DNA from: Amphiplicatus metriothermophilus | GTDB taxonomy: Bacteria > Pseudomonadota > Alphaproteobacteria > Caulobacterales > Parvularculaceae | Length of the DNA stretch: 64,000 nt | Direction of reading: 5' to 3' | Assembly: GCF_900199215.1 (NCBI RefSeq) | Contig: NZ_FZQA01000004.1 | Coordinates: 124,001 to 188,000, forward strand | Shown here: positions 1-64,000 of the stretch, piece by piece | Layout: each line of letters begins with the position of its first letter | How positions within the stretch are numbered: position 1 is the first letter of the stretch | Notes under the pieces: generated by a model | What the model saw: the letters and a program-made list of their open reading frames with translations, nothing else | Database searches by the model: none | Told to the model about the DNA's origin: nothing | Position numbers and translations under genes: made by a program

Positions 1-2
1 GT

Positions 3-413
3 ATGCTGACGGAAATGCTCCGCGAATACGCCGAGGAGCTGGGCGTCGATCTGTGCTTTCAGAACTTCGCCGCCGAACTCGCCGATCCGGCGGGCGTTTA
101 TGAGGCCGCGCTTCTGGCCGGCGCGGACGACGCGCCCGCAGGCTGCGTCGCCCTGAAACGCCTCGACGCGCGCCGCTGCGAGATGAAGCGGCTCTATGTG
201 CGCCCCGCCTTTCGCGGAACCGGCCTCGGCCGGCGCCTCGCCGAGGCGATCATCGCCGAGGCGCGCGCGAAAGGCTTCGCCGAGATGGTCCTCGATACGC
301 TCGAACGGCTGAAACCCGCCGTCGCCATGTACGAATCGATGGGCTTCGCCCGCGCGCAAGCCTATTACGACAATCCCGAGCCGGACGTCGTCTATATGCG
401 CCTGGCGCTTTGA
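3..413 (+). CDS. GNAT family N-acetyltransferase, 5' end cut by window edge
   Basis: Acetyl-CoA-dependent N-acetyltransferase of unknown substrate. The visible 136 residues contain the GNAT core: the strand-turn with the acetyl-CoA loop (RGTGLGRRL, residues about 70-78) preceded by KRLYVRP, and the late strand with YESMGFARA near residue 110. The first visible ATG lies inside the first helix of the fold; the usual beta1 strand is missing and the frame is open to the window edge, so the true start is upstream of base 1. It ends 7 bases before the convergent regulator. Family call is firm; the substrate cannot be read from sequence. Confidence 0.85.
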   Translation: MLTEMLREYAEELGVDLCFQNFAAELADPAGVYEAALLAGADDAPAGCVALKRLDARRCEMKRLYVRPAFRGTGLGRRLAEAIIAEARAKGFAEMVLDTLERLKPAVAMYESMGFARAQAYYDNPEPDVVYMRLAL

Positions 414-420
414 TGCGGCC

Positions 421-741
421 TCATTTCCCAGCCCGGGGGCGCAACAGGGTCTCCATGCGGCGGATATAGGCGATCCAGGCCTCGCGGCCCTTCTCCGTCA
501 GATGGCACAGGGTCTGCGGGCGGCGCCCGCGAAAGCGCTTTTCGACGCGCACATAGCCGGCCTCTTCGAGCTTTCTGATGTGTACGGAGAGATTGCCGTC
601 GCTCGCGCCGCCGATCTTCGCCTTGATCTCGCTGAACTCGGCCGCGCCCGCGCCCGACAGATACGCCATCAGCGCCAGCCGCACGCGACCGTGCACGACG
701 TCGTCGATTTCGCGATAGTCGAACGGACCCGGCGCCGACAT
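421..741 (-). CDS. Winged-helix transcriptional regulator
   Basis: Small DNA-binding protein of 106 residues made of one winged helix-turn-helix of the HTH_34/MarR-like type. A recognition helix region (DGNLSVHIRKLEEAGYV) is followed by a basic wing (RVEKRFRGRRPQT) and a C-terminal helix that would make a dimer. An in-frame GTG at 768 would add nine residues but lies inside the upstream membrane gene; the ATG at 741, with GGAG 13 bases before it, is preferred. It follows the membrane protein gene by only 4 bases, so the two are very probably cotranscribed. This pairing (small winged helix plus multi-pass membrane protein of unknown role) is common in proteobacteria. The ligand is unknown. Confidence 0.8.
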   Translation of the reverse strand: MSAPGPFDYREIDDVVHGRVRLALMAYLSGAGAAEFSEIKAKIGGASDGNLSVHIRKLEEAGYVRVEKRFRGRRPQTLCHLTEKGREAWIAYIRRMETLLRPRAGK

Positions 742-745
742 GGGG

Positions 746-1414
746 CTAGACGATCTCCTTCGGCTCACGCCGCATCAGCGCGATTCCCGGAAGGACCGCG
801 CAGACGAACGCGCCCGCGCCCGCCGCCAGCATCTGATGGATGCTGCCGAGCAGAAAAAGGCAGAGCGCGGAGAATCCCCACGCCGCGAAGGCGGCGTAAC
901 GAAACCAGACCGTGCGCGCCGCCGCGGCGGTCGCGAAGAACGCCACGCCGTATAGTCCGAAAGCGACCGGAAACATCAGCGAAAAGAGGAAATACCGCGG
1001 CACGCCCGCTTCGACGTAATCGTCGTGAACGACGCTCAGGACAATGAAGAACAGGGTGATGAATATGCCGACCGCGAGCCACGCCGCGTTCGCCGTGCGG
1101 TTGCCGACCGTCGCCGCGCCCGGCTTGCGCCCGGCCCGCCCGCCCAGCACGAAGGACAGCGCCCAGCCGGCGACGCCCGCGCCGACCCAGATCCGCCAGG
1201 CGCCGAGCGCGTCGAAAGGCGGAACCCCCGTCGCCGCCAGCCAGCTCGCAAAGGCGGCGAGCGCAGTGAGCGCGCCCCACAGCACGTAAAGCGCCCCGCC
1301 GACGAGCGGGGCGGCGCGCCCCTCTTCGGCCAGCGCGCGCACATAGGAAAGCTCGGCGGCGATGTCCTGATCGAGCGAGCCGCGGGCGGCCTCTTCGGGG
1401 CGCGGTTCGGTCAT
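746..1414 (-). CDS. Multi-pass inner-membrane protein of unknown function
   Basis: A 222-residue protein with a charged N-terminal segment (about 30 residues) then five or six hydrophobic segments starting near residues 38, 70, 110, 145, 170 and 190, the last followed by a short basic tail (MRREPKEIV). I recognise no catalytic motif. The ATG at 1414 has AGGAG nine bases upstream. It is the first gene of a two-gene unit with the winged-helix regulator, which suggests that the regulator controls it or senses a signal linked to it; this is inference from position only. Confidence 0.7.
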   Translation of the reverse strand: MTEPRPEEAARGSLDQDIAAELSYVRALAEEGRAAPLVGGALYVLWGALTALAAFASWLAATGVPPFDALGAWRIWVGAGVAGWALSFVLGGRAGRKPGAATVGNRTANAAWLAVGIFITLFFIVLSVVHDDYVEAGVPRYFLFSLMFPVAFGLYGVAFFATAAAARTVWFRYAAFAAWGFSALCLFLLGSIHQMLAAGAGAFVCAVLPGIALMRREPKEIV

Positions 1415-1516
1415 GGGGCCGGCTCCTGCAAATGACTTTGAAACATAAAGCTAGCATCCCGCCCCGCCCGTGGCCACTGCGCATGCGCCGCGCTTCAGCG
1501 CAGAACAGCAACCGTC

Positions 1517-1791
1517 GTCCCGGGCGCGCCGCAGCGCGCAGGCGATGCGGCGCCGACCCGGGATCGCCATCGGCAAGCGCCCGCGCCCTGCCGCGCCCGA
1601 CCCCGGATCAGCGGCGCGCCGCTTCGCGCTGCGCTGCATCCGGGACGAAGGCGGAGCGGGCCGAGAACGGTCCCGGGTCTGCATTGCATCATCAAGGATG
1701 CCGCAATGCGCCCGGGACGACGATGGAGCGGGCCGAGAACGGTCCCGGGTCTGCGGCGCGTCATTTCATGCCGCGCCGCGCCCGGGACGAC
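1517..1791. repeat. Cluster of four REP-like imperfect palindromes
   Basis: Four GC-rich imperfect inverted repeats lie in a row at about 1517-1565, 1601-1647, 1669-1720 and 1741-1791. Each has arms built on TCCCGGG/CCCGGGA (the second on CCCCGGAT/ATCCGGG) with a GC-rich inner stem. The third and fourth also share a 30-base identical flank (1653-1682 and 1725-1754) that repeats at a 72-base step. They resemble the intergenic palindromes common in alphaproteobacterial genomes. No gene is visible in 1415-2124; the rest of that gap is the aspS terminator and two short palindromes, listed separately. Confidence 0.75.
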
Positions 1792-1889
1792 GGGAACCTG
1801 CTTTCAGCCAATCGCCCGCCGCCTTTCCGATTCCTGAATTCTTCCACCTTTACGCGGAACTCGCGCCCAGAAAAAACAACGAGTTAGCT

Positions 1890-1914
1890 AAAAAGCGGGG
1901 ATAGTTATCCCCGC
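1890..1914 (-). terminator. Rho-independent terminator of aspS
   Basis: On the minus strand a perfect 9-base-pair stem (GCGGGGATA with TATCCCCGC, loop of 2 bases, 1895-1914) is followed directly by TTTTT (1890-1894). It sits about 210 bases downstream of the aspS stop with no gene in between. Stem strength plus U-tract make this a convincing intrinsic terminator for leftward transcription. Confidence 0.75.
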
Positions 1915-2019
1915 CCTTCGGACCGGCTCGATAATGGGCGCATGAACGGACCCGCGTCGTTTCCCATCCCCGCTTCGCCCGGCCGCGACGGCCGCGCCGG
2001 CGCGCCGCCGCGGCGGGCG

Positions 2020-2033
2020 GTTTCGCGCGAAAC
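2020..2033. repeat. Perfect 14-base palindrome GTTTCGCGCGAAAC, copy 1
   Basis: The 14 bases read the same on both strands. The outer bases equal those of the ParB site parS (core GTTTCACGTGAAAC), with only the two central base pairs on each side of the dyad changed. A second copy lies 88 bases away, next to the aspS stop codon. Function unknown. Confidence 0.6.
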
Positions 2034-2105
2034 GCCGGAAGGCGAATCGTTCGAAACCGGGCCGGAGCCCGCATGGCGCATGAACGAGCCGGACTCGCCG
2101 CTGTT

Positions 2106-2123
2106 GCGTTTCGCGCGAAACGC
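2106..2123. repeat. Perfect 18-base palindrome containing GTTTCGCGCGAAAC, copy 2
   Basis: GCG-TTTCGCGCGAAA-CGC is a perfect dyad of 18 bases ending one base before the aspS stop codon at 2125-2127. It contains the same 14-base core as copy 1. In RNA it could fold, but with no U-tract it is unlikely to be the terminator; a protein-binding site is an alternative. Confidence 0.6.
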
Positions 2124-2124
2124 C

Positions 2125-3924
2125 TCAGTCCTTCTTCTCCGCGATGGGCGGGACGACGCGGATGTGCAGCTCCTTGAGCTGCTCGGGGCTCGCCTCGCCC
2201 GGCGCGCCGAGCAGAAGGTCCTGCGCCTGCTGGTTCATGGGGAACATCGTCACTTCGCGGATGTTCTGGCGGTCGGCCAGCAGCATCACGATGCGGTCGA
2301 TGCCCAGCGCGCAGCCGCCATGGGGCGGCGCGCCGTAGCGGAAGGCGTTCAGCATGCCGCCGAATTTCTCTTCGACGACCTCCCGGCCGTAGCCTGCGAT
2401 CTCAAAGGCCTTGATCATGACGTCCGGGCGATGGTTGCGGATCGCGCCGGAGCCGAGCTCGTAGCCGTTGCACACGAGGTCGTACTGGAAGGCCTTGACG
2501 GCGAGGATCTCTTCGTCCGTCTTCGCCGCTTCGAGCGCCTCGAGCCCGCCCTGCGGCATCGAGAAGGGATTGTGCCCGAACTCGATGACTTTCTTCTCCT
2601 CGTTCCACTCATACATCGGGAAATCGACGATCCAGCAGAACTCGAAGCGGTCCCGGTCGAGCAGGCCGAGCTCTTCGGCGACGACGTTGCGCGCCTTGCC
2701 GGCGATCGCGACGAAGTCCTTCGGGTTCCCCGCGAGGAAGAACGCCGCATCGCCCGCCTTGAGGCCGAGCTGCGCGCGGACCGCCTCGGACCGCTCGGGC
2801 CCGATGTTCTTCGCGAGCGGGCCTTTCGCCTCGCCTTCCTCGAAGATCATGTAGCCCATGCCGGGCAGGCCCTCGCGCTGCGCCCAGGCGTTCATCCGGT
2901 CGCAGAAGGCGCGGCTTCCCCCCTTCGGCGCCGGGATCGCGCGCACCTCGTTCTTCGGGCTCGCCTCGAGGATCGAGGCGAAGACCTTGAAGCCCGAGCC
3001 GCGGAAATGGTCCGACACGACCTGCATCTCGAGCGGGTTGCGCAGATCCGGCTTGTCGGTTCCGTATTTCAGCATCGCCTCGTCATAGGCGATCATCGGG
3101 AACGGATAGTCCGTAACCGGACGGCCGCCCGAGAACTGGGCGAAGACGTCGCGCGCGACCGGCCCGACGGCGTCGAACACGTCCTGGCGCTCGACGAAGC
3201 TCATTTCGAGGTCGAGCTGGTAGAACTCGCCCGCCGCCCGGTCGGCGCGCGCGTCCTCGTCGCGGAAGCAGGGCGCGATCTGATAGTAGCGGTCGAAGCC
3301 CGCCACCATGATGAGCTGCTTGAAAATCTGGGGCGCCTGGGGCAGCGCGTAGAACCGGCCCGGATGAAGCCGCGAGGGCACGAGAAAGTCGCGCGCGCCT
3401 TCCGGCGAGGAGGCGGTCAGGATCGGCGTCTGGAAGTCGGTGAAGCCCTTGGCCTCCATTCCCTGCCGGATCGCCCGGATGATCGCCGAGCGCAGCATGA
3501 TGTTCCGGTGCAGCGTCTCGCGCCGCAGGTCGAGATAGCGGTGCCGGAAGCGGATCTCCTCCGGATAGTCCGGCTCGCCGAACACCGGCAGCGGCAGCTC
3601 GTCGGCGGCCGAGAGCACCTCGAAGGAGTCGAGGCGCACCTCGATCTCGCCGGTGGCGAGATTGGGGTTCACGGTGTCGGGCGTGCGGGCGACGACCCGG
3701 CCCTCGATGCGGATGACGCTTTCCTGCCGGACCCGCTCGACCGCGCCGAAAAAGGGCGCTTCGGGCTCCACGACGAGCTGCGTCAGCCCGTAATGGTCTC
3801 GCAGATCGATGAACAGAAGCCCGCCATGGTCGCGCTTGCGGTGGACCCAGCCCGACAGCCGGACGGTCTCGCCCACATGGTTCTTGCGAAGCGCTCCGCA
3901 GGTATGCGTGCGATAGGCGTGCAT
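2125..3924 (-). CDS. aspS: Aspartyl-tRNA synthetase
   Basis: Charges tRNA-Asp with aspartate in the cytoplasm. The 599-residue length fits the bacterial type: N-terminal OB-fold anticodon-binding domain (about 1-110, opening with [14 protein letters not shown]), class II catalytic core with motif 2 ([11 protein letters not shown]) and the bacterial GAD insertion, and motif 3 ([14 protein letters not shown]) near the C-terminus. The frame is open for 68 more codons upstream, but homology begins at the ATG at 3924, which has AGGGGA a few bases before it. Divergent from rnd across 163 bases. Whether it also charges tRNA-Asn (as alphaproteobacterial enzymes with GatCAB often do) cannot be decided here. 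Confidence 0.97.
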
Positions 3925-4087
3925 TCCGGTCCCCTGTTCGACGGTCGCGCCGGAGTGGCGATTCGCGCCCGCGATGTCAAGACTCGCCCCGGCGCGCCGC
4001 TCCGCAGGCCGGCCGGAAGGCGCGACGTCGGCCCGGCGCGGGCGGGGGTGACGGGCCGGGCCGGCGCTGATAGAAGCCCGCCCCCAT

Positions 4088-5236
4088 ATGCAGCTCATCA
4101 CCGATACGAAAACGCTCGCCGAGACCATGCGCGCGGTCGCGCGCCGGCCCTATGCGGCGATCGACACCGAATTCATGCGCGAGAAGACCTACTGGCCGAT
4201 CCTGTGCCTCGTTCAGGTCGCGGCGGAGGGGGTCGAGGCGGTCATCGACCCGCTGGCGTCAGGCATCGAGCTCGACCCGCTGCTCGAGACGCTGCAGGAC
4301 GAGCGCGTCGTGAAGGTCTTTCACGCCGCCCGGCAGGACGTCGAGATCTTCCATCATCTGACGGACGCCGCGCCGACGCCGCTGTTCGATACGCAGATCG
4401 CGGCGATGGCCTGCGGCTTCGGCGACCAGATCGGCTACGAGCCGCTGATGCGCGCGCTGCTGGGCGCGCGCATCGACAAGGGCTCGCGCTTCACCGACTG
4501 GTCGCGCCGGCCCTTGTCGCAGGCCCAGCTCGCCTATGCGCTCTCGGACGTGACTTATCTGCGCGACGCCTATCCCATTCTCGAGAAGAAGCTGGCGGCG
4601 GACGACCGGGCCCATTGGGTGGCCGAGGAGATGGCCGCCCTCGCCGACCCGGCGCTCTATCGCATCGCGCCGGAGGAGGCGTGGAAGCGGCTGAAGCTCA
4701 AGGGCGTGCGCCCGGCCGATCTCGGCCCCGTCATCAAGCTCGCCGAATGGCGCGAGCGCGAGGCGCAGACCCGCGACGCGCCGCGCGGGCGAATCCTGAA
4801 GGACGAAGCGATCTTCGAGCTCGCCCGCCTCAAACCGAAGACGCCGGCCGAACTCGCCCGCGCGCGCTCGATCCCGACCGGCTTCGAGCGCTCGCGCGCC
4901 GGCCAGGCCATCCTCGACGCGATCGCCGCCGGCGCGGCGATGGACAAAAAGGCGCTGCCCAAGATCGACCGCGCCGAACGGCGCGCCCCGCCGCCGGACG
5001 TCCTCGATCTTCTCAAGGTGCTGCTCAAGCGCCAGTGCGAGCGGTTTCACGTCGCGCCGAAGCTTGTCGCCTCGGCCGCCGATCTCGAAGCGATCGCGCT
5101 CGGCGAGGACGCGCCGGCGCTGCACGGCTGGCGGCGCGAGGTGTTCGGCGCGCTCGCCCTGCGGCTCAGGCGCGGCGAGATCGCGCTGAAGCTCGGGCGC
5201 GCGGGCGTCGACGTCGTCCCGGCAGGCGATCAGTAA
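4088..5236 (+). CDS. rnd: Ribonuclease D
   Basis: A 3'-to-5' exoribonuclease of the DEDDy group that trims tRNA and other structured RNA precursors. The four metal ligands are all visible: D26 and E28 (IDTEF), D84 ([11 protein letters not shown]), and D154 with Y150 ([11 protein letters not shown]). A first HRDC domain follows at about residues 210-290, and a second, weaker one lies towards the C-terminus (382 residues in total, normal length). The start ATG at 4088 opens directly on the exonuclease fold. The last 7 bases overlap the end of the convergent ppx gene. Confidence 0.95.
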
Positions 5237-6750
5237 TACTCTTCGATCGGCTCGGCGCCGCAGGCGGCCGCGAGCGCGGCGAGGCGGCGCCTGGGCAGCT
5301 CGAACATCAGCTCACGGACGGTCGCCGGCGCGCGGAAGACGAGCGCGTCCTTTTCCAGCCGAACGCCGCAGCCGGCGAGCGCGTCCGGCGCCTTGGGCGC
5401 GAAGGAGCCGGCGAGCCGCAGGGCGAGCCCGAGCCGCAGGGCGCGCGTCTGTTCGTCCTCGGACAGAAGATCGAGCGCCTGCTCGTCCGGCCGCGTCGGC
5501 ATGCGGCCGCCATGACGGCAATAGAGCGCCAGCGCCATCGCGGCGCGCTCCTGATGGGTCACGCCGTAGAAGGGCGCCCGCGCGGCGATGTCGAAAGCCT
5601 GCGCGGCGCGCAGGTCGGGGTGGAAATAGGCGCCGATATCGCACAGAAGGCAGGTCGCCATGCGCAGGCGACGCTGCTGCGGTCTCTCCTCGGCGAACAG
5701 CCCGTCCGTGAACTGAAAGACGGCCTCGCCCATGGCCGGCTCCGGCGCGAGGCGCCCGGCGAAGAACCGGCAGCCGGCGAGCAGCGGATCCTCTCTGCGC
5801 TCCTCCGCGCCCAGCCGGTCGTAGAGCACGCCCTCGCGCACGCCGCCGGCGGAGACCATCACCCGGCGCGCGCCGGATCGCTTCAGCACCGCCTTCAGCA
5901 CCAGCGCCGCATAGGGCAGCGTGTCGATCCGCCGGCGCGGGATGCCGGGAATCTCCTCGAGCGAGCGCCGGCTCTGCTTCGAGAGGAGATCGCAGATTTC
6001 GACCGCCTCATCATCCGACAGCTCGTAGTGGTGCAGCACCGAGAGCGGATAGCCGCGCAAGCGCATATGGATGCGCGCGACCGCCCGCCACGCCCCGCCG
6101 ACGGAGAAAAGCGTGCCGAAGCGGCCGCCGTCGCCCAAGCCGTCGGCCTTCAGCCAGCCGACGCCGTCGAGGGCTTGCGCGATGATCGCCTCGGCGTCGG
6201 CGACCTTGCCGCCGGTCTGCTGCATCAGCCGCAGGGGCCCGATCGACAGGCTCGCGCTGTCGCGGATCTCGCCCTGATCGACGCCGATCAGCTCCAGACT
6301 GCCCCCGCCCATGTCGCCGACGAGACCGGTCGCGCCCGGCTCGTAGGACACGACGCCGAGGGCGGCGAGGCGCGCCTCCTCCGCCCCGTCGATGACGCGC
6401 ACGTCGAAACCCAGCGCGCGCGCGGCCTTGACGAAGGCCTTGCCGTCCTTCGCCTCGCGCACCGCGGCGGTGGCGATGGTCGTCGTCGGCGGCTCGCCAT
6501 GAGCGGCCAGAAGCCGGCGGAAGCGGCGCAGGGTCGCCAGCGCATAGTCGACCGCGGTCGGGTTGAGCGCGCCCTCCGGCGTCATGTCGCGCCCGAGCCC
6601 GCACAGCGCCTTTTCGTTGCAGATCGGCGCGGGCGCCCGGCGCGGCCCGTCGAAAATGACGAGACGGATCGAGTTCGAGCCGATGTCGACGACGGCCTCG
6701 CGCGCCGCGGCGCCGGCCGGCCGGACGTTCTGCGCGAAGCCTTCAAACAT
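5230..6750 (-). CDS. ppx: Exopolyphosphatase / guanosine pentaphosphatase family protein
   Basis: Ppx/GppA phosphatase that hydrolyses polyphosphate from the ends (or pppGpp). The ASKHA-type ATPase fold is seen in the phosphate-1 loop ([15 protein letters not shown], residues about 20-34), the second glycine-rich loop ([13 protein letters not shown], about 143) and the [13 protein letters not shown] segment. The C-terminal half (about 310-506) resembles the helical HD-like extension of longer family members. It lies 99 bases downstream of ppk in the same direction, so polyphosphate synthesis and breakdown are probably co-expressed. Distinguishing Ppx from GppA activity needs assay; the ppk neighbour favours Ppx. 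Confidence 0.9.
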
Positions 6751-6849
6751 GCGTTTGCGCGCCCTTCCCCATCGGCGGGCGGGACCGCCCGCGCCGCGCC
6801 GCGAGCTTGTCCCGATTCCCGCGCTGTCGAGTCCCGCCCCGCCGCGCGC

Positions 6850-9075
6850 TCATCGCCCGCCCGTCAGGGGCTTGGGGGCATGATACTCGATCGCCGCGCC
6901 GCGCCCGGACAGGCTCGGATTCGTCATCATGTAAGTATGAACATTGAACGGCGCGGCGCCTTCGGGGATCTCGACCCGCGTATAGACGCCGTCCGGGCCG
7001 AGCCGCCAGCTCTGCGCCTCGTCCTTCAGGTTGGCGACCATGATCTGGTCGAGAATCTGGCTGTGCACGGTCGGATTGAGGACCGGACAGAAGATCTCGA
7101 CGCGGTGATCGAGATTGCGCGGCATCAGGTCCGCCGAGGCGATGAACACCTTCGCGCCCGGGTGCGGCAGCGGCTTGCCGGCGCCGAAGCAGTAGATGCG
7201 CGCATGCTCCAGAAACCGCCCGACGATGCTCTTGACACGGATGTTTTCCGACAGACCCGGCGCGCCCGGGCGCAGGCAGCACACGCCGCGCACGACGAGA
7301 TCGATCTGCACGCCGGCCCCGCTCGCCTCGTAGAACTTGTCGATCATCTCGCCGTCGACGAGGGCGTTCATCTTCGCCCAGATCGCCGCCGGCCGGCCGG
7401 CCCTGGCGTGTCTGATCTCGTCGTCGATCAGCCCCATGATCTTCTCGCGGGCGTTCACCGGCGCGACGAAGAACCGCTCGAAGCTCTGTGGCGGCGCGGT
7501 GGAGGTGACGTAGTTGAACACCTTCGCCGCGTCGCGCCCGATCGCCGGATCGCAGGTGAACAGAGACAGGTCCGTATAGATGCGCGCCGTGATCGGGTGA
7601 TAATTGCCGGTGCCGACATGGGTGTAAGTGCGCGTGCCGTCCGCCTCCTCGCGCGCCACCATGGAGAGCTTCGCGTGCGTCTTGTATTCGACGAAGCCGT
7701 AGACCACGTTGACGCCGGCCCGTTCCAGCGCGCGCGCCCAATTGATGTTCGCCTCTTCGTCGAAGCGGGCCTTCAGCTCGACGAGGGCGGTCACGTTCTT
7801 GCCCGCCTCGGCGGCCTCGATCAGGGCACTGACGATTGGCGACTGCTTGGAGGTGCGGTACAGCGTCTGCTTGATGGCGACGACCTGCGGATCGGCGGCG
7901 GCCTGCTTGAGGAACTGCACCACGACGTCGAAGGACTCGTAAGGGTGATGCACCACGATGTCCTTCGAGCGGATGGCCGAGAAGCAGTCGCCGCCATGCT
8001 CGCGGATGCGCTCGGGAAAGCGCGGCTCATAGGCGGGAAACTGCAGATCCGGCCGGTCGGCGGGGATGATCTCGCTCGTCTGGGCGAGGCCGAGAATGCC
8101 GTCGATGCGCACGATGTCCTGCGCGGTCACGCGCAGCCGGTCGAAGATCAGATTCTGGAGCTGTGGCGGGGTGCGCGCGTCGATCTTGACGCGGATCACG
8201 TCGCCGCGCCGGCGCCGCTTCAGCATCGTCTCGAACACGCGCACGAGGTCCTCGGCCTCCTCCTCGATCTCCACGTCGGAGTCGCGGATGATCCGGAACG
8301 CGCCGTGATCGGCCATGACATAGCCGGGAAAGAGGTGCCGGATGAACCGGACGATGACCTTTTCGAGCGCGATGAAGCGCACGACGTTCCTGCGGTCGTC
8401 GGCGCGGTTGAAGGCCGGCAGCCGGATGAAGCGCGAAATCTTGATCGGCAGGGGCAGCAGGGTCGTCAGCACCGAGCCGTCCTTGCGCTTCATGTTGAAG
8501 CACAGGACGAAGCCGAGATTGGGGATGAACGGAAACGGATGGGCCGGGTCGAGCGCGATCGGCGTGAGAATAGGGAAGATGTTGCGAAGGAACTCCTCCT
8601 CCAGCCAGGCCTCCTCCTCCGCCGTCAGCTCCTCGGCGTCGAGCGCTTCGACGCCGGCCTCGCGCATCGCCGGCTGCAGCATCCGCCAGCAGCGCTGCTG
8701 GCGCTCCATCAGCTCGAAAGTCTGCTGGTTGATGAGGGTGAGCTGCTCCTGCGGGGTGAGCCCTTCCTGGCTCAGCACGCTGACGCCTTCGCGCACCTGT
8801 CCGCGCAAGCCCGCCACGCGCACCATGTAGAACTCGTCGAGATTGCTCGCCGAGATCGACAGGAACCGCAGGCGTTCGAGGATGGGATGGCGCTCGTTGA
8901 ACGCCTCTTCCAGCACGCGGGAATTGAACGCGAGCCAGGACAGCTCGCGGTTGATGAAGCGGTCCGGCGAGTCCGGGGCGTAGCGCGGCGGTTCGGGCGC
9001 GGGCGGGCGCGCGCGCTCGACGAGATCGGCCGCGATCCGTTCTTCGCTGCGCATTGCGTCGTCCGCGTTGGCCAT
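6850..9075 (-). CDS. ppk1: Polyphosphate kinase 1
   Basis: Makes long-chain polyphosphate from ATP through a phosphohistidine intermediate, at the membrane. The 741 residues carry the four PPK1 domains: N-terminal helical domain ([19 protein letters not shown]), head domain, and two phospholipase-D-like C domains. The phosphorylated histidine is the H of [10 protein letters not shown]; the second conserved H is in the segment ending ARIYCFG. The start at 9075 follows from the family's N-terminus being only a little extended. It lies between hdaA (87 bases upstream) and ppx. Confidence 0.96.
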
Positions 9076-9162
9076 AACGTCCCTGCCGCCGTCGCCGGCG
9101 GAAACCTAATCCAAAAGCGTTACATAAACATACGCCCGCGGCGGCGATTTAGAAGGCGCCCG

Positions 9163-9819
9163 TCAGAAGAGCCGCGCGATCGCCCGCCGCGCAAGCCCGA
9201 GATTGATCGGCCGGCCGGCGGCTTTGAGCTCCTCTTCGGCCGCCTCCACGAAGGCGCGCGCGGCCGCGTAGGTGCGCGGAAGGCGCGGCGCGGCGTAGTC
9301 GACGACGCCCGGGGAGACCCTGAGCTGGCGATCCTCGAAGGCCTTGAGCATCACCGCGCGCAGCAGCGCTTCGTCGGGCTCGGGCATGACGATGCGCGCC
9401 ATGGCGGCCAGCCGGGTCTCGAGATCGCGCAGGCCCCCGGCCCAGTCCCGCGGGTCGCCGCGCCCGGCCAGGACCAGCCGTCCGCCCCTTTCCCGCACGG
9501 CTTCGACGAGGGCGAGAAACTCCCCGGGGTCGGCGCCCCTGTCGGCGTCGTCGGCGATCAGCCGCGCCCCCGGCGCGAACGGCCGCCCGACGGCGTCGGC
9601 GAGCGCGACCACGGGGCGTCCCAGCGCTTCGGCGAGAATGTGGGCCAGATGCGTCTTGCCCGCGCCGGCGGGCCCGCAGATCGCCAGCGCCGGCTCGGAC
9701 GAAGCGGCGAAGCCGTCCGCCGCCGCGAGCGCCGACGCGGCGGCCCCGGCGGCGATGAAGTCCGCGCGCCGGTAACGGGGCGGCGCGGACGGAAAGTCGA
9801 GGGCGAGTTGGGTCGTCAT
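9163..9819 (-). CDS. hdaA: DnaA-inactivating protein Hda/HdaA
   Basis: AAA+ protein that with the DNA-bound sliding clamp stimulates ATP hydrolysis by DnaA and so prevents re-initiation of replication. The clamp-binding motif QLALDF is at residues 4-9, exactly where Hda proteins have it. The P-loop GPAGAGKT is at 49-56 and a Walker-B-like LIADDAD follows near 88. The 218-residue length lacks the DnaA DNA-binding domain, which separates it from DnaA. It follows the DUF2066 gene by 48 bases and precedes ppk, an order typical of alphaproteobacteria. Confidence 0.92.
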
Positions 9820-9867
9820 CGATCGCGTTCGTCCCTCCGGCGGGCGGGCCCTGCGCCGGGGGCGCCC

Positions 9868-11271
9868 TTACCGGCGGCGCAGCAGGCGGCTGCCGCGAAG
9901 CTGGCTCGCCTGGGACGCGGCGGCGAGCAGCCAGCGCTCGCCGTCCTCGGTCCAGAAGACGACGCCGTAATTCTCGAGCGCCACCGCGAGGCGGTTCGGA
10001 TCGCCGAACACCTTGAGGCGCAGCTCCGCCCCGCGCGGGGACAGCGCGAAAACCTGCGCCGAGCCGACGAGCGGCGTCGCGTCGAGGCCCGCACGAATGC
10101 GTTTCCAGTCGTCGAGCGAGCGGAAGAAGGCGCTGGTCTCGAGAACGGCTTCGGAAGAATGGTCGATCAGCGTGCGCGCCTTCCAGCCGGCGGCGTATTT
10201 CGCGATCGCCGACTCGATCGCGCGTTCCGCCAGCGTCGGGAAGTTGCCCGAAGGCTCCGCGAGGGCGACCTGCGCCAGAACGTCGCCGGTCTTCGCGGCG
10301 AGCTCCTCCACGCCGGGCTGGACGGTTTCGTACTCGCCCGGCTCGAGAAGCCCCGTGATGTCTTCCTCGAGCGCGCTCAAGGGCGCCTCGGCCGCCGCTT
10401 CGCGATAGCCGTTGATGAGACGGACCGTAAGCCGGTCTTCGCCGTTCTGCTGACGCAGCAGCGCATGGGCGACGATGACCTGGCTGACCGCATAGTGATC
10501 GGCCATGGCCTCCAGCGCCTCGGCGTCAAGGTCGAGAGCCTTGCGGGGCGTGACGCGCGCGGCGTCTTCGAGATCGCCCAGAGGCGCGATCATCGGCGTC
10601 AGCTCGTTGTTGAAGGGCCGCGATTTCCACGCCGCCATCCAGGGATTGTTCTCCTCCCACAGATAAAGCCCGTTCTGGGTCTGAAGGACCGGCAGCACCA
10701 GCGCGGTTCGCATCTGCGTTTCGCTGTAGGGCAGATGCGCCTCGCGCAGGAGCCGGCGCACGGCGTCCGGCTTGAAGCGATAGGTGATGAAAGCGCGATA
10801 GGTGCGCGCCGAGCTTTTCTCGCCATAGACCTCGAAGCTCGACTCGAGATTTTCGAGATCGCGGTCGGTCAGGACGATCGCCTGCTTTTCGGCGACGCCG
10901 GGCGTTTCAGGGTAGGATTCGCCCGGGATCCGCGCCGCATAGGGGTCGAAGGGAGCGTAAGGGTCGGCGCCTTCCGCCCCGTAGGGGGCGGGCTCGGCGG
11001 CCGGAGCCGGCTCGCCGGCCGCGAGGCGCGGCAGATAGATCCAGTCCTCCTCCGCCGTGATCCGGCGCAGGAGAATGTCCATCGCCCGCCGGCGGCCCTG
11101 GGTCTGGGCGGCGGCCTTCGCCGCCGCGGCGCTCTCGGCTTCGGCCTGGACCGGCACGCGCGGCACCACGAAGACGTCGTCGCCCACCGCGAGCGCGCCG
11201 CCCGACTGGCCGAAAAACGCGAGCCCGGCGGCCGCCAGACCGCCCTTCACACGACGCCAAAACCGATTCAT
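9868..11271 (-). CDS. Exported DUF2066 domain protein
   Basis: Conserved alphaproteobacterial protein of unknown biochemical role, usually encoded beside hda and purM as here. The 467 residues start with a basic n-region (RFWRRVKG) and a hydrophobic stretch ending near GGALA, so it is probably exported to the periplasm. The DUF2066 region ([20 protein letters not shown] onwards) covers roughly residues 30-330. The ATG at 11271 is chosen over an in-frame start five codons upstream because GGAG lies at a good distance before it. Divergent from purM over 156 bases. Confidence 0.8.
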
Positions 11272-11427
11272 CCCGTTTCTCCGCAAGCCTTCCGGCGAGT
11301 CGAGCCGTTATACCGGCGCGCGGCGCGGCGCGCATCCCCGGCGGGCCGATTTCCCGCCGGCCGGCCCGGCCGGCGTTTCCCCCTGAATGCGGCTTGCGTC
11401 GCGCCGCGATTGGTCTACACGGGCGCC

Positions 11428-12432
<1,005 letters not shown>

Positions 12433-12437
12433 GCGGC

Positions 12438-13103
12438 ATGGCGCGCGCGCGGACGGCCGTTCTTATTTCAGGACGCGGAACGAATCTGCAGTCTCTGCTC
12501 GACGCCGCATCGGCGCCGGATTATCCGGCCGAGATCGCGCTCGTGATCTCGAATCGTCCTGATGCGGAAGGCCTTTCCCGCGCGCGGCGGGCCGGCGCGC
12601 CGACATTGACGATCGATCACCGCGAATTCGGCCGGGGCGAGGCCGGCCGCGCGGCCTTCGACGCGGCGCTCGACGCGGCGCTCAAGGCGGCGAAGATCGA
12701 GCTGGTCTGCCTCGCCGGATTCATGCGCCTCTTGACTCCCGGCTTCGTCGCGAAATGGGAAGGCCGGCTGCTCAACATCCACCCTTCCCTCCTGCCCGCC
12801 TTCAAAGGACTTGACGTGCACGAACGAATGATCGCGGCGGGGGTGAAGATCGCCGGCTGCACCGTGCATTTCGTGACCGCCGAGATGGACGCCGGCCCGA
12901 TCCTTGGCCAGGCCGCCGTGCCGGTCCTGCCCGGCGACGACGCGGCGCGGCTCGCCGCGCGCATCCTCGAACAGGAGCATCGTCTGTACCCGGCATGTCT
13001 GCGTCTGGTCGCCGAAGGGCGCGCGCGGCTCGGCGCAGGGAGCATCGCAGCGCTCGACGTCGCGCCGCCCGCCGGCGCGGCGCTGCTCAATCCGCCGGCG
13101 TGA
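12438..13103 (+). CDS. purN: Phosphoribosylglycinamide formyltransferase
   Basis: Third step of purine synthesis: formylates GAR with 10-formyl-tetrahydrofolate. Features seen: N-terminal VLISGRGTNLQSL phosphate loop, the catalytic NIHPSLLPAFKGL (Asn, His) near residue 113, and VTAEMDAGPILGQ with the catalytic Asp. The length of 221 residues is normal; the last 15-20 residues are Ala/Pro-rich and not conserved. Start ATG is 5 bases after purM. Confidence 0.96.
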   Translation: MARARTAVLISGRGTNLQSLLDAASAPDYPAEIALVISNRPDAEGLSRARRAGAPTLTIDHREFGRGEAGRAAFDAALDAALKAAKIELVCLAGFMRLLTPGFVAKWEGRLLNIHPSLLPAFKGLDVHERMIAAGVKIAGCTVHFVTAEMDAGPILGQAAVPVLPGDDAARLAARILEQEHRLYPACLRLVAEGRARLGAGSIAALDVAPPAGAALLNPPA

Positions 13104-13120
13104 CGGGCGCGCCCGGCTTC

Positions 13121-13882
13121 TCAGGCTGCGGCCTGCATCCGCTTGAGAAACTCGCGCGTCCGGCGCGCATTGGCGCCGAGATCGGAGCCGCCGACGCGCG
13201 ATTTCGAGCGCACGTCGATCCGCACGCCTCCTTCTTCCCGAGGAGCGAGGCGCACGACGAAATCGTCCTTGAAGCCGTACCAGAAGGAGGTCGCCGCCGC
13301 CTCGATGCGCCATCCGTCTCCGGAAGAATCGCCCGCCGGCCCTTCGGCGAGAATCTCCATGCCCATCGCGAGGATCGCCGCGCGCGCCTGCTCGCGCGCC
13401 GCCGAAAGGTCGGTCTCGAGCATGAGCGGCGCGATGTCGGGAAAGGCCGCGCGCTGGGCTTCGGCGACCGTCATGCCGGAATCGCGCACTTTTTCCGCGC
13501 CGACATAGTCCGGCGGATTTTTGCGCGGCCAGTCGGCCCCCGCGATGATCGCCGGCGGATTCTCGAAATCGGTGGTGACGTCGTGAATGAACGGATTGGC
13601 GCGCACGAGCTCGCGCATCTTGATCGGCGCATAGGCCGCCGCGCCCGCGCCCGCCGCCGCGACCAGCGCGACCAGCGCGAGCCCGCGCGCTTTCCACAGC
13701 GCCAGCAGGAAGGCGAGCCCCGCAAGGCCTGCGGCGACCAGAGTCGGCAGCGCGAGCGTTCTGAGCCAGCCGAGCGCCGCGCCGTAATCCCACAGGCCGA
13801 AGCGCACGCCCGGCCCGAGCGCCGCCACCGTCAGCGCCAGGGCGATCGCCGCGACGCTTACGACAAGAATGATCGTCCGCAT
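13121..13882 (-). CDS. DUF1499 domain membrane protein
   Basis: Protein of 253 residues with three hydrophobic segments in the first 95 residues followed by a soluble DUF1499 domain (about 100-250), which includes NPPAIIAGADWPRKNPPDY and the final RSKSRVGGSDLGANARRTREF. DUF1499 proteins are conserved in proteobacteria and plants but have no agreed function. The ATG at 13882 has a very strong GGAGGGG just upstream, so a start four codons earlier is disfavoured. It converges on purN with 17 bases between them. Confidence 0.8.
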   Translation of the reverse strand: MRTIILVVSVAAIALALTVAALGPGVRFGLWDYGAALGWLRTLALPTLVAAGLAGLAFLLALWKARGLALVALVAAAGAGAAAYAPIKMRELVRANPFIHDVTTDFENPPAIIAGADWPRKNPPDYVGAEKVRDSGMTVAEAQRAAFPDIAPLMLETDLSAAREQARAAILAMGMEILAEGPAGDSSGDGWRIEAAATSFWYGFKDDFVVRLAPREEGGVRIDVRSKSRVGGSDLGANARRTREFLKRMQAAA

Positions 13883-14021
13883 AAACCCCTCCATTTCCGC
13901 CCGCACGGCGCCGAGCATAGCCCGGCCGGCGCGCGATTGCACCGGCGGCTTGCGCGATCGCCGGCGCGCTTGCATCCGGCCCGGCGCGCCCCCATCTGCG
14001 CGGCATGCGCAGGAGGACGCC

Positions 14022-14339
14022 ATGGCCCGGCCGGTGACGGTGACGATTTCCCACGATCTCGGCAAGGAGGAGGCGCGCCGGCGCGTCGCCGACGGATTCG
14101 GCGATCTCAAGCGCCATATCGCCGGCGGAATGCTGTTCAGGTTCGAGGAGAACTGGGCGGGCGAAGACCGTCTCGTCTTCGCCGCGCGCGGATTCGGCCA
14201 GCATGTCACGGGAACGATCGACGTCTTCCCGCAGCATGTGCGCATCGAGGTCGTGCTGCCCGACCTTCTCGCCGCGATCGCGGAGAAGATCGCCGGCCGG
14301 GTCGAGAAGAAAGGCCGGCTTCTTCTGGAGAAGAAATAG
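14022..14339 (+). CDS. Polyhydroxyalkanoic acid system family protein
   Basis: Small 105-residue protein of the PHA_gran_rgn family (PF09650), thought to be linked to polyhydroxyalkanoate granules though the exact role is not settled. Conserved features seen: VTISHDLGKEEARRRVADGF at the N-terminus, the amphipathic RGFGQHVTGTIDVFPQHV stretch and a lysine-rich tail ending LLLEKK. The ATG is preceded by AGGAGG (14011-14016). Divergent from the DUF1499 gene; no other PHA genes are near. Confidence 0.8.
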   Translation: MARPVTVTISHDLGKEEARRRVADGFGDLKRHIAGGMLFRFEENWAGEDRLVFAARGFGQHVTGTIDVFPQHVRIEVVLPDLLAAIAEKIAGRVEKKGRLLLEKK

Positions 14340-14359
14340 GCCGTCTGCGGACGGATGCG

Positions 14360-15151
14360 TCAGCGGTCGATCGAGGTCGTCGTGCAATAGGCGACGCCGC
14401 CGTCGACGGCGAGCGTGTCGCCGACGACGTAATCGCCCGCCTTCGAAGCGAGGAACACCGCCGCGCCCGCCATGTCTTCGGGCCGCCCGATGCGCCTTGC
14501 CGGCACGCGCTTGGCCACTTCGTCGCCGGCGTCGCGCGCGACGCGGTTCATCTCCGACGCGAAGGCCCCCGGCGCGACGCCGCTGACGGCGATGTCGTCC
14601 TCGATGAGGCGCGCGGCCATGCGGCGCGTCAGGTGGATCACCGCCGCTTTCGACGCCTGATAGGAATAGGTCTCCCACGGGTTGATCCGTATGCCGTCGA
14701 TCGAGGCGATGTTGATGACCTTCGCCGGCCGCTCCGGCGAGGCCGCCGCCTTGAGCAGGCCGTGCAGGGCCTGGGTGAGGAAGAAGAGCGACTTGACGTT
14801 GAGGTTCATCACCTTGTCCCAGCCGTGCTCGGGAAACTCGTCGAAGGGGGCGCCCCAGGCCGCGCCGGCGTTGTTGACCAGAATGTCGAGGGATTTCTCT
14901 TTCGCGGCAAGCTTCTCGGCGAGCGCCTTGCACCCTTCAACCGTCGAGACGTCCTGCGGCAGAGAGATGCACTGGCCGCCGCCCTGCGACAGCTCCGCCG
15001 CCGTCGCGTCGCACTGGTCGGCCTTGCGCGAGGAGATGTAGACCTTCGCGCCCTGCTCCACGAAGCCCTGCGCGATCATCCTGCCGATGCCGCGCGAACC
15101 GCCCGTGACGAGCGCGACGCGGCCTTCAAGCGAAAAAAGATCTTTCATCAT
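14360..15151 (-). CDS. Short-chain dehydrogenase/reductase
   Basis: NAD(P)-dependent oxidoreductase of the classical SDR family, 263 residues. Seen: TGGSRGIGRM cofactor loop (about 16-25), NNAG (about 93), catalytic Ser in IASIDG, and catalytic Tyr-Lys in SYQASKAAV. The segment IRINPWETYS between Ser and Tyr is reminiscent of gluconate/ketoacyl reductase-type SDRs found widely in alphaproteobacteria; the substrate is not assignable. Two adjacent ATGs open the frame. The upstream gamma-glutamylcyclotransferase-like gene ends overlapping this start by 4 bases, so the two are translationally coupled. Confidence 0.85.
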   Translation of the reverse strand: MMKDLFSLEGRVALVTGGSRGIGRMIAQGFVEQGAKVYISSRKADQCDATAAELSQGGGQCISLPQDVSTVEGCKALAEKLAAKEKSLDILVNNAGAAWGAPFDEFPEHGWDKVMNLNVKSLFFLTQALHGLLKAAASPERPAKVINIASIDGIRINPWETYSYQASKAAVIHLTRRMAARLIEDDIAVSGVAPGAFASEMNRVARDAGDEVAKRVPARRIGRPEDMAGAAVFLASKAGDYVVGDTLAVDGGVAYCTTTSIDR

Positions 15152-15576
15152 GAACGGCGAGTCCTTCTTCCAGCTTGCCGCGCGGCGAGATAATCCCCGC
15201 CCTCGATGCGCGCCGCCTCATCTATGAAGCCGTCATAGAGATAAATCCATGCGCAAATGCAGCGCCGCCCGGCCCCGATCGGACGCAGGACGCGCCGCCA
15301 GCCGCCCCGCGTCGGCGCGGCGGGACCGAAACCCTCATAAACGTCGAGCGCGGCGAGGAGAGCGGGATCGTCCCCGAGGCGATGGAGATCGCCATGAACG
15401 GCCTCGCCCGGATCGCCGGAGTCGACCGCCGCCGGGTAGCCCTTCGCCAGATAAAGCCGTCCGTGAAACCGGCCAGGCCCGACAAGAACCGCTTCCCGCG
15501 CGAGCCGGCCTGCGAGCGGCGCGCCGCCTTTGCGCCGCAAGGTTCCGTAGACGAAGAGATAGTCCGTCCCGCCCAT
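15148..15576 (-). CDS. Gamma-glutamylcyclotransferase / AIG2-like protein
   Basis: A 142-residue protein with the hallmark N-terminal VYGTLRRKGGAPLAGRL of the GGCT/AIG2-like fold (residues about 8-24), followed by GRLYLAKGYPAAV and a mid-sequence VHGDLHRLGD...LDVYEGFGP, where the acidic residue of the fold resides. Family members cleave gamma-glutamyl peptides or amines; the true substrate is unknown. It starts 7 bases after metG and overlaps the SDR gene by 4 bases, forming the unit metG-ggct-SDR. Confidence 0.8.
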   Translation of the reverse strand: MGGTDYLFVYGTLRRKGGAPLAGRLAREAVLVGPGRFHGRLYLAKGYPAAVDSGDPGEAVHGDLHRLGDDPALLAALDVYEGFGPAAPTRGGWRRVLRPIGAGRRCICAWIYLYDGFIDEAARIEGGDYLAARQAGRRTRRS

Positions 15577-15583
15577 TCGCGCG

Positions 15584-17296
15584 CTATTCGACGGGCGCGC
15601 CGAATTTTTCCCGCCATTCGGCGATCTGTTCGTCCTCGATTTTCCTGAACAACACCTCCGGCGGCGTGAAAGGCCGGCCAGGTTCGAGATAATCCAGCGC
15701 GGCCTTCGCGTCCGTCGGCCATCGGCCCGCTTCTTTCGCATCGAGGCCGAAAATCGCGAACATCTTTTCGGCCGTGAACGGAATGACGGGCTGAGAAAGA
15801 GCCGCGAAGAAGACGATGAGGTTGAGCGCGGCGCGCGTCGACGCGGCGGCGGCGGCCCTGTCTTCCTTGATCTTGGTCCAGGGGGCGGCGATCTGGAGAT
15901 ATTCGTTCCCCGCCGCCCAGATCGCGCGCAGCTCGACGAAGGCCTTGCGGAACTCCATCTCTTCGAGATGCGCCGTATAGGCTTTGAGTCGCCGGTCGAG
16001 CTCGGCGACGAGCGCGGCCTCCGCCTCGCCATAGGCGTCGTCGCCCGGGACCGCCTCGCCGAAGCGCGCCGCGCAAAAGCGCGTGATGCGGTTGACGAAA
16101 TTGCCGAGCACGTCGGCGAGGTCCTTGTTCACAACCGAGGCGAAATGCTCGAGCGTGAAGGAAGCGTCGTCGGATTCGGGCGCGTTCGCCATCAGATGCC
16201 AGCGCCAGTAATCGGCGGGCAATAGCTCCAGCGCCTGATCCATGAAAATCCCGCGGTTCTGGCTGGTCGAGAACTTGCCGCCGTACCAGGTGAGCCAGTT
16301 GAGCGACTTGAGCGTGTCGACCGTCTTCCACGGCTCTTCCGAGCCCAGAATGGTGCAGGGAAAGCTCACCGTGTGGAAGGCGACGTTGTCCTTGCCCATG
16401 AACTGCACGTAGCGCACGTCCCCGGCGCCTTCGTCGAGCCGCCACCAGCGCCGCCAGTCCCCGCCCGTCGCTTCCGCCCATTCGACCGTCGCGCCGATAT
16501 ATTCGATGGGCGCGTCGAACCAGACGTAAAAAACCTTGTGCTCGAAGCCGGGGCGCGGTTTGCCGTCCTTCACCACCTTCACGCCCCAGTAGAGATCGCG
16601 GGTGATGGAGCGGTCTTTCAGTCCCTCCTTCAGCCACTTGTGCGCGATGGAGCGCGTGAGCGCCGGCCAGTCCTTCTTCGAGTCCACCCAGGCGGCGATC
16701 CGGTCCTGCATCTTCGATTGCAGAAGATAGAGGTGCCGGGTTTTGCGCGCTTCGAGGTTGCGCGAGCCGGAAATCGCCGAATACGGATTGATGAGATCGA
16801 CGGGATCGAGAAGCCGCCCGCAATTGTCGCACTGATCGCCGCGCGCCTTTTCGTAGCCGCATTCGGGGCAGGTTCCCTCCACATAGCGGTCGGGCAGAAA
16901 GCGCTGGTCGTCGAGCGAATAGATCTGTTCGTCGACCCGCTCCTCGATGAGGCCGCGCTCCTCCAGCACGGCGGCGAAATGCTGCGTGAGTCGATGGTTC
17001 GGCGGGTTGGACGAGCGGCCGAAATGATCGAAGGAAAGCCCGAAGGCCTCTCCGGCGCGCTTCTGGATTTCATGCTGCTCGGCGCAGTACTCCTCCGCCG
17101 TCTGGCCGGCCGCGCGCGCAGCGAGCTCGGCCGGCGTGCCGTGCTCGTCGGTGGCGCAGATGAACAGCGCCTCCGCGCCCCGCGCGCGCTCGAACCGCGC
17201 ATAGACGTCAGCCGGCAGCATCGAGCCCACGAGATTGCCGAGATGCTTGACGCCGTTGATGTAAGGCAATGCGGAGGTGATGAGGATGCGGGTCAT
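15584..17296 (-). CDS. metG: Methionyl-tRNA synthetase
   Basis: Charges tRNA-Met with methionine. The 570-residue protein has the class I HIGH-type signature as HLGN (residue about 18), a four-cysteine zinc knuckle ([18 protein letters not shown], about 143-160) and the second signature as KFSTS in place of KMSKS. It belongs to the E. coli/archaeal-like zinc-containing subtype and lacks the C-terminal tRNA-binding dimer domain of E. coli MetG, ending at about the anticodon-binding helical domain. First gene of the metG-ggct-SDR unit. Confidence 0.95.
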
Positions 17297-17373
17297 GTCG
17301 CCTTTCCTGCGCCGGCCGGGCCGGCTGTCCTATAGCGGGTTCGCCCGCCGGGAAAAACCGGCCTTTCAGCTCT

Positions 17374-18762
17374 TTACGTCCGCAGCAGCAAATAAAGCCG
17401 CGCGCCCAGCAGCGCCGCCGCCGAGGCCAGCCCCGCCAGAAGCCCCCACCACACGCCGACGGCGCCGAGGGGCGTGGCGAGCCCGAAATACGCCGCCACT
17501 GGGAAGCCGATCGCCCAGTAGCTGATCCCCGTCAGCAGCATCGGCATGCGCACGTCCTTCAGCCCGCGCAGGCACTGATTGGCGGCGACCTGCACCGCGT
17601 CGAAAAGGGCGAAGGCCGCCGCGACGGGCAGAAAGCTCGCCGCCAGCGCCAGCACGCGGGCGTTGTCCGGCTCGTCCGGCTCGAGATAAAGCCCCGCCAC
17701 GAAATGCGGCGCGAGCAGACAGGGTATCGCCACGATCATGATCGCGCCCGCGCACAGCCCGATCGTGAGAACGGCCGCGCGCCGCGCCCGCGCGGCGTCG
17801 CGCGCGCCGGCGGCGAGCCCCACCCGCACCGCTCCCGCCATCGACAGGCCGAAAGGCAGCATGAAGCCGAGCGCGGCGACGTTGATCGCAACCTGATAGG
17901 CCGCGACCTCCGCCACCCCGATGCGGCCCATCAGAAAGACGCAGGCGTTGAACAGCATCGCCTCGAACGCCGTCGTCACGCCGATGGGCCAGCCGAGTCG
18001 GAATATCTCCTTCAGCCGCTCCCAATCGGGACGCAGCGCATCCGCGAACACCGACAGCCGCCGGCTTTCCCGCTCGACGCGCATGTAGCCGACGAGCAGC
18101 AGGAAGCCGACGGCGTGCGACACGGACGAAGCGATCCCGGCGCCCACGAGCTCGAGCCGCGGAAAGCCCCAGTTCCCGTAGATCAACAGATAATTGAGAA
18201 AGCCGTTGAGGGCGGTCGTAAGGATGATGACCACGAGCGGCGCGCGCGTGCGGTCGACCGCGGCGAGCACGTTGCGCAGCATCAGCACGGCCAGCATGAA
18301 AGGCAAGCCGGGCGCGAGCGCGAGCACATAGGGCGCTGCGAGCGCGGCGAGCGCCGGCGGCTGGCCGAGCGCGCGCACGATCGCCTCCGTGCACAGAAAA
18401 AGGATGAGCGCCGGCGCGAAGATGAGCGCGATCGCCCACAGGCCCATGCGCACGGAGCGGCGCACGTCCCCGACATTGTCGCGGTCCGCCCCGAGCGCCT
18501 GGGATACGAGCGGGGAGACCGCCATCGCCGGCCCGAAACCGGCGAGGAACGCGACATAATAGAGGACGAGGCCGAGCGAGGCGGCGGCCAGCGGGGCCGC
18601 GCCGAGCCGGCCGATCATCAGCACGTCAATGGTGTTGACCGAAAACTGAATGAGCTGCGTGAGCGCCATCGGCGCGCCGACGGACAAAAGCGCCTTCAGC
18701 TCGCCGCGCCAGGGCGCGGCGCGCTCGGTCTGCGGAAGGTTCTGTGCGCTCTCCAACATCAT
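17374..18762 (-). CDS. MATE family multidrug efflux transporter
   Basis: Inner-membrane cation-coupled exporter of the NorM branch, 462 residues and about twelve hydrophobic segments arranged as two repeats. The family signature around the first loop is seen as GAPMALTQLIQFSVNTIDVLMIGRLG (abridged: PMALTQ and DVLMIGRLG, residues 30-55), with VSPLVSQALGA in helix 2 and a matching GWPIGVTTAFEAMLF in the second half. The frame begins with two Met codons; ribosome-binding signal is weak. Exported substrate unknown. Confidence 0.9.
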   Translation of the reverse strand: MMLESAQNLPQTERAAPWRGELKALLSVGAPMALTQLIQFSVNTIDVLMIGRLGAAPLAAASLGLVLYYVAFLAGFGPAMAVSPLVSQALGADRDNVGDVRRSVRMGLWAIALIFAPALILFLCTEAIVRALGQPPALAALAAPYVLALAPGLPFMLAVLMLRNVLAAVDRTRAPLVVIILTTALNGFLNYLLIYGNWGFPRLELVGAGIASSVSHAVGFLLLVGYMRVERESRRLSVFADALRPDWERLKEIFRLGWPIGVTTAFEAMLFNACVFLMGRIGVAEVAAYQVAINVAALGFMLPFGLSMAGAVRVGLAAGARDAARARRAAVLTIGLCAGAIMIVAIPCLLAPHFVAGLYLEPDEPDNARVLALAASFLPVAAAFALFDAVQVAANQCLRGLKDVRMPMLLTGISYWAIGFPVAAYFGLATPLGAVGVWWGLLAGLASAAALLGARLYLLLRT

Positions 18763-18814
18763 GTGCTCGCAAAGAGGATCTTTTTGAAACTCAGCGCGCG
18801 CGGGAGAGCGGACG

Positions 18815-18848
18815 AAAAACCCTCCGGCGCGCAGAGCGGCTCGGAGGG
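18815..18848 (-). terminator. Intrinsic terminator after the small 32-codon frame
   Basis: On the minus strand CCCTCCG and CGGAGGG form a perfect 7-base-pair stem (18820-18826 with 18842-18848) followed directly by TTTTT (18815-18819). No annotated long gene ends here, so it terminates a short transcript, presumably the small frame at 18875-18973. Confidence 0.65.
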
Positions 18849-18874
18849 AAAGGCCGGACGGCCGAAACGAAAAG

Positions 18875-18973
18875 CTAGATGCCTTTTCCCTCGCGAGCGG
18901 CGCAGGCCATGCGGGCGCGCGTCGCGCGCAGGCGCATGGCTTCGAAGCATTCGACGATCGAATTGAGCTTCAT
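18875..18973 (-). CDS. Possible small protein (32 residues) or small RNA gene
   Basis: A 33-codon frame begins at ATG 18973 with GAGAGG about six bases upstream and ends with TAG. The product starts MKLNSIVECFEAMRLRA, is basic and has two cysteines. A clean intrinsic terminator begins 27 bases after the stop, and the frame lies alone in the gap between the MATE gene and a membrane-protein gene. This layout fits a short monocistronic transcript. I recognise no family; a non-coding RNA that happens to contain the frame is equally possible. Confidence 0.4.
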   Translation of the reverse strand: MKLNSIVECFEAMRLRATRARMACAAREGKGI

Positions 18974-19057
18974 GACGGCCTCTCGCAAAGGTCGGCGCCG
19001 ATGCGCCGGAAGGAAGCTGGCTACGCCTTCATCCGCGCCCTGTCAATCTCAAAGAAG

Positions 19058-19102
19058 CCGGCCGACGGCGCGCCTTCTACGCAGGAACGCGCCGCCGGCC
19101 GG
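19058..19102 (-). terminator. Likely terminator after the membrane protein at 19122
   Basis: A 15-base stem with one mismatch (19058-19072 with 19088-19102, 15-base loop) lies 20 bases after the stop of the minus-strand gene. Downstream on that strand come CTTCTTTGAG, a weak U-rich run, so it is a plausible but not ideal terminator. Confidence 0.5.
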
Positions 19103-19121
19103 TCCCGGAGGGAATGGCGAG

Positions 19122-19619
19122 TCAGATGGCCTGGGCGCCCGCGCCCGCCTGCAGCTGGGCCAGCAACGCTTTGAGCCGGTCGTAGAGCTCCTCGATCAGG
19201 CCGACGAAGTCCGCCTCGCTCACGCCGTTTGCATAGGCGAGCGTGATCGCCACGAAACCGAGAAGGCCAAGCATTCGAGCCGGCCCGCGCCCGGCGCTCA
19301 AAAACAGCGCCATCGCGCCGAGAATCTCGATGACGCCCGGCCCGCCGCCCTGCAGCAGCCGTTCGATGATCGCATCCATCTTTGCGGAAAAACCCGCGTC
19401 GGCCGCGAGCGCAGCCGCACCGTTCGTCGCGGCGAGCCCTTCGGAAAAATGCATCGCGCCGAGCAGCGTCAAAAGCCCGGCGCAGGCGCCCTGGACCAGA
19501 TTTTTCAGGAACAACACGGGCGCGAAAACGCCGCCTCCGCGGACGGGCGCGCGTTCGACCGGCCTGATGTCGTAAAGAGGGCCGCGGCCCGGAATCGCGT
19601 TCGCAACGTAAAGAGCCAT
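19122..19619 (-). CDS. Hypothetical membrane protein
   Basis: A 165-residue protein not recognised as a known family. After about 35 polar residues (ANAIPGRGPLYDIRPVERAP) there is a hydrophobic segment (about 35-58), a loop of some 35 residues, two closely spaced hydrophobic segments (about 92-125) and an amphipathic C-terminal helix ending in Ala/Gly/Gln. The ATG at 19619 has GGAGG seven bases upstream, better than an in-frame TTG two codons earlier. It stands alone with a probable terminator after it. The architecture is loosely reminiscent of small DoxX-like proteins, but no motif supports that. Confidence 0.6.
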   Translation of the reverse strand: MALYVANAIPGRGPLYDIRPVERAPVRGGGVFAPVLFLKNLVQGACAGLLTLLGAMHFSEGLAATNGAAALAADAGFSAKMDAIIERLLQGGGPGVIEILGAMALFLSAGRGPARMLGLLGFVAITLAYANGVSEADFVGLIEELYDRLKALLAQLQAGAGAQAI

Positions 19620-19792
19620 CGCCAACCTCCCCGGTTCCCCCGCCGGCCTTGGAAGCTAAGGTCCGAAGCGTGGCCCGAAATGGGACGACCTGGGGCCTTT
19701 TCAGGGAGAAATGGGGCGCGCGCGCCACATTTGGCGGGCCGATCACGCGCATTTCGCCGCCCGTCGCGCTGTTTCGAGCTCACGGCAGACTC

Positions 19793-20281
19793 TCAGACGC
19801 GGTAGGTCTTGCGCATATGGGCCACGGACCGGGCGATCAGCTTTTCGAGAACGCCGAGATCCACGTCTTCAAGCTTGTTGATGTACAGGCAGGATTTGCC
19901 GGTCTTGTGTTTGCCGAGTTTCGCCAGAAGGTCCGAATTGTCCTCATAGCCGGGCAGAATGTAGACCGACAGCGACGCGGCGCGGGGCGAGAAGCCGGTG
20001 AGAAAGAACTCGCCTTCGCGTCCGCTCTCATATTTGTAGCGATATTTTCCGAAGCCTATCATCGACGCTCCCCACATTTTCGGCGGCTCGCCTGTGATTT
20101 TTTTCATCAGCGTCAGGAGCGTGCGCGAGTCGCGCCGGCGGGTTTCGTTCTCGACGCCGTCGATGAACGCCTCGACGCTCGCTGCGGTCGGCTGCGTCTT
20201 GTTCTCGTTCTTCGAGACGGCTTTTTTCGTCGCCGTTTTTTTCGCAGGCGGTTTTTCCCCGGCCGGCTTCGCGCGCCGCAT
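19793..20281 (-). CDS. DUF1801 domain protein
   Basis: A 162-residue protein with a lysine/alanine-rich N-terminal tail of about 30 residues, then a DUF1801 (YdhG-like) domain: VEAFIDGVENETRRRDSRTL, the conserved PPKMWGASMIGFGKYRYKYESG, and SCLYINKLEDVDLGVLEKL. The fold is a small alpha/beta domain found alone in many bacteria; its role is unknown. The start ATG overlaps the TGA of the MFS gene by one base (ATGA), so translation is probably coupled to it. Confidence 0.8.
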   Translation of the reverse strand: MRRAKPAGEKPPAKKTATKKAVSKNENKTQPTAASVEAFIDGVENETRRRDSRTLLTLMKKITGEPPKMWGASMIGFGKYRYKYESGREGEFFLTGFSPRAASLSVYILPGYEDNSDLLAKLGKHKTGKSCLYINKLEDVDLGVLEKLIARSVAHMRKTYRV

Positions 20282-21702
20282 CACGGCGCCTCCCCCGTCG
20301 CTTTCGCCCAGTCGGCGTGAACCTTTCTCGACATCAGGTAGAACGCGCCCGCGCCGATCAGCCCCGACACGATCACCGAGGTGAGCGCGACCCTGAGCGC
20401 CAGCTCCTCTCCCAGCGCCGGAATGAGAATGCTCGAGAACACGCCGACGAAGGTGGGGCCGAGGCCGAGCGCGATCATGTTCAGGATGAAGAAGAAAATC
20501 GCCGTCGACAGCGCGCGGATGGAGACCGGGGCGAGCGTCTGCGCGAGCGCGAAGCTCGGACCGAGATAGAACCCGATCAGCAGATGCGCCGGCGCCCAGA
20601 GAATGAGCGACCAGACCGGATCGGGAACCCACATCGCGCCGATGAAAAACGGCCCGTGCAGCAAGAGCGCGACGCAGGGCACGAGGCCGTAGGCGGCCTT
20701 GTTCCTGCGCGCCAGCCTGTCGACCATCGCGCCGCCGAGAAACGTTCCGGCCGCGTAGGCGGTGCCGTTGATGACGCCCAGCCAGAACAGAACCGACATC
20801 ATCGAATAGCCCGGATGCGAGCGCGCGAAAAAGTCGACGATCCAGGTGCCGACCGCATAGGCGCCGAACGAAATCGCCGTCACCGCGACGACGGCGAGAC
20901 GATAGGTCGGGATCGACAGCAGATGCCGCGCCGCGCGCCACAACGTCGCGAGTTCGCGGAACGTCGCCGCGCGGGCGCGCGCCGGCATGATCTTGCTGAA
21001 GGCGAGAAAGCCCTTTTCGACGGCGCCGCGCGGCTCGCCCGCTTCCATCGCGCTGAAAGCGTCGGCCCGGCCCGGCGCTTCGGTCGCGCCGCGCTTGGGC
21101 TCGCGTACGGTGAGCTTCAACAGCAGCGCCAGGAGAAGACCCGGCGCGCCGACGGCGAGGAAGGCCCAGCGCCAGGAAAGCGTCTCCGTGATCCACCCGC
21201 CGCCGAGATAAGCGAGCGTGATGCCGACCGGGATGCCCATCGCGAAGAAGGCGAGCGCGCCGGCGCGGTTCTCTTTCGGATAATAGTCCGAGATCAGAGA
21301 ATGCGACGGCGGCGAGCCGCCCGCTTCGCCGACGCCGACGCCGATCCGCGCGATCAGCAGGTGCATGAAGTTCATCGCCGCACCGGAGATCGCCGTGAAG
21401 CCGGACCACAGGGCGAGCGCGATCGAGATGATGGTGACCCTGTTGTAACGGTCGGCGAGCCGCGCGATCGGAATTCCCAGCGTCGTGTAGAGAACCGCGA
21501 AAGCGAAGCCCTTGAGCAGCCCGAGCTGCCAGTCGGCGAGGCTAAGATCGGCCTTGATGTAGGGCGACAGGATGCCGATGATCTGACGATCGATGAAATT
21601 GAAGGTGTAGACCGCGGTCAGCAGAACCAGCACGTAAAGACGATAGGCGCGCGTCGGCGCGGCGGCGGGAACAGGCGCGGCGGTTTCCTGAACCATGCTC
21701 AT
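20281..21702 (-). CDS. MFS transporter, spinster-like
   Basis: A 473-residue major facilitator with twelve hydrophobic segments. Features: TM1 with NFIDRQIIGIL, the loop 2-3 signature GIPIARLADRYNRVTI, the TM5 motif GVGEAGGSPPSHSLISDYYP that is typical of the spinster-like group common in alphaproteobacteria, and a central loop rich in charged residues (about 215-260). The ATG at 21702 has GGAGG eight bases before it. Substrate unknown; spinster-like bacterial members are often called lipid, sugar or aromatic-acid carriers without proof. Forms an operon with the DUF1801 gene. Confidence 0.88.
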   Translation of the reverse strand: MSMVQETAAPVPAAAPTRAYRLYVLVLLTAVYTFNFIDRQIIGILSPYIKADLSLADWQLGLLKGFAFAVLYTTLGIPIARLADRYNRVTIISIALALWSGFTAISGAAMNFMHLLIARIGVGVGEAGGSPPSHSLISDYYPKENRAGALAFFAMGIPVGITLAYLGGGWITETLSWRWAFLAVGAPGLLLALLLKLTVREPKRGATEAPGRADAFSAMEAGEPRGAVEKGFLAFSKIMPARARAATFRELATLWRAARHLLSIPTYRLAVVAVTAISFGAYAVGTWIVDFFARSHPGYSMMSVLFWLGVINGTAYAAGTFLGGAMVDRLARRNKAAYGLVPCVALLLHGPFFIGAMWVPDPVWSLILWAPAHLLIGFYLGPSFALAQTLAPVSIRALSTAIFFFILNMIALGLGPTFVGVFSSILIPALGEELALRVALTSVIVSGLIGAGAFYLMSRKVHADWAKATGEAP

Positions 21703-21902
21703 GAGCGCGCCTCCGATCCGGACCGCCCGGCGAATGCGCCGCGCGCGCAAAAGCCCTTTTCCGCCATCGCGCCGGCGCGCGCCGCCAGTCCTGCGAGCCG
21801 CATCAGGCCTCCTCCCGCCCCGTTTCTGCCATTCGACGTTTATGGGCCCGAAGACCATGCGTAAGATGGCGCGCATCCGCAAGCAGAACACGCAGGAACG
21901 CC

Positions 21903-22901
21903 ATGAAATCCATGATGAGCAAGGCCCCCGGCGGCCCCGAGACGCTTGAGCTTGTCGAAACGCCGACGCCCGAGCCTGGCCCCGGACAGGTCCGCATCGC
22001 TGTGAAAGCGGCCGGCGTGAATTTTCCGGATACCCTCATCATCCGCGACCTTTATCAGTTCAAGCCGCCGCGGCCTTTCGCGCCGGGCGGCGAGGTCGCC
22101 GGCGTCGTCGAAGCGGTCGGCGAGGGCGTGAAGAATCTCGCGGCCGGCCAGCGCGTCCTTGCAGGCGGAGTCAATGGCGGCTTCGCCACGCATTTCATCG
22201 CCGACGCAGCGCGCGCGCATAAGATCCCCGACGCGATGCCTTTCGATGAAGCGGCGGCGTTCATGCTGACCTACGGCACGTCCCATTACGCGCTGAAGGA
22301 TCGCGCGCGCCTTCAGCCCGGCGAGTCGCTGTTCATTCTTGGCGCGGCGGGCGGCGTCGGCGCGGCCGCGATCGAGCTCGCCAAGGCGATGGGCGCGCGG
22401 ACGATCGCGGGCGTCTCGTCGGAAGACAAGGCCGCCTTTTGCAGGGAGCTTGGCGCCGACGAGACGCTGATTTACCCGAAAGGCGCGCTCGACCGGGACG
22501 CGCAGAAGGCGCTCTCGAATGACATCAAAAAGCTGTGCGGCGGCGAAGGGGCGAACGTCGTTTATGACGCGGTCGGCGGCGATTACGCCGAGCCGGCGAT
22601 TCGGGCGTTGGCCTGGGAAGGGCGGTTTCTGGTCGTCGGCTTCCCGGCGGGGATCCCGAAGATTCCGCTCAATCTCGTTTTGCTCAAGAGCTGCCAGATC
22701 GTCGGCGTGTTCTGGGGCGCCTTCACGATGCGCGATCCGAAACGCAACGAAGCCCATGTCGCCGAGCTGTTCCGGTGGTATACGGAAGGGAAGATCCGTC
22801 CGCGCGTCACGGCCCGCTTCCCGCTCGAAAAAGCCGCCGACGCGCTGAAAACGATCGAGGACAGAACGGCTTTCGGCAAGGTCGTCCTGACCGTAGGCTG
22901 A
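21903..22901 (+). CDS. NADPH:quinone oxidoreductase (zinc-free MDR family)
   Basis: Medium-chain dehydrogenase/reductase of the quinone-reductase (Qor) group, 332 residues. Seen: N-terminal GroES-like domain with VKAAGVNFPDTLIIRDLYQ, the PGGEVAGVVEAVGEGV turn, and the Rossmann loop LGAAGGVGAAAIELAKAMG at about 145-163. The zinc ligands of alcohol dehydrogenases are absent. Probably reduces quinones or enones with NADPH. It is followed 23 bases later by the S9 peptidase gene and is divergent from the MFS gene over 200 bases in which I see nothing distinct. Confidence 0.9.
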   Translation: MKSMMSKAPGGPETLELVETPTPEPGPGQVRIAVKAAGVNFPDTLIIRDLYQFKPPRPFAPGGEVAGVVEAVGEGVKNLAAGQRVLAGGVNGGFATHFIADAARAHKIPDAMPFDEAAAFMLTYGTSHYALKDRARLQPGESLFILGAAGGVGAAAIELAKAMGARTIAGVSSEDKAAFCRELGADETLIYPKGALDRDAQKALSNDIKKLCGGEGANVVYDAVGGDYAEPAIRALAWEGRFLVVGFPAGIPKIPLNLVLLKSCQIVGVFWGAFTMRDPKRNEAHVAELFRWYTEGKIRPRVTARFPLEKAADALKTIEDRTAFGKVVLTVG

Positions 22902-22924
22902 GCGACAAACCCCGGGAGGAAAAC

Positions 22925-24997
22925 ATGAACCCCATGCGCCTCGCCTTCGCGGCCGCCCTGCTTTGCGCCGCGCCCGCCGCCGCCGAAGACGATCCCTCGC
23001 CGCGCAAGTTTACGGCGGAGCGGGTCTTCGACCTCGAATACGCCGACGACCCGCAGATCTCGCCGGACGGGCGCAGGATCGTCTATGCGCGCAAGTCGAT
23101 GGACCGGCTCGCCGATCGCATCGTCGCGGATTTGTGGATCATCGATGTCGCGAGCGGCGAGCACCGGCCGCTGCTCGCCGGGAAAGGCTCCGTCGCATCG
23201 GCGCGCTGGTCGCCCACGAGCGACCGGCTCGTCTATCTCGGACGCGAAGGCGACGCGCTGCAGCTTCGCGTGCTCTACATGGACGACGGGCGCAGCTTCT
23301 CCCTCGCCCAGTTGCCCGAAGCCCCAAGCGCGCCGGTCTGGTCGCCGGACGGGACGCGCATCGCCTTTTCGATGTTCACGCCGGCCGAGGGTCCGAACTT
23401 CGCCAAGCCGCCAAAGGCGCCGGAAGGGGCGAAATGGGCCGAGCCGGTGCGCGTATTCGACGATCTCCAGATCCGCTTCGACGGCGCAGGTTATCTCAAG
23501 GAAGGGGCGACGCATGTCTATGTCGTCCCCGCGGAAGGCGGCGCGCCGCGCCAGATCACCAAGGGCGAGAACGATTTCAACAGTCCGGCATGGCTCGATG
23601 ACGACACCCTGCTCGTCGTCGGCAACGACGCGCCGGACGCTGAACGCGACATCATCGAAAGCGAGATTTACGCCGTCGAGCTCTCCGACCTTTCCATGCG
23701 CGCCTTGACGACGCGCGACGGGCCGGACCACTCCCCGACCGTCTCGCCGGACGGCCGACTGATCGCCTATCTCGGCTATGACGACAAGCTGAAATCCTAT
23801 CAGCAGACGGACCTTTACGTCATGAACCGAGACGGGTCCGGCGCGCGCAACCTTACCGCCGATTACGACCGCAGCATCGACGCCATCGCGTGGCGCAACG
23901 GCGCGATCGTCGCCCAGGCCGACGTGGACGGCCAGACGCACCTGCTGAACGTCGCGATCGGCGGGGCCGTCTCGACGCTCGCGCGCGATCTCGGCGGAAC
24001 CTCGATCGGCAGGCCTTACAGCGGGGCGTCCTTCTCCGTCTCGCCGCGCACGGGCGTCGCGGCCTATACGGCGGGAAGTCCCGACCGGCCGGCCGAGGTC
24101 GCGGCGCTGCGCGGGACGAGCGCGAAGAAGCTCACCGCCCTCAACGAGGACGTTTTGCCCTATCTCGACCTCGCGAAGATCGAGGAGATCAAGGTCCAAT
24201 CCTCCCATGACGGACGCGAAATCGAGGCGTGGATCGCCCTGCCTCCCGGCTTCAAGGCCGACGGCTCGCACCCGATGATTCTCGAAATCCACGGCGGGCC
24301 GTTCGCCATGTACGGGCCTTTCTTCGCCGCCGAGATCCAGCGTTACGCGGCGGAGGGATATGTCGTCGTCTACGCCAACCCGCGCGGCTCGACGAGCTAC
24401 GGCGAAGAGTTCGCGCAGCTCATCGACCTCAATTATCCGGGCGAGGATTATGAAGACCTCATGAGCGTCGTCGACGCAGTGATCGCGAAGAACTATGTCG
24501 ACCCTGACAGGCTGTTCGTCACCGGCGGCTCGGGCGGCGGCGTGCTGACGGCGTGGATCGTCGGCAAGACCGACCGCTTCGCCGCAGCCGCGACCGTCAA
24601 GCCGGTCATCAACTGGTTCACCATGGCGCTCGCCGGCGACATCGGCGCCTTCGTCGTGCGCCACTGGATTCGCGCCGATCCGTGGGCGGACCCTGACGCC
24701 TACTGGCGCCTGTCGCCCATCTCGCTCGTCGGAAACGTCGCGACGCCGACCATGGTGATGGTGGGCGAAGAGGACTGGCGCACCCCGACCTGGGAGGCCG
24801 AGCAGTTTTACTCCGCCCTCAAGCTGCGCGAGATCGACACCGCGCTGGTGCGCGTGCCCGGCGCGCCGCACTACATCGCCGGGCGGCCGAGCCGGCTCAT
24901 CGCCAAGACGGACAACATCATGGGCTGGTTCGCGAAATACGATCCCGCGAAGCAGGCCGCAAGCACGGACGCGGAAACGGCCGCAGCGGGCGAGTGA
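22925..24997 (+). CDS. Secreted S9 family prolyl oligopeptidase
   Basis: Serine peptidase of the acylaminoacyl-peptidase/dipeptidyl-peptidase type, 690 residues. A signal peptide (hydrophobic core AFAAALLCAAPAAA, cleavage near residue 20) sends it to the periplasm. A seven-blade beta-propeller of TolB-like repeats (PQISPDGRRIVYAR, PVWSPDGTRIAFS, PTVSPDGRLIAYL) covers about 30-430; the alpha/beta hydrolase domain follows with catalytic Ser in GGSGGG, Asp in EEDWRTP and His in GAPHYI. The ATG has GGGAGGA just upstream. Likely degrades peptides. Confidence 0.92.
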   Translation: MNPMRLAFAAALLCAAPAAAEDDPSPRKFTAERVFDLEYADDPQISPDGRRIVYARKSMDRLADRIVADLWIIDVASGEHRPLLAGKGSVASARWSPTSDRLVYLGREGDALQLRVLYMDDGRSFSLAQLPEAPSAPVWSPDGTRIAFSMFTPAEGPNFAKPPKAPEGAKWAEPVRVFDDLQIRFDGAGYLKEGATHVYVVPAEGGAPRQITKGENDFNSPAWLDDDTLLVVGNDAPDAERDIIESEIYAVELSDLSMRALTTRDGPDHSPTVSPDGRLIAYLGYDDKLKSYQQTDLYVMNRDGSGARNLTADYDRSIDAIAWRNGAIVAQADVDGQTHLLNVAIGGAVSTLARDLGGTSIGRPYSGASFSVSPRTGVAAYTAGSPDRPAEVAALRGTSAKKLTALNEDVLPYLDLAKIEEIKVQSSHDGREIEAWIALPPGFKADGSHPMILEIHGGPFAMYGPFFAAEIQRYAAEGYVVVYANPRGSTSYGEEFAQLIDLNYPGEDYEDLMSVVDAVIAKNYVDPDRLFVTGGSGGGVLTAWIVGKTDRFAAAATVKPVINWFTMALAGDIGAFVVRHWIRADPWADPDAYWRLSPISLVGNVATPTMVMVGEEDWRTPTWEAEQFYSALKLREIDTALVRVPGAPHYIAGRPSRLIAKTDNIMGWFAKYDPAKQAASTDAETAAAGE

Positions 24998-25084
24998 ACC
25001 GGCGGGCCTTTTCCCCGCGGCGCGATTCCAGTTAAGCTTCGCGCGCCTGAGCCTTGCGGAATCGTCTCACGGGAAAGCGGCCGC

Positions 25085-26158
25085 ATGACACGTCTGAAAG
25101 AGGTCCGCTCCGCTCCGCCCGGCGAGACGCATGAGACCGACGCGGTCATTATCGGCGCGGGGCCGGTCGGCCTTTTCGCCGTCTTCGAACTCGGTCTGCT
25201 CGGCGTCAGGGCGCATCTCATCGACATTCTCGACAAGCCGGGCGGGCAATGCGTGGAGCTCTATCCCGAAAAGCCCATCCTCGACATTCCGGCGATCCCT
25301 GTCGTCACCGGCGCGGAGCTGACGGAAAGGCTGCTGCAGCAGATCGACCCCTTCGAACCGGTCTTCCATCTCAACGAGATGGCCGATTCGCTGGAGCGGA
25401 CCGACGACGGGAAATGGCGGATCAGCACCGATCTCGGCACGACCATTGTCGCGCCGGTCGTCGTGATCGCGGCGGGCGGCGGCTCCTTCACGCCGAAAAA
25501 GCCGCCCATTCCCGGCATCGAGGCGTTCGAGGGAAAGTCGGTCTTCTACGCCGTGCGCCAGCGCGAGATGTTCCGGGAGAGGACGATCGTGATCGCCGGC
25601 GGCGGGGATTCCGCCCTCGACTGGACCCTCAACCTTCAGCCCATCGCCAGGAAGCTCACGCTCGTTCATCGCCGCGAAGAGTTCCGCGCCGCGCCCGACA
25701 GCGTCGAGAAGATGAAGGCGCTCGCCGAGGCCGGCGCGATCGATTTCCACGTGGCGCAGATAACGGGGCTCGAAGGCAAGGACGGCGTTCTATCGGCCGT
25801 GCGCGTCCAGTCCGCCGGGCGCGGCGAATACGCCATATCTTGCGAGAACCTGCTCGCCTTTTACGGCCTCACCATGAAGCTCGGCCCGATCGCGGAATTC
25901 GGCATCGACCTTGCGGAAAACCGCATCGCAGTGGACACGGAGAAATTCGAAACCTCCACGCCGGGCATCTTCTGCATCGGCGACATGGCGCACTATCCGG
26001 GCAAGCTCAAGCTCATCCTCTCGGGCTTCCATGAAGCCGCGCTGATGGCGCACGGGGCGTTCCATTACGTCTTTCCGGGGCGCAAGCTCAAATTTCAGCA
26101 CACGACGTCGGCGAAGGACCTGCAGCGCAAGGTCGTCGGATCGGCTCCGGAGGATTAA
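25085..26158 (+). CDS. Ferredoxin/flavodoxin-NADP reductase, thioredoxin-reductase-like
   Basis: FAD enzyme of the TrxR-like FNR type (357 residues), which passes electrons from NADPH to ferredoxin. It has the FAD loop IIGAGPVGLFAVFELGLLG (about 22-40), the PGGQCVELYPEKPILDIPA stretch typical of this group, the NADPH loop IAGGGDSALDWTLNL (about 175) and the C-terminal FAD motif TPGIFCIGDMA. The redox CxxC pair of true thioredoxin reductases is absent, and the C-terminal tail covering the flavin is present. Single gene converging on thiG. Confidence 0.9.
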   Translation: MTRLKEVRSAPPGETHETDAVIIGAGPVGLFAVFELGLLGVRAHLIDILDKPGGQCVELYPEKPILDIPAIPVVTGAELTERLLQQIDPFEPVFHLNEMADSLERTDDGKWRISTDLGTTIVAPVVVIAAGGGSFTPKKPPIPGIEAFEGKSVFYAVRQREMFRERTIVIAGGGDSALDWTLNLQPIARKLTLVHRREEFRAAPDSVEKMKALAEAGAIDFHVAQITGLEGKDGVLSAVRVQSAGRGEYAISCENLLAFYGLTMKLGPIAEFGIDLAENRIAVDTEKFETSTPGIFCIGDMAHYPGKLKLILSGFHEAALMAHGAFHYVFPGRKLKFQHTTSAKDLQRKVVGSAPED

Positions 26159-26173
26159 GCCGCGCGCCCTTCG

Positions 26174-26953
26174 TCAGATCAGCCCGGCGAGCGGCGAGGA
26201 CGGATCGGCGTAGCGCTTCTTCGCCATGCGCCCTGCGAGATAGGCCTCGCGGCCGGCGATCACCGCATGCTTCATGGCGCGGGCCATGCGCACGGGATCC
26301 TTCGCCTCCGCGATGGCGGTGTTCATCAGAACGCCGTCGCAGCCGAGCTCCATGGCGATCGCCGCGTCAGACGCCGTGCCGACGCCGGCGTCGACGATCA
26401 CCGGAACCTTCGACTGCTCGACGATGAGGCGGATGTTGACCGGATTGAGAATCCCGAGGCCGGAGCCGATGAGCGAGCCCAAAGGCATGATCGCGCAGCA
26501 GCCGACATCCTCAAGCTTGCGCGCGTAAACCGGGTCGTCCGAGCAGTAGACCATCACCTCGAAGCCCTCCTTGATGAGGAGCTTGGCGGCGCGCAGCGTC
26601 TCCTCCATGTCGGGATAGAGGGTCTTCTGGTCAGCGAGCACTTCGAGCTTGACGAGGCGCCACCCGCCCGCTTCGCGCGCGAGCCGCAGGGTGCGGATCG
26701 CCTCTTCGGCGGTGAAGCAGCCGGCGGTGTTCGGCAGATAGGTATATTTTTTCGGGTCGAGATAATCGACCAGCAGCGGCTTCGAGCGGTCGGTGAGATT
26801 CACCCGGCGCACCGCGACCGTGACCATCTCGGCCCCGGCGGCTTCGGCGGCCTCGGCGTTGAGCGCGTAGCTCTCATACTTGCCCGTGCCGATGATGAGG
26901 CGCGAGGAGAACTCCCGGCCGGCGATGACGAGGCGGTCGGTCATGCGCGTCAC
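26174..26953 (-). CDS. thiG: Thiazole synthase
   Basis: Builds the thiazole phosphate part of thiamine from deoxyxylulose phosphate, dehydroglycine and the ThiS thiocarboxylate. The 259 residues form a TIM barrel: [11 protein letters not shown] at the start, [23 protein letters not shown], the Schiff-base lysine in VKLEVLADQ (about 105), [13 protein letters not shown] and [12 protein letters not shown] near the phosphate site. It overlaps thiS by 4 bases. The glycine oxidase ThiO that would supply dehydroglycine is 11 kb away at 37824-38969. Confidence 0.96.
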
Positions 26954-27150
26954 CCTCCGCCGACGAAATGGACGATCTCGATGCGGTCGCCGTCGGCCAG
27001 CGTCGTCTCGGCGAAGGCCGAGCGCGGCACGATCTCGAGATTGCGCTCGACCGCGACCTTCGTCGCGGGCAGCTCCAGGGCCGCGAGAAGGGCCGACACG
27101 CTCATCGGAGCGTCGAATCGCCTTGTTTCGCCGTTGATCAGAACCTGCAT
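26950..27150 (-). CDS. thiS: Sulfur carrier protein ThiS
   Basis: Ubiquitin-fold carrier that donates sulfur to ThiG as a C-terminal thiocarboxylate. It has 66 residues, begins [12 protein letters not shown] and ends with the required diglycine (HFVGGG). The stop overlaps the thiG start by 4 bases, so the pair is translated together. I looked for a TPP riboswitch in the 105-base region before the start and do not see its conserved CTGAGA and ACCTGATC blocks. Confidence 0.94.
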
Positions 27151-27159
27151 TCGCTCTAT

Positions 27160-27182
27160 CGCCTTCTTCAGGCGGGGTTTTT
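27160..27182 (+). terminator. Terminator-like hairpin between thiS and aroQ
   Basis: A 5-base stem (CGCCT with AGGCG, 27160-27164 and 27170-27174) is followed by GGG and TTTTT on the plus strand. No plus-strand gene ends here, since thiS is on the other strand and starts at 27150. It may stop antisense read-through or be chance. Confidence 0.3.
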
Positions 27183-27255
27183 CCCTCGCGACCTATATGA
27201 GCGGCGCATCGCGGGTTCGCAACCGCGCGGGCGTCGCCAGGAAGCGCGGACGGCC

Positions 27256-27702
27256 ATGACGGCGACGGTTTACATCCTCAACGGCCCCAATCTCAATCTG
27301 CTCGGGACGCGCGAGCCGGAAATCTACGGCGCGACGACGCTCGCCGAGATCGAGGCCGCGGCGAAAGACCGCGCGGAGAAGCTGAACCTTGCGATTGAGT
27401 TCCGCCAGACCAACCATGAGGGCGTCCTCATCGACTGGACGCAGGAATCCGGGGCGAAGGCCGCAGGTCTCATCCTCAATCCGGGGGCCTACACCCATAC
27501 TTCGATCGCGCTCCATGACGCGCTGAAGGCCCTCGCGATCCCGAAAATCGAGCTGCACCTGTCCAACATCCACGCCCGCGAGCCCTTCCGGCGGACCTCC
27601 TTCGCGAGTCCCGCCGTGGACGGGATTCTTTGCGGTTTCGGCGCGATGGGCTATGTGCTGGCGCTTGACGCGATGCGCCGGCTCATTGACAAGCGGGCGT
27701 AA
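27256..27702 (+). CDS. aroQ: Type II 3-dehydroquinate dehydratase
   Basis: Third step of the shikimate pathway (dehydroquinate to dehydroshikimate). The 148 residues match the small dodecameric type II enzyme: [17 protein letters not shown] at the start, the catalytic tyrosine loop and [12 protein letters not shown], and the catalytic histidine in [14 protein letters not shown]. The frame is open further upstream but the ATG at 27256 fits the family. First gene of the aroQ-accB-accC-aat string, an order conserved in alphaproteobacteria. Confidence 0.96.
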
Positions 27703-27741
27703 TCCACTCTCCCTTCCGACGCTTGCCTGCGGACTCCCTGA

Positions 27742-28221
27742 ATGTCTGAAAAGAAAAACGAGACCATCGAAATCGAGGCGGCCTGGATCCGCCAGCTCGC
27801 CGCCTTGATGCAGGAAGAGGGCCTGACGGAAATCGAACTGGAGAAGGCGAACGTGCGCCTGCGCGTCTCGCGCGGAGCCCAGGCCATCGCCGCCCAAGTC
27901 GCGCCGGCCGCCGCCGCTTCCGCCGGGCCCGCGCCGGCGGCGATGGCGTCCGCCGAAGCCGCCCCGGCCAGACCCGCGGCCGAGCATCCCGGCGCCGTCG
28001 TCTCGCCTATGGTCGGCACGGCCTATCTCAAGCCCGCGCCGGACGCCCAGCCCTTCGTCAAGGTCGGCGACCGGGTGGCGGCCGGCCAGACCCTGATGAT
28101 CGTGGAGGCGATGAAGACCATGAACCCCATCGCCTCGCCGCGCGACGGCGTGGTCAAGGAGATTCTCGTCAAGGACGCCCAGCCGGTCGAGTTCGGCGAG
28201 CCGCTGATGATCGTTGAGTAG
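27742..28221 (+). CDS. accB: Biotin carboxyl carrier protein of acetyl-CoA carboxylase
   Basis: Carries carboxybiotin between biotin carboxylase and carboxyltransferase in the first step of fatty acid synthesis. It has 159 residues: an N-terminal AccC-binding segment ([19 protein letters not shown]), an Ala/Pro linker (about 50-80) and the biotinyl domain with the target lysine in EAMKTMN (about 122). It is 39 bases after aroQ and 40 before accC. Confidence 0.96.
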
Positions 28222-28261
28222 CGGGCCTGAGCGCGGCCCCGCGCCAATCGAGCGAGCGTTG

Positions 28262-29611
28262 ATGTTCGAAAAAGTCCTCATCGCCAATCGCGGCGAGATC
28301 GCCCTGAGAATCCACCGGGCCTGCAAGGAACTCGGCGTCGCCACCGTGGCGGTGCACTCCACGGCCGACGCCAACGCCATGCATGTGCGCCTCGCCGACG
28401 AGAGCGTATGCATCGGCCCGCCCCCGCCCAAGGACAGCTATCTCAACATTCCGGCGATCATCTCCGCGGCGGAGATCACCGGCGCCGACGCGATTCATCC
28501 CGGCTACGGCTTCCTGTCGGAGAACGCCCGCTTCGCCGAGATCGTCACCGCGCACAACATCGTCTTCATCGGTCCGGAGGCGGAGCATATCCGCGTCATG
28601 GGCGACAAGATCGCCGCCAAGGTCGCCATGCGCGAGGCCGGCGTGCCCCTGGTGCCCGGCTCCGAAGGCGCGCTCGCCTCGCTCGACGAAGCGCGCGCGG
28701 CGGCCGAGCGCATCGGCTATCCGGTGCTGGTCAAGGCCGCGGCGGGCGGCGGCGGGCGCGGCATGAAGGTCGCCCGCGACGCACGCGAGCTCGAACATGC
28801 GCTGTCCACCGCGAAAGCGGAGGCGAAAGCCGCCTTCGGCGACGACGCGGTCTATCTGGAGAAATATCTCGAACGCCCGCGCCACATCGAAATCCAGATC
28901 ATCGCCGATAGCCACGGCGCCGTCGCGCAGCTCGGCGAGCGCGACTGCTCCTTGCAGCGCCGCCATCAGAAGGTGCTCGAGGAAGCGCTCTCGCCGGCGC
29001 TGTCCCAGAGCGAGCGCGAGCGCATCGGGGAGATCGCCCGCAAGGCCGTCGCCAAGCTCGGCTATCTCGGCGTCGGCACCATCGAGTTCCTTTACGAGAA
29101 CGGCGAGTTCTACTTCATCGAAATGAACACCCGGCTCCAGGTCGAACATCCGATCACCGAGCAGGTGACCCGCATCGACCTCGTGCGCGAGCAGATCGCG
29201 ATCGCCGCCGGGGAAAAGCTTTCCTTCCAGCAGAAGGACGTCGCCTTCCGCGGCCACGCCATCGAATGCCGCATCAACGCCGAGAACCCGAAGACCTTCC
29301 GCCCCTCTCCCGGCGAGATTTCCTACTTCCACGCGCCGGGCGGACCGGGCGTCCGCTTCGACAGCGCGGTCTATACGGGCTACCGCATCCCGCCCTATTA
29401 CGACTCGATGATCGGCAAGCTGATCGTCTTCGGCGACGACCGCCCGCACTGTCTTGCGCGGCTGCGCCGGGCGCTCAACGAGATCGCGCTGACCGGCGTC
29501 GAGACGACCGTGCCGCTTTTCGTCGACCTGCTCAACGAGCCGGACTTCCAGCGCGGGGAGTATCACATCCACTGGCTGGAGGAGTGGCTGGCGGCGCAGG
29601 CGGCCGGCTGA
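28262..29611 (+). CDS. accC: Biotin carboxylase subunit of acetyl-CoA carboxylase
   Basis: ATP-dependent carboxylation of the biotin on AccB. The 449-residue ATP-grasp protein opens with [20 protein letters not shown] and has the ATP-binding glycine-rich loop [12 protein letters not shown] (about 160-170), the catalytic [16 protein letters not shown] (about 290) and the C-terminal RINAENP and YDSMIGKLI. The ATG at 28262 matches the family start; the frame runs 16 codons further upstream without homology. Confidence 0.97.
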
Positions 29612-29668
29612 TCCAGCCCCCTTTCGGCGCGATTGCGCGGCGCGCCCGCTTCGCGGCATAGTCCGCCC

Positions 29669-30337
29669 ATGCCGCGCGATTCCGCCCATGACATCGACCC
29701 GGACCAGCTTCTGAAAGCCTACACGCTCGGCTATTTCCCCATGGGCCGGCGGCGCGACGATCCGAAGACGGTGTGGGTCCTGCCGCAGAACCGGGGCGTG
29801 CTGCGGCTTGAAAACGCGCGCATCCCGCGCAAGCTCCGCAGACTGATCGCCCGCGCGCCATTCGAGGTGCGCGTCGATACGGCGTTCCACGACGTCATCC
29901 GCGCCTGCGCCGCGCCGGCGCCCGGCCGGGAAGAGACCTGGATCAACGAGCCGATCGAGGAGGTCTATTGCGCGCTCGCCCGGCGCGGCTTCGCCCATTC
30001 GGTCGAATGCTACGCCGACGGCGCGCTCGTCGGCGGACTTTACGGCGTCGTTCTGGGCGCGGTCTTTTTCGGCGAGAGCATGTTCTCGCGCCGCGACAAC
30101 GCGAGCAAGGTCGCCATGGCCCATCTCATCGCGCGCCTGAAGATCGGCGGCTTCCGCATGATCGACGCGCAGTTCCACACCGAACATCTCGCCCAGTTCG
30201 GATTCGAGGAAACGCCGAACGCGGCCTATCAGCGCCTGCTCGCCGAATGTCTCGCCGCGCGCGGCGATTTCTATCGCGCGGGTTCGTCCCTGCTCTCGGC
30301 CGCAACCGTTTCGCAGTCGATCACCCAGACGTCGTAG
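29669..30337 (+). CDS. aat: Leucyl/phenylalanyl-tRNA-protein transferase
   Basis: Adds Leu or Phe to N-terminal Arg/Lys of proteins, making them substrates for ClpS-ClpAP. The 222 residues include LLKAYTLGYFPMG at the start, WINEPIEEVYCALARRGFAHSVE, and the conserved GESMFSRRDNASKVAMAHLI and FRMIDAQFHTEHLAQFGFEE. ATG 29669 is chosen because it opens the conserved region; an in-frame start 12 codons upstream is less likely. Its last 67 bases lie antisense to the end of the DUF2155 gene. Confidence 0.95.
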   Translation: MPRDSAHDIDPDQLLKAYTLGYFPMGRRRDDPKTVWVLPQNRGVLRLENARIPRKLRRLIARAPFEVRVDTAFHDVIRACAAPAPGREETWINEPIEEVYCALARRGFAHSVECYADGALVGGLYGVVLGAVFFGESMFSRRDNASKVAMAHLIARLKIGGFRMIDAQFHTEHLAQFGFEETPNAAYQRLLAECLAARGDFYRAGSSLLSAATVSQSITQTS

Positions 30338-31005
30338 ACGGGGTGCTCAAGCGCGTTGAGGCCGGGGCTCGAGGCGAACATCCAGCCCGAAAAGATGCGG
30401 TCCGGATCGGCCGCGGTCGCCTCGGGCGAGAGCGGGCCGGCCTCGCCGTCGCGCAGGGCGGGCGCGCCTGTTTCATCAGTACGCGGATCATTTATGGCGA
30501 CGTTTTCTTCTTTCGCAGGCGCGGCCGCGGACGGGGCGCGCGCCGTCTCCGTTTCGGCGCCGTCGCTCTCCGCCTGCGACGCGCGCGCGCGCGACCGGCC
30601 GCGATCGAAGACCTCCAGAAAAGCCGTCGTCTCGGGAAACTCCTCCGGCGGGCGCTTGTCGCAATAGCGCGGCAGGATTTCGAGCGAGCCGAATTTCGCG
30701 ACCGTCTCGATCGGAATCTCGATGTCGGTGAAGCGCGCCGTGATCTTGTCGAGCGCGCGCACGGTGACCGAGACGGGCGCGCGCGCCTGTTCGGCCTCGC
30801 CGGCGGCGAAGGAATCGCCCGGCGCGCGCGAGAGCGCCTCGAGCTCGTCGACGGGCTCGGCCTCGTCCGCCGGCGCCTGTTGCGCCGCAGCCGGCGAGAG
30901 CGCCGCGGCCGCGATCAGCAGGCCGACGCATGACGCCGCCCGAGGGATCGCAGACACCATGCGTCCTGCGCGCCTTACGCGCTCAATTCCCAGTCGGCGG
31001 TTCAT
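30271..31005 (-). CDS. DUF2155 domain periplasmic protein
   Basis: Conserved alphaproteobacterial exported protein of unknown role, 244 residues. It has a signal peptide (hydrophobic part AASCVGLLIAAAALSPAAA, cleavage around residue 41), the DUF2155 core split into VSVTVRALDKITARFTDIE...YCDKRPPEEFPETTAFLEVF and a C-terminal FSGWMFASSPGLNALEHPVYDVWVIDC. Between them lies an unusual acidic Ala/Glu-rich insert of about 60 residues. Two cysteines (YCDK and VIDC) could pair. ATG 31005 has GGGAGG upstream. Encoded after mlaD and NDUFA12, the order typical of the class. Confidence 0.85.
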   Translation of the reverse strand: MNRRLGIERVRRAGRMVSAIPRAASCVGLLIAAAALSPAAAQQAPADEAEPVDELEALSRAPGDSFAAGEAEQARAPVSVTVRALDKITARFTDIEIPIETVAKFGSLEILPRYCDKRPPEEFPETTAFLEVFDRGRSRARASQAESDGAETETARAPSAAAPAKEENVAINDPRTDETGAPALRDGEAGPLSPEATAADPDRIFSGWMFASSPGLNALEHPVYDVWVIDCETVAAESRDEPAR

Positions 31006-31031
31006 ACGCGCCTCCCTGTCGCGCTGCGACC

Positions 31032-31523
31032 TCAAAGCCCGTCCGCAGACGGTTCCGATTTCTCCGCCTCGCCGGAACCCGCATTGGCCGTGAAAGCCTG
31101 CACGGCGAGCCCGAGCAGGTCGACCGAACCCTGCGTGAGCGCGATGCGCTCGCCCGGAGCGAGCATCACGTCCGAAGCGCCCGGCTCGATCGACACATAG
31201 GCGCCGCCCAGAAGCCCGTCGGAGACGATCTTGGCGACCGAATCCTCCGGGATCGGAACGCCGGCCGCCACCGCCAGGTCGAGCTTCGCCTCATAGGTGT
31301 CGAGATCGAGCGAATGGCCGGCGACAGAACCCACCTTCACGCCGGCTATGCGCACTTCCGAGCCGATGGCGATGCCGTCGACCCGGCCGAACACCGCCTC
31401 GATCCTGTAGGCCCCGCGGGACATTTCCTCGCCGCTCGCCTGATAGGCGTAGAAAAGAAAGATCGCCGCCACCGCGATGACGATCACGCCGACGACGGTC
31501 TCGAAGATTCCTGCGCGGCTCAT
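31032..31523 (-). CDS. mlaD: MlaD-family lipid-transport protein
   Basis: Periplasmic substrate-binding part of the Mla phospholipid transport system that keeps the outer membrane asymmetric. It has 163 residues: one N-terminal membrane anchor (VVGVIVIAVAAIFLFYAY), then one MCE domain with the characteristic GSEVRIAGVKVGSV and VSDGLLGGAYVSIEPG. The C-terminal tail holds the short helix thought to line the hexamer pore. The other mla genes are not in this window; the position beside NDUFA12 and DUF2155 is normal for alphaproteobacteria. Confidence 0.92.
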   Translation of the reverse strand: MSRAGIFETVVGVIVIAVAAIFLFYAYQASGEEMSRGAYRIEAVFGRVDGIAIGSEVRIAGVKVGSVAGHSLDLDTYEAKLDLAVAAGVPIPEDSVAKIVSDGLLGGAYVSIEPGASDVMLAPGERIALTQGSVDLLGLAVQAFTANAGSGEAEKSEPSADGL

Positions 31524-31535
31524 TCCTCGTTCTCC

Positions 31536-31931
31536 CTACGCCGCATCCGGCGTCCAGGCCTCGTAGTCCTTTTTCACTTCCTTGCCGCCGCGCGCCAGGC
31601 TTCCCGGCGGATGATAGGCGAGCGGCGTGCCGGTCATGTTCGGCACATGGTCTTTCTCGAAGCGCTTGCGCGGCAACGGCGCGACGGTCGGCGGCTCCTC
31701 ATAGGTGTGATGCAGCCAGCCGTGCCAGTCCGGCGGCACGCGCGAGGCTTCCGCCACGCCGTGATAGACGACCCAGCGCCGCTTGCGCCCGTCCGGGCCG
31801 CTCGGCGCGCGCTCCTCGAAATAGCGGTTGCCCTGCTCGTCGGTCCCGACTAGGCGCGCGCCGCGCCGCCACAGCGTGAAGGACGTGCCGATGGTGGAAT
31901 CGTTCCACCAGGTGAAAATCTTGGACAGCAT
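31536..31931 (-). CDS. NADH:ubiquinone oxidoreductase accessory subunit NDUFA12
   Basis: Accessory subunit of complex I shared by alphaproteobacteria and mitochondria (NDUFA12/B17.2 family), 131 residues. Signature features: [33 protein letters not shown] at the N-terminus (abridged: STIGTS, GNRYFE), [18 protein letters not shown] and the C-terminal YEAWTPDAA. It lacks any cofactor motif; it stabilises the peripheral arm. The gene starts at ATG 31931, divergent from nrdJ; a much longer open frame upstream is antisense to nrdJ. Only the Nuo A-F subunits are elsewhere in this window. Confidence 0.94.
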
Positions 31932-32156
31932 CGCATGGTCACCGGAATCGCTGCAACAATGGGCGGAAACAAGGCGCCCGCCCGGCGCGGCGCGAATATG
32001 GCGCCCGCCGCGGGCGAGGTCCATAGACGCCCCGCCGGCCTGCGCGGAAATGGCCGATGGCCGGGCGTTCCGACTCGCCCGACCCTTCGTCCCAACACGT
32101 TGAGATCGCCGGCGCGCCCTCCTACAATATCGGCCGCCGCCCATATCGGAACGCCC
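31932..32156. promoter_or_regulatory. Divergent control region between NDUFA12 and nrdJ
   Basis: A 225-base gap between two divergent starts must hold both promoters. I see no cobalamin riboswitch (no B12 box) and no clear pair of NrdR boxes ahead of nrdJ. An AT-richer patch, TACAATATCGG, lies about 35 bases before the nrdJ start and could be part of its promoter. Confidence 0.35.
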
Positions 32157-35100
32157 ATGCGAATCGAACGCCGCTACGTGCAAACGCCCGGCGCGCCTTA
32201 CGGCGCGGTCCCCTTCCGCCGCGCCGACAGCGTGATTCGCGCGATCGACGGGCGCGTCGTCTCCGAGGCGCGCGACGTCGAGGTCCCGGCCGCCTGGAGC
32301 CAGACGGCGGTCGACATCCTCGTTCACAAATATCTGCGCAAGTCGGGCGTGCCGGCGGCCACGCGGAAGGTGCGCGAAAAAGGCGTGCCGGACTTCCTGC
32401 AGCGCTCCATGCCGGACGTGGCGGGGCTGGCCAAGCTGCCGCCGGAGGCGCGCTACGGCGGCGAGACCAGCGCCCGGCAGGTCTTCGACCGGCTCGCCGG
32501 CGCGTGGGGCTATTGGGGCTGGAAGGGCGGCTATTTCCGCGACGCGGAGGAAGCCCAGGCCTTCGTCGACGAGATGCGCTACATGCTCGCCGCGCAGATC
32601 GGCGCGCCCAATAGCCCGCAATGGTTCAATACGGGCCTGCACTGGGCCTACGGCATCGAGGGCGACGGACAGGGCCATTACTACGTCGATCACGCCACCG
32701 GCGCGCTTTCGCCCTCCGACAGCGCCTATGAGCGCCCGCAGCCGCACGCCTGCTTCATCCAGTCGGTCGAGGACAGCCTCGTCGGCGAGAACGGGATCAT
32801 GGATCTGTGGAAGCGCGAGGCGCTGCTGTTCAAATACGGCTCCGGCTCGGGGACCAATTTCTCGGCCCTGCGCGGCGAGAACGAGCCCCTGTCGGGCGGG
32901 GGCAAGAGCTCGGGCCTGCTGAGCTTCCTCAAGGTCGGCGACGCGGCGGCCGGCGCGGTCAAGTCCGGCGGCACGACGCGGCGCGCGGCGAAGATGGTGA
33001 TCGTCGACGTTGACCATCCCGACATCGAGGCCTTCGTGCGCTGGAAGGCGCGCGAGGAGCAGAAGGTCGCCGCCCTCGTCGCCGGCTCGCGGGCGATGGC
33101 GAAGCATCTGCCGCGGGTGCTCGCCGCCTGCTGGCCGCCCGAAGCGCCGGAGGGGCTGGCCGACGCCGCCCGGTTCGATCCGAAGAAGAACCCGGCGCTC
33201 AAGGCCGCGGCGAAGGCCGCGCGCGCGGCGTTCATTCCGGACGCCGTCATCAAGCGGACCATCGACTTCGCCCGCCAGGGCTGCCGGTCGATCTCGGTCG
33301 ACGCCTACGATCTCGACTGGGATTCGGAGGCCTATCGCACCGTCGCCGGACAGAACGCCAACAACTCCGTGCGGGTGACCGACGCGTTCCTGCGGGCGGT
33401 CGCCGAAGACGGGGAATGGACCCTGACGCGCCGCTATGACGGCGCGCCGCACAAGACATTGCCCGCGCGCGCGCTGTGGGACGCGATCTGCGAGACGGCG
33501 TGGGCCTGCGCCGATCCCGGCGTGCAGTTCCACGACACCATCAACGCCTGGCACACCTGTCCGGCGGGCGGGGAGATCCGCGCGTCCAATCCGTGCTCGG
33601 AATACATGTTCCTCGACGACACGGCGTGCAACCTCGCCTCGCTCAACCTGATGAAGTTCAGGACCGGGGACGGTTTCGACGTCGAAGCCTTCGAGCACGC
33701 CTGCCGGCTGTGGACCATCGTGCTCGAAATCTCGGTGATGATGGCGCAGTACCCGTCCGCGACCATCGCCCAGCGATCCTACGACTACCGCACGCTCGGC
33801 CTCGGCTTCGCCAATCTCGGCGGGCTTCTGATGGCCTCGGGCGTGGCCTATGACAGCGACGAGGGGCGCGCCGCCGCCGCCGGAATCGCGTCGCTGATGA
33901 CCGGCGCGGCTTATCGCGCCTCGGCCGAGATGGCCGCCGCCCTCGGCCCCTTCCCCAAGTTCAAGGAGAATCGCGACGCGATGCTCCGCGTGCTGCGCAA
34001 TCACCGCGCGGCGGCGAAGGGCGGCCCGTTCGAGGCGCTCAACGTCGAGCCCGTGCGCTTCGACGCGGCGAAGTGCCCGTGGCCGGCGCTCGCCGCGCGC
34101 GCGCAGACGGTCTGGGACGAAGCCTATGAGCTCGGCGCGATCTCGGGCTTGCGCAACGCCCAGGTTTCCGTCGTAGCCCCGACCGGCACGATCGGCCTCG
34201 TCATGGACTGCGACACCACCGGGATCGAGCCCGACTACGCGCTCGTTAAGTTCAAGAAGCTCGCCGGCGGCGGCGATCTCAAGATCATCAACCGCGCCGT
34301 GCCGGCCGCGCTCGAGAGTCTCGGCTACGCGCCCGAGGAGATCGACGCGATCGTCAACTACGCGGTCGGCCGCGGCGCGCTCGATGGCGGGCCGATCGGC
34401 TACGAAGACCTGCGCCGGGAAGGATTCGACGACAGGCGCATCGAGGCGCTGAAAGACCGCCTCAAGACCGCGTTCGACATCTCCTTCGCCTTCGCGCCGG
34501 CCGCGCTGGGGGAGGATTTCTGCCGCAACGCTCTGGGCTTTTCCGACGCGCAGATGAGCCAGTCCGGCTACATGGTCCTGCGCGATCTCGGCTTCTCCGA
34601 CGAAGAGATTCACATGGCGAATCTCTGGTGCTGCGGCGCGATGACGGTCGAAGGCGCGCCGCATCTGAAGCCCGAGCACCTGCCTGTCTTCGACTGCGCG
34701 AGCCCCTGCGGGCGGATCGGCGAGCGCGCGCTGAGCGTCGACGCGCATCTCAAGATGATGGCCGCCTGCCAGCCCTTCATTTCTGGCGCGATCTCGAAGA
34801 CGGTGAATCTGCCTGCGCGCGCGACCATCGAAGACTGCGCGCGCGCCTATATGTTCGCCTGGCGGCTGGGGCTCAAGGCGATCGCGCTCTATCGCGACGG
34901 CTCGAAGCTGTCGCAGCCGCTGGCGAGCGCGCTGCTGCCCGAGAACGCCGACGAGGAGGAGGAAGAAGCCCTCGCCGAGACGCTCGCCGCCGCCCCGCTC
35001 GCCAAGCGCTCCAAGATCGTCGCCGAACGCATCGTCGAGCGCATCATCGAGCGCCAGCCGGGCCGCCGTCGCCTGCCCGACCGGCGCAAGGGCTACATCC

Positions 35101-35864
35101 AGAAAGCCATCGTCGGCGGCCACAAGGTGTATCTCCACACCGGCGAATTCGACGACGGCGAGCTGGGCGAGATCTTCATCGACATGCACAAGGAAGGCGC
35201 CGCCTTCCGCAGCCTGATGAACAACTTCGCGATCGCGGTCTCGCTCGGCCTGCAATACGGCGTGCCGCTCGAGGAGTTCGTCGACGCCTATGTGTTCACC
35301 CGCTTCGAGCCGTCGGGACCGGTCAAGGGCAACGACCAGATCAAACACGCGACCTCGATTCTCGACTACATCTTCCGCGAGCTCGCGATCTCCTATCTCG
35401 GGCGCACGGACCTGGCCCATGTCGACCCGCATGAATCCGCTGTCGACGCCATCGGCAAGGGCGTGAGCAGCGAAAAGGCGCAGGCCGAAGCGGCGCGGCT
35501 CATTTCCAAGGGCTTCTCGCGCTCGACCGTGAGCGACAATCTCGTCGTGCTGCGCGGCGGCGAGTTCGACCGGATGCGCCAGGACGCAGACGCGGAGGCC
35601 GAAAGCGCGGCCGAAGCGCGGCCCGAAGAGGCCCGCGCCGAAGCCCCGCCGGAGATCGAAGCGCAGATCGCCAAGCTCGCCGAGGCGGTGAACCAGAAGG
35701 CTCCGCCCGGCAGCCTCGCCTCGCCCGGCCCGCGCCCGCGCGAGCAGGCCCGCATCAAAGGCTATGAAGGCGACGCCTGCCCGGAATGCGGCCAGTTCAC
35801 CCTGGTGCGCAACGGCGCCTGTCTGCGCTGCGATTCCTGCGGCGCCTCGACGGGCTGCTCCTGA
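32157..35864 (+). CDS. nrdJ: Vitamin B12-dependent ribonucleoside-diphosphate reductase
   Basis: Class II ribonucleotide reductase that makes deoxynucleotides with adenosylcobalamin, in any oxygen condition. The 1235 residues contain [15 protein letters not shown] (active-site cysteine strand), [25 protein letters not shown], the finger loop with [21 protein letters not shown] (second cysteine plus the Asn/Glu pair), and [29 protein letters not shown]. The C-terminus ends in CPECGQ...[14 protein letters not shown] (a zinc-like domain and redox cysteines). The start at 32157 fits MRIERRYVQ of the family. Single-gene unit. Confidence 0.96.
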
Positions 35865-35886
35865 CCGATTTTTAATCCTCCAACTC

Positions 35887-35910
35887 CCCGGAATTTCGAA
35901 AGATTCCGGG
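35887..35910 (+). terminator. Hairpin after nrdJ
   Basis: An 8-base perfect stem (CCCGGAAT with ATTCCGGG) with an 8-base loop begins 23 bases after the nrdJ stop. There is no U-tract after it, so termination or transcript-end protection is only likely, not certain. Confidence 0.4.
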
Positions 35911-35997
35911 CCGGCGAGCGTTTGCGCGCGCAAATCGCGCGCCCTCCTTAAGGCATCCTTGACCTCTCGCGCGCATGATGAGCGAGTGGTTAACGAG

Positions 35998-36016
35998 CCT
36001 CCTTCCCGGAAGGAGG
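35998..36016 (+). promoter_or_regulatory. Hairpin that pairs the ribosome-binding site of the pentapeptide gene
   Basis: CCTCCTT (35998-36004) can pair base for base with AAGGAGG (36010-36016), leaving a 5-base loop. The right arm is the Shine-Dalgarno sequence of the next gene, whose ATG is at 36024. The stem would hide it from ribosomes until opened. Confidence 0.5.
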
Positions 36017-36023
36017 GGCCGAC

Positions 36024-36872
36024 ATGATTCGCATCGTCGCGCTCATCATCCTGTTCATGGCGATGATTTTCGCCGTGATCGCGAGCGTCGCCGGAACGAA
36101 GAGCTCCGGCGGGAAGAACCCCGTCAACGAGTTCCTGCACGGCCTGACGCGCAGCCTCGACAAGGCCGACCGCATGGCGCCCGACCTGTCGGGCGCGTTC
36201 GAAAAGGTCGAATTGCCCCTGCCGAAGATCGTCGGCGCCAGGGTCGATCCGGCGGGCCAGGCCTGGCGCGCGCAGGACTTCGCCGGCCAGGATCTCGGCG
36301 GCCAGAGTCATGCGGGCGCGTCCTTCGCGGGCGCGCTGCTGCGGGAGACGATTTTCACCAACGCGCTGCTCGACCGGGCGAGCTTCGAAGGAGCCGAGGC
36401 GGAGCGCGCGATCCTGCGCAAGGCCCGGCTCGCCGGCGCCCGGCTCGACGCGTCGGCCCTCGCGGGGGCGGACTTTTCCGACGCCGACCTCGAAGGGGCT
36501 ACGCTTCGCGCCGCCGGGCTCGCCGGCGCGATCTTCGCCCGCGCGGATCTCACCAAAGCGAGCCTTTCGGGCGCGCGCGCCGAGGGCGCCGACTTCTCGG
36601 GCGTCTATGCGACCGGCGCGAAAATGACCGGCGCGCGGCTGAAACAGGCGACCTTCACCGGCGCCGAACTGAAAGGCGCCCGTTTCGCGCGCGCCGACCT
36701 CGCCGGCGCGACGTTCGCCGGCGCCAAGCTCGACGGCGCCGATTTTTCCGGCGCGTCGATCCGCGGCGCGGACCTTTCCGCCGCGCTGGGCCTGACGACG
36801 GCGCAGCTGGCCGGCGCCTGCGCGGACGAGCGCACCCGCCTGCCCGACGGCGTCGAAGCCCCTCGCTGCTGA
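36024..36872 (+). CDS. Membrane-anchored pentapeptide-repeat protein
   Basis: A 282-residue protein with an N-terminal membrane segment (IVALIILFMAMIFAVIASVAG), a linker, then at least 28 tandem pentapeptides of the A(D/N)LXX kind between about residues 85 and 260 (for example GADFSDADLEGATL, GADFSGVYATGAKM, GADFSGASIRGADL). Such repeats form a right-handed four-sided beta helix. The C-terminus after LGLTTAQLAGA is typical of the family. The anchor points the helix to the periplasm or the cytoplasm (not decidable). Function unknown. The start codon lies just after a hairpin that covers its Shine-Dalgarno sequence. Confidence 0.88.
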   Translation: MIRIVALIILFMAMIFAVIASVAGTKSSGGKNPVNEFLHGLTRSLDKADRMAPDLSGAFEKVELPLPKIVGARVDPAGQAWRAQDFAGQDLGGQSHAGASFAGALLRETIFTNALLDRASFEGAEAERAILRKARLAGARLDASALAGADFSDADLEGATLRAAGLAGAIFARADLTKASLSGARAEGADFSGVYATGAKMTGARLKQATFTGAELKGARFARADLAGATFAGAKLDGADFSGASIRGADLSAALGLTTAQLAGACADERTRLPDGVEAPRC

Positions 36873-36904
36873 AAGCCCCCCGGACGAAGCCGGCCGCATG
36901 GGAT

Positions 36905-37771
36905 TTACGGGATCCGGCGGCCGTCGTCTTTGCGCATGAAGTCGAGGCGCGTCGGATCGAGCGCCTGCATCGCGGCGAGCGCGAGCGGGGCGAGATCGGC
37001 GCCGAACGCGCCCGGCGCCGGACGCTTCGCGGCGAGAGCGGCGTGCGCCGTACGGGCGCGCGACGGCTCGGGCTCGGCGGCGGCCGTCACTGCGAGCTCG
37101 CGCACCGAAGGCCCGTCGCGCAGGGCGGCGGGCGGCGGCTTCGCGGCCGTTCGGGACGCGTTCATCGAGCGCTCGATAGAGGCCAGCACCTCGCGCACGG
37201 TCCGCGCCCGGCCCGCCTCGTCGAAGAACACCGGCCGGTTGGCCGCCGCCGCCTTGGGCAGCAGCTCGGCCGCTTTGTCTTCGGGCCGGGCCGCGAGCAA
37301 CTTCGCCGCCCCCCCGAGGCCCAGAAAATGCGCCGCATAGACTTCCGTCGCGCCGGCCGGGCGGCCGAGACGGCGCTCGAGCGCGAGTCGGTTTTCCTCG
37401 GCGAGCTCGCCGGCGAGCGCGGCGGCCTTCGCCGGATCGAAGCGCAGGTCGAGAATCGCCTTGCGCCGGGCGGGATCCGCCACCGTCAGCCGGCCGTTCG
37501 GCGCTTCGACGATCTCGCCGGCCGCAGCCTCAAGCCCGTGCCGGGGGCCGTATTTCTTCACGGCCGCAAGCCAGGTCTGCTCGATGAACTGAAAGAGGCC
37601 GGCCGCGGAAGAGGCGCGCGCCGTCGCTCGCGGGTCGAGCGCGCTTTCCCGGCGGGCCATGTTGTAGAGAAGCTCGAAGCCCGCCCCGGTCGCCTCGCTC
37701 GCGCTCCTGAGCGCGGCGGCGACGGCGGACGAGCCGCCCGCGGCGAAAGCGGAGATGGGATCGGCGGTCAT
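36905..37771 (-). CDS. Lytic transglycosylase SLT domain protein
   Basis: Probable peptidoglycan-cleaving enzyme, 288 residues. The SLT fold begins near residue 28: FELLYNMARRESALDPRATARASSAAGLFQFIEQTW, where the Glu of ARRESALDP is the predicted acid catalyst and SSAAGLFQFI the substrate-binding strand (cited here in short pieces). EVYAAHFLGLGGAAKLL near residue 140 matches the family's third motif. No signal peptide is visible, so it may be exported by another route or act in lysis or with the flagellum. ATG 37771 opens the domain. It ends 32 bases from the convergent pentapeptide gene. Confidence 0.82.
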   Translation of the reverse strand: MTADPISAFAAGGSSAVAAALRSASEATGAGFELLYNMARRESALDPRATARASSAAGLFQFIEQTWLAAVKKYGPRHGLEAAAGEIVEAPNGRLTVADPARRKAILDLRFDPAKAAALAGELAEENRLALERRLGRPAGATEVYAAHFLGLGGAAKLLAARPEDKAAELLPKAAAANRPVFFDEAGRARTVREVLASIERSMNASRTAAKPPPAALRDGPSVRELAVTAAAEPEPSRARTAHAALAAKRPAPGAFGADLAPLALAAMQALDPTRLDFMRKDDGRRIP

Positions 37772-37823
37772 GATCGATAAAATTCCTTCGTCCTGATAAT
37801 CGTCCGTTAAGGTCAACAATTCG

Positions 37824-38969
37824 CTAAACGCCGAAGCGCGCCGCGCCGAAGGCCGCAAGCTCGGGCGCGGCGCGCCGGCGCAGCAGCCAGTCAGCCAGAA
37901 TCCCGGCCGTCGCCGGCGCCAGCAGCACCCCGTTGCGATAGTGGCCGAGCGCGTAAACGAGGCCCGGCGGGCCGGCGGGCGCCGGGCCCAGAACCGGCGC
38001 GCCGTCCGGCGTGCCGGGACGGGCGCCCGCCCAGCGCTCGGTTTCGGACAGGGCCGCCGTCATGGGCGCGACCCGGCCGGCGGCGGCGCGCAATCGATCG
38101 ATTCCGGCCGCCGTCGGCTCGAGGCTCGCGTCATGGGGGATCTCCGTCGCGCCGACGACGAGCCGCCCGTCCGACTTGGGGCAGAGATAGGCGCCCGGCG
38201 CGCGGATCACCCGCCGGACGCGCCCTTCAGGCTCGGCCAGGGCGAGCGCCTCGCCTTTCACGGGAAAGACCGGCGGGCGCGCCGGGCCGGCGTCGATCGC
38301 CGACGCGGCGGCCCCGGCGGCGAGCACGACGGCGCCGGCCTCGACCGCCCCGCCGTCCCTGAGCCGCACGACGAGGTTCGCGCCCGCCGGCTCGATCGCG
38401 GCCGCCTCGCCGGCGAGGAAGGTCCCGCCGCGGCGGACGACGGCCTCGCGCAGCGCGGCCAGCAGCCGCCGGGCGTCCACCTGGCCGTCCGCCGGGGCGT
38501 GCAGCGCGGCGAGGACGTATTCGGAAAGGGCCGGCTCGAGGGCGCGCGCCTCAGCGCCGGAGAGAAGCTCGACCGAGGCGCCGCGCGCGCGCAGCGCCTC
38601 GGCGGCGCCGGCGAGCGCGCGGGCCTCGGTCTCGTCGAAGGCGACGCCCAGAATGCCGAACGGGCGATAGTCGATGCGCGCGCCGCTTTCTTCCTCGAGG
38701 GCCGGCGCGAAGTCCCGCCAGGCCGCCAGACTCTGCGCGCTGAAGGCGTAAAGCGCCTCGCCGAGCGCGCCGGCGCCGCGCTCGAAGGACGGCGCGAGCA
38801 TGCCCGCCGAGGCGGCGCTCGCCGAAGGCTTTCCGGCGTCGACGACGAGCGGCGCGGCGCCTTCGCGCGCCAGGCGCCAGGCGATCGCGAGGCCGATCAC
38901 CCCGCCCCCGACGATTGCGACGTCACGCCCGCTCACCGGCCCGCCTTTCCTTTCCGTTCCGTCTTTCAT
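37824..38969 (-). CDS. thiO: Glycine oxidase ThiO
   Basis: FAD enzyme that oxidises glycine to iminoglycine for thiazole synthesis by ThiG, 381 residues. The FAD loop VAIVGGGVIGLAIAWRLA is at about 17-34, ASAASAGMLAPSFE follows as in the family, and the C-terminal GHYRNGVLLAPATAGILADWLL binds flavin and carries the conserved Arg. An alternative would be another D-amino-acid dehydrogenase; the GHYRNGVLLAP block favours ThiO. It is not beside thiSG, which lie near 26-27 kb. A holin-like gene is 48 bases upstream on the same strand. Confidence 0.87.
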   Translation of the reverse strand: MKDGTERKGGPVSGRDVAIVGGGVIGLAIAWRLAREGAAPLVVDAGKPSASAASAGMLAPSFERGAGALGEALYAFSAQSLAAWRDFAPALEEESGARIDYRPFGILGVAFDETEARALAGAAEALRARGASVELLSGAEARALEPALSEYVLAALHAPADGQVDARRLLAALREAVVRRGGTFLAGEAAAIEPAGANLVVRLRDGGAVEAGAVVLAAGAAASAIDAGPARPPVFPVKGEALALAEPEGRVRRVIRAPGAYLCPKSDGRLVVGATEIPHDASLEPTAAGIDRLRAAAGRVAPMTAALSETERWAGARPGTPDGAPVLGPAPAGPPGLVYALGHYRNGVLLAPATAGILADWLLRRRAAPELAAFGAARFGV

Positions 38970-39017
38970 GCGTTTCCCGCCCTTGTCGCAGGCCGGCGCG
39001 CGCGCGCAAAGGCGCGC

Positions 39018-39569
39018 TCACGCCGCACCGTCCGGCGAGCGCTCCCGGGAGAGCAGCCGCGTCTTCTCCTTCGAGCCCGCCGAGGAGCCGAAATAATAGT
39101 TCACCACCGCCGCGGTCATGGTGGCGAGCGCGCCGAGCATGATCGAAAACTCGGTCTCCGCGCCCGGCGGCAGGCGCTGCGCGATCATCGCGGCGAGCAC
39201 GATGAAAAATCCGCCGATGATGAGCCCGCCCAGCGCCGCCGGCGCGCGGTCGCGCATGGCGCGTTCGCGGGCGCGCGCATCGGCGCGGTCGTCTGCGGCG
39301 ATGCGCGCTTCCTCGACGGCGGCCGTCCGCAGCGCGGCGCGAAACTCAAGCTCGGCGCGGCGCAGCGCCGCGCGCTGCTCGGGCGAGGCGCGCTGCAGCG
39401 CCTTTTCGATGTCCGCTTCGCCCGCGTCCTTCTCGCCGAACAGGGCTTTGGCGATGGTCTCGACCGCCGCGCCGGCGAGCGGGCCGCCGAGCGCGCGCGC
39501 AAGCTCCGGCGCGGCGCCGGCGACGGCGCGTTTTAGGCGCCCGCGCGCTTTTTTCTTCTCTTCAGACAT
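39018..39569 (-). CDS. Holin of the gene-transfer-agent (3TM holin) type
   Basis: A 183-residue protein matching the pattern of PF11351, the three-membrane-segment holin named for its role in release of gene transfer agents in Rhodobacter. It has a basic start (MSEEKKKARGRLKRA), a weak segment at LARALGGPLAGAAVETIAKALFG, a long charged helical region with RRAELEFRAALR and DDRADARARERAMRDR, then hydrophobic segments LGGLIIGGFFIVLAAMIAQ and ALATMTAAVVNYYFGSSAGSKEK. It would make holes that release a muramidase. No GTA structural genes are nearby. ATG 39569 has GGAG upstream. Confidence 0.72.
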   Translation of the reverse strand: MSEEKKKARGRLKRAVAGAAPELARALGGPLAGAAVETIAKALFGEKDAGEADIEKALQRASPEQRAALRRAELEFRAALRTAAVEEARIAADDRADARARERAMRDRAPAALGGLIIGGFFIVLAAMIAQRLPPGAETEFSIMLGALATMTAAVVNYYFGSSAGSKEKTRLLSRERSPDGAA

Positions 39570-39939
39570 GGCTTCGACTCCGACACTGGCCTGGCGGGAC
39601 GAAGCGCCCGCCGACGCGAACAGTCTACGGCCGGCGCGAAAGGCGGGGATAACTATCCGCGAAACGGGGATAACCGTTCGCGAAAACGTGGATGAAAAGC
39701 CGCGCGGGCCGCACGCCGTCTTGCTTTCGCGCGGGCGCGCGTTCGCCTTTTCGTGGAAAAGTCTGGACCCGGCCTATCGGGGAAAACCCGTCCAAAATTC
39801 AATTTGCCTTTGCGCACGGATCAATTCAGAGTTGCGTTTGGTGATTCGGCGCGCCAATTCCCGCATCGCGCGCGCCGGAATCAATGAACGCTGAACGGAT
39901 CGGCCGCGACATCGTCATGTCTGAAACGCTTTTGGCTTT
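39570..39939. other. 370-base non-coding gap with GGGGATAAC motifs and a possible leader peptide
   Basis: No long gene is supported here. Near 39642-39690 there are two GGGGATAAC motifs and a CGTGGATGA, each two changes from the DnaA box TGTGGATAA. The first, with its flanks, shares 17 bases with the aspS terminator stem. At 39917-39943 a nine-codon frame (MSETLLAL) ends in ATGA that overlaps the start of the antiporter-like gene, so it may be a leader that couples translation; its own ribosome-binding site is weak. Confidence 0.35.
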
Positions 39940-41145
39940 ATGACGCTTGCGTTGACCGGTTTGATCGTTCTGGGCGTTTTTCTCGCGCTTTCGAAGACGC
40001 GCGCGCCGGCGGCGGCCGCCGAAGCGCCCGTGCTGCTGCTCGTGGTCGGGGCGGGCGTTTCGTTTCTGTACCGAGCATCCGGCCTGCCGGGCGCGCCCGC
40101 CGAATGGGTCGCGGCCGCCAGCGAGGCCGGCCTCGCCGCGCTCGTCTTCGCCTGCGCCGCGCAGGTGCGCGCCAGTCGCTTCGCGCGGCGCTGCCCGGCC
40201 TCGTTTCGGTTGACGGTCGGCGGCGCGCCGCTGTTTCTGGTGCTTTGCGCGCTGAGCGCCTTCGTGCTGCTGCCCGAGCTGTCCCTGCCCTCGGCGCTGC
40301 TCGTGGGCGCGATCCTGGCGCTCAACGGCGCGGCCTTCGACCGGCGCGCGGTCACCGGCGCGCCCGCGCCCGCCGCGGTGAAGGCGGCGGTGCGCAATGA
40401 AAGCGCGGCGAGCATCGCCTTCGGCGCCCCGGTCGCCGTGCTGATCGCCGGCTATGCGACCGCGCCGGGCGCCGGGCAGATCCCGCTCGAGCCGCTGCTC
40501 GAGGCGAGCCTCGGCGCGCTAGGCGGCTTCGCGCTCGGCGGCGCGGCGGGTCTTCTCGCCGCGCGCCTGCTCGAACGGGTGAACGGGGCGGGGGGCGAGC
40601 GGTCGGCGGTGGTCGCGGGCTTCGCCGCTTTCTTCGCCGCGGCCCTCTTCGGCGCGAACGCGGTCATCGCGGCTGGCGCGGCCGGCCTCGTGTGGAGCGA
40701 GGAGACCGCCGCCTCGGGCCCTGCGCGGCTGCGCCTGCGCCGGCGCGTGGAGCGGTTCGTTCCGCCTGCAGCCTATCTCCTTTTCGGCTTCACGCTCGCG
40801 CCGCGGGTTTTCGAGGCCGACCTTCTGTCGCTGCTGTTCGCCGTCGCGGCGGTGACGGCGCTGCGGGTCGGCCCGCGTCTTGCGATGCTGCAGTCCGCGC
40901 CGCTGCCGAAGGAGAGCCAGGTTTTTCTCGCCTGGTTCGGCGGCGCGCCGGGCGCGGCTTCGGCGCTGTTCGCGATGTCGCTTCTCGATGACGCGCTCAT
41001 TCTCGATCACGAGGCCGCGCTGACGGTGGTCGCGCTCGCCGTCGTCGCCGGCGTGATCGCCGCGCGCGCGAGCTCGCGCCCGCTCGCCAACGCCTTCCTG
41101 CGCGAGACTGCGGCGGCGAAGAAGCGCCGGCTGTTCGCGAGCTGA
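39940..41145 (+). CDS. Cation:proton antiporter-like membrane protein, key residues altered
   Basis: Multi-pass inner-membrane protein (401 residues, about twelve hydrophobic segments) that resembles the CPA1 Na+/H+ exchanger fold. The order of motifs is recognisable: LLVGAILALNGAAFDRRAV where exchangers have ATDPV; KAAVRNESAASIAFGAPV where they have EGESLFNDG; VFLAWFGGAPGAASALFAM where they have GGLRGAVSLALA. The Asp of the first motif is missing and the second is reduced to NE, so ion exchange is uncertain. Start ATG 39940 has no clear Shine-Dalgarno; a stop lies just upstream in frame. Confidence 0.7.
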   Translation: MTLALTGLIVLGVFLALSKTRAPAAAAEAPVLLLVVGAGVSFLYRASGLPGAPAEWVAAASEAGLAALVFACAAQVRASRFARRCPASFRLTVGGAPLFLVLCALSAFVLLPELSLPSALLVGAILALNGAAFDRRAVTGAPAPAAVKAAVRNESAASIAFGAPVAVLIAGYATAPGAGQIPLEPLLEASLGALGGFALGGAAGLLAARLLERVNGAGGERSAVVAGFAAFFAAALFGANAVIAAGAAGLVWSEETAASGPARLRLRRRVERFVPPAAYLLFGFTLAPRVFEADLLSLLFAVAAVTALRVGPRLAMLQSAPLPKESQVFLAWFGGAPGAASALFAMSLLDDALILDHEAALTVVALAVVAGVIAARASSRPLANAFLRETAAAKKRRLFAS

Positions 41146-41159
41146 CCGTCGGGCCGCGC

Positions 41160-41390
41160 TCAGCGCGCGCCGCCGGTCTTTCCGTCGTCGGATGGCTTTC
41201 CCTCCGCCTTCTGCGCCGCGCGGATGTTATCCGCCGTCAGCTTCAGGCGGGCGACCGCCTCGCCGATCCGCTGCAGGCGCGCGGCCATGTCGTCGAGCCG
41301 GCGTTCGAGGCCGTCGATGCGTTCGGCGATGCGCGCCTGCCCGGCGGCGAGCTTTTCAAGGCTTTCGTTCCTGTCGTTCCAGTCCGGCAT
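41160..41390 (-). CDS. Small coiled-coil protein
   Basis: A 76-residue protein with a continuous heptad pattern from about residue 10 to 60 (LEKLAAGQARIAERIDGLERR...LQRIGEAVARLKLTADNI, in short pieces) and a polar tail. It looks like a short parallel coiled coil. No family or partner is recognised. It converges on the antiporter-like gene with 14 bases between. Frame and codon use fit a real gene, but confidence is limited by its size. Confidence 0.5.
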   Translation of the reverse strand: MPDWNDRNESLEKLAAGQARIAERIDGLERRLDDMAARLQRIGEAVARLKLTADNIRAAQKAEGKPSDDGKTGGAR

Positions 41391-41561
41391 CGGAATGCGC
41401 CAATGTTACGCAACGCATGGCCATTATGCGCCGGAAAGGGCGCCGCGCCCAACGGCGGCGATCTGAAAAATCGGCCATGCGCCAGGGGGCCGGCGGCGCA
41501 GCCGCCCTCTTGCGGCGCGACGGGCGCCGCGCGATAAAGGCGCCATCATTCCCGGGCCCGG

Positions 41562-41711
41562 CTATTTTCCCGCAGGCCGGACCGTCATCAGCGCGTCCGC
41601 GGCGCCGGCCATCACGAACGCGGCCAGCACGCCGTAAAAGGCGCTTCTGAACACCATCAGCCCCAAGAAGAACACCGCCACGAATACCGCCAGATCGATG
41701 AGATAGCGCAT
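41562..41711 (-). CDS. Small membrane protein (49 residues)
   Basis: Two hydrophobic segments (LIDLAVFVAVFFLGLMVF and YGVLAAFVMAGAADALM) in a 49-residue protein starting MRYLIDLAV. The ATG at 41711 has GGAGG nine bases upstream, which supports translation; the open frame extends further upstream without support. Function unknown. A GC-rich non-coding stretch (41391-41561) follows it. Confidence 0.6.
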   Translation of the reverse strand: MRYLIDLAVFVAVFFLGLMVFRSAFYGVLAAFVMAGAADALMTVRPAGK

Positions 41712-41803
41712 GGCGCGCCTCCGACGCTGGTGGCGGAACCCAGCATAGCGGATTTTTCCCGCCGCGTCGCGCGCAACTTTCGCTGCGCCCAAAGGCGAAA
41801 AGG

Positions 41804-42325
41804 TTAACGCCGCAGCTCCATGATCCATTCCGGATCGGCGTGGTTTCCGACCATGTAGAAATAGCGGCGGATTTTCACGAAGCCGAAACGCTCATAGAGC
41901 TTCTGCGCGCGCGGGTTTTCTTCATAGACGCTGAGATAGACCGGCGCGTAACGGGGCCGCAGCCAGTCGAGCGCCGTCTCCAGCAGGCGCGCGCCCAGCC
42001 CCGCGCCCTGAAAGCTTTCGCGCAGATAGAGCCGGACGATCTCGCCGGCGTTCTCGGGCATGTCGGGAACGGGCAGCCCGCAGGGCCCGGCGACGACATA
42101 GCCGCCGGCCCGGCCGCCGGCGTCTTCGGCGAGCCACGCCGCCCACGCTTCATCGGCCAGAATCCGCCGGTAGACCTCCGGGGAATGGTTCTTCTTCAGG
42201 AAGGTCGAAAGGTCTTCCTCTTTATACTGATGGCCGAAGGTCTCCGTGAAGGTCTCGGCGCCGAGCGCCGCGAGCGTCTCGGCGTCCCCCGGCCCGGCGC
42301 GGCGGATGGAGACGTCGTCCGTCAT
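41804..42325 (-). CDS. GNAT family N-acetyltransferase
   Basis: A 173-residue acetyltransferase with all parts of the fold: IRRAGPGDAETLAALGAETFTETFGHQY at the start, GEIVRLYLRESFQGAGLGARLLETAL with the acetyl-CoA loop QGAGLG (about 109-114), and LSVYEENPRAQKLYERFGFVKI. The TFTETFGHQY opening is typical of a subgroup near spermidine/spermine-type acetyltransferases in proteobacteria; the substrate is not provable. It overlaps the YciI-like gene by 4 bases. Confidence 0.87.
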   Translation of the reverse strand: MTDDVSIRRAGPGDAETLAALGAETFTETFGHQYKEEDLSTFLKKNHSPEVYRRILADEAWAAWLAEDAGGRAGGYVVAGPCGLPVPDMPENAGEIVRLYLRESFQGAGLGARLLETALDWLRPRYAPVYLSVYEENPRAQKLYERFGFVKIRRYFYMVGNHADPEWIMELRR

Positions 42326-42624
42326 GCGGGGTTAAGCGCGCCGTCGCCGACGACCGTGGTCCATTCGCGCACGCGCCAGCGCACGACAAGGCCGTTTTTC
42401 ACGTAAGGATCGGCGCGGGCGAAATCCTCGGCGACGGACCTGTCGGCGCCCTTGAAGACCAGCGCCGCCCCGTCCGGCGGATCGGCGAAGGCGCCGGCGA
42501 GCACGAGCGCCCCGCGCGCATGGGCTTGCCTGGCGAGCTTCAGATGCTCGGCGCGAAAGGCCGGCCGGCGGTCGAGATAATCCGGCGCGGTCTCGTAGAA
42601 GAGGATGAAATGCCTTTCGGCCAT
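42322..42624 (-). CDS. YciI-like protein
   Basis: A 100-residue ferredoxin-like fold protein (YCII domain): HFILFYETAPDYLDRRPAFRAEHLKL, the conserved His/Asp region, then ALVLAGAFADPPDGAALVFKG and FARADPYVKNGLVVRWRVREW. Family members are thought to be small enzymes or partners, with the His-Asp pair as active site; the role is unknown. It begins 5 bases after nuoF and overlaps the GNAT gene by 4 bases, so it is the distal part of the nuo transcript. Confidence 0.88.
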   Translation of the reverse strand: MAERHFILFYETAPDYLDRRPAFRAEHLKLARQAHARGALVLAGAFADPPDGAALVFKGADRSVAEDFARADPYVKNGLVVRWRVREWTTVVGDGALNPA

Positions 42625-42629
42625 CGGCC

Positions 42630-43952
<1,323 letters not shown>

Positions 43953-43993
43953 GTCGCCTATCCTGCGAAGATCATCCTGGCCGGCGCGCCGGA

Positions 43994-44245
43994 TCACGGC
44001 GCCTTTGTGTAATCGGTTTCGCGCGCGCCGTCCGGGTTCCTGAACGCGGCGCCGTGCGCCTTCAGCCACCGCGCGAACAGCGGCGCGAAGACGAGGCTCG
44101 CCGCGACGACCCCCCCGACGAGATAGGCGAGCCCGCCGGTCGCGAGATAAAGCGCGACGACGAGAAACAGCGCCATTCCCTCGATCAGGGCGATGTTCAT
44201 CAGCGCCCTGACGGCCTCCTTCCGTTTCTGGTCGCCGGCGTTCAT
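43994..44245 (-). CDS. Small membrane protein inside the nuo operon
   Basis: An 83-residue protein with two hydrophobic segments (about 18-38 and 42-60) and polar ends ([21 protein letters not shown]). It lies between nuoE (10 bases) and nuoF (41 bases) in the same direction, so it is surely cotranscribed. Similar short hypothetical proteins sit here in related alphaproteobacterial operons; a role in complex I assembly is possible but unproven. Confidence 0.7.
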
Positions 44246-44255
44246 GTCGCTTCCC

Positions 44256-44936
44256 TTACTCGGCCGGCGCGGACGGCCTGGCGTTGGGCAGCTCGCCGAT
44301 CGGCGCGGCGGGCGAGCCGTCGTAAAGCGCGGGGTCCTTCAGCGTCGTCGGCCCGCCCTCGGGGTCGGACGTATGGCGCTTCGGGTTGGCGGTTCCGGGC
44401 GCGATCTTCTCGCCGCGGCGCCACTTTTCAAGCATCTCCTCGAGAAGCGCCGGCGTCAGATCCTCGTAGTAATGATCGGCGTCCTTCGTGGAGACCTGCG
44501 CCATGGGGGCGTTGACGCAGGCGCCGAGGCATTCGACCTCCGCCCAGGAGAGCTTGCCGTCCGCCGTCGGATGGTGCGGCTCGCCGATGACGCGCCGGCA
44601 CACTTCAATGAGATCGCCCGCCCCGCGCAGCGCGCAGGGCGTGGTGCCGCAGACCTGAACGTGATGCTCGCCCATGGGGGAGAGATTGAACATCGTGTAG
44701 AAGGTCGCGACCTCGAAGACGCGGATATAGGGCATGTCGAGCTGGCGCGCGACCGCCTCCATCATCGGGATCGACACCCAGCCTTCCTGCTTCTGCCCGC
44801 GCCACAGGAACGGGATCACGCAGGAGGCCTGCCGCCCCGGCGGATATTTCTTGAGCTGCTCGTCGCACCACGCCTTGTTTTCAGGCGTCCATTCGAACGA
44901 GGCGGGCTGGTTTTTGGCGGGTTTGCGTGCGGACAT
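44256..44936 (-). CDS. nuoE: NADH-quinone oxidoreductase subunit E
   Basis: Complex I subunit holding the N1a 2Fe-2S cluster, 226 residues. The thioredoxin-like domain has the cluster cysteines in CGTTPCALRGA (about 96) and CLGACVNAP (about 136), after EVATFYTMFNLSPMGEHHV. The last 60 residues (PGTANPKRHTSDPEGGPTTL...) are a Pro/Gly-rich tail of the kind found in alphaproteobacteria and mitochondria. Its ATG lacks a visible Shine-Dalgarno sequence because a heptamer repeat array lies directly upstream. Confidence 0.95.
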   Translation of the reverse strand: MSARKPAKNQPASFEWTPENKAWCDEQLKKYPPGRQASCVIPFLWRGQKQEGWVSIPMMEAVARQLDMPYIRVFEVATFYTMFNLSPMGEHHVQVCGTTPCALRGAGDLIEVCRRVIGEPHHPTADGKLSWAEVECLGACVNAPMAQVSTKDADHYYEDLTPALLEEMLEKWRRGEKIAPGTANPKRHTSDPEGGPTTLKDPALYDGSPAAPIGELPNARPSAPAE

Positions 44937-44944
44937 GGCGTTGC

Positions 44945-44986
44945 GAGTGGCGAGTGACTGGTGGCGAGTGGCTAGTGGCTGGCGGC
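44945..44986. repeat. Heptamer tandem repeat, site A, nuoE side
   Basis: Six tandem copies of a 7-base unit (GAGTGGC, GAGTGAC, TGGTGGC, GAGTGGC, TAGTGGC, TGGCGGC), then a partial TAGAG that runs into the stop codon of the four-helix pseudogene. On the plus strand the units carry TAG or GAG; the array at the other end of the site (45357-45384) is in the opposite orientation. Confidence 0.8.
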
Positions 44987-45343
44987 TAGAGTTTCGACTG
45001 CAGGGATCTGGAAAGCCCCGAAAGCATCCGGCCGACCTCGTCCAGCTGGCTTTTTAGCGCCATTCCCTGCCCCAAATCCATGTAGGCCAACCTTTCCGCC
45101 AGGATCACAAAAGTTTTCGTCTCTGCTAGCGAGCCTCGGGCGATGCTTAAAAAGCGCAGAACCTTTCTGGGGCCTTGCCGCTCTGCGCCTTCTGCGATGT
45201 TGGCCGGGATCGACGCCGCCGCGCGCCTTGTCTGCTGCGTCAGGCAGAATCGCTCCTCTCCAGGCCATTTCGCCGACGCGCGGCGCGCCGCTTCGGTCAG
45301 ATCGAGCGCCTTTTTTCATATCGAGGTCTTCAAAGCTTTTCAT
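44986..45343 (-). pseudogene. Four-helix-bundle (23S rRNA intervening-sequence family) gene, frameshifted
   Basis: The reading begins MKSFEDLDMKK at ATG 45343 with a strong GGAGGGGG upstream, then loses the frame at a six-A tract (45311-45316, minus strand). One base further on, the family sequence continues for about 105 codons: ALDLTEAARRASAKWPGEE, QQTRRAAASIPANIAEGAE, KVLRFLSIARGSLAE and a TAG stop at 44986-44988. The same family is intact at 46660-47046. Next to the break, the family's usual Trp (DLDVW) is missing, which fits a 2-base deletion. The stretch lies between nuoD and nuoE, flanked by heptamer repeats. Confidence 0.8.
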
Positions 45344-45356
45344 TCCCCCTCCGGCG

Positions 45357-45384
45357 GCCGCTAGCTGCTAGCCGCTAACGGCTA
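45357..45384. repeat. Heptamer tandem repeat, site A, nuoD side
   Basis: Four tandem copies on the plus strand: GCCGCTA, GCTGCTA, GCCGCTA, ACGGCTA. The last CTA is the TAG stop codon of nuoD on the minus strand. Read on the minus strand the unit is TAGCGGC, matching the TAGTGGC-type units at the other end in inverted orientation. Confidence 0.8.
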
Positions 45385-46605
45385 CCGATCAATCTCCCCG
45401 AACACGATGTCCAGCGAGCCCAAAATCGCCGATACGTCGGCGAGCATGTGCCCGCGGCACATCCAGTCCATCGCCTGAAGATGGGCGTAGCCCGGCGCGC
45501 GGATCTTGCAGCGATAGGGCCGGTTCCTGCCGTCGGAGACGAGATAGACGCCGAACTCGCCCTTCGGCGCCTCGACGGCGGCGTAGGCTTCGCCCGCCGG
45601 CACGTGGAAGCCTTCCGTGTAGAGCTTGAAGTGATGGATGAGCGCCTCCATCGAGCCCTTCATCTCGGCCCGGCGCGGCGGGGCGACCTTGCCGTCGGCC
45701 GTCATCACGCGGCCCGGTCCTTCCTCGCGGATTTTCCTGATCGCCTGCTTCATGATGGAGACGGACTGGCGCATCTCCTCCATGCGGCACAGATACCGGT
45801 CCCAGCAGTCGCCGTTCTTGCCGACCGGAATGTCGAAGTCGTATTCCGCATAGGTCTCGTAGGGCTGGGCCTTTCTGAGATCCCAGGGAACGCCCGAGCC
45901 GCGCAGCATCACGCCGGTGAAGCCCCAGGCGAAAGCCTGCTCCTTGTCGACGACGCCGATGTCGACATTGCGCTGCTTGAAGATGCGGTTCTCGGTGATG
46001 AGCGTTTCGATATCGTCGAGCACGCGCGGGAACTGATCGCACCAGCTGTCGATGTCGTCGATCAGCGCGGGCGGCATGTCCTGATGGACGCCGCCGACGC
46101 GGAAATAGGCCGCGTGCATCCGGCTTCCCGAGACGCGCTCGTAGAAGACCATGAGCTTTTCGCGCTCCTCGAAGCCCCACAGCGGCGGGGTGAGCGCGCC
46201 GACGTCCATCGCCTGCGTGGTGACGTTGAGAAGATGCGAGAGAATGCGTCCGATCTCGCACCACAGCACGCGGATGTGCTGGGCGCGGCGGGGAACCTCG
46301 ATCCCGAGCAGCCTTTCCGCCGCCAGGCAGAAGGCGTGCTCCTGGTTCATCGGCGCGACATAGTCGAGCCGGTCGAAATAGGGGATCGCCTGAAGATAGG
46401 TCTTGTATTCGATCAGCTTTTCGGTGCCGCGATGGAGAAGCCCGATATGCGGGTCGACGCGCTCGACGACCTCGCCGTCGAGTTCGAGCACCAGGCGCAG
46501 AACGCCGTGCGCGGCCGGATGCTGCGGGCCGAAATTGATCGTGAACGGACGGGGCGAGGAAGCGTCCGAAGGGGAGTCGCCGACGATGTGCTGTCCTTCA
46601 GGCAT
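45382..46605 (-). CDS. nuoD: NADH-quinone oxidoreductase subunit D
   Basis: 49-kDa subunit of complex I that forms the quinone site with NuoB; related to NiFe hydrogenase large subunits. It has 407 residues: [25 protein letters not shown] at the start, [20 protein letters not shown] (the quinone-site His in HRGTEKL region), [20 protein letters not shown], and the C-terminus [15 protein letters not shown]. The ATG at 46605 has GGAGGGGG upstream. Both its junctions with neighbours carry heptamer repeats. Confidence 0.97.
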
Positions 46606-46624
46606 GGGCCCCCTCCGGCGGAAG

Positions 46625-46652
46625 CCAATAGCGAATAGCGAATAGGGAATAG
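46625..46652. repeat. Heptamer tandem repeat, site B, nuoD side
   Basis: Four tandem copies on the plus strand, CCAATAG, CGAATAG, CGAATAG, GGAATAG, between the nuoD start and the end of the intact four-helix gene. They are inverted relative to the array at 47059-47093. Confidence 0.85.
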
Positions 46653-46659
46653 GATGCCA

Positions 46660-47046
46660 TCATTGCGCCTGCGCTTTCTTTTGTATCGACCGAATCAGGC
46701 TGCGAAGCATTTTTCCAATCTCCTCGCATTGCTGCAGCAATGGCTCCATCGTGGAGCCTTCGGCCAGCCCGATACGGCCGGAAAGCAGAAGATGGGTTTC
46801 GAGCTCCTTCACCGAGCCCTGCGCGACGCGAAGAAACTGAACGAAAGATCCTGAATTCTCGCGTCCATGACCTTCCGCAATGTTTGCCGGTATCGAAGCG
46901 GCGGCTCTTCGAATCTGCGCCGTCAGGCCGAAAGTTTCCTCGCGTGGAAAATCTTTCGTCCGATGATAACACGCTTCGGCGAGCGACATCGCCGCCTGCC
47001 ACACCAGCAGGTCGCGATAGGACTGAAATGCGCCGTCGTTCGCCAT
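46660..47046 (-). CDS. Four-helix-bundle protein (23S rRNA intervening-sequence family)
   Basis: A 128-residue protein of the family PF05635/TIGR02436, first known from open frames in intervening sequences of Leptospira and Coxiella 23S rRNA and related to the Avd protein of diversity-generating retroelements. Conserved parts: YRDLLVWQAAMSLAEACY, FPREETFGLTAQIRRAAASIPANIAEGHGR, FVQFLRVAQGSVKELETHL. The family forms a pentameric helical barrel thought to bind nucleic acid; function unknown. It sits inside the nuo operon between nuoC and nuoD with heptamer repeats on both sides and only a weak ribosome-binding site. Confidence 0.92.
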   Translation of the reverse strand: MANDGAFQSYRDLLVWQAAMSLAEACYHRTKDFPREETFGLTAQIRRAAASIPANIAEGHGRENSGSFVQFLRVAQGSVKELETHLLLSGRIGLAEGSTMEPLLQQCEEIGKMLRSLIRSIQKKAQAQ

Positions 47047-47058
47047 TAACGCCTGCGA

Positions 47059-47093
47059 CTATTCGCTACTCGCTACTCACTACTCGCTCTTCG
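47059..47093. repeat. Heptamer tandem repeat, site B, nuoC side
   Basis: Five tandem copies on the plus strand: CTATTCG, CTACTCG, CTACTCA, CTACTCG, CTCTTCG. The CTA at 47080-47082 is the nuoC stop codon and the final copy encodes its last residues, so the repeat array forms the end of the gene. Orientation is opposite to that at 46625-46652. Confidence 0.85.
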
Positions 47094-47685
47094 CCTTCTC
47101 ATCGCCCGGCAGCGCGTATTGCGCGCCTTCCCAGGGGCTGAGGTAGTCGAAATTGCGGTATTCCTGCACGAGATTCACCGGCTCGTAGACGACGCGCTTC
47201 TGCTCGTCGTCGTAGCGCACTTCCACATAGCCGGTGAGCGGGAAATCCTTGCGCAGCGGATAACCCTCGAAGCCGTAATCGGTGAGGATGCGGCGCAGAT
47301 CCGGATGGCCGTTGAAAACGATTCCATAGAGGTCGAACGCCTCGCGCTCGAACCAGTCGGCGCAGGGAAACACGTCGATGACCGAAGGAATGGTCTCGTC
47401 TTCGCCCACCGCCGCCTTGACGCGGATGCGCGCATTGTTGTGCAGCGACAGAAGGTGATAGACGACGTCGAAGCGCTTGGCGCGGCCCGGATAGTCCACG
47501 CCGCACAGGTCGATGAGCTGAATGAAGCGGCAGAGAATGTCCTCGCGCAGGAATTTCAGCACATGGACGATGCGCGAGGCGTGAACCTCGACGGTCAGCT
47601 CGCCGTACTCGACCTTCCAGCCGCGCACGTCGTTTTCGAGCGCCGAGGCGATGTGCTCGCCGAGTTCCTTGAGTTCTTCGTTCAT
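47080..47685 (-). CDS. nuoC: NADH-quinone oxidoreductase subunit C
   Basis: 30-kDa subunit of the complex I peripheral arm, 201 residues with no cofactor. The family signature is clear: [92 protein letters not shown] (in parts). The frame extends 11 codons upstream; ATG 47685 opens [12 protein letters not shown]. The last two codons and the stop lie inside a heptamer repeat. Confidence 0.96.
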
Positions 47686-47691
47686 AGTTTC

Positions 47692-47856
47692 CAGCGGCTG
47701 GCAGCCTGCGACCAGCATTCTACGATCAGCTTCCGGCGACCGATGATCCGCAACGTCGCTCGCATTCCTCGACTCGCTCCTGGCGGCCGTCGCCGGTCGC
47801 CGTCTTTTCCTTCGTCCCTCGCGATCAACGGCTAGCCGCTAAGTCGCCAACCGCTA
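47692..47856. repeat. Site C: heptamer-bounded gap between nuoC and nuoB without a gene
   Basis: The nuoB side (47828-47856) has ACGGCTA, GCCGCTA, an eight-base variant AGTCGCCA and ACCGCTA, ending exactly on the CTA that is the nuoB stop codon. The nuoC side (47692-47712) has degenerate 7-base units CAGCGGC, TGGCAGC, CTGCGAC. The approximately 115 bases between hold no recognisable four-helix coding sequence. It looks like an emptied or never-filled copy of sites A and B. Confidence 0.6.
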
Positions 47857-48405
47857 CCGCACGATCGACCCTTCGCGCCGGATTTTCTTCTGCAATTGCA
47901 GGATGCCGTAGACCAGCGCCTCGGCGGTGGGCGGACAGCCGGGCACGTAGATGTCGACCGGCACGATGCGGTCGCAGCCGCGCACCACGGCGTAGGAATA
48001 ATGATAATAGCCCCCGCCGTTCGCGCATGAGCCCATCGAGATCACATAGCGCGGGTTTGGCATCTGGTCGTAGACCTTGCGCAGCGCCGGGGCCATCTTG
48101 TTGGTCAGCGTGCCGGCGACGATCATCACGTCGGACTGGCGCGGGCTCGCGCGCGGGGCGAAGCCGAAGCGTTCAAGATCGTAGCGCGGCATCGAGGCCT
48201 GCATCATCTCCACCGCGCAGCAGGCGAGGCCGAAGGTCATCCACATCAGCGAGCCGGTGCGCGCCCAGTTGATGAGCGCGTCGGCCGGCGCGGTGAAAAA
48301 GCCGCGGTCGGCGAGCTGGTCGGACAGCTCGTTGAAAAAGGGGTCCTTCGCCGTCGGCTGGTAAGCGGGCCCGGCGAGGACGGTTTTGTCTTCGCTCAGC
48401 GCCAT
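47854..48405 (-). CDS. nuoB: NADH-quinone oxidoreductase subunit B
   Basis: Complex I subunit with the last 4Fe-4S cluster (N2) next to quinone, 183 residues. The four ligands are visible: two adjacent in [10 protein letters not shown] (about 60), one in [19 protein letters not shown] and one in [18 protein letters not shown]. The N-terminal tail ([19 protein letters not shown]) is of alphaproteobacterial type. ATG 48405, with AAGGAG upstream, overlaps the end of nuoA by 10 bases. Confidence 0.97.
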
Positions 48406-48791
48406 TCGAGGGCTCCTTTCTTCCACTCATATAGGAAGCCGATCGCGAAGACCGCGAGGAAGACGAACATCGACCAGAAGGCGAAGAGCTGGAAGTCGCG
48501 GTCCGTCCCGAGCTCCGGGTTGAACAGCGCCACCGCCCAGGGGAACAGGAACGCCACGTCGAGATCGACGATGATGAAGAGAATGGCGACGATGTAGAAC
48601 TGCACGTCGAATTTCATCCGCGCGTCGTCGAAGGCGTTGAATCCGCATTCATAGGTGGAGAGCTTTTCCGGATCGGGCTCGGACGGGGCGATGAGCGCCG
48701 GAACGGCCAGAAAGCCTATCCCGAGCGCCAGCGCCAGGCCGAGAAAGACCAGGATCGGCAGATAGTCGAGCAGAAAGTCGGGGGTCGCCAC
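48396..48791 (-). CDS. nuoA: NADH-quinone oxidoreductase subunit A
   Basis: Membrane subunit of complex I near the quinone cavity, 131 residues and three membrane helices (about 9-33, 65-90, 100-120). The conserved loop [40 protein letters not shown] (abridged: [22 protein letters not shown]) is intact. The start codon is GTG at 48791 with AAGGAG six bases upstream. First gene of the operon; a run of nine G lies in the leader at 48825-48833. Confidence 0.97.
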
Positions 48792-48954
48792 GGGCGCTCC
48801 TTGGACATCCGGTTGACGGGCCGCGGGGGGGGGCAGGCCCCGGCGGCGAAAGCCTTTGAATCGGGCGCGAAACTAGGCGGGCCGGCGCCGCAACGCAACG
48901 CCTAACGTCGTCGCAGCGGGCGGACGCGCGAAGAGCCGCGCCGGGGGGCCCGCC

Positions 48955-49521
48955 TTACTCGCCCCCGCGCTCTTGCGGGGCGTCCTCCGGCGGTTCGGGC
49001 TCGTAGCCTTCCCGGCCCTCGCGCAGGAACTCGTCCCAGTCCTCGACCTCCCAGAAGCGCTCGTCGAGCAGAAGATCGCGCATGGGCTCAGGGATCTGGT
49101 CCGCCGAGAGTTTTTTCTGCTCCACGGCGTCCGCCGCGAAGGCGGCCAGATGCGCGATCTCTTCTCCGGTCAGGTTGATCGTATAGCCGAGCTCGACCGA
49201 CTGAAGCTCGATCATGGCCGGCGCGCCCCACCAAATGCGCGCCGCAAAATCGAGGGGGTCGACGGCCTGCTCGCCGATCTGGGCGTCGAGGACTGGCGCG
49301 GCCTTGCCGCCGACGCCGTTCACGGCGTGGCAGATGACGCAACCCTTCGTGACGAACAACGCCCGACCCTTTTCGGCGTCGAGATCGTATTCGACCGCCG
49401 ACAGGCCGTGCGTCTTGTTCTCCTTCTGCGCCGTCGCGTCGGCGGTCTGCGCCCGCTCCTGCGCGCAGCCCGCCGCCGCCAGCGCGGCCCCCGTCAGCAT
49501 TAACCCGGCGATGATCCGCAT
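48955..49521 (-). CDS. Class I c-type cytochrome, lipoprotein
   Basis: Electron carrier attached to the periplasmic face, 188 residues. A lipobox (TGAALAAAGC, Cys about 17) marks a lipoprotein signal peptide; the haem site is CVICH (about 59-63), with a likely distal Met further on (GAPAMIELQ). A C-terminal acidic tail (REGREGYEPEPPEDAPQE) follows. ATG 49521 is chosen because it opens the signal peptide. It is upstream of nuoA on the same strand with 163 bases between, and may or may not share its promoter. Confidence 0.85.
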   Translation of the reverse strand: MRIIAGLMLTGAALAAAGCAQERAQTADATAQKENKTHGLSAVEYDLDAEKGRALFVTKGCVICHAVNGVGGKAAPVLDAQIGEQAVDPLDFAARIWWGAPAMIELQSVELGYTINLTGEEIAHLAAFAADAVEQKKLSADQIPEPMRDLLLDERFWEVEDWDEFLREGREGYEPEPPEDAPQERGGE

Positions 49522-49601
49522 GTGGCCGCTCCCATCTTCGCGCGCATGGTCCCGCCATTCGCCGCGCCGGGCAATAGCGGCGCGCGGTCGCGCCTGCGCC
49601 G

Positions 49602-50879
49602 TCACGCCGCAGCTTCGAGCCGTTCGACCGCGTCGGCGACGGCGCGCGCGAGGGCGGCGAGATCCTCGGCGCCGATCGTGTAGGCCGGCGCGAGATAGAT
49701 CGCCTGTCCGAGCGGACGGATGAAGACCCCGCGCTCGATAAACCAGGCGCGCAGCGCCTCGACGTCGAAAGGCCGCGCCGTCTCGACCGCGCCGACCGCG
49801 CCGAGCACGCGCACGTCCGCCACGGCCGGCGAAGCCGCGAGCGGGCCGAGCGCGGCGCGCAGCGCCTTCTCAAGGGCTTCGACCTGCGCAAGGCGCGGCT
49901 CGCGCTCGAAAAGATCGAGCGAGGCGTTCGCGACCGCGCAGCCGAGCGCGTGGCCCGTATAGGTGGGCCCGTGCATCAGCGCCTTGCCGGGGTCGTCGTC
50001 GTAAAAAGCCTCGAAGACGCGCCGGCTCGCCACGGTCGCCGCGAGCGGCGCGACCCCGCCCGTCAGCGCCTTGCCGAGCGTCATGACGTCGGGCGCGACG
50101 CCGGCTTTTTCCGCCGCGAACATCGCGCCCGTGCGCCCGAAGCCAGTGAAGATCTCGTCGAAGATGAGAAGAACCCCGGCCGCGTCGCACAGCGCGCGCA
50201 GACGCCGCAGCGTCGCCGCGTCGTGCATCCGCATCCCGCCCGCGCCCTGGACGAGCGGCTCGACGATCACCGCGGCGATGTCGTCATGGGCGGCCAAAAG
50301 CGTTTCGAGCCGCGCCGCGGCGGCTTCGTCCGTCGGCAGGTCGGCGACATGCTGGACCGGCAGCGCGTCGGCGAACAGCGCGTGCATCCCCTCCTCCGGG
50401 TCGCAGACCGACATGGTCGCGAAGGTGTCGCCGTGATAGCCGCCGCGGAAGCACGCGAAGCGCGCGCGCGTCTCGCCGGTCAGATTGCGCCAGTACTGGA
50501 CCGCCATCTTCATGGCGACTTCGACGGCGACCGAACCCGATTCCGAAAAGAAGACGTAATCGAGATCGCCCGGCGCGATCGCGGCGAGGCGCGCGGCGAG
50601 CCGGCAGGCCTGTTCATGGACGAGCCCGCCCAGCATCACATGGGGCATCTGGGAAAGCTGGCGCGCAGCGGCGTCGAGCAGCGCCGGATGATTGTAGCCG
50701 TGCACGGCCGTCCACCAGCTCGCGATCCCGTCGACGAGCTCCCGCCCGTCGGCGAGAACGATGCGGCTTCCGCGCGTCGCGCGCGTCGGCAGGGGCCGCG
50801 GGGCGGTCTTCATCTGCGTATAGGGCCGCCAGAGATGGACGAGGCCTTCATCGAGCCAATCGGGGTCGCAATGGGTCAT
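49602..50879 (-). CDS. bioA: Adenosylmethionine-8-amino-7-oxononanoate aminotransferase
   Basis: Makes 7,8-diaminopelargonate in biotin synthesis, using S-adenosylmethionine as amino donor and PLP as cofactor. The 425-residue class III aminotransferase has HLWRPYTQMKTAP at the start (typical of BioA), ADGRELVDGIASWWTAVHGYNHP, the PLP region LLIFDEIFTGFGRTG and the Schiff-base lysine in MTLGKALTGG (about 275). It is divergent from bioF over 54 bases. Confidence 0.96.
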   Translation of the reverse strand: MTHCDPDWLDEGLVHLWRPYTQMKTAPRPLPTRATRGSRIVLADGRELVDGIASWWTAVHGYNHPALLDAAARQLSQMPHVMLGGLVHEQACRLAARLAAIAPGDLDYVFFSESGSVAVEVAMKMAVQYWRNLTGETRARFACFRGGYHGDTFATMSVCDPEEGMHALFADALPVQHVADLPTDEAAAARLETLLAAHDDIAAVIVEPLVQGAGGMRMHDAATLRRLRALCDAAGVLLIFDEIFTGFGRTGAMFAAEKAGVAPDVMTLGKALTGGVAPLAATVASRRVFEAFYDDDPGKALMHGPTYTGHALGCAVANASLDLFEREPRLAQVEALEKALRAALGPLAASPAVADVRVLGAVGAVETARPFDVEALRAWFIERGVFIRPLGQAIYLAPAYTIGAEDLAALARAVADAVERLEAAA

Positions 50880-50933
50880 TTGCCTTCCTCCGCCGCGCCG
50901 GTGTAGGCCGCTGCGCGAAGAGAAGCGAGAACC
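50880..50933. promoter_or_regulatory. Divergent control region of bioA and bioFD
   Basis: Only 54 bases separate the two start codons, so the promoters must overlap. I do not see a BioR box (TTATMKATAA) or a BirA-type operator; the region is GC-rich (GCGCCGGTGTAGGCCGCTG). Confidence 0.45.
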
Positions 50934-52079
50934 ATGACGACATCAAGGAACGGCGCGCAAAGCCTCGTCGCCTATGCGGAGGAAAAGCTCGCCGCGCTCG
51001 CCGACAAGCGCCTGACGCGCCGGCTCGTTCCGACGCGGCGGGGAGAAGCCGCCCGCGCCGCGCGCGACGGGGCCGCGCTCATTTCCTTCTGCGACAACGA
51101 TTATCTCGGCCTCTCCCAGGACCCGCGCGTGAAAAAGGCCGCCGCCGAAGCCGCGCTCGAATACGGCGCGGGGGCCGGCGCCTCGCGGCTCGTCACGGGC
51201 GACTGTCCGCTCTACGGCGCGCTCGAAGAGCGGCTTGCGCGGATGAAGGGAACCGAGGCCGCGCTCGTCTTCGGCTCGGGCTATCTCGCCAATGTCAGCG
51301 CGATCCCGGTTCTCGTCCGGCCGGGAGACCGGGCGCTTCTGGACGAGCGCTCCCACGCCTGCATGTTCGCCGGCGCGCGCCTTTCCGGCGCGCATGTCGA
51401 GACCTTCCGTCACAACGACGCGGGCGACCTCGCCCGCCGGCTCGCCGCGGCGCGCAGCCCGCGCGCGCTCGTCCTTACCGAGACGGTTTTCTCCATGGAC
51501 GGCGATCGCGCCCCGCTCGACGCGATCGCCGCGGCCTGCGAGGAGGCCGGCGCGTGGCTGATGACAGACGACGCCCATGGGCTCGGCGTCGTTCCCGGCG
51601 ACAACCCGGCGCCCGTTCAGATGGGCACGCTGTCGAAAGCGGCGGGCGCTTACGGCGGCTATGTGTGCGGGCCGCGCGCGCTGATCGAGCTGCTCGTCAA
51701 CCGCGCGCGCGGGCTCGTCTTCACCACCGGCCTGCCGCCGGCCGCGCTCGGCGCCTCGATCGCCGCGCTCGACATCATGGCGCGCGAGCCCGAGCGCGGC
51801 GCGAAGGCGCGCGCCAACGCCGCCCTGTTCTGCAGGCTGATCGACGCGCCGGCGCCGGAAAGCGCGATCGTTCCGGTCATTCTCGGCGATCCGGAGGCCG
51901 CCCTCGCCGCCTCGCAGCGCCTGTCCGAAGCGGGCTTTCTGGTCGCGGCGATCCGCCCGCCCAGCGTGCCGGAAGGAACCGCGCGGCTGCGCGTCGCCTT
52001 TTCCGCCGTTCACCAGGCGGCGGACATCGAACGGCTCGCCGCGCATGTGCGCGCCATCCTTCGCGAGGCCGGGCGATGA
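50934..52079 (+). CDS. bioF: 8-amino-7-oxononanoate synthase
   Basis: PLP enzyme that condenses pimeloyl-ACP/CoA with alanine in biotin synthesis. The 381 residues include FCDNDYLGLSQDPRVKKA, GAGASRLVTGDCPLYGALE, VFGSGYLANVSAIPVL, the DDAHGLGVVP Asp-His pair and the Schiff-base lysine in MGTLSKAAGAYGGYVCG (about 230). The bioD start overlaps its stop (ATGA). Confidence 0.95.
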   Translation: MTTSRNGAQSLVAYAEEKLAALADKRLTRRLVPTRRGEAARAARDGAALISFCDNDYLGLSQDPRVKKAAAEAALEYGAGAGASRLVTGDCPLYGALEERLARMKGTEAALVFGSGYLANVSAIPVLVRPGDRALLDERSHACMFAGARLSGAHVETFRHNDAGDLARRLAAARSPRALVLTETVFSMDGDRAPLDAIAAACEEAGAWLMTDDAHGLGVVPGDNPAPVQMGTLSKAAGAYGGYVCGPRALIELLVNRARGLVFTTGLPPAALGASIAALDIMAREPERGAKARANAALFCRLIDAPAPESAIVPVILGDPEAALAASQRLSEAGFLVAAIRPPSVPEGTARLRVAFSAVHQAADIERLAAHVRAILREAGR

Positions 52080-52753
52080 GCGCGGGCGCGATGATGCTCG
52101 GCGCCGGCACCGAGATCGGCAAGACGCATGTCGCCTGCGCGCTGCTCGCCGAGGCGCGCCGGCGGGGACTGTCCGTACGCGCTGTAAAGCCCGTCATGAG
52201 CGGCTTTTCGCGCGCCGGTCTCGCGGCGAGCGACGCCGGGCACCTGGCCGCCGCCTGCGGCGAGACTCTCGACGATACGAACCTGTCGCGCTACTGCCTG
52301 GCCGCCTTCGAGCCGGCGCTCGCGCCGAACGTCGCCGCGCGGGCGGCGGGCGCGCCGCTCGATTATGACGCGCTCGTCCGCTTCGCGCGCGCCGCGCTCG
52401 CCGAAGGAGCGGATTTCACGCTGATCGAAGGCGCAGGCGGCGTTCTCTCCCCGCTCACCGATGAGCGGCTCAACGCCGATCTCGCCGCCGACCTCCCGCT
52501 GCCGGGGATTCTCGCGACGGCGTCCTATCTCGGCGCGGTGAGCCACACCTTGAGCGCGATCGAGTCCTGCGAAAGGCGCGGGATCAGGATCGCCGCGCTC
52601 GCCGTCTCTCAGCCTTCAGAGGATTTCGGCGCGCCCGCCGCGCTCGCCGAAGAGTTTTCCCGCTGGACAGGCGTTCCGGCTGCGCTCTTTCCCTTCGGGG
52701 ATGACGGACGGGCGGGCGCGGCGGCGCTGCTGCGTCTCGTCATGGCGGCGTGA
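52076..52753 (+). CDS. bioD: Dethiobiotin synthetase
   Basis: Closes the ureido ring of dethiobiotin with ATP and CO2. The 225-residue P-loop protein starts MSAGAMMLGAGTEIGKTHVAC, where GTEIGKT binds ATP, followed by VKPVMSGF and LIEGAGGVLSPLTDERLNADLA (the catalytic/Mg loop EGAGG). ATGA overlap with bioF gives coupling. bioB and genes for pimelate synthesis (bioC/H/Z) are not in this window. Confidence 0.95.
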   Translation: MSAGAMMLGAGTEIGKTHVACALLAEARRRGLSVRAVKPVMSGFSRAGLAASDAGHLAAACGETLDDTNLSRYCLAAFEPALAPNVAARAAGAPLDYDALVRFARAALAEGADFTLIEGAGGVLSPLTDERLNADLAADLPLPGILATASYLGAVSHTLSAIESCERRGIRIAALAVSQPSEDFGAPAALAEEFSRWTGVPAALFPFGDDGRAGAAALLRLVMAA

Positions 52754-52774
52754 CAGACGCGCCCGCGAAAGCGC

Positions 52775-53785
52775 TCAACGCCCGCCGCGCGCGGCGCGCG
52801 AGGCCGCCCACCGCCAGTAAAGCGACGGCCAGGCCTGCAGCGGATCGCCGTCCTCGACGCGCAGGCCGAAGCCGTGCCCGCCGCGCTCGAACACATGGAG
52901 CGAGACGGGAATCCCCGCATCCTTGAAAGAGCGGTAGACCAAGAGCGCGTTCTCGACGGGTACGGCGGCGTCGTCCGAGGCGTGGAGAATCCAGGTCGGC
53001 GGCGCGTCGGGCGGCGGGGCGGACTCGATAGAGTATTTCTCGACCAGCGCGGCGGCGGGACGCGCGCCGATCAGGTTCTCCCGCGAGCCCGCATGGGCGT
53101 AAGACGGCTTCATCGTCGCAGCCGGATAGACGAGCGCCGAGAGGTCGGGGCGGGCGGACAGCCGGTCCGCGTCGTCGACAGGATCATACACGCGCGCCGC
53201 AAAACGCGTCGCCAGCGAGCCGGCGAGATGTCCGCCTGCGGAGAATCCCATCACGCCGACGCGCGCCGGGTTGACGCCGTCTTCGGCGCTGCGCGCGCGA
53301 ATGACCCGCATGGCCCGCTGGGCGTCCTGAAGCGGCGTATCGGGCCCGGCCGCCCAGCCCTGATGCGGCAGACGATATTTGAGCACATAGACTGTCGCGC
53401 CGAGCCGGCTGAAATAGCGCGCCCCTTCGAAGCCTTCCTTCTCGACGACGACCCAGCTATAGCCGCCGCCGGGAATGATGAGCAGCGCCGAGCCGTCGGG
53501 CCGGGCGGCGCGGAACAGCGTCAGCGTCGGCCGCGTCACCTCATGCGCGGCGCGATCGGGAAGTCCCCACGGATTTTCGCGGCTGACGTAATGCTCGCTG
53601 AGGGCGACGCCCGCGCCGCCGGGCGGGCCCTTCGGCCAGAGCGCGATTTCGAGATCGGGTTCGCGGTCGAGATCCACGAGCAGCGGGCCCGCCCCGCCCG
53701 CGCCGCGCGCCTGGGCCGTCCCCGCGCCGCCGGCGGAAAGGGCGAGCCCGCCCGCGAGAACAGTCCGGCGATCAAAACGCGTCAT
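52775..53785 (-). CDS. Exported alpha/beta-hydrolase, esterase of the BD-FAE/acetylxylan type
   Basis: A 336-residue esterase with a twin-arginine signal peptide (RFDRRTVLAGGLALSAGGAGTAQA, abridged: DRRTVLAGG), so folded and exported to the periplasm. The hydrolase core shows an oxyanion loop with IIPGGGYSWV, nucleophile Ser in GFSAGGHLAG (about 200), Asp in HASDDAAVP and His in ERGGHGFGL. It most resembles carbohydrate acetyl-esterases that strip acetyl groups from glycans. ATG 53785 overlaps the start of the oxidase by 14 bases; last gene of the fucose cluster. Confidence 0.85.
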   Translation of the reverse strand: MTRFDRRTVLAGGLALSAGGAGTAQARGAGGAGPLLVDLDREPDLEIALWPKGPPGGAGVALSEHYVSRENPWGLPDRAAHEVTRPTLTLFRAARPDGSALLIIPGGGYSWVVVEKEGFEGARYFSRLGATVYVLKYRLPHQGWAAGPDTPLQDAQRAMRVIRARSAEDGVNPARVGVMGFSAGGHLAGSLATRFAARVYDPVDDADRLSARPDLSALVYPAATMKPSYAHAGSRENLIGARPAAALVEKYSIESAPPPDAPPTWILHASDDAAVPVENALLVYRSFKDAGIPVSLHVFERGGHGFGLRVEDGDPLQAWPSLYWRWAASRAARGGR

Positions 53786-54977
53786 GCGTGGTCTCCTTCT
53801 TTCCGGCGGGTGAAAACGTTTCGTCGGCCGCGAGATCGCGTAGATGGCGCGCGTCGACGTCCGCAACGCGCGCGCAGCCAAGAAGCGCGAGCGAGCGCTC
53901 CAGATCCTCAAGAAACAGCGACAGAAAACGGCGCACGCCGCGCTCGCCGCCCGCCGCCAGCGCATAGAGATAAGGCCGGCCGAAGGAGACGGCGTCCGCC
54001 CCGAGGGCGAGCGCTTTGAGCACGTGCGTCCCGCGCCGGACGCCGCCGTCGACGATAAGCTCGGCCCTGTCGCCGATCGCGTCGCGCATGGGGCGCACGC
54101 ATTCGACGGGCGCCGGCGTCGAGTCGAGCTGTCGGCCGCCGTGATTGGAGATCATGATGGCGCTCGCGCCTATATCGACGGCGCGGCGCGCGTCGTCCGC
54201 AGACTGAATGCCCTTGATCGCGAAAGGCCCGCCCCACTCTTCGATAAGGCGCGCCGCGTCGTCCCACGTCACGGTTCTGTCGAACTGCGTGTCGATATAC
54301 TCGATGACGCCCGTCGCGCCCTTGCCGAGCGCCCCGCCTGATGCGCGCACGTTCACGAGATCGAAGCCGGGATCGCGCAGGAGGTTGAACGTCCATTCGA
54401 AATGGGTCGCGAAGCTGGCGAAGCCCGCCGCCGTCAGCCGCGGCGGCATGACGAAGCCGCTGCGCCTGTCCCGCTCGCGGTTGCCGGCGACGGCGGCATC
54501 CACGGTGAGGCACAGCGCGTCATAGCCGGCGGCCCGGCAGCGCGCGACGAGTTCTTTCGTCAGACCCCGGTCCTTATGAATGTAGATCTGGAACATCTTC
54601 GGACCGGCGCTCGCCGCGGCCGCATCCTCGATCGTCGTGGTCGCCATGGTCGACAGGCAATAGAAGAGGCCCAAGTCGCCCGCGGCGCGCGCGACGGCGA
54701 TCTCCTTTTCATGATGGAAAAGCCGCGACATCCCCGTCGGCGACAGGATCGCCGGCGCCCCCGCGCGGGCGCCGAGGATCGTCGTCTGCGTGTCGACCGT
54801 CGATATGTCGCGCAGATATTGCGGCATCAGCCGCCATCGGCGGAACGCGGCGGCGTTGTTTTCGAGCGACCATTCGTCGTCGGCGCCGCCGTCGAGATAA
54901 TCGAAGATCGGTCGGGGCAGCTTGCGCCGGGCGAGGCGGCGAAAATCCTCCACGTTGAAGCATTGCGAAAGCGACAT
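53772..54977 (-). CDS. FMN-dependent alpha-hydroxy-acid oxidase/dehydrogenase (lactate-type)
   Basis: TIM-barrel flavoenzyme oxidising L-2-hydroxy acids, 401 residues. Seen: CFNVEDFRRLARRKLPRPIFDYLDGGADDE start, APAILSPTGMSRLFHHEKE, CLTVDAAVAGNRERD, KGIQSADDARRAVDIGASAIMISNHGGRQLD with the catalytic His, then VDGGVRRGTHVLKALALGADAVSFGRP. The family is LldD/mandelate dehydrogenase-like. Within this cluster the natural substrate is L-lactate released by the fuconate route; that is inference from context. Confidence 0.9.
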   Translation of the reverse strand: MSLSQCFNVEDFRRLARRKLPRPIFDYLDGGADDEWSLENNAAAFRRWRLMPQYLRDISTVDTQTTILGARAGAPAILSPTGMSRLFHHEKEIAVARAAGDLGLFYCLSTMATTTIEDAAAASAGPKMFQIYIHKDRGLTKELVARCRAAGYDALCLTVDAAVAGNRERDRRSGFVMPPRLTAAGFASFATHFEWTFNLLRDPGFDLVNVRASGGALGKGATGVIEYIDTQFDRTVTWDDAARLIEEWGGPFAIKGIQSADDARRAVDIGASAIMISNHGGRQLDSTPAPVECVRPMRDAIGDRAELIVDGGVRRGTHVLKALALGADAVSFGRPYLYALAAGGERGVRRFLSLFLEDLERSLALLGCARVADVDARHLRDLAADETFSPAGKKETTHDAF

Positions 54978-54987
54978 GCCGGAATCC

Positions 54988-55623
54988 TCAAGGCCCCGCG
55001 GCGATCTTCCAGGCGGCGACGAGGGCGCGCGCGCGCTCGGCGACGAGGCTCGGCGCGTCGCCCGGGCGGAACAGCGCGCCGCCGACCCCGACGCCGGCCG
55101 CCCCCGCCGCCAGCCACTCGCCGAGATTCCCGGCGTTCGTTCCGCCTACGGCCCACAGGCCGGCGTCTTCCGGAACGACGTCGCCGAGCGCCTTGAGATG
55201 CGCGACGCCGAGGCTCGCCGCCGGGAACAGCTTCAACCGTCGCGCCCCGGCCGAAAGGGCGAGAAACGCCTCGCTCGGGGTCATGACGCCGGGCATGACG
55301 TCGAGGCCCCGCTCCAGCGCGCGCGCGATCACCGCCGGGTCGGCGTTCGGCGCGACGACCAGCCGGCCGCCAGCCGCCGCGACGGCGTCGACCGCCTGCG
55401 GCGCGAGGACCGTGCCGGCGCCGATCGCGCAGGCCTCGCCATACGCCTTGGCCAGAATCGAGATGCTCTGAAAAGGCTCGGGCGAGTTCAGGGGAACCTC
55501 GATGATCCGGATCCCCGCGCCGACGAGCGCGCCGCCGACGGCCTCGGCCTCCTGCGGCGCGAGCCCCCGGAGGATCGCGACGATCGGCGGCGCGCCGGCG
55601 TTCAGAAGGGCGTCGAGATGCAT
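54988..55623 (-). CDS. dgoA: 2-dehydro-3-deoxy-6-phosphogalactonate aldolase
   Basis: Class I KDPG/KDPGal aldolase that splits KDPGal to pyruvate and glyceraldehyde 3-phosphate, 211 residues. The DgoA-specific features include IVAILRGLAPQEAEAVGGALVGAGIRIIEVPLNSPEPFQSI (abridged: AILRG and EVPLNSPEPF), AIGAGTVL and the Schiff-base lysine in LKLFPAASLG (about 130). EVPLNSPEPFQSI distinguishes it from KDPG aldolase Eda (EVTLRTP). Follows dgoK with one base between. Confidence 0.9.
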   Translation of the reverse strand: MHLDALLNAGAPPIVAILRGLAPQEAEAVGGALVGAGIRIIEVPLNSPEPFQSISILAKAYGEACAIGAGTVLAPQAVDAVAAAGGRLVVAPNADPAVIARALERGLDVMPGVMTPSEAFLALSAGARRLKLFPAASLGVAHLKALGDVVPEDAGLWAVGGTNAGNLGEWLAAGAAGVGVGGALFRPGDAPSLVAERARALVAAWKIAAGP

Positions 55624-55624
55624 G

Positions 55625-56539
55625 TCATGCGCCTTTCCCGGCAAGTTCGCCGAACAGAATGAGGCCGTCGATCGCGCACGCCTCCCCGTCCATGACTTCG
55701 GCGTCCAGCCCGCGTGCGGCGAGCGCCCGCTGATAATACGCGCTCAGCGCCCGATCGCCGATCACCGCCGCGACCGCCGCCTCGCCGAGCAGCGCCGCCG
55801 CCTCCGCCGTCTCCCGTCCGATCAGCAGGCCGGACAGAAAACCCGCCGCCCAGTCGCGGCTGCGATCGGCGAGAAGCTGCGCGCTTCGGGTCTCGAAAAG
55901 CAACGCCAGAACGTCGCGCCCGCTCGCGGCGCGGGCGAGGCCCGCCTCGAAGCCGGCGTCGGCGTCGCCGGCGCCGCCCGGGCGCCCGGCGCGCAGGAGA
56001 AACGAGCGCTCGCGCAACAGCGCGTAGATCTCGCCGGTCGGGAACGTGTGAAAGCGCGCAACCGCTGCGTCCTCGACCAGAACCCATTTGCTGTGCGTGC
56101 CCGGAAGAACGAAGACGCGACGGCCGCGCGCGAGAGCCGGCTCGGCCTGAAGGGCGCCGAAAATCTGCGTCTCCTCGCCGCGCATCACGTCGGGCGCGCC
56201 CAGAAAATTCTCGCAGCGAAGGCCCGGCGCGACGCGAATGTCGAGCCCGCCCGCCGCGAGCCGGCCGAAATTCTCCGCCCATTGCGCCGGGCGCGCCGGA
56301 CAGGGCGCATAGGCGACCTCAAGGACGCCGTTGCGCGAGCCGGCGACGCCGCACAGATAGAGCGCGCGCGCGCCGGATTTTTCCGTCAGCGGCCGGACGG
56401 CGGCTTTCAGGGCTTCGAGCGGCGGCCCGGCCAGCATGGCGACGCCAGGCCCTTCGACCCGGTCGAGGACGCGCCGCCCGTCATGGAGATACAGCCGCAT
56501 CCGGCTTGTTCCCCAATCGCCCAGGATGGCCGCGCTCAT
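55625..56539 (-). CDS. dgoK: 2-dehydro-3-deoxygalactonokinase
   Basis: Phosphorylates 2-keto-3-deoxygalactonate for DgoA, 304 residues. The kinase fold opens with ILGDWGTSRMRLYLHDG, with CGVAGSRNGVLEVAYAPCPA, and the VFVLPGTHSKWVLVEDAAVARFHTFPTGEIYALL block characteristic of DgoK. Paired with dgoA directly downstream, so D-galactonate-type acids are also handled here. Confidence 0.93.
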   Translation of the reverse strand: MSAAILGDWGTSRMRLYLHDGRRVLDRVEGPGVAMLAGPPLEALKAAVRPLTEKSGARALYLCGVAGSRNGVLEVAYAPCPARPAQWAENFGRLAAGGLDIRVAPGLRCENFLGAPDVMRGEETQIFGALQAEPALARGRRVFVLPGTHSKWVLVEDAAVARFHTFPTGEIYALLRERSFLLRAGRPGGAGDADAGFEAGLARAASGRDVLALLFETRSAQLLADRSRDWAAGFLSGLLIGRETAEAAALLGEAAVAAVIGDRALSAYYQRALAARGLDAEVMDGEACAIDGLILFGELAGKGA

Positions 56540-56642
56540 GTCGTCCCGCCCGTCAAGACGGCGCCGGGCCGGCGCGCGCGAAAGCCTCTCGGCGCGCGGC
56601 CGGCGTCACGGTATGATTGCTGGCGTCTATTCGCGCGCATCG

Positions 56643-59027
56643 TCACTCCTCGCGAACCGTAATGGCGTAGCGCCGCCCGGCGGCCAACGAAAGCGTCCGC
56701 CGGCGCCCTTCGCCGGCGACGGCGACGGGCGCGCCCGCGCTCAGGTCCTCGACGGCGAACGCGCCCTCGAATATATCCGTATAAAGATGATAGTCGCCGG
56801 CGCGGCCCGGGCGCAGCTCGATCCGCGCGGCCTTCCCGTCCCGCCATACGATGTCGAGCTCGACGTTCCCCCGCGCGCGCAGGCCCCGCGCCTCGCCGTC
56901 GGACCAGGCGGCGGGAAGCGCCGGCAGAATGCGGATCAGCCCGCGATGGCTCTGCACGAGCATTTCCGCAACGCCCGCCGACGCGCCGAAATTGCCGTCG
57001 ATCTGGAAAGGCGGATGGGTGTCGAGAAGATTGGGCAGCGTGCTGTCTTTCAGCTGCTCCTCAAGCAGCTTATGGGCGCGATCGCCGTCGAGCAGGCGCG
57101 CCCAGAGACCGATCTTCCACGCCTTGCTCCAGCCCGTGCCGCCGTCGCCGCGCGCATCGAGGGACACGCGCGCCGCCTCGGCGAACGCCGCGTCTTCCAG
57201 CGCGTCGATCTGCTCGCCCGGATAGAGCGCGTAAAGGTGCGATATGTGCCGGTGATCGTCGTTCGGATCGTCGAGATCCTCCTTCCATTCCTGAAGCTGG
57301 CCCCATGCGCCGATGCGCAGGCCCGGATCGAGCCGCGCGAGCGCCGCTTCAATCTCGCGCGCGAAAGCGTCCTCGCCGAGAAGCCGGGCCGCATCGGCCG
57401 CGTTGCGGAAAAGATCATGGACGATCTGCTGCGACATCGCCGGGCCCGCCGTAAAAGGGCCGTGCTCCGGAGAGAACCCGGGGACGACGACGAGCCGCCC
57501 GTCGCGGGGGTCTTCGACGAGTCGGTCGAGCCAGAACCGCGCCGCTTCCTTCATTGCGGGAAAGGCGCGCTCTCTCAAAAACTCGATATCGTGCGTATAG
57601 AGATAATAATCGTAATAGCGCCGGCAGAGCCAGGCCGCCCCTTCCGGCTGCCAGAAGGCGGTCGGCCAGTCGATCAGCCCCGTAAAACCCCAGATGTTGG
57701 TGTTGAGAAAGACCGCCCAGCCCGACGCGCCGGCGATCTTGCGCGCCGAAGCCCGTCCCGCGACGGCGAGATTGTCGATGAAGTCGAACAGCGGAAGCGC
57801 CGTTTCGATGAGATTGAGCGGTCCGGCCGGCCAGTAGTTCATCTGAAGATTGATGTTGACGTGATAGTCGGCGTTCCAGGGCGGCGCCGCGCTATTGTTC
57901 CACACGCCCTGAAGATTGGCCGGCAGGGAGCCCGCGCGCGAGGATGCAATAAGCAGATAGCGCCCATACTGAATATAAAGGGCTTCGAGCCAGCGCCGCG
58001 CCGCCTCGTCGAGCGCCGGATAGGCGGCGAGAAGCGCGTCCGTCGTCGCGGCGGGCGGCTTCTGGCCGATGTCGAGAGAGAACCGCCTGAACAGCGACCG
58101 GTGATCGTCCGCATGGCGGTCCAGAAGCGCCTTCCAGCCGCGGCGCGCCGCCGCTTCGACGCGCGCGAGAACGTCCGCCGCCGGATCGGCGCCGCGATAG
58201 CGGGGATGGTCGAGCGCGTAATTCGTACCCGCCGCGAGAATGATCGTCGCCGCGTCGGCGCCCTCGACGACGATCGCGTCGTCGGATGCGGTCGCGCTTC
58301 CTCCTTCGGCCAGCACGACGAAAGACGCGGCCCATTTGAGTCCGTTGTCGTGAAGCGCGCCTTTGGCGAGCACGCGGTTTCCGGCGGCCTCGACCTTCGC
58401 CGAGCGGTTTTCCGGGATCGCCAGCGAGGCCCTGAAGGACACGCTTCCCGGCTTGTCGGCGGCGTAGCGGATAACGATCGTCTTGTCGGGATAGCTTGCG
58501 AAATAGACGCGCTCATGGCGCGCGCCGCCTTTCCTGAAGCGCGCCCGCGCGACGGCCCGCTCGATGTCGAGATCGCGCTCATAGGCCGAGACTTCCCCGC
58601 CGGCCGTCTCGATCGCCAACTCGCCGAGGCTCTGATAGGCGCCGTAGCCCCGCATCGGCCGGCCGAGGCGGCGCGCGGCCTCTTCGGGGGCCATCGGCCC
58701 GTTCTCAAGAATGTCGCGGGCGACGGCCCGGACCTCTCCGGCCATGGACTTATTCGGCAGGCCGTAGTCATAGCCCTCGGCGCCTGGCCCGCCGGTCCAC
58801 AGGGTCTTTTCGTTGAACTGGATGCGATCCGTTTCGACGCCGCCCGCGATCATCGCGCCCATGGCGCCGTTGCCGATGGGCAGGCCTTCGCGCTCCCAGT
58901 CCGCCGCCGGCGCGTCGTAGACGAGGCGCAAAGACGCCGGCGCCGTTTCCGCGGCTGATCCCGTCGCGGCGACGCGCAGCGCCGCCAGAACCGCGGCGAG
59001 AATCGTCGTCATGCGCGCGCAAGTCAT
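56643..59027 (-). CDS. Glycoside hydrolase family 95 (alpha-L-fucosidase type)
   Basis: Secreted exo-glycosidase that removes alpha-linked L-fucose or L-galactose, 794 residues. A signal peptide (TTILAAVLAALRVAATGSAA, cleavage near 25) precedes the N-terminal beta domain (WEREGLPIGNGAMGAMIAGGV, IQFNEKTLWTGGPG), the helical barrel with SLPANLQGVWNNSAAPPWNADYHVNINLQMNYWPA (abridged: NLQGVWN and YHVNINLQMNYWP), the catalytic general-acid region PGFSPEHG and the QIDGNFGASAGVAEML block. ATG 59027 has AAGGAA upstream. Located mid-cluster between FAH and dgoK genes. Confidence 0.93.
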   Translation of the reverse strand: MTCARMTTILAAVLAALRVAATGSAAETAPASLRLVYDAPAADWEREGLPIGNGAMGAMIAGGVETDRIQFNEKTLWTGGPGAEGYDYGLPNKSMAGEVRAVARDILENGPMAPEEAARRLGRPMRGYGAYQSLGELAIETAGGEVSAYERDLDIERAVARARFRKGGARHERVYFASYPDKTIVIRYAADKPGSVSFRASLAIPENRSAKVEAAGNRVLAKGALHDNGLKWAASFVVLAEGGSATASDDAIVVEGADAATIILAAGTNYALDHPRYRGADPAADVLARVEAAARRGWKALLDRHADDHRSLFRRFSLDIGQKPPAATTDALLAAYPALDEAARRWLEALYIQYGRYLLIASSRAGSLPANLQGVWNNSAAPPWNADYHVNINLQMNYWPAGPLNLIETALPLFDFIDNLAVAGRASARKIAGASGWAVFLNTNIWGFTGLIDWPTAFWQPEGAAWLCRRYYDYYLYTHDIEFLRERAFPAMKEAARFWLDRLVEDPRDGRLVVVPGFSPEHGPFTAGPAMSQQIVHDLFRNAADAARLLGEDAFAREIEAALARLDPGLRIGAWGQLQEWKEDLDDPNDDHRHISHLYALYPGEQIDALEDAAFAEAARVSLDARGDGGTGWSKAWKIGLWARLLDGDRAHKLLEEQLKDSTLPNLLDTHPPFQIDGNFGASAGVAEMLVQSHRGLIRILPALPAAWSDGEARGLRARGNVELDIVWRDGKAARIELRPGRAGDYHLYTDIFEGAFAVEDLSAGAPVAVAGEGRRRTLSLAAGRRYAITVREE

Positions 59028-59036
59028 CGGCGTTCC

Positions 59037-59885
59037 TTACCCGTCATAATCGACGACGCGCTGGCGCTGAACGCCCAGCCCTTCGATCTCCAGCTCCATC
59101 ACGTCGCCGGGCTTCAGGAATGTCGGCGGATTACGGCCGAGGCCGACGCCGGGCGGCGTGCCCGTGGAGATGACGTCGCCGGGCTGCAGGCTCATGAAGC
59201 GGCTGATATAGGAGACGAGGCTGTAAGGCCCGAAGATCATCGTCCGCGTAGAGCCGTTCTGGCAGGTTCGTCCGTTAACGGAAAGGCGCATCGACAGCGC
59301 CAGCGGATCGGGAATCTCCTCGGCCGTCGCGAGATGCGGCCCGATCGGTCCGAAAGTGTCGCAGCTCTTGCCCTTGGTCCACTGTCCCGTGCTTTCGAGC
59401 TGGAAGGCGCGCTCGGAGATGTCGTTGACGACGCAATAGCCGGCGATATGGCCGCGCGCCTCTTCTTCGCTGACATGCCGCGCCTCCTTCCCGATGACGA
59501 CGCCGAGTTCGATCTCCCAGTCGAGCTTGGTCGAACCGCGCGGTCGCACGACGTCGTCACAGGGGCCGCTGATCGCGCTCGTCGCCTTCATGAACAGAAC
59601 CGGCTCCGCCGGCGGCTCCGCGCCCGTTTCGGCCGCGTGGTCGGCGTAGTTGAGCCCGACGCATACGAACTTGCCGACGCGCCCCACGCAGGGGCCGAGC
59701 CTTTCGCCCGCCGGCGCGGCCGGCAGCGCCGCCGGATCGAGCGCGCGCAGCGCGGCGAGCCCCGCGGGCGTCAGCGTCTCGCCGGCGATGTCGTCGACGA
59801 CGCCCGACAGATCGCGCACGACGCCGGCCGCGTCGAGCATTCCGGGCTTCTCGCGCCCCTTCGGGCCGAACCGTACAAGCTTCAT
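59037..59885 (-). CDS. Fumarylacetoacetate hydrolase family enzyme, probable 2,4-diketo-3-deoxy-L-fuconate hydrolase
   Basis: FAH-fold hydrolase, 282 residues: MKLVRFGPKGREKPGMLD start, VGLNYADHAAETGAEPPAEPVLFMKATSAISGP, metal ligands in DWEIELGVVIG, and GYCVVNDISERAFQ, TGTPPGVGLGRNPPTFLKPGD. The length and layout fit the L-fuconate hydrolase that cleaves 2,4-diketo-3-deoxyfuconate to pyruvate and lactate. The assignment rests on neighbours (SDR upstream, UxaA-type dehydratase, lactate oxidase). An alternative is a generic acylpyruvase. Start ATG 59885 chosen from homology. Confidence 0.82.
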   Translation of the reverse strand: MKLVRFGPKGREKPGMLDAAGVVRDLSGVVDDIAGETLTPAGLAALRALDPAALPAAPAGERLGPCVGRVGKFVCVGLNYADHAAETGAEPPAEPVLFMKATSAISGPCDDVVRPRGSTKLDWEIELGVVIGKEARHVSEEEARGHIAGYCVVNDISERAFQLESTGQWTKGKSCDTFGPIGPHLATAEEIPDPLALSMRLSVNGRTCQNGSTRTMIFGPYSLVSYISRFMSLQPGDVISTGTPPGVGLGRNPPTFLKPGDVMELEIEGLGVQRQRVVDYDG

Positions 59886-59898
59886 CGCGCGTTTCCCT

Positions 59899-60624
59899 TC
59901 AGATCGACCAGCCGCCGTCGATGACGCAGCATTGTCCCGTGACGAATGCGGACTCGTCGCTCGCCAGATAGACCGCGAGCGCGGCGATCTCGCGCGCCGC
60001 GCCGAGCCGGCCCATGGGCTGGCGCGCGACGAAAGCCTTCTTCGCCGCCTCGTAGTCGCCCGTCGCGCGCAGGCGTTCATGCAGCGAGGGCGTATCGACC
60101 GTACCCGGACAGATGGCGTTGCAGCGTATCCCGCGCCCGGCGAAATCGGCCGCGATCGCCTTGGTCACGCCGATGACCGCGGCCTTCGTCGCGCCGTAGG
60201 CGAAGCGGTTCGGCGCGCCCTTTATGGAGCTCGCCACGGAGGACATGTTGACGATGGAGCCGCCGCCCGCGGCCAGCATCGCCGGCAGGAACGCCCGGGT
60301 GACGCGATACATCGACGTGACGTTGACGTCGAAGGATCGCGCCCAGTCCTCCTCCGCGCATTCGAGAATCGTCCCGCCAAGCACATGGCCGGCGCAGTTG
60401 AAGAGAATGTCGACGGCGCCGAGCCTTTGCGCGGCCCGCTCGATCGCCGTGCGGTCCGTCACGTCGAGAACGAAGCTCTCGCAGCCGTCAAGGGCGGCGA
60501 GCGCGGCTTCGTCGATGTCGGTGGCGACGACGCGCGCGCCTTCCGCCGCGAAAGCCTGCGCCGTCGCCCGGCCGATGCCCTGGCCCGCCGCCGTCACGAA
60601 CGCCGTCTTGCCCCTGAGCCGCAT
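59899..60624 (-). CDS. SDR oxidoreductase, probable 2-keto-3-deoxy-L-fuconate dehydrogenase
   Basis: Classical SDR of 241 residues with cofactor loop TAAGQGIGRATAQAFAAEGA (about 11-30), FNCAG, the catalytic SS in MSSVASSIKG, YGATK for Tyr and Lys, and the C-terminal RQPMGRLGAAREIAALAVYLASDESAFVTGQ. This C-terminal block is seen in 2-keto-3-deoxy-L-fuconate and DHRS6-like dehydrogenases. It converts KDF to 2,4-diketo-3-deoxyfuconate for the next gene's product. Spaced 13 bases upstream of the FAH gene. Confidence 0.82.
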   Translation of the reverse strand: MRLRGKTAFVTAAGQGIGRATAQAFAAEGARVVATDIDEAALAALDGCESFVLDVTDRTAIERAAQRLGAVDILFNCAGHVLGGTILECAEEDWARSFDVNVTSMYRVTRAFLPAMLAAGGGSIVNMSSVASSIKGAPNRFAYGATKAAVIGVTKAIAADFAGRGIRCNAICPGTVDTPSLHERLRATGDYEAAKKAFVARQPMGRLGAAREIAALAVYLASDESAFVTGQCCVIDGGWSI

Positions 60625-60636
60625 GGAAGCGCTCCT

Positions 60637-61833
60637 TCAGCCCGCCGCCGCGCGCGGCAGACAGGCAGGTCCGATCGGCTCGAACCGCTTGTAGGTGAGG
60701 ATGAACTCCTGATGGCCGAGCGCTTCGGAGACGGTGCGCCGGCCCGAGGCCGTCGCCTTCACGAGTTCGAAGATCTCCTCGCCCACCGCGTCGAGGCTCG
60801 CCCCGCCTTCGAGAATTCTGCCGGCGTTGACGTCCATGTCGCCGGCGAGCTTGCGATAGGTGTCCGGGTTCGCGCAGATCTTGACCACCGGCGAGATCGC
60901 CGAGCCGACCACCGAGCCGCGCCCCGTGGTGAAGAGCGTGAGATGCGCGCCGCAGGCGATGAGCTCCACGATCTCGGCGTTGTCAGCGATGTTGGGAAAG
61001 CCGAAGCGCGGCTCGCCGTCCGGCACCACGTCGAGAAGATACAGCCCGCCGCCGGGCGGCCGGTCGCCCGGTTTGATCAGGCCGCTGATCGGCGAAGCGC
61101 CCGACTTCGCATAGGCGCCCATCGACTTCTCCTCGATCGTCGTGAGCCCGCCTTCGGCGTTGCCAGGCGCGAAGCTGCTGAAGCCGAGCGCGCGGTAATA
61201 GCGCTCCGCCTTCTCGACGGCGCGCCGGATCTCCTCGCCGAGCTCGGGCGTCGCCGCCCGCTCAGCCATGATCCGCTCGCAACCGAGAAGCTCGCCCGTC
61301 TCCTCGAAAATGCACGCCGCGCCGTTCGCGATCAGCATGTCGAAGCACCGTCCGACGGCCGGATTGGCGGTGATCCCGCTCGTCGCATCCGAGCCGCCGC
61401 AGATGGTGCCCACGACGAGTTCGTCGAGGCTCATCTCCGCCGGTTCGGCCGCCGCGGCCCTCTTGAGGCGTCGCACCGCCTCGACGCCGGCGGCGACGGA
61501 TGCGACGGTGCCGCCGCTTTCCTGGATTACCAGCGTCTCCACGGGCCGCCCGCTCGCCTCGACCGCGCGCGCGAGCGCGCTCCGGTTGAAGCTCTCGCAG
61601 CCGAGCGAGACGAGAAGCGCGCCGCCGACATTGGGATGCGCGCACAGGGCCTCCATCATGCGCGCGGCGTATTTGTTCGGAAAACAGCCGGGAAAGCCGA
61701 TCAAGTGAACATCGAGATCGTCTGAACGCGTTACAATGGCGCGCGCCACATGGTGGGCGCACTCCACCAGATAGGCGACGACGATGACGTTGCGGATTCC
61801 CTTGCGCCCGTCCTGCCGGAGATAGCCTTTCAT
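60637..61833 (-). CDS. UxaA-family dehydratase, large subunit
   Basis: Large (C-terminal) part of an altronate dehydratase-type enzyme, 398 residues. It starts MKGYLRQDGRKGIRNVIVVAYLVECAHHVA, with FPGCFPNKYAARMMEAL, VVGTICGGSDATSGITANPAVGRCFD and the iron-ligand and substrate motifs CGAHLTLFTTGRGSVVG and PVVKICANPDTY. Such split UxaA pairs are found in L-fucose loci, for example the Campylobacter jejuni fucose island with genes for UxaA N and C parts, where they are proposed to dehydrate L-fuconate. Overlaps the small subunit gene by 4 bases. Confidence 0.88.
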   Translation of the reverse strand: MKGYLRQDGRKGIRNVIVVAYLVECAHHVARAIVTRSDDLDVHLIGFPGCFPNKYAARMMEALCAHPNVGGALLVSLGCESFNRSALARAVEASGRPVETLVIQESGGTVASVAAGVEAVRRLKRAAAAEPAEMSLDELVVGTICGGSDATSGITANPAVGRCFDMLIANGAACIFEETGELLGCERIMAERAATPELGEEIRRAVEKAERYYRALGFSSFAPGNAEGGLTTIEEKSMGAYAKSGASPISGLIKPGDRPPGGGLYLLDVVPDGEPRFGFPNIADNAEIVELIACGAHLTLFTTGRGSVVGSAISPVVKICANPDTYRKLAGDMDVNAGRILEGGASLDAVGEEIFELVKATASGRRTVSEALGHQEFILTYKRFEPIGPACLPRAAAG

Positions 61834-62168
61834 GTCGCGTCTTCCTCTCGCGAATGGGTCGCGATGTAATCGCTGCGCAGATTATGGGTGTGAACATGCG
61901 CCCCGCGCGCGACGGCGCGCGTCGCCGCGCCGATGGGCGCGCCGTATTTGAGCACTTTCTCGCCGGCGCGCAGGTCGGTCCGCGCGAGCTTGTGCCCGGC
62001 CGGAACGTTCTCGGGCGCAGCCAGCGCCGCGCCGTCGATGACCAGCAGGTCGCCGGGCGCGACGGCCCTGACGGCGATCAGCACGTTGTCGGCCGCATCG
62101 AGCAGGATGAGGCGGGCCGGTTCGTCCGCGCGCGCTTCGGGCGCGCGCCTGGTTTTCGCCTCGGTCAT
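61830..62168 (-). CDS. UxaA-family dehydratase, small (SAF) subunit
   Basis: N-terminal SAF-domain part of the altronate-type dehydratase as its own gene, 112 residues: LILLDAADNVLIAVRAVAPGD, AGHKLARTDLRAGEKVLKYGAPIG and the metal-associated GAHVHTHNLRSDY. It forms the active enzyme with the large subunit. Overlaps both neighbours (4 bases with the large subunit, one base with the aldo/keto reductase stop). Confidence 0.9.
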   Translation of the reverse strand: MTEAKTRRAPEARADEPARLILLDAADNVLIAVRAVAPGDLLVIDGAALAAPENVPAGHKLARTDLRAGEKVLKYGAPIGAATRAVARGAHVHTHNLRSDYIATHSREEDAT

Positions 62169-63247
62169 TACGCCGTCTCCAGATCAGGGGCGGGCGCGCG
62201 CGAATCGAGAAGACCGGCCTCGCGCAGGCGCGCCCAGAGCGCCCGCGGAATGTCGGCGCCGGCCCAGACGACGGCGTCTTTCACCTCAGCGGCGCTCGCA
62301 AAGCCGACGAGAGCGCGCGCGACCGCGGAATGATAAAGCGGAAAGGCGAGCGCGGCGGCCGGCGCGGCCACGCCGAACGCCTGGGCGATCTCCGCTATCG
62401 CCGCGACGCGCCGGCGCACGGGCTCAGAGGCGCGCTGATAATCGTAGCGGCTCACGGCCGAAGGGCCGGTCGCCAGCACGCCCGAATTGAAGACGCCGCC
62501 GACGAAGACCGCCGCGCCCCTGTCGAGACAGGCCGGCAGAAACCGCTCGACCGGCTCCTGCTCCAGCAGCGTGTAGCGGCCCGCCAGCAGGAAGACCTCC
62601 ATGTCGAATTCTTCGAGCGCGTCGAGGCAGGCCCGCCACTCATTGGCGCCGAGGCCTAGCGCGCCGGCGGCGCCTTCCTCGCGCAGGCGCCGCATCGCGC
62701 GCCAGCCGCCTTTGCGAAAGGCGCGCCAATGCGCTTCATGGGCGCTTCCATGCGCGCGCCGGCCAAGATCATGCGCATAAAGAATATCGACCCTGTCGAG
62801 TCCGAGCCGCTTAAGGCTGTCCTCGAAGGACCGCATCACGCCGTCATAGGAGTAGTCGAAAACCGGCTCGAAAGGCCGCGCATTGACGAAGCCGTGCCGC
62901 ACGCCCGCCGCTTTCGAGGACACGATAGGCTCGAGCGTCCGGCCGACCTTGGTCGAGACCGAGAACTCTTCGCGGCGGCGGCCTTTCAGAAAGGCGCCCA
63001 GCCGCAGCTCGCTGAGGCCGAATCCGTAATGGGGCGCGGTGTCGAAGAGGCGAATCCCCGCGCGCCAGGCGGCCTCCAGCGCGTCCCTGGCCTGCGCGTC
63101 GGAGACCTCCCGATAAAGATTCCCGATCGGCGCGGCGCCGAAGCCGAGCCGGGCGAGGCGCGCGCCCGCGCGTTCGCGCGCGGCCTCATGCGCGCCGTCT
63201 TCGATCCGCGCCCTTGCGCTCTGCATCTGCATCGGCGCTTGCGTCAT
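62168..63247 (-). CDS. Aldo/keto reductase, probable L-fucose dehydrogenase (D-threo-aldose 1-dehydrogenase)
   Basis: AKR-fold oxidoreductase, 359 residues. Visible catalytic tetrad parts: the Asp-Tyr pair in FDTAPHYGFGLSELRLGAFLKG, Lys in VSTKVGRTLEP and His in DILYAHDLGRRAHG. The sequence RLGFGAAPIGNLYREVSDAQARDALEAAW is typical of the group that oxidises L-fucose at C1 to the lactone. Role here is inferred from cluster content. The start ATG 63247 overlaps the stop of the IclR gene (ATGA), so its translation is coupled to the regulator. Confidence 0.86.
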   Translation of the reverse strand: MTQAPMQMQSARARIEDGAHEAARERAGARLARLGFGAAPIGNLYREVSDAQARDALEAAWRAGIRLFDTAPHYGFGLSELRLGAFLKGRRREEFSVSTKVGRTLEPIVSSKAAGVRHGFVNARPFEPVFDYSYDGVMRSFEDSLKRLGLDRVDILYAHDLGRRAHGSAHEAHWRAFRKGGWRAMRRLREEGAAGALGLGANEWRACLDALEEFDMEVFLLAGRYTLLEQEPVERFLPACLDRGAAVFVGGVFNSGVLATGPSAVSRYDYQRASEPVRRRVAAIAEIAQAFGVAAPAAALAFPLYHSAVARALVGFASAAEVKDAVVWAGADIPRALWARLREAGLLDSRAPAPDLETA

Positions 63248-64000
63248 GGCCCCTCGCCCGCCAGCACGCGCGAAATGCGGTTCGCGGAATCGCGGACGTG
63301 CTCGGCTGCTTCCTCAAGCGTGCACGGCATGCCCGCGCGCAAGAGGAACGGCACGGTGAGCGCGGCGAGCGCGCCGCGCGCCCCCATGATCGGCGCCGAG
63401 ACGTCCTTCACGCCCTGCACGAAATCGCTCTGGGCGATGACGAAGCCGCGTTCGGCGACGGCGCGCGCCTTGTCCGCGAACGCTTTCAGACGCGCCGCGC
63501 CGACGCCGGATGCGCGCAGCCGCTCCAGCATCGCCTTGCGCGCGTCTTCGGGCTGGCAGCCGAAGAGAACGAGGCCGGACGTCGTCTCGACGAGCTTGCG
63601 GCGATAGCCGACGCGCACGGAAAAGCCGAGATCGCCCGGGCTTTCCACGCGCGCGACCGCGACGATCTGATCGTCCGACGCGATCGTCACATGGCAGGAC
63701 TGGCCGATGCGCGCGGCGAGCGCCTCCATGACCGGCAACGCGGCGGCGAGCAGCGACTTGGTCGGGGCGCGCGCCAGGCCCAGCGCAAACAGCCTGTCGG
63801 TGAGCATGTAGCCGCCGTTCGTCCCTTCCGGCGCGATATAGCCGCGATATTCCAGCACCTGCATCATTCTGAAAAGTTCGCTTACGGACTTGCCGAGCTG
63901 CGCGGCGATCTGCGTCGGCGTCATCGGCGCCGCGGCGCCCGCCAAGAGTTCGAGTATGTCGAGCCCCTTCTCGAGCGCCGGCGCGCGGTAGCGTCGCTCC
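63244..64000 (-). CDS. IclR family transcriptional regulator, 5' end cut by window edge
   Basis: Regulator whose helix-turn-helix (PTQIAAQLGKSVSELFRMMQVLEYRGYI, abridged: IAAQLGKSVSELFRM) is followed by the IclR ligand domain (about 90-250). The frame is open through base 64000 with no ATG inside the window (63943-63945 is TTG), and the residues before it (ALEKGLDILELLAG) match the family's N-terminal helix, so the true start is to the right of the window. It overlaps the aldo/keto reductase start by 4 bases and probably controls this cluster. IclR regulators usually bind a small organic acid. Confidence 0.9.
   Translation of the reverse strand, partial: ERRYRAPALEKGLDILELLAGAAAPMTPTQIAAQLGKSVSELFRMMQVLEYRGYIAPEGTNGGYMLTDRLFALGLARAPTKSLLAAALPVMEALAARIGQSCHVTIASDDQIVAVARVESPGDLGFSVRVGYRRKLVETTSGLVLFGCQPEDARKAMLERLRASGVGAARLKAFADKARAVAERGFVIAQSDFVQGVKDVSAPIMGARGALAALTVPFLLRAGMPCTLEEAAEHVRDSANRISRVLAGEGP

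Follow-up and report, generated by a model that had tools for sequence, protein, structure and literature searches.

In Rhodobacter capsulatus, the lysis genes of the gene transfer agent (GTA) RcGTA are described as lying apart from the head-tail cluster and as being jointly activated by GafA (PMC6363796, PMC9638019, PMC3423380). According to the cited passages, the DNA-binding domain of GafA is DnaA-like and the protein binds the promoter of the lysis cassette (PMC6363796), its homologues are reported as DUF6456 proteins (PMC9638019), and rcc00171 is the RcGTA tail fibre gene (PMC9638019, PMC11409702). For Caulobacter, the corresponding passages state that IHF is needed for GTA synthesis (PMC11150451) and that lypABC is complete in only 4 of the 11 species predicted to encode GTAs (PMC13236601). 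The passages retrieved on Parvularcula and gene transfer agents name Parvularcula or Parvularculales with regard to the small terminase and in lists and trees, and not with regard to lysis.

The window analysed here is a stretch of 64,000 nucleotides from Amphiplicatus metriothermophilus (Caulobacterales, Parvularculaceae). A preliminary description had proposed that it contains a solitary holin gene of the GTA type, between thiO and an antiporter-like gene and with no capsid or tail gene near, which might be the lysis part of a GTA encoded elsewhere. The open reading frames and Pfam searches bear out this setting (Table 1): no capsid or tail gene adjoins the holin-like gene in the window, and the same-strand lytic transglycosylase gene said to lie two genes downstream encodes an SLT protein. 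The coordinates of the SLT gene use a predicted start codon, the listed open reading frame beginning at a TTG at 37858. thiO has the same orientation as the holin-like gene and begins 48 bp past it; the two are probably co-transcribed. Despite its kept synteny, the antiporter-like gene is not considered to belong to the system. An Rfam search of the window gave no match.

Table 1. Positions of the holin-like gene, its neighbours and the promoter features in the window
Feature	Position	Strand	Remarks and basis
phrog_1544 holin-like gene	39018..39569	-	183 aa; ATG at 39569, stop at 39018; ORF and PHROGs
thiO-like FAD oxidase gene	37824..38969	-	DAO domain; PF01266, 1.9e-69; synteny
SLT lytic transglycosylase gene	36905..37771	-	PF01464, 4e-5; phrog_4067, 1e-35
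Na/H-antiporter-like gene, divergent neighbour	39940..41145	+	PF00999, 2.3e-15; synteny conserved
Promoter feature upstream of the holin-like gene	39637..39654	-	comparison of holin and GTA promoters
GTTATCCCC box 1, DnaA-box-like	39645..39653	-	box search
GTTATCCCC box 2	39666..39674	-	box search
Candidate -10 element TAGACT	39622..39627	-	putative; alignment of 25 own-genome box promoters
Further copy of the promoter box	1904..1912	+	convergent with aspS; belongs to the wider set of box promoters

In an AlphaFold2 model, the holin-like protein has two predicted transmembrane helices (residues 109–130 and 138–161), which form a C-terminal hairpin preceded by a long helix (residues 63–105); the mean pLDDT is 67.6, and only the first helix of the hairpin passes the hydropathy cut-off. 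By its length and this model, the protein appears to agree with the small size and the one to three transmembrane helices of holins. Among the PHROGs it matched phrog_1544, a family of 'unknown function', over most of the length of the profile (E=9.9e-22, residues 11–171 of 182, profile positions 6–191 of 200). Pfam gave nothing above the cut-off and NCBIfam a sole match at E=0.27, while a Foldseek comparison with viral models reached a best E of 1.5e-3, with nothing below 0.001. A literature search for phrog_1544 together with holin found none.

The gene had been named a PF11351-type (GTA_holin_3TM) holin, the type that rcc00556 presumably represents by the naming of Pfam and of the preliminary description. 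This label is wrong, because PF11351 did not match the protein even at E<=10, nor any other part of the genome, though the model does match in 4 of 61 relatives, and because profile–profile comparison (hhalign) with four PF11351 members gave a probability under 1%; PF11351 membership was accordingly dropped. A PF11351 holin would have the same supposed role, and one phage protein (L124, the holin of phage DSL-LC04) matches phrog_1544 (7.6e-9), phrog_3427 'holin' (1.9e-8) and PF11351 (6.2e-7) at once. The link through this one bridging phage protein is weak. In view of the negative searches and the profile comparison, we find it scarcely credible that the gene is a PF11351 holin.

Within the class, 66 of 385 genomes, the source genome among them, encode a phrog_1544-type protein. 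Compared directly, the window protein gave two weak matches to phage records and none to viral contigs, so two distant alphaproteobacterial members were needed as bridges, which led to 61 and 137 phage records. In nine of 12 records picked for diversity from these, the homologue lies directly beside a cell-wall hydrolase gene: an annotated endolysin, lysozyme, GH108, M15 peptidase or amidase in eight, and a Pfam Amidase_2 protein in the ninth. The other three have, respectively, a DUF5675 neighbour, an M15 gene four genes on and structural genes alongside, and in two of the 12 the homologue itself is annotated as 'holin'. We also took 20 alphaproteobacterial regions (19 genomes) outside Parvularculaceae from the best matches among the 66 genomes. 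An open reading frame adjoining the member encodes a Pfam cell-wall hydrolase in 12 of them, namely Hydrolase_2 (L097, L104–L106, L109, L113 and L114), GH108 (L099 and L102), GH24 (L101 and L103) or M15 (L111). In the remaining eight, one or two neighbouring open reading frames were tested and gave no hydrolase domain above the cut-off, the neighbour in L098 having a weak pesticin match only. Whereas the member sits beside a cell-wall hydrolase gene in these nine phage records and 12 regions, the window has only the SLT gene, two genes off. Taken together, the phage and alphaproteobacterial contexts, L124 and the helix hairpin indicate with good probability that phrog_1544 is a family of holins, with pore formation as its presumed activity, and in this respect the preliminary description, which took the gene for a holin, is supported. 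For evidence drawn from sequence, the support for the family and its contexts is strong.

Four of the alphaproteobacterial regions have GTA-like genes about 5–8 kb upstream of the member and on the same strand, with 25–49% identity to the GTA of the source genome: L097 and L104 have capsid, portal and gp6, L105 has capsid and gp6, and L106, where the region starts at that gene, has only gp6. In these regions, Hydrolase_2 and phrog_1544 form a lysis cassette (L104 8257–9218, L105 7600–8618, L106 8075–9041 and L097), which comes after a short GTA-like or domesticated-prophage cluster, and no further GTA-like open reading frame was recognised past it in L104–L106. The GC content of L104–L106 is 0.42, and the L104 cluster contains an EamA transporter gene.

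A direct search of 61 genomes found orthologues with 52–71% identity in 28, the source genome included; all are among the 37 Parvularculaceae members, and none of the 24 genomes from other families of the order has one. Profile A2 was built from 26 of the 28 (L016 and L025 were left out). By profile search, 47 of the 62 family genomes have the gene: 45 show a single match, while G443 and G446 show two partial matches each. Applied to named genomes, the same profile found 42 loci, 35 of them titled Parvularculaceae, Parvularcula or Marinicaulis and seven only Alphaproteobacteria; alignment A3 joins the window protein to 28 of these loci, 29 rows in all. Among 20 fetched relatives, 19 have thiO as a neighbour, 17 the divergent antiporter-like gene and 16 both, while the SLT gene is nearby in 12 and RNR in 13. 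Selection was estimated over 21 pairs from seven chosen orthologues (dN/dS 0.13–0.40), and an alignment of 26 holin-like sequences has 36 invariant columns. To judge from these sequences, this is a vertically kept host gene under purifying selection and no stray fragment.

These data bear on two further readings. The gene might be a leftover of a prophage without present function, as its family is one of phages and no structural phage gene adjoins it in the window; the single match in 45 of the 47 genomes, the neighbours kept on both sides in 16 of 20 relatives, the dN/dS values and the invariant columns all speak against this, and we regard it, already largely refuted by conservation, as highly improbable. 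The protein might otherwise have another role in the membrane, for example in a thiO operon or in the envelope, and merely share ancestry with phage holins. Such a role would suit the almost constant presence of thiO alongside and the low confidence of the AlphaFold2 model, but G013 (L044) keeps the holin with neither thiO nor SLT found adjoining, and the gene carries the GTA-type promoter element described below, so that we consider it improbable.

The supposition that a GTA structural cluster lies elsewhere in the genome was confirmed. GTA_TIM was found on contig C4 (1.1e-150), a contig other than that of the holin. Around it, terminase, portal, protease, capsid, head-tail, tail, baseplate-hub and gp15 open reading frames were recognised by order and sequence, and Pfam confirmed capsid, portal, terminase and baseplate-hub domains; the cluster is apparently complete. 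Across the 62 family genomes, 41 have both the holin and GTA_TIM, six the holin alone, seven GTA_TIM alone and eight neither. Presence of the two is associated (Fisher p=0.0027; p=0.019 when permuted within genera), with p-values that are indicative only, because the genomes are related. Other codings of presence gave p from 0.0002 to 0.033, the latter with five partial GTA_TIM matches counted as no GTA. In G017 (L280) and G036 (L279), both without GTA_TIM, thiO adjoins the antiporter gene and the holin is missing.

Several observations count against a strict bond between the two. The within-genus p rises to 0.07 with only the 43 genomes of at least 90% completeness. The holin occurs without GTA_TIM in G016, G025, G027, G446, G449 and G460, full-length in G449 and G460, and GTA_TIM is found without the holin in seven genomes; in genus g7, none of six genomes has the holin and three have GTA_TIM. 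In G007 (L284, contig C4 of that genome), the box array and residues 23–145 of terL are followed directly by gp15 from residue 509, and the holin is intact; the GTA cluster there seems to have collapsed internally, by deletion or assembly error. Several of the counter-example genomes are incomplete or fragmented. The holin of G027 (L282) is truncated and the G446 copy is split over contigs, and in G443 the holin is truncated or split and GTA_TIM is represented by its last 60 positions only; all three cases may be due to assembly breaks.

In many relatives, TTATCC repeats, some with a 12-bp period, lie upstream of the holin gene, and the same box is found ahead of the GTA cluster. We call these boxes DnaA-box-like by comparison with the DnaA box consensus. 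In the source genome, the holin and GTA promoters have 18 identical nucleotides, and GTTATCCCCGCC has three copies in 144 kb of fetched DNA, one at each of these two promoters and one at window position 1904. The stretch in common is 22 nt in G004 and 19 nt in G006, where the box is of another type (with GTTCGATAGATATCGAAC), while both promoters of G019 and G011 again have TATCGAAC. Over 21 genomes, the best common stretch of holin and GTA promoters was longer within a genome (11.6) than between genomes (9.5), and 0 of 20,000 permutations reached as high (p=5e-5); this test is independent of the regular expression for the box, and its p-value is indicative since the genomes are related. The two promoters are more alike within than between genomes because the box type switches in step.

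By regular expression, the box was found in 22 of 38 holin promoters (150 bp; shuffles mean 1.1, maximum 6), in 18 of 21 GTA upstream regions (420 bp; shuffles mean 1.1, maximum 4) and in 2 of 52 control promoters, counts that are descriptive because the expression was written after looking at the promoters. Against a common control stand the 16 holin promoters that lack the box and three genomes (G033, G030 and G442) with a box at the GTA and none at the holin; G022, G455 and G457 have it at neither, whereas in G034 both promoters carry it. At the level of sequence, the holin-like gene appears to have its transcriptional control in common with the cluster, and the evidence for its link to the GTA is good. 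The proposal that it may be the lysis part of a remote GTA is supported by the cluster and by the co-varying element of the two promoters; the PF11351 label is not supported.

The box set of the source genome is wider than the GTA. There are 31 exact GTTATCCCC sites versus three for a reversed control, and about 25 promoter-like sites were chosen by eye from 30 of the 31 (the C17 site was left out), 14 of the 25 having a TA...T hexamer. Many sites face gene ends with only short open reading frames there. The breadth of the set counts against the reading of particle release favoured below. Pfam recognised, behind boxes, a tail-fibre-type gene with DUF2793 and Peptidase_S74 domains (rcc00171 is a DUF2793 protein too) as well as dGTPase-like and S58 peptidase genes, and ligA, ubiH and gabD in this genome and serS, queA and uppP in G004 were recognised by eye. 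The idea that all box promoters belong to GTA genes was dropped, since most drive or face other genes. A 12-bp tandem pattern gave 27 matches in G004, which we grouped into 15 promoters, and none in the source genome, G002 or G006. When the genes flanking the box loci of the source genome (30), G004 (15) and G007 (at least 17 regions, again by our own grouping) were compared, only the GTA cluster and the holin were common to all three among the matches listed, against a chance expectation of about 0.003 promoters if 1,500 promoter regions are assumed. Genome pairs have in common valS, rpsI, serS, queA or uppP sites, plus a small number of weak matches, and a laxer comparison of the source genome with G004 alone also paired L225 with L189 and, weakly, L210 with L188.

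The dispersed box promoters (window 1904–1940, + strand, and own-genome loci L199–L223) have a consensus of about AAAACGGGGATAGTTATCCCCGCCTTTCG...TATACTGGGCGC, and several lead directly into a short leaderless open reading frame and point towards the 3' end of a neighbouring host gene, identified by eye as aspS, valS, rpsI or folC. In 12 of these loci (L199, L201, L205, L207–L210, L213, L214, L219, L222 and L223), a stretch like AAxCAANNNNTTA, which in our judgement resembles an IHF site, lies about 20 bp before the box. At 15 places in G004 (L181–L195), tandem arrays of 12-bp units such as TTATCCCCCTAC are followed by a -10-like hexamer, and in G007 several contigs start or stop at such arrays.

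A domesticated holin with another use, such as programmed lysis, release of DNA or vesicles or a response to starvation, has to be weighed here; it would answer to a global regulator of about 15–25 promoters, with the GTA cluster merely a fellow member of the regulon. The breadth of the box set, the six genomes with a holin and no GTA_TIM, and the holin kept in G007 beside a collapsed cluster would all agree with this. However, only the GTA and the holin recur in the three box sets among the matches listed, the presence of the holin is associated with that of GTA_TIM, and the tail-fibre-type gene carries a box too. We regard such a use as unlikely, though a real possibility.

Candidates for the activator and the hydrolase were considered as well. 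A GafA-type regulator, which the preliminary description had suggested looking for, did not emerge: DUF6456 (GafA/GafZ-type), tried as a marker for it, gave no such gene in a search of the source genome, while the model does match in Caulobacter. The activator may have diverged or been split. A DnaA-like box would fit the DnaA-like domain of GafA, and the mutated GafY site of Caulobacter, as given in the source, differs in sequence from the box (PMC11150451). No wall-enzyme gene other than SLT was recognised behind a box in this genome, and SLT is possibly the putative endolysin partner; its product has no apparent signal peptide and no hydrophobic segment at the cut-off. The SLT gene is present in 37 of 61 genomes and does not strictly follow the holin, being found in families that lack the holin and absent from several holin-bearing genomes, a distribution that does not support it as a dedicated endolysin.

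A holin-like gene and a GTA cluster with a promoter element in common make the gene a good candidate for particle exit. We therefore favour, at somewhat better than an even chance, the reading that a recruited phage holin has come to act as the lysis holin for the Parvularculaceae GTA and releases its particles. A phage-derived holin of the phrog_1544 kind would have become a vertically inherited host gene of this family. One putative activator, whose DNA-binding domain may be DnaA-like as in GafA and GafY, would bind TTATCC-type boxes at both the GTA and the holin promoters, switch both on and presumably set their timing. The protein would insert its two-helix hairpin into the inner membrane and leave the long helical portion at its N-terminus on the cytoplasmic side. 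Once a threshold is reached, the holin would open the membrane, a murein hydrolase could reach the wall and the particles would escape.

More tentatively, and with less than even confidence, we suggest a regulon specific to the Parvularculaceae lineage, in which a fast-evolving activator with DnaA-like recognition acts on TTATCC/TATCGAAC boxes whose type changes from genome to genome; only the GTA cluster and the recruited phage holin would be constant members of it, and host promoters and short transcripts a shifting halo. If this is true, GTA release would have been re-invented a third way in Alphaproteobacteria, with a lysis part from a different phage family and by promoter capture. A candidate gene and a common promoter element make the lysis of GTA-bearing Caulobacterales beyond the studied Caulobacter testable in cultivable species. 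In addition, phrog_1544 is given a suggested function, and the promoter box might let GTA regulons be read from sequence.

The window protein resembles the phage members of phrog_1544 in its near full-length profile match and C-terminal hairpin layout, but it is encoded by a stand-alone host gene, whereas most of the phage members examined sit beside an endolysin-type gene. With the PF11351 GTA_holin_3TM and phrog_3427 holins it has in common a hydrophobic hairpin near the C-terminus and the bridge through L124, but no direct profile match. As with rcc00555 (endolysin) and rcc00556 (holin) of R. capsulatus, the holin-like gene lies apart from the GTA cluster; unlike that pair, it belongs to phrog_1544, has thiO and SLT as neighbours, lacks an adjoining proven endolysin and comes from a genome in which DUF6456 was not found. 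LypABC of Caulobacter crescentus likewise forms a separate locus for GTA release, but the source describes CARD-NLR-like proteins without a holin, whereas the Parvularculaceae candidate is holin-like.
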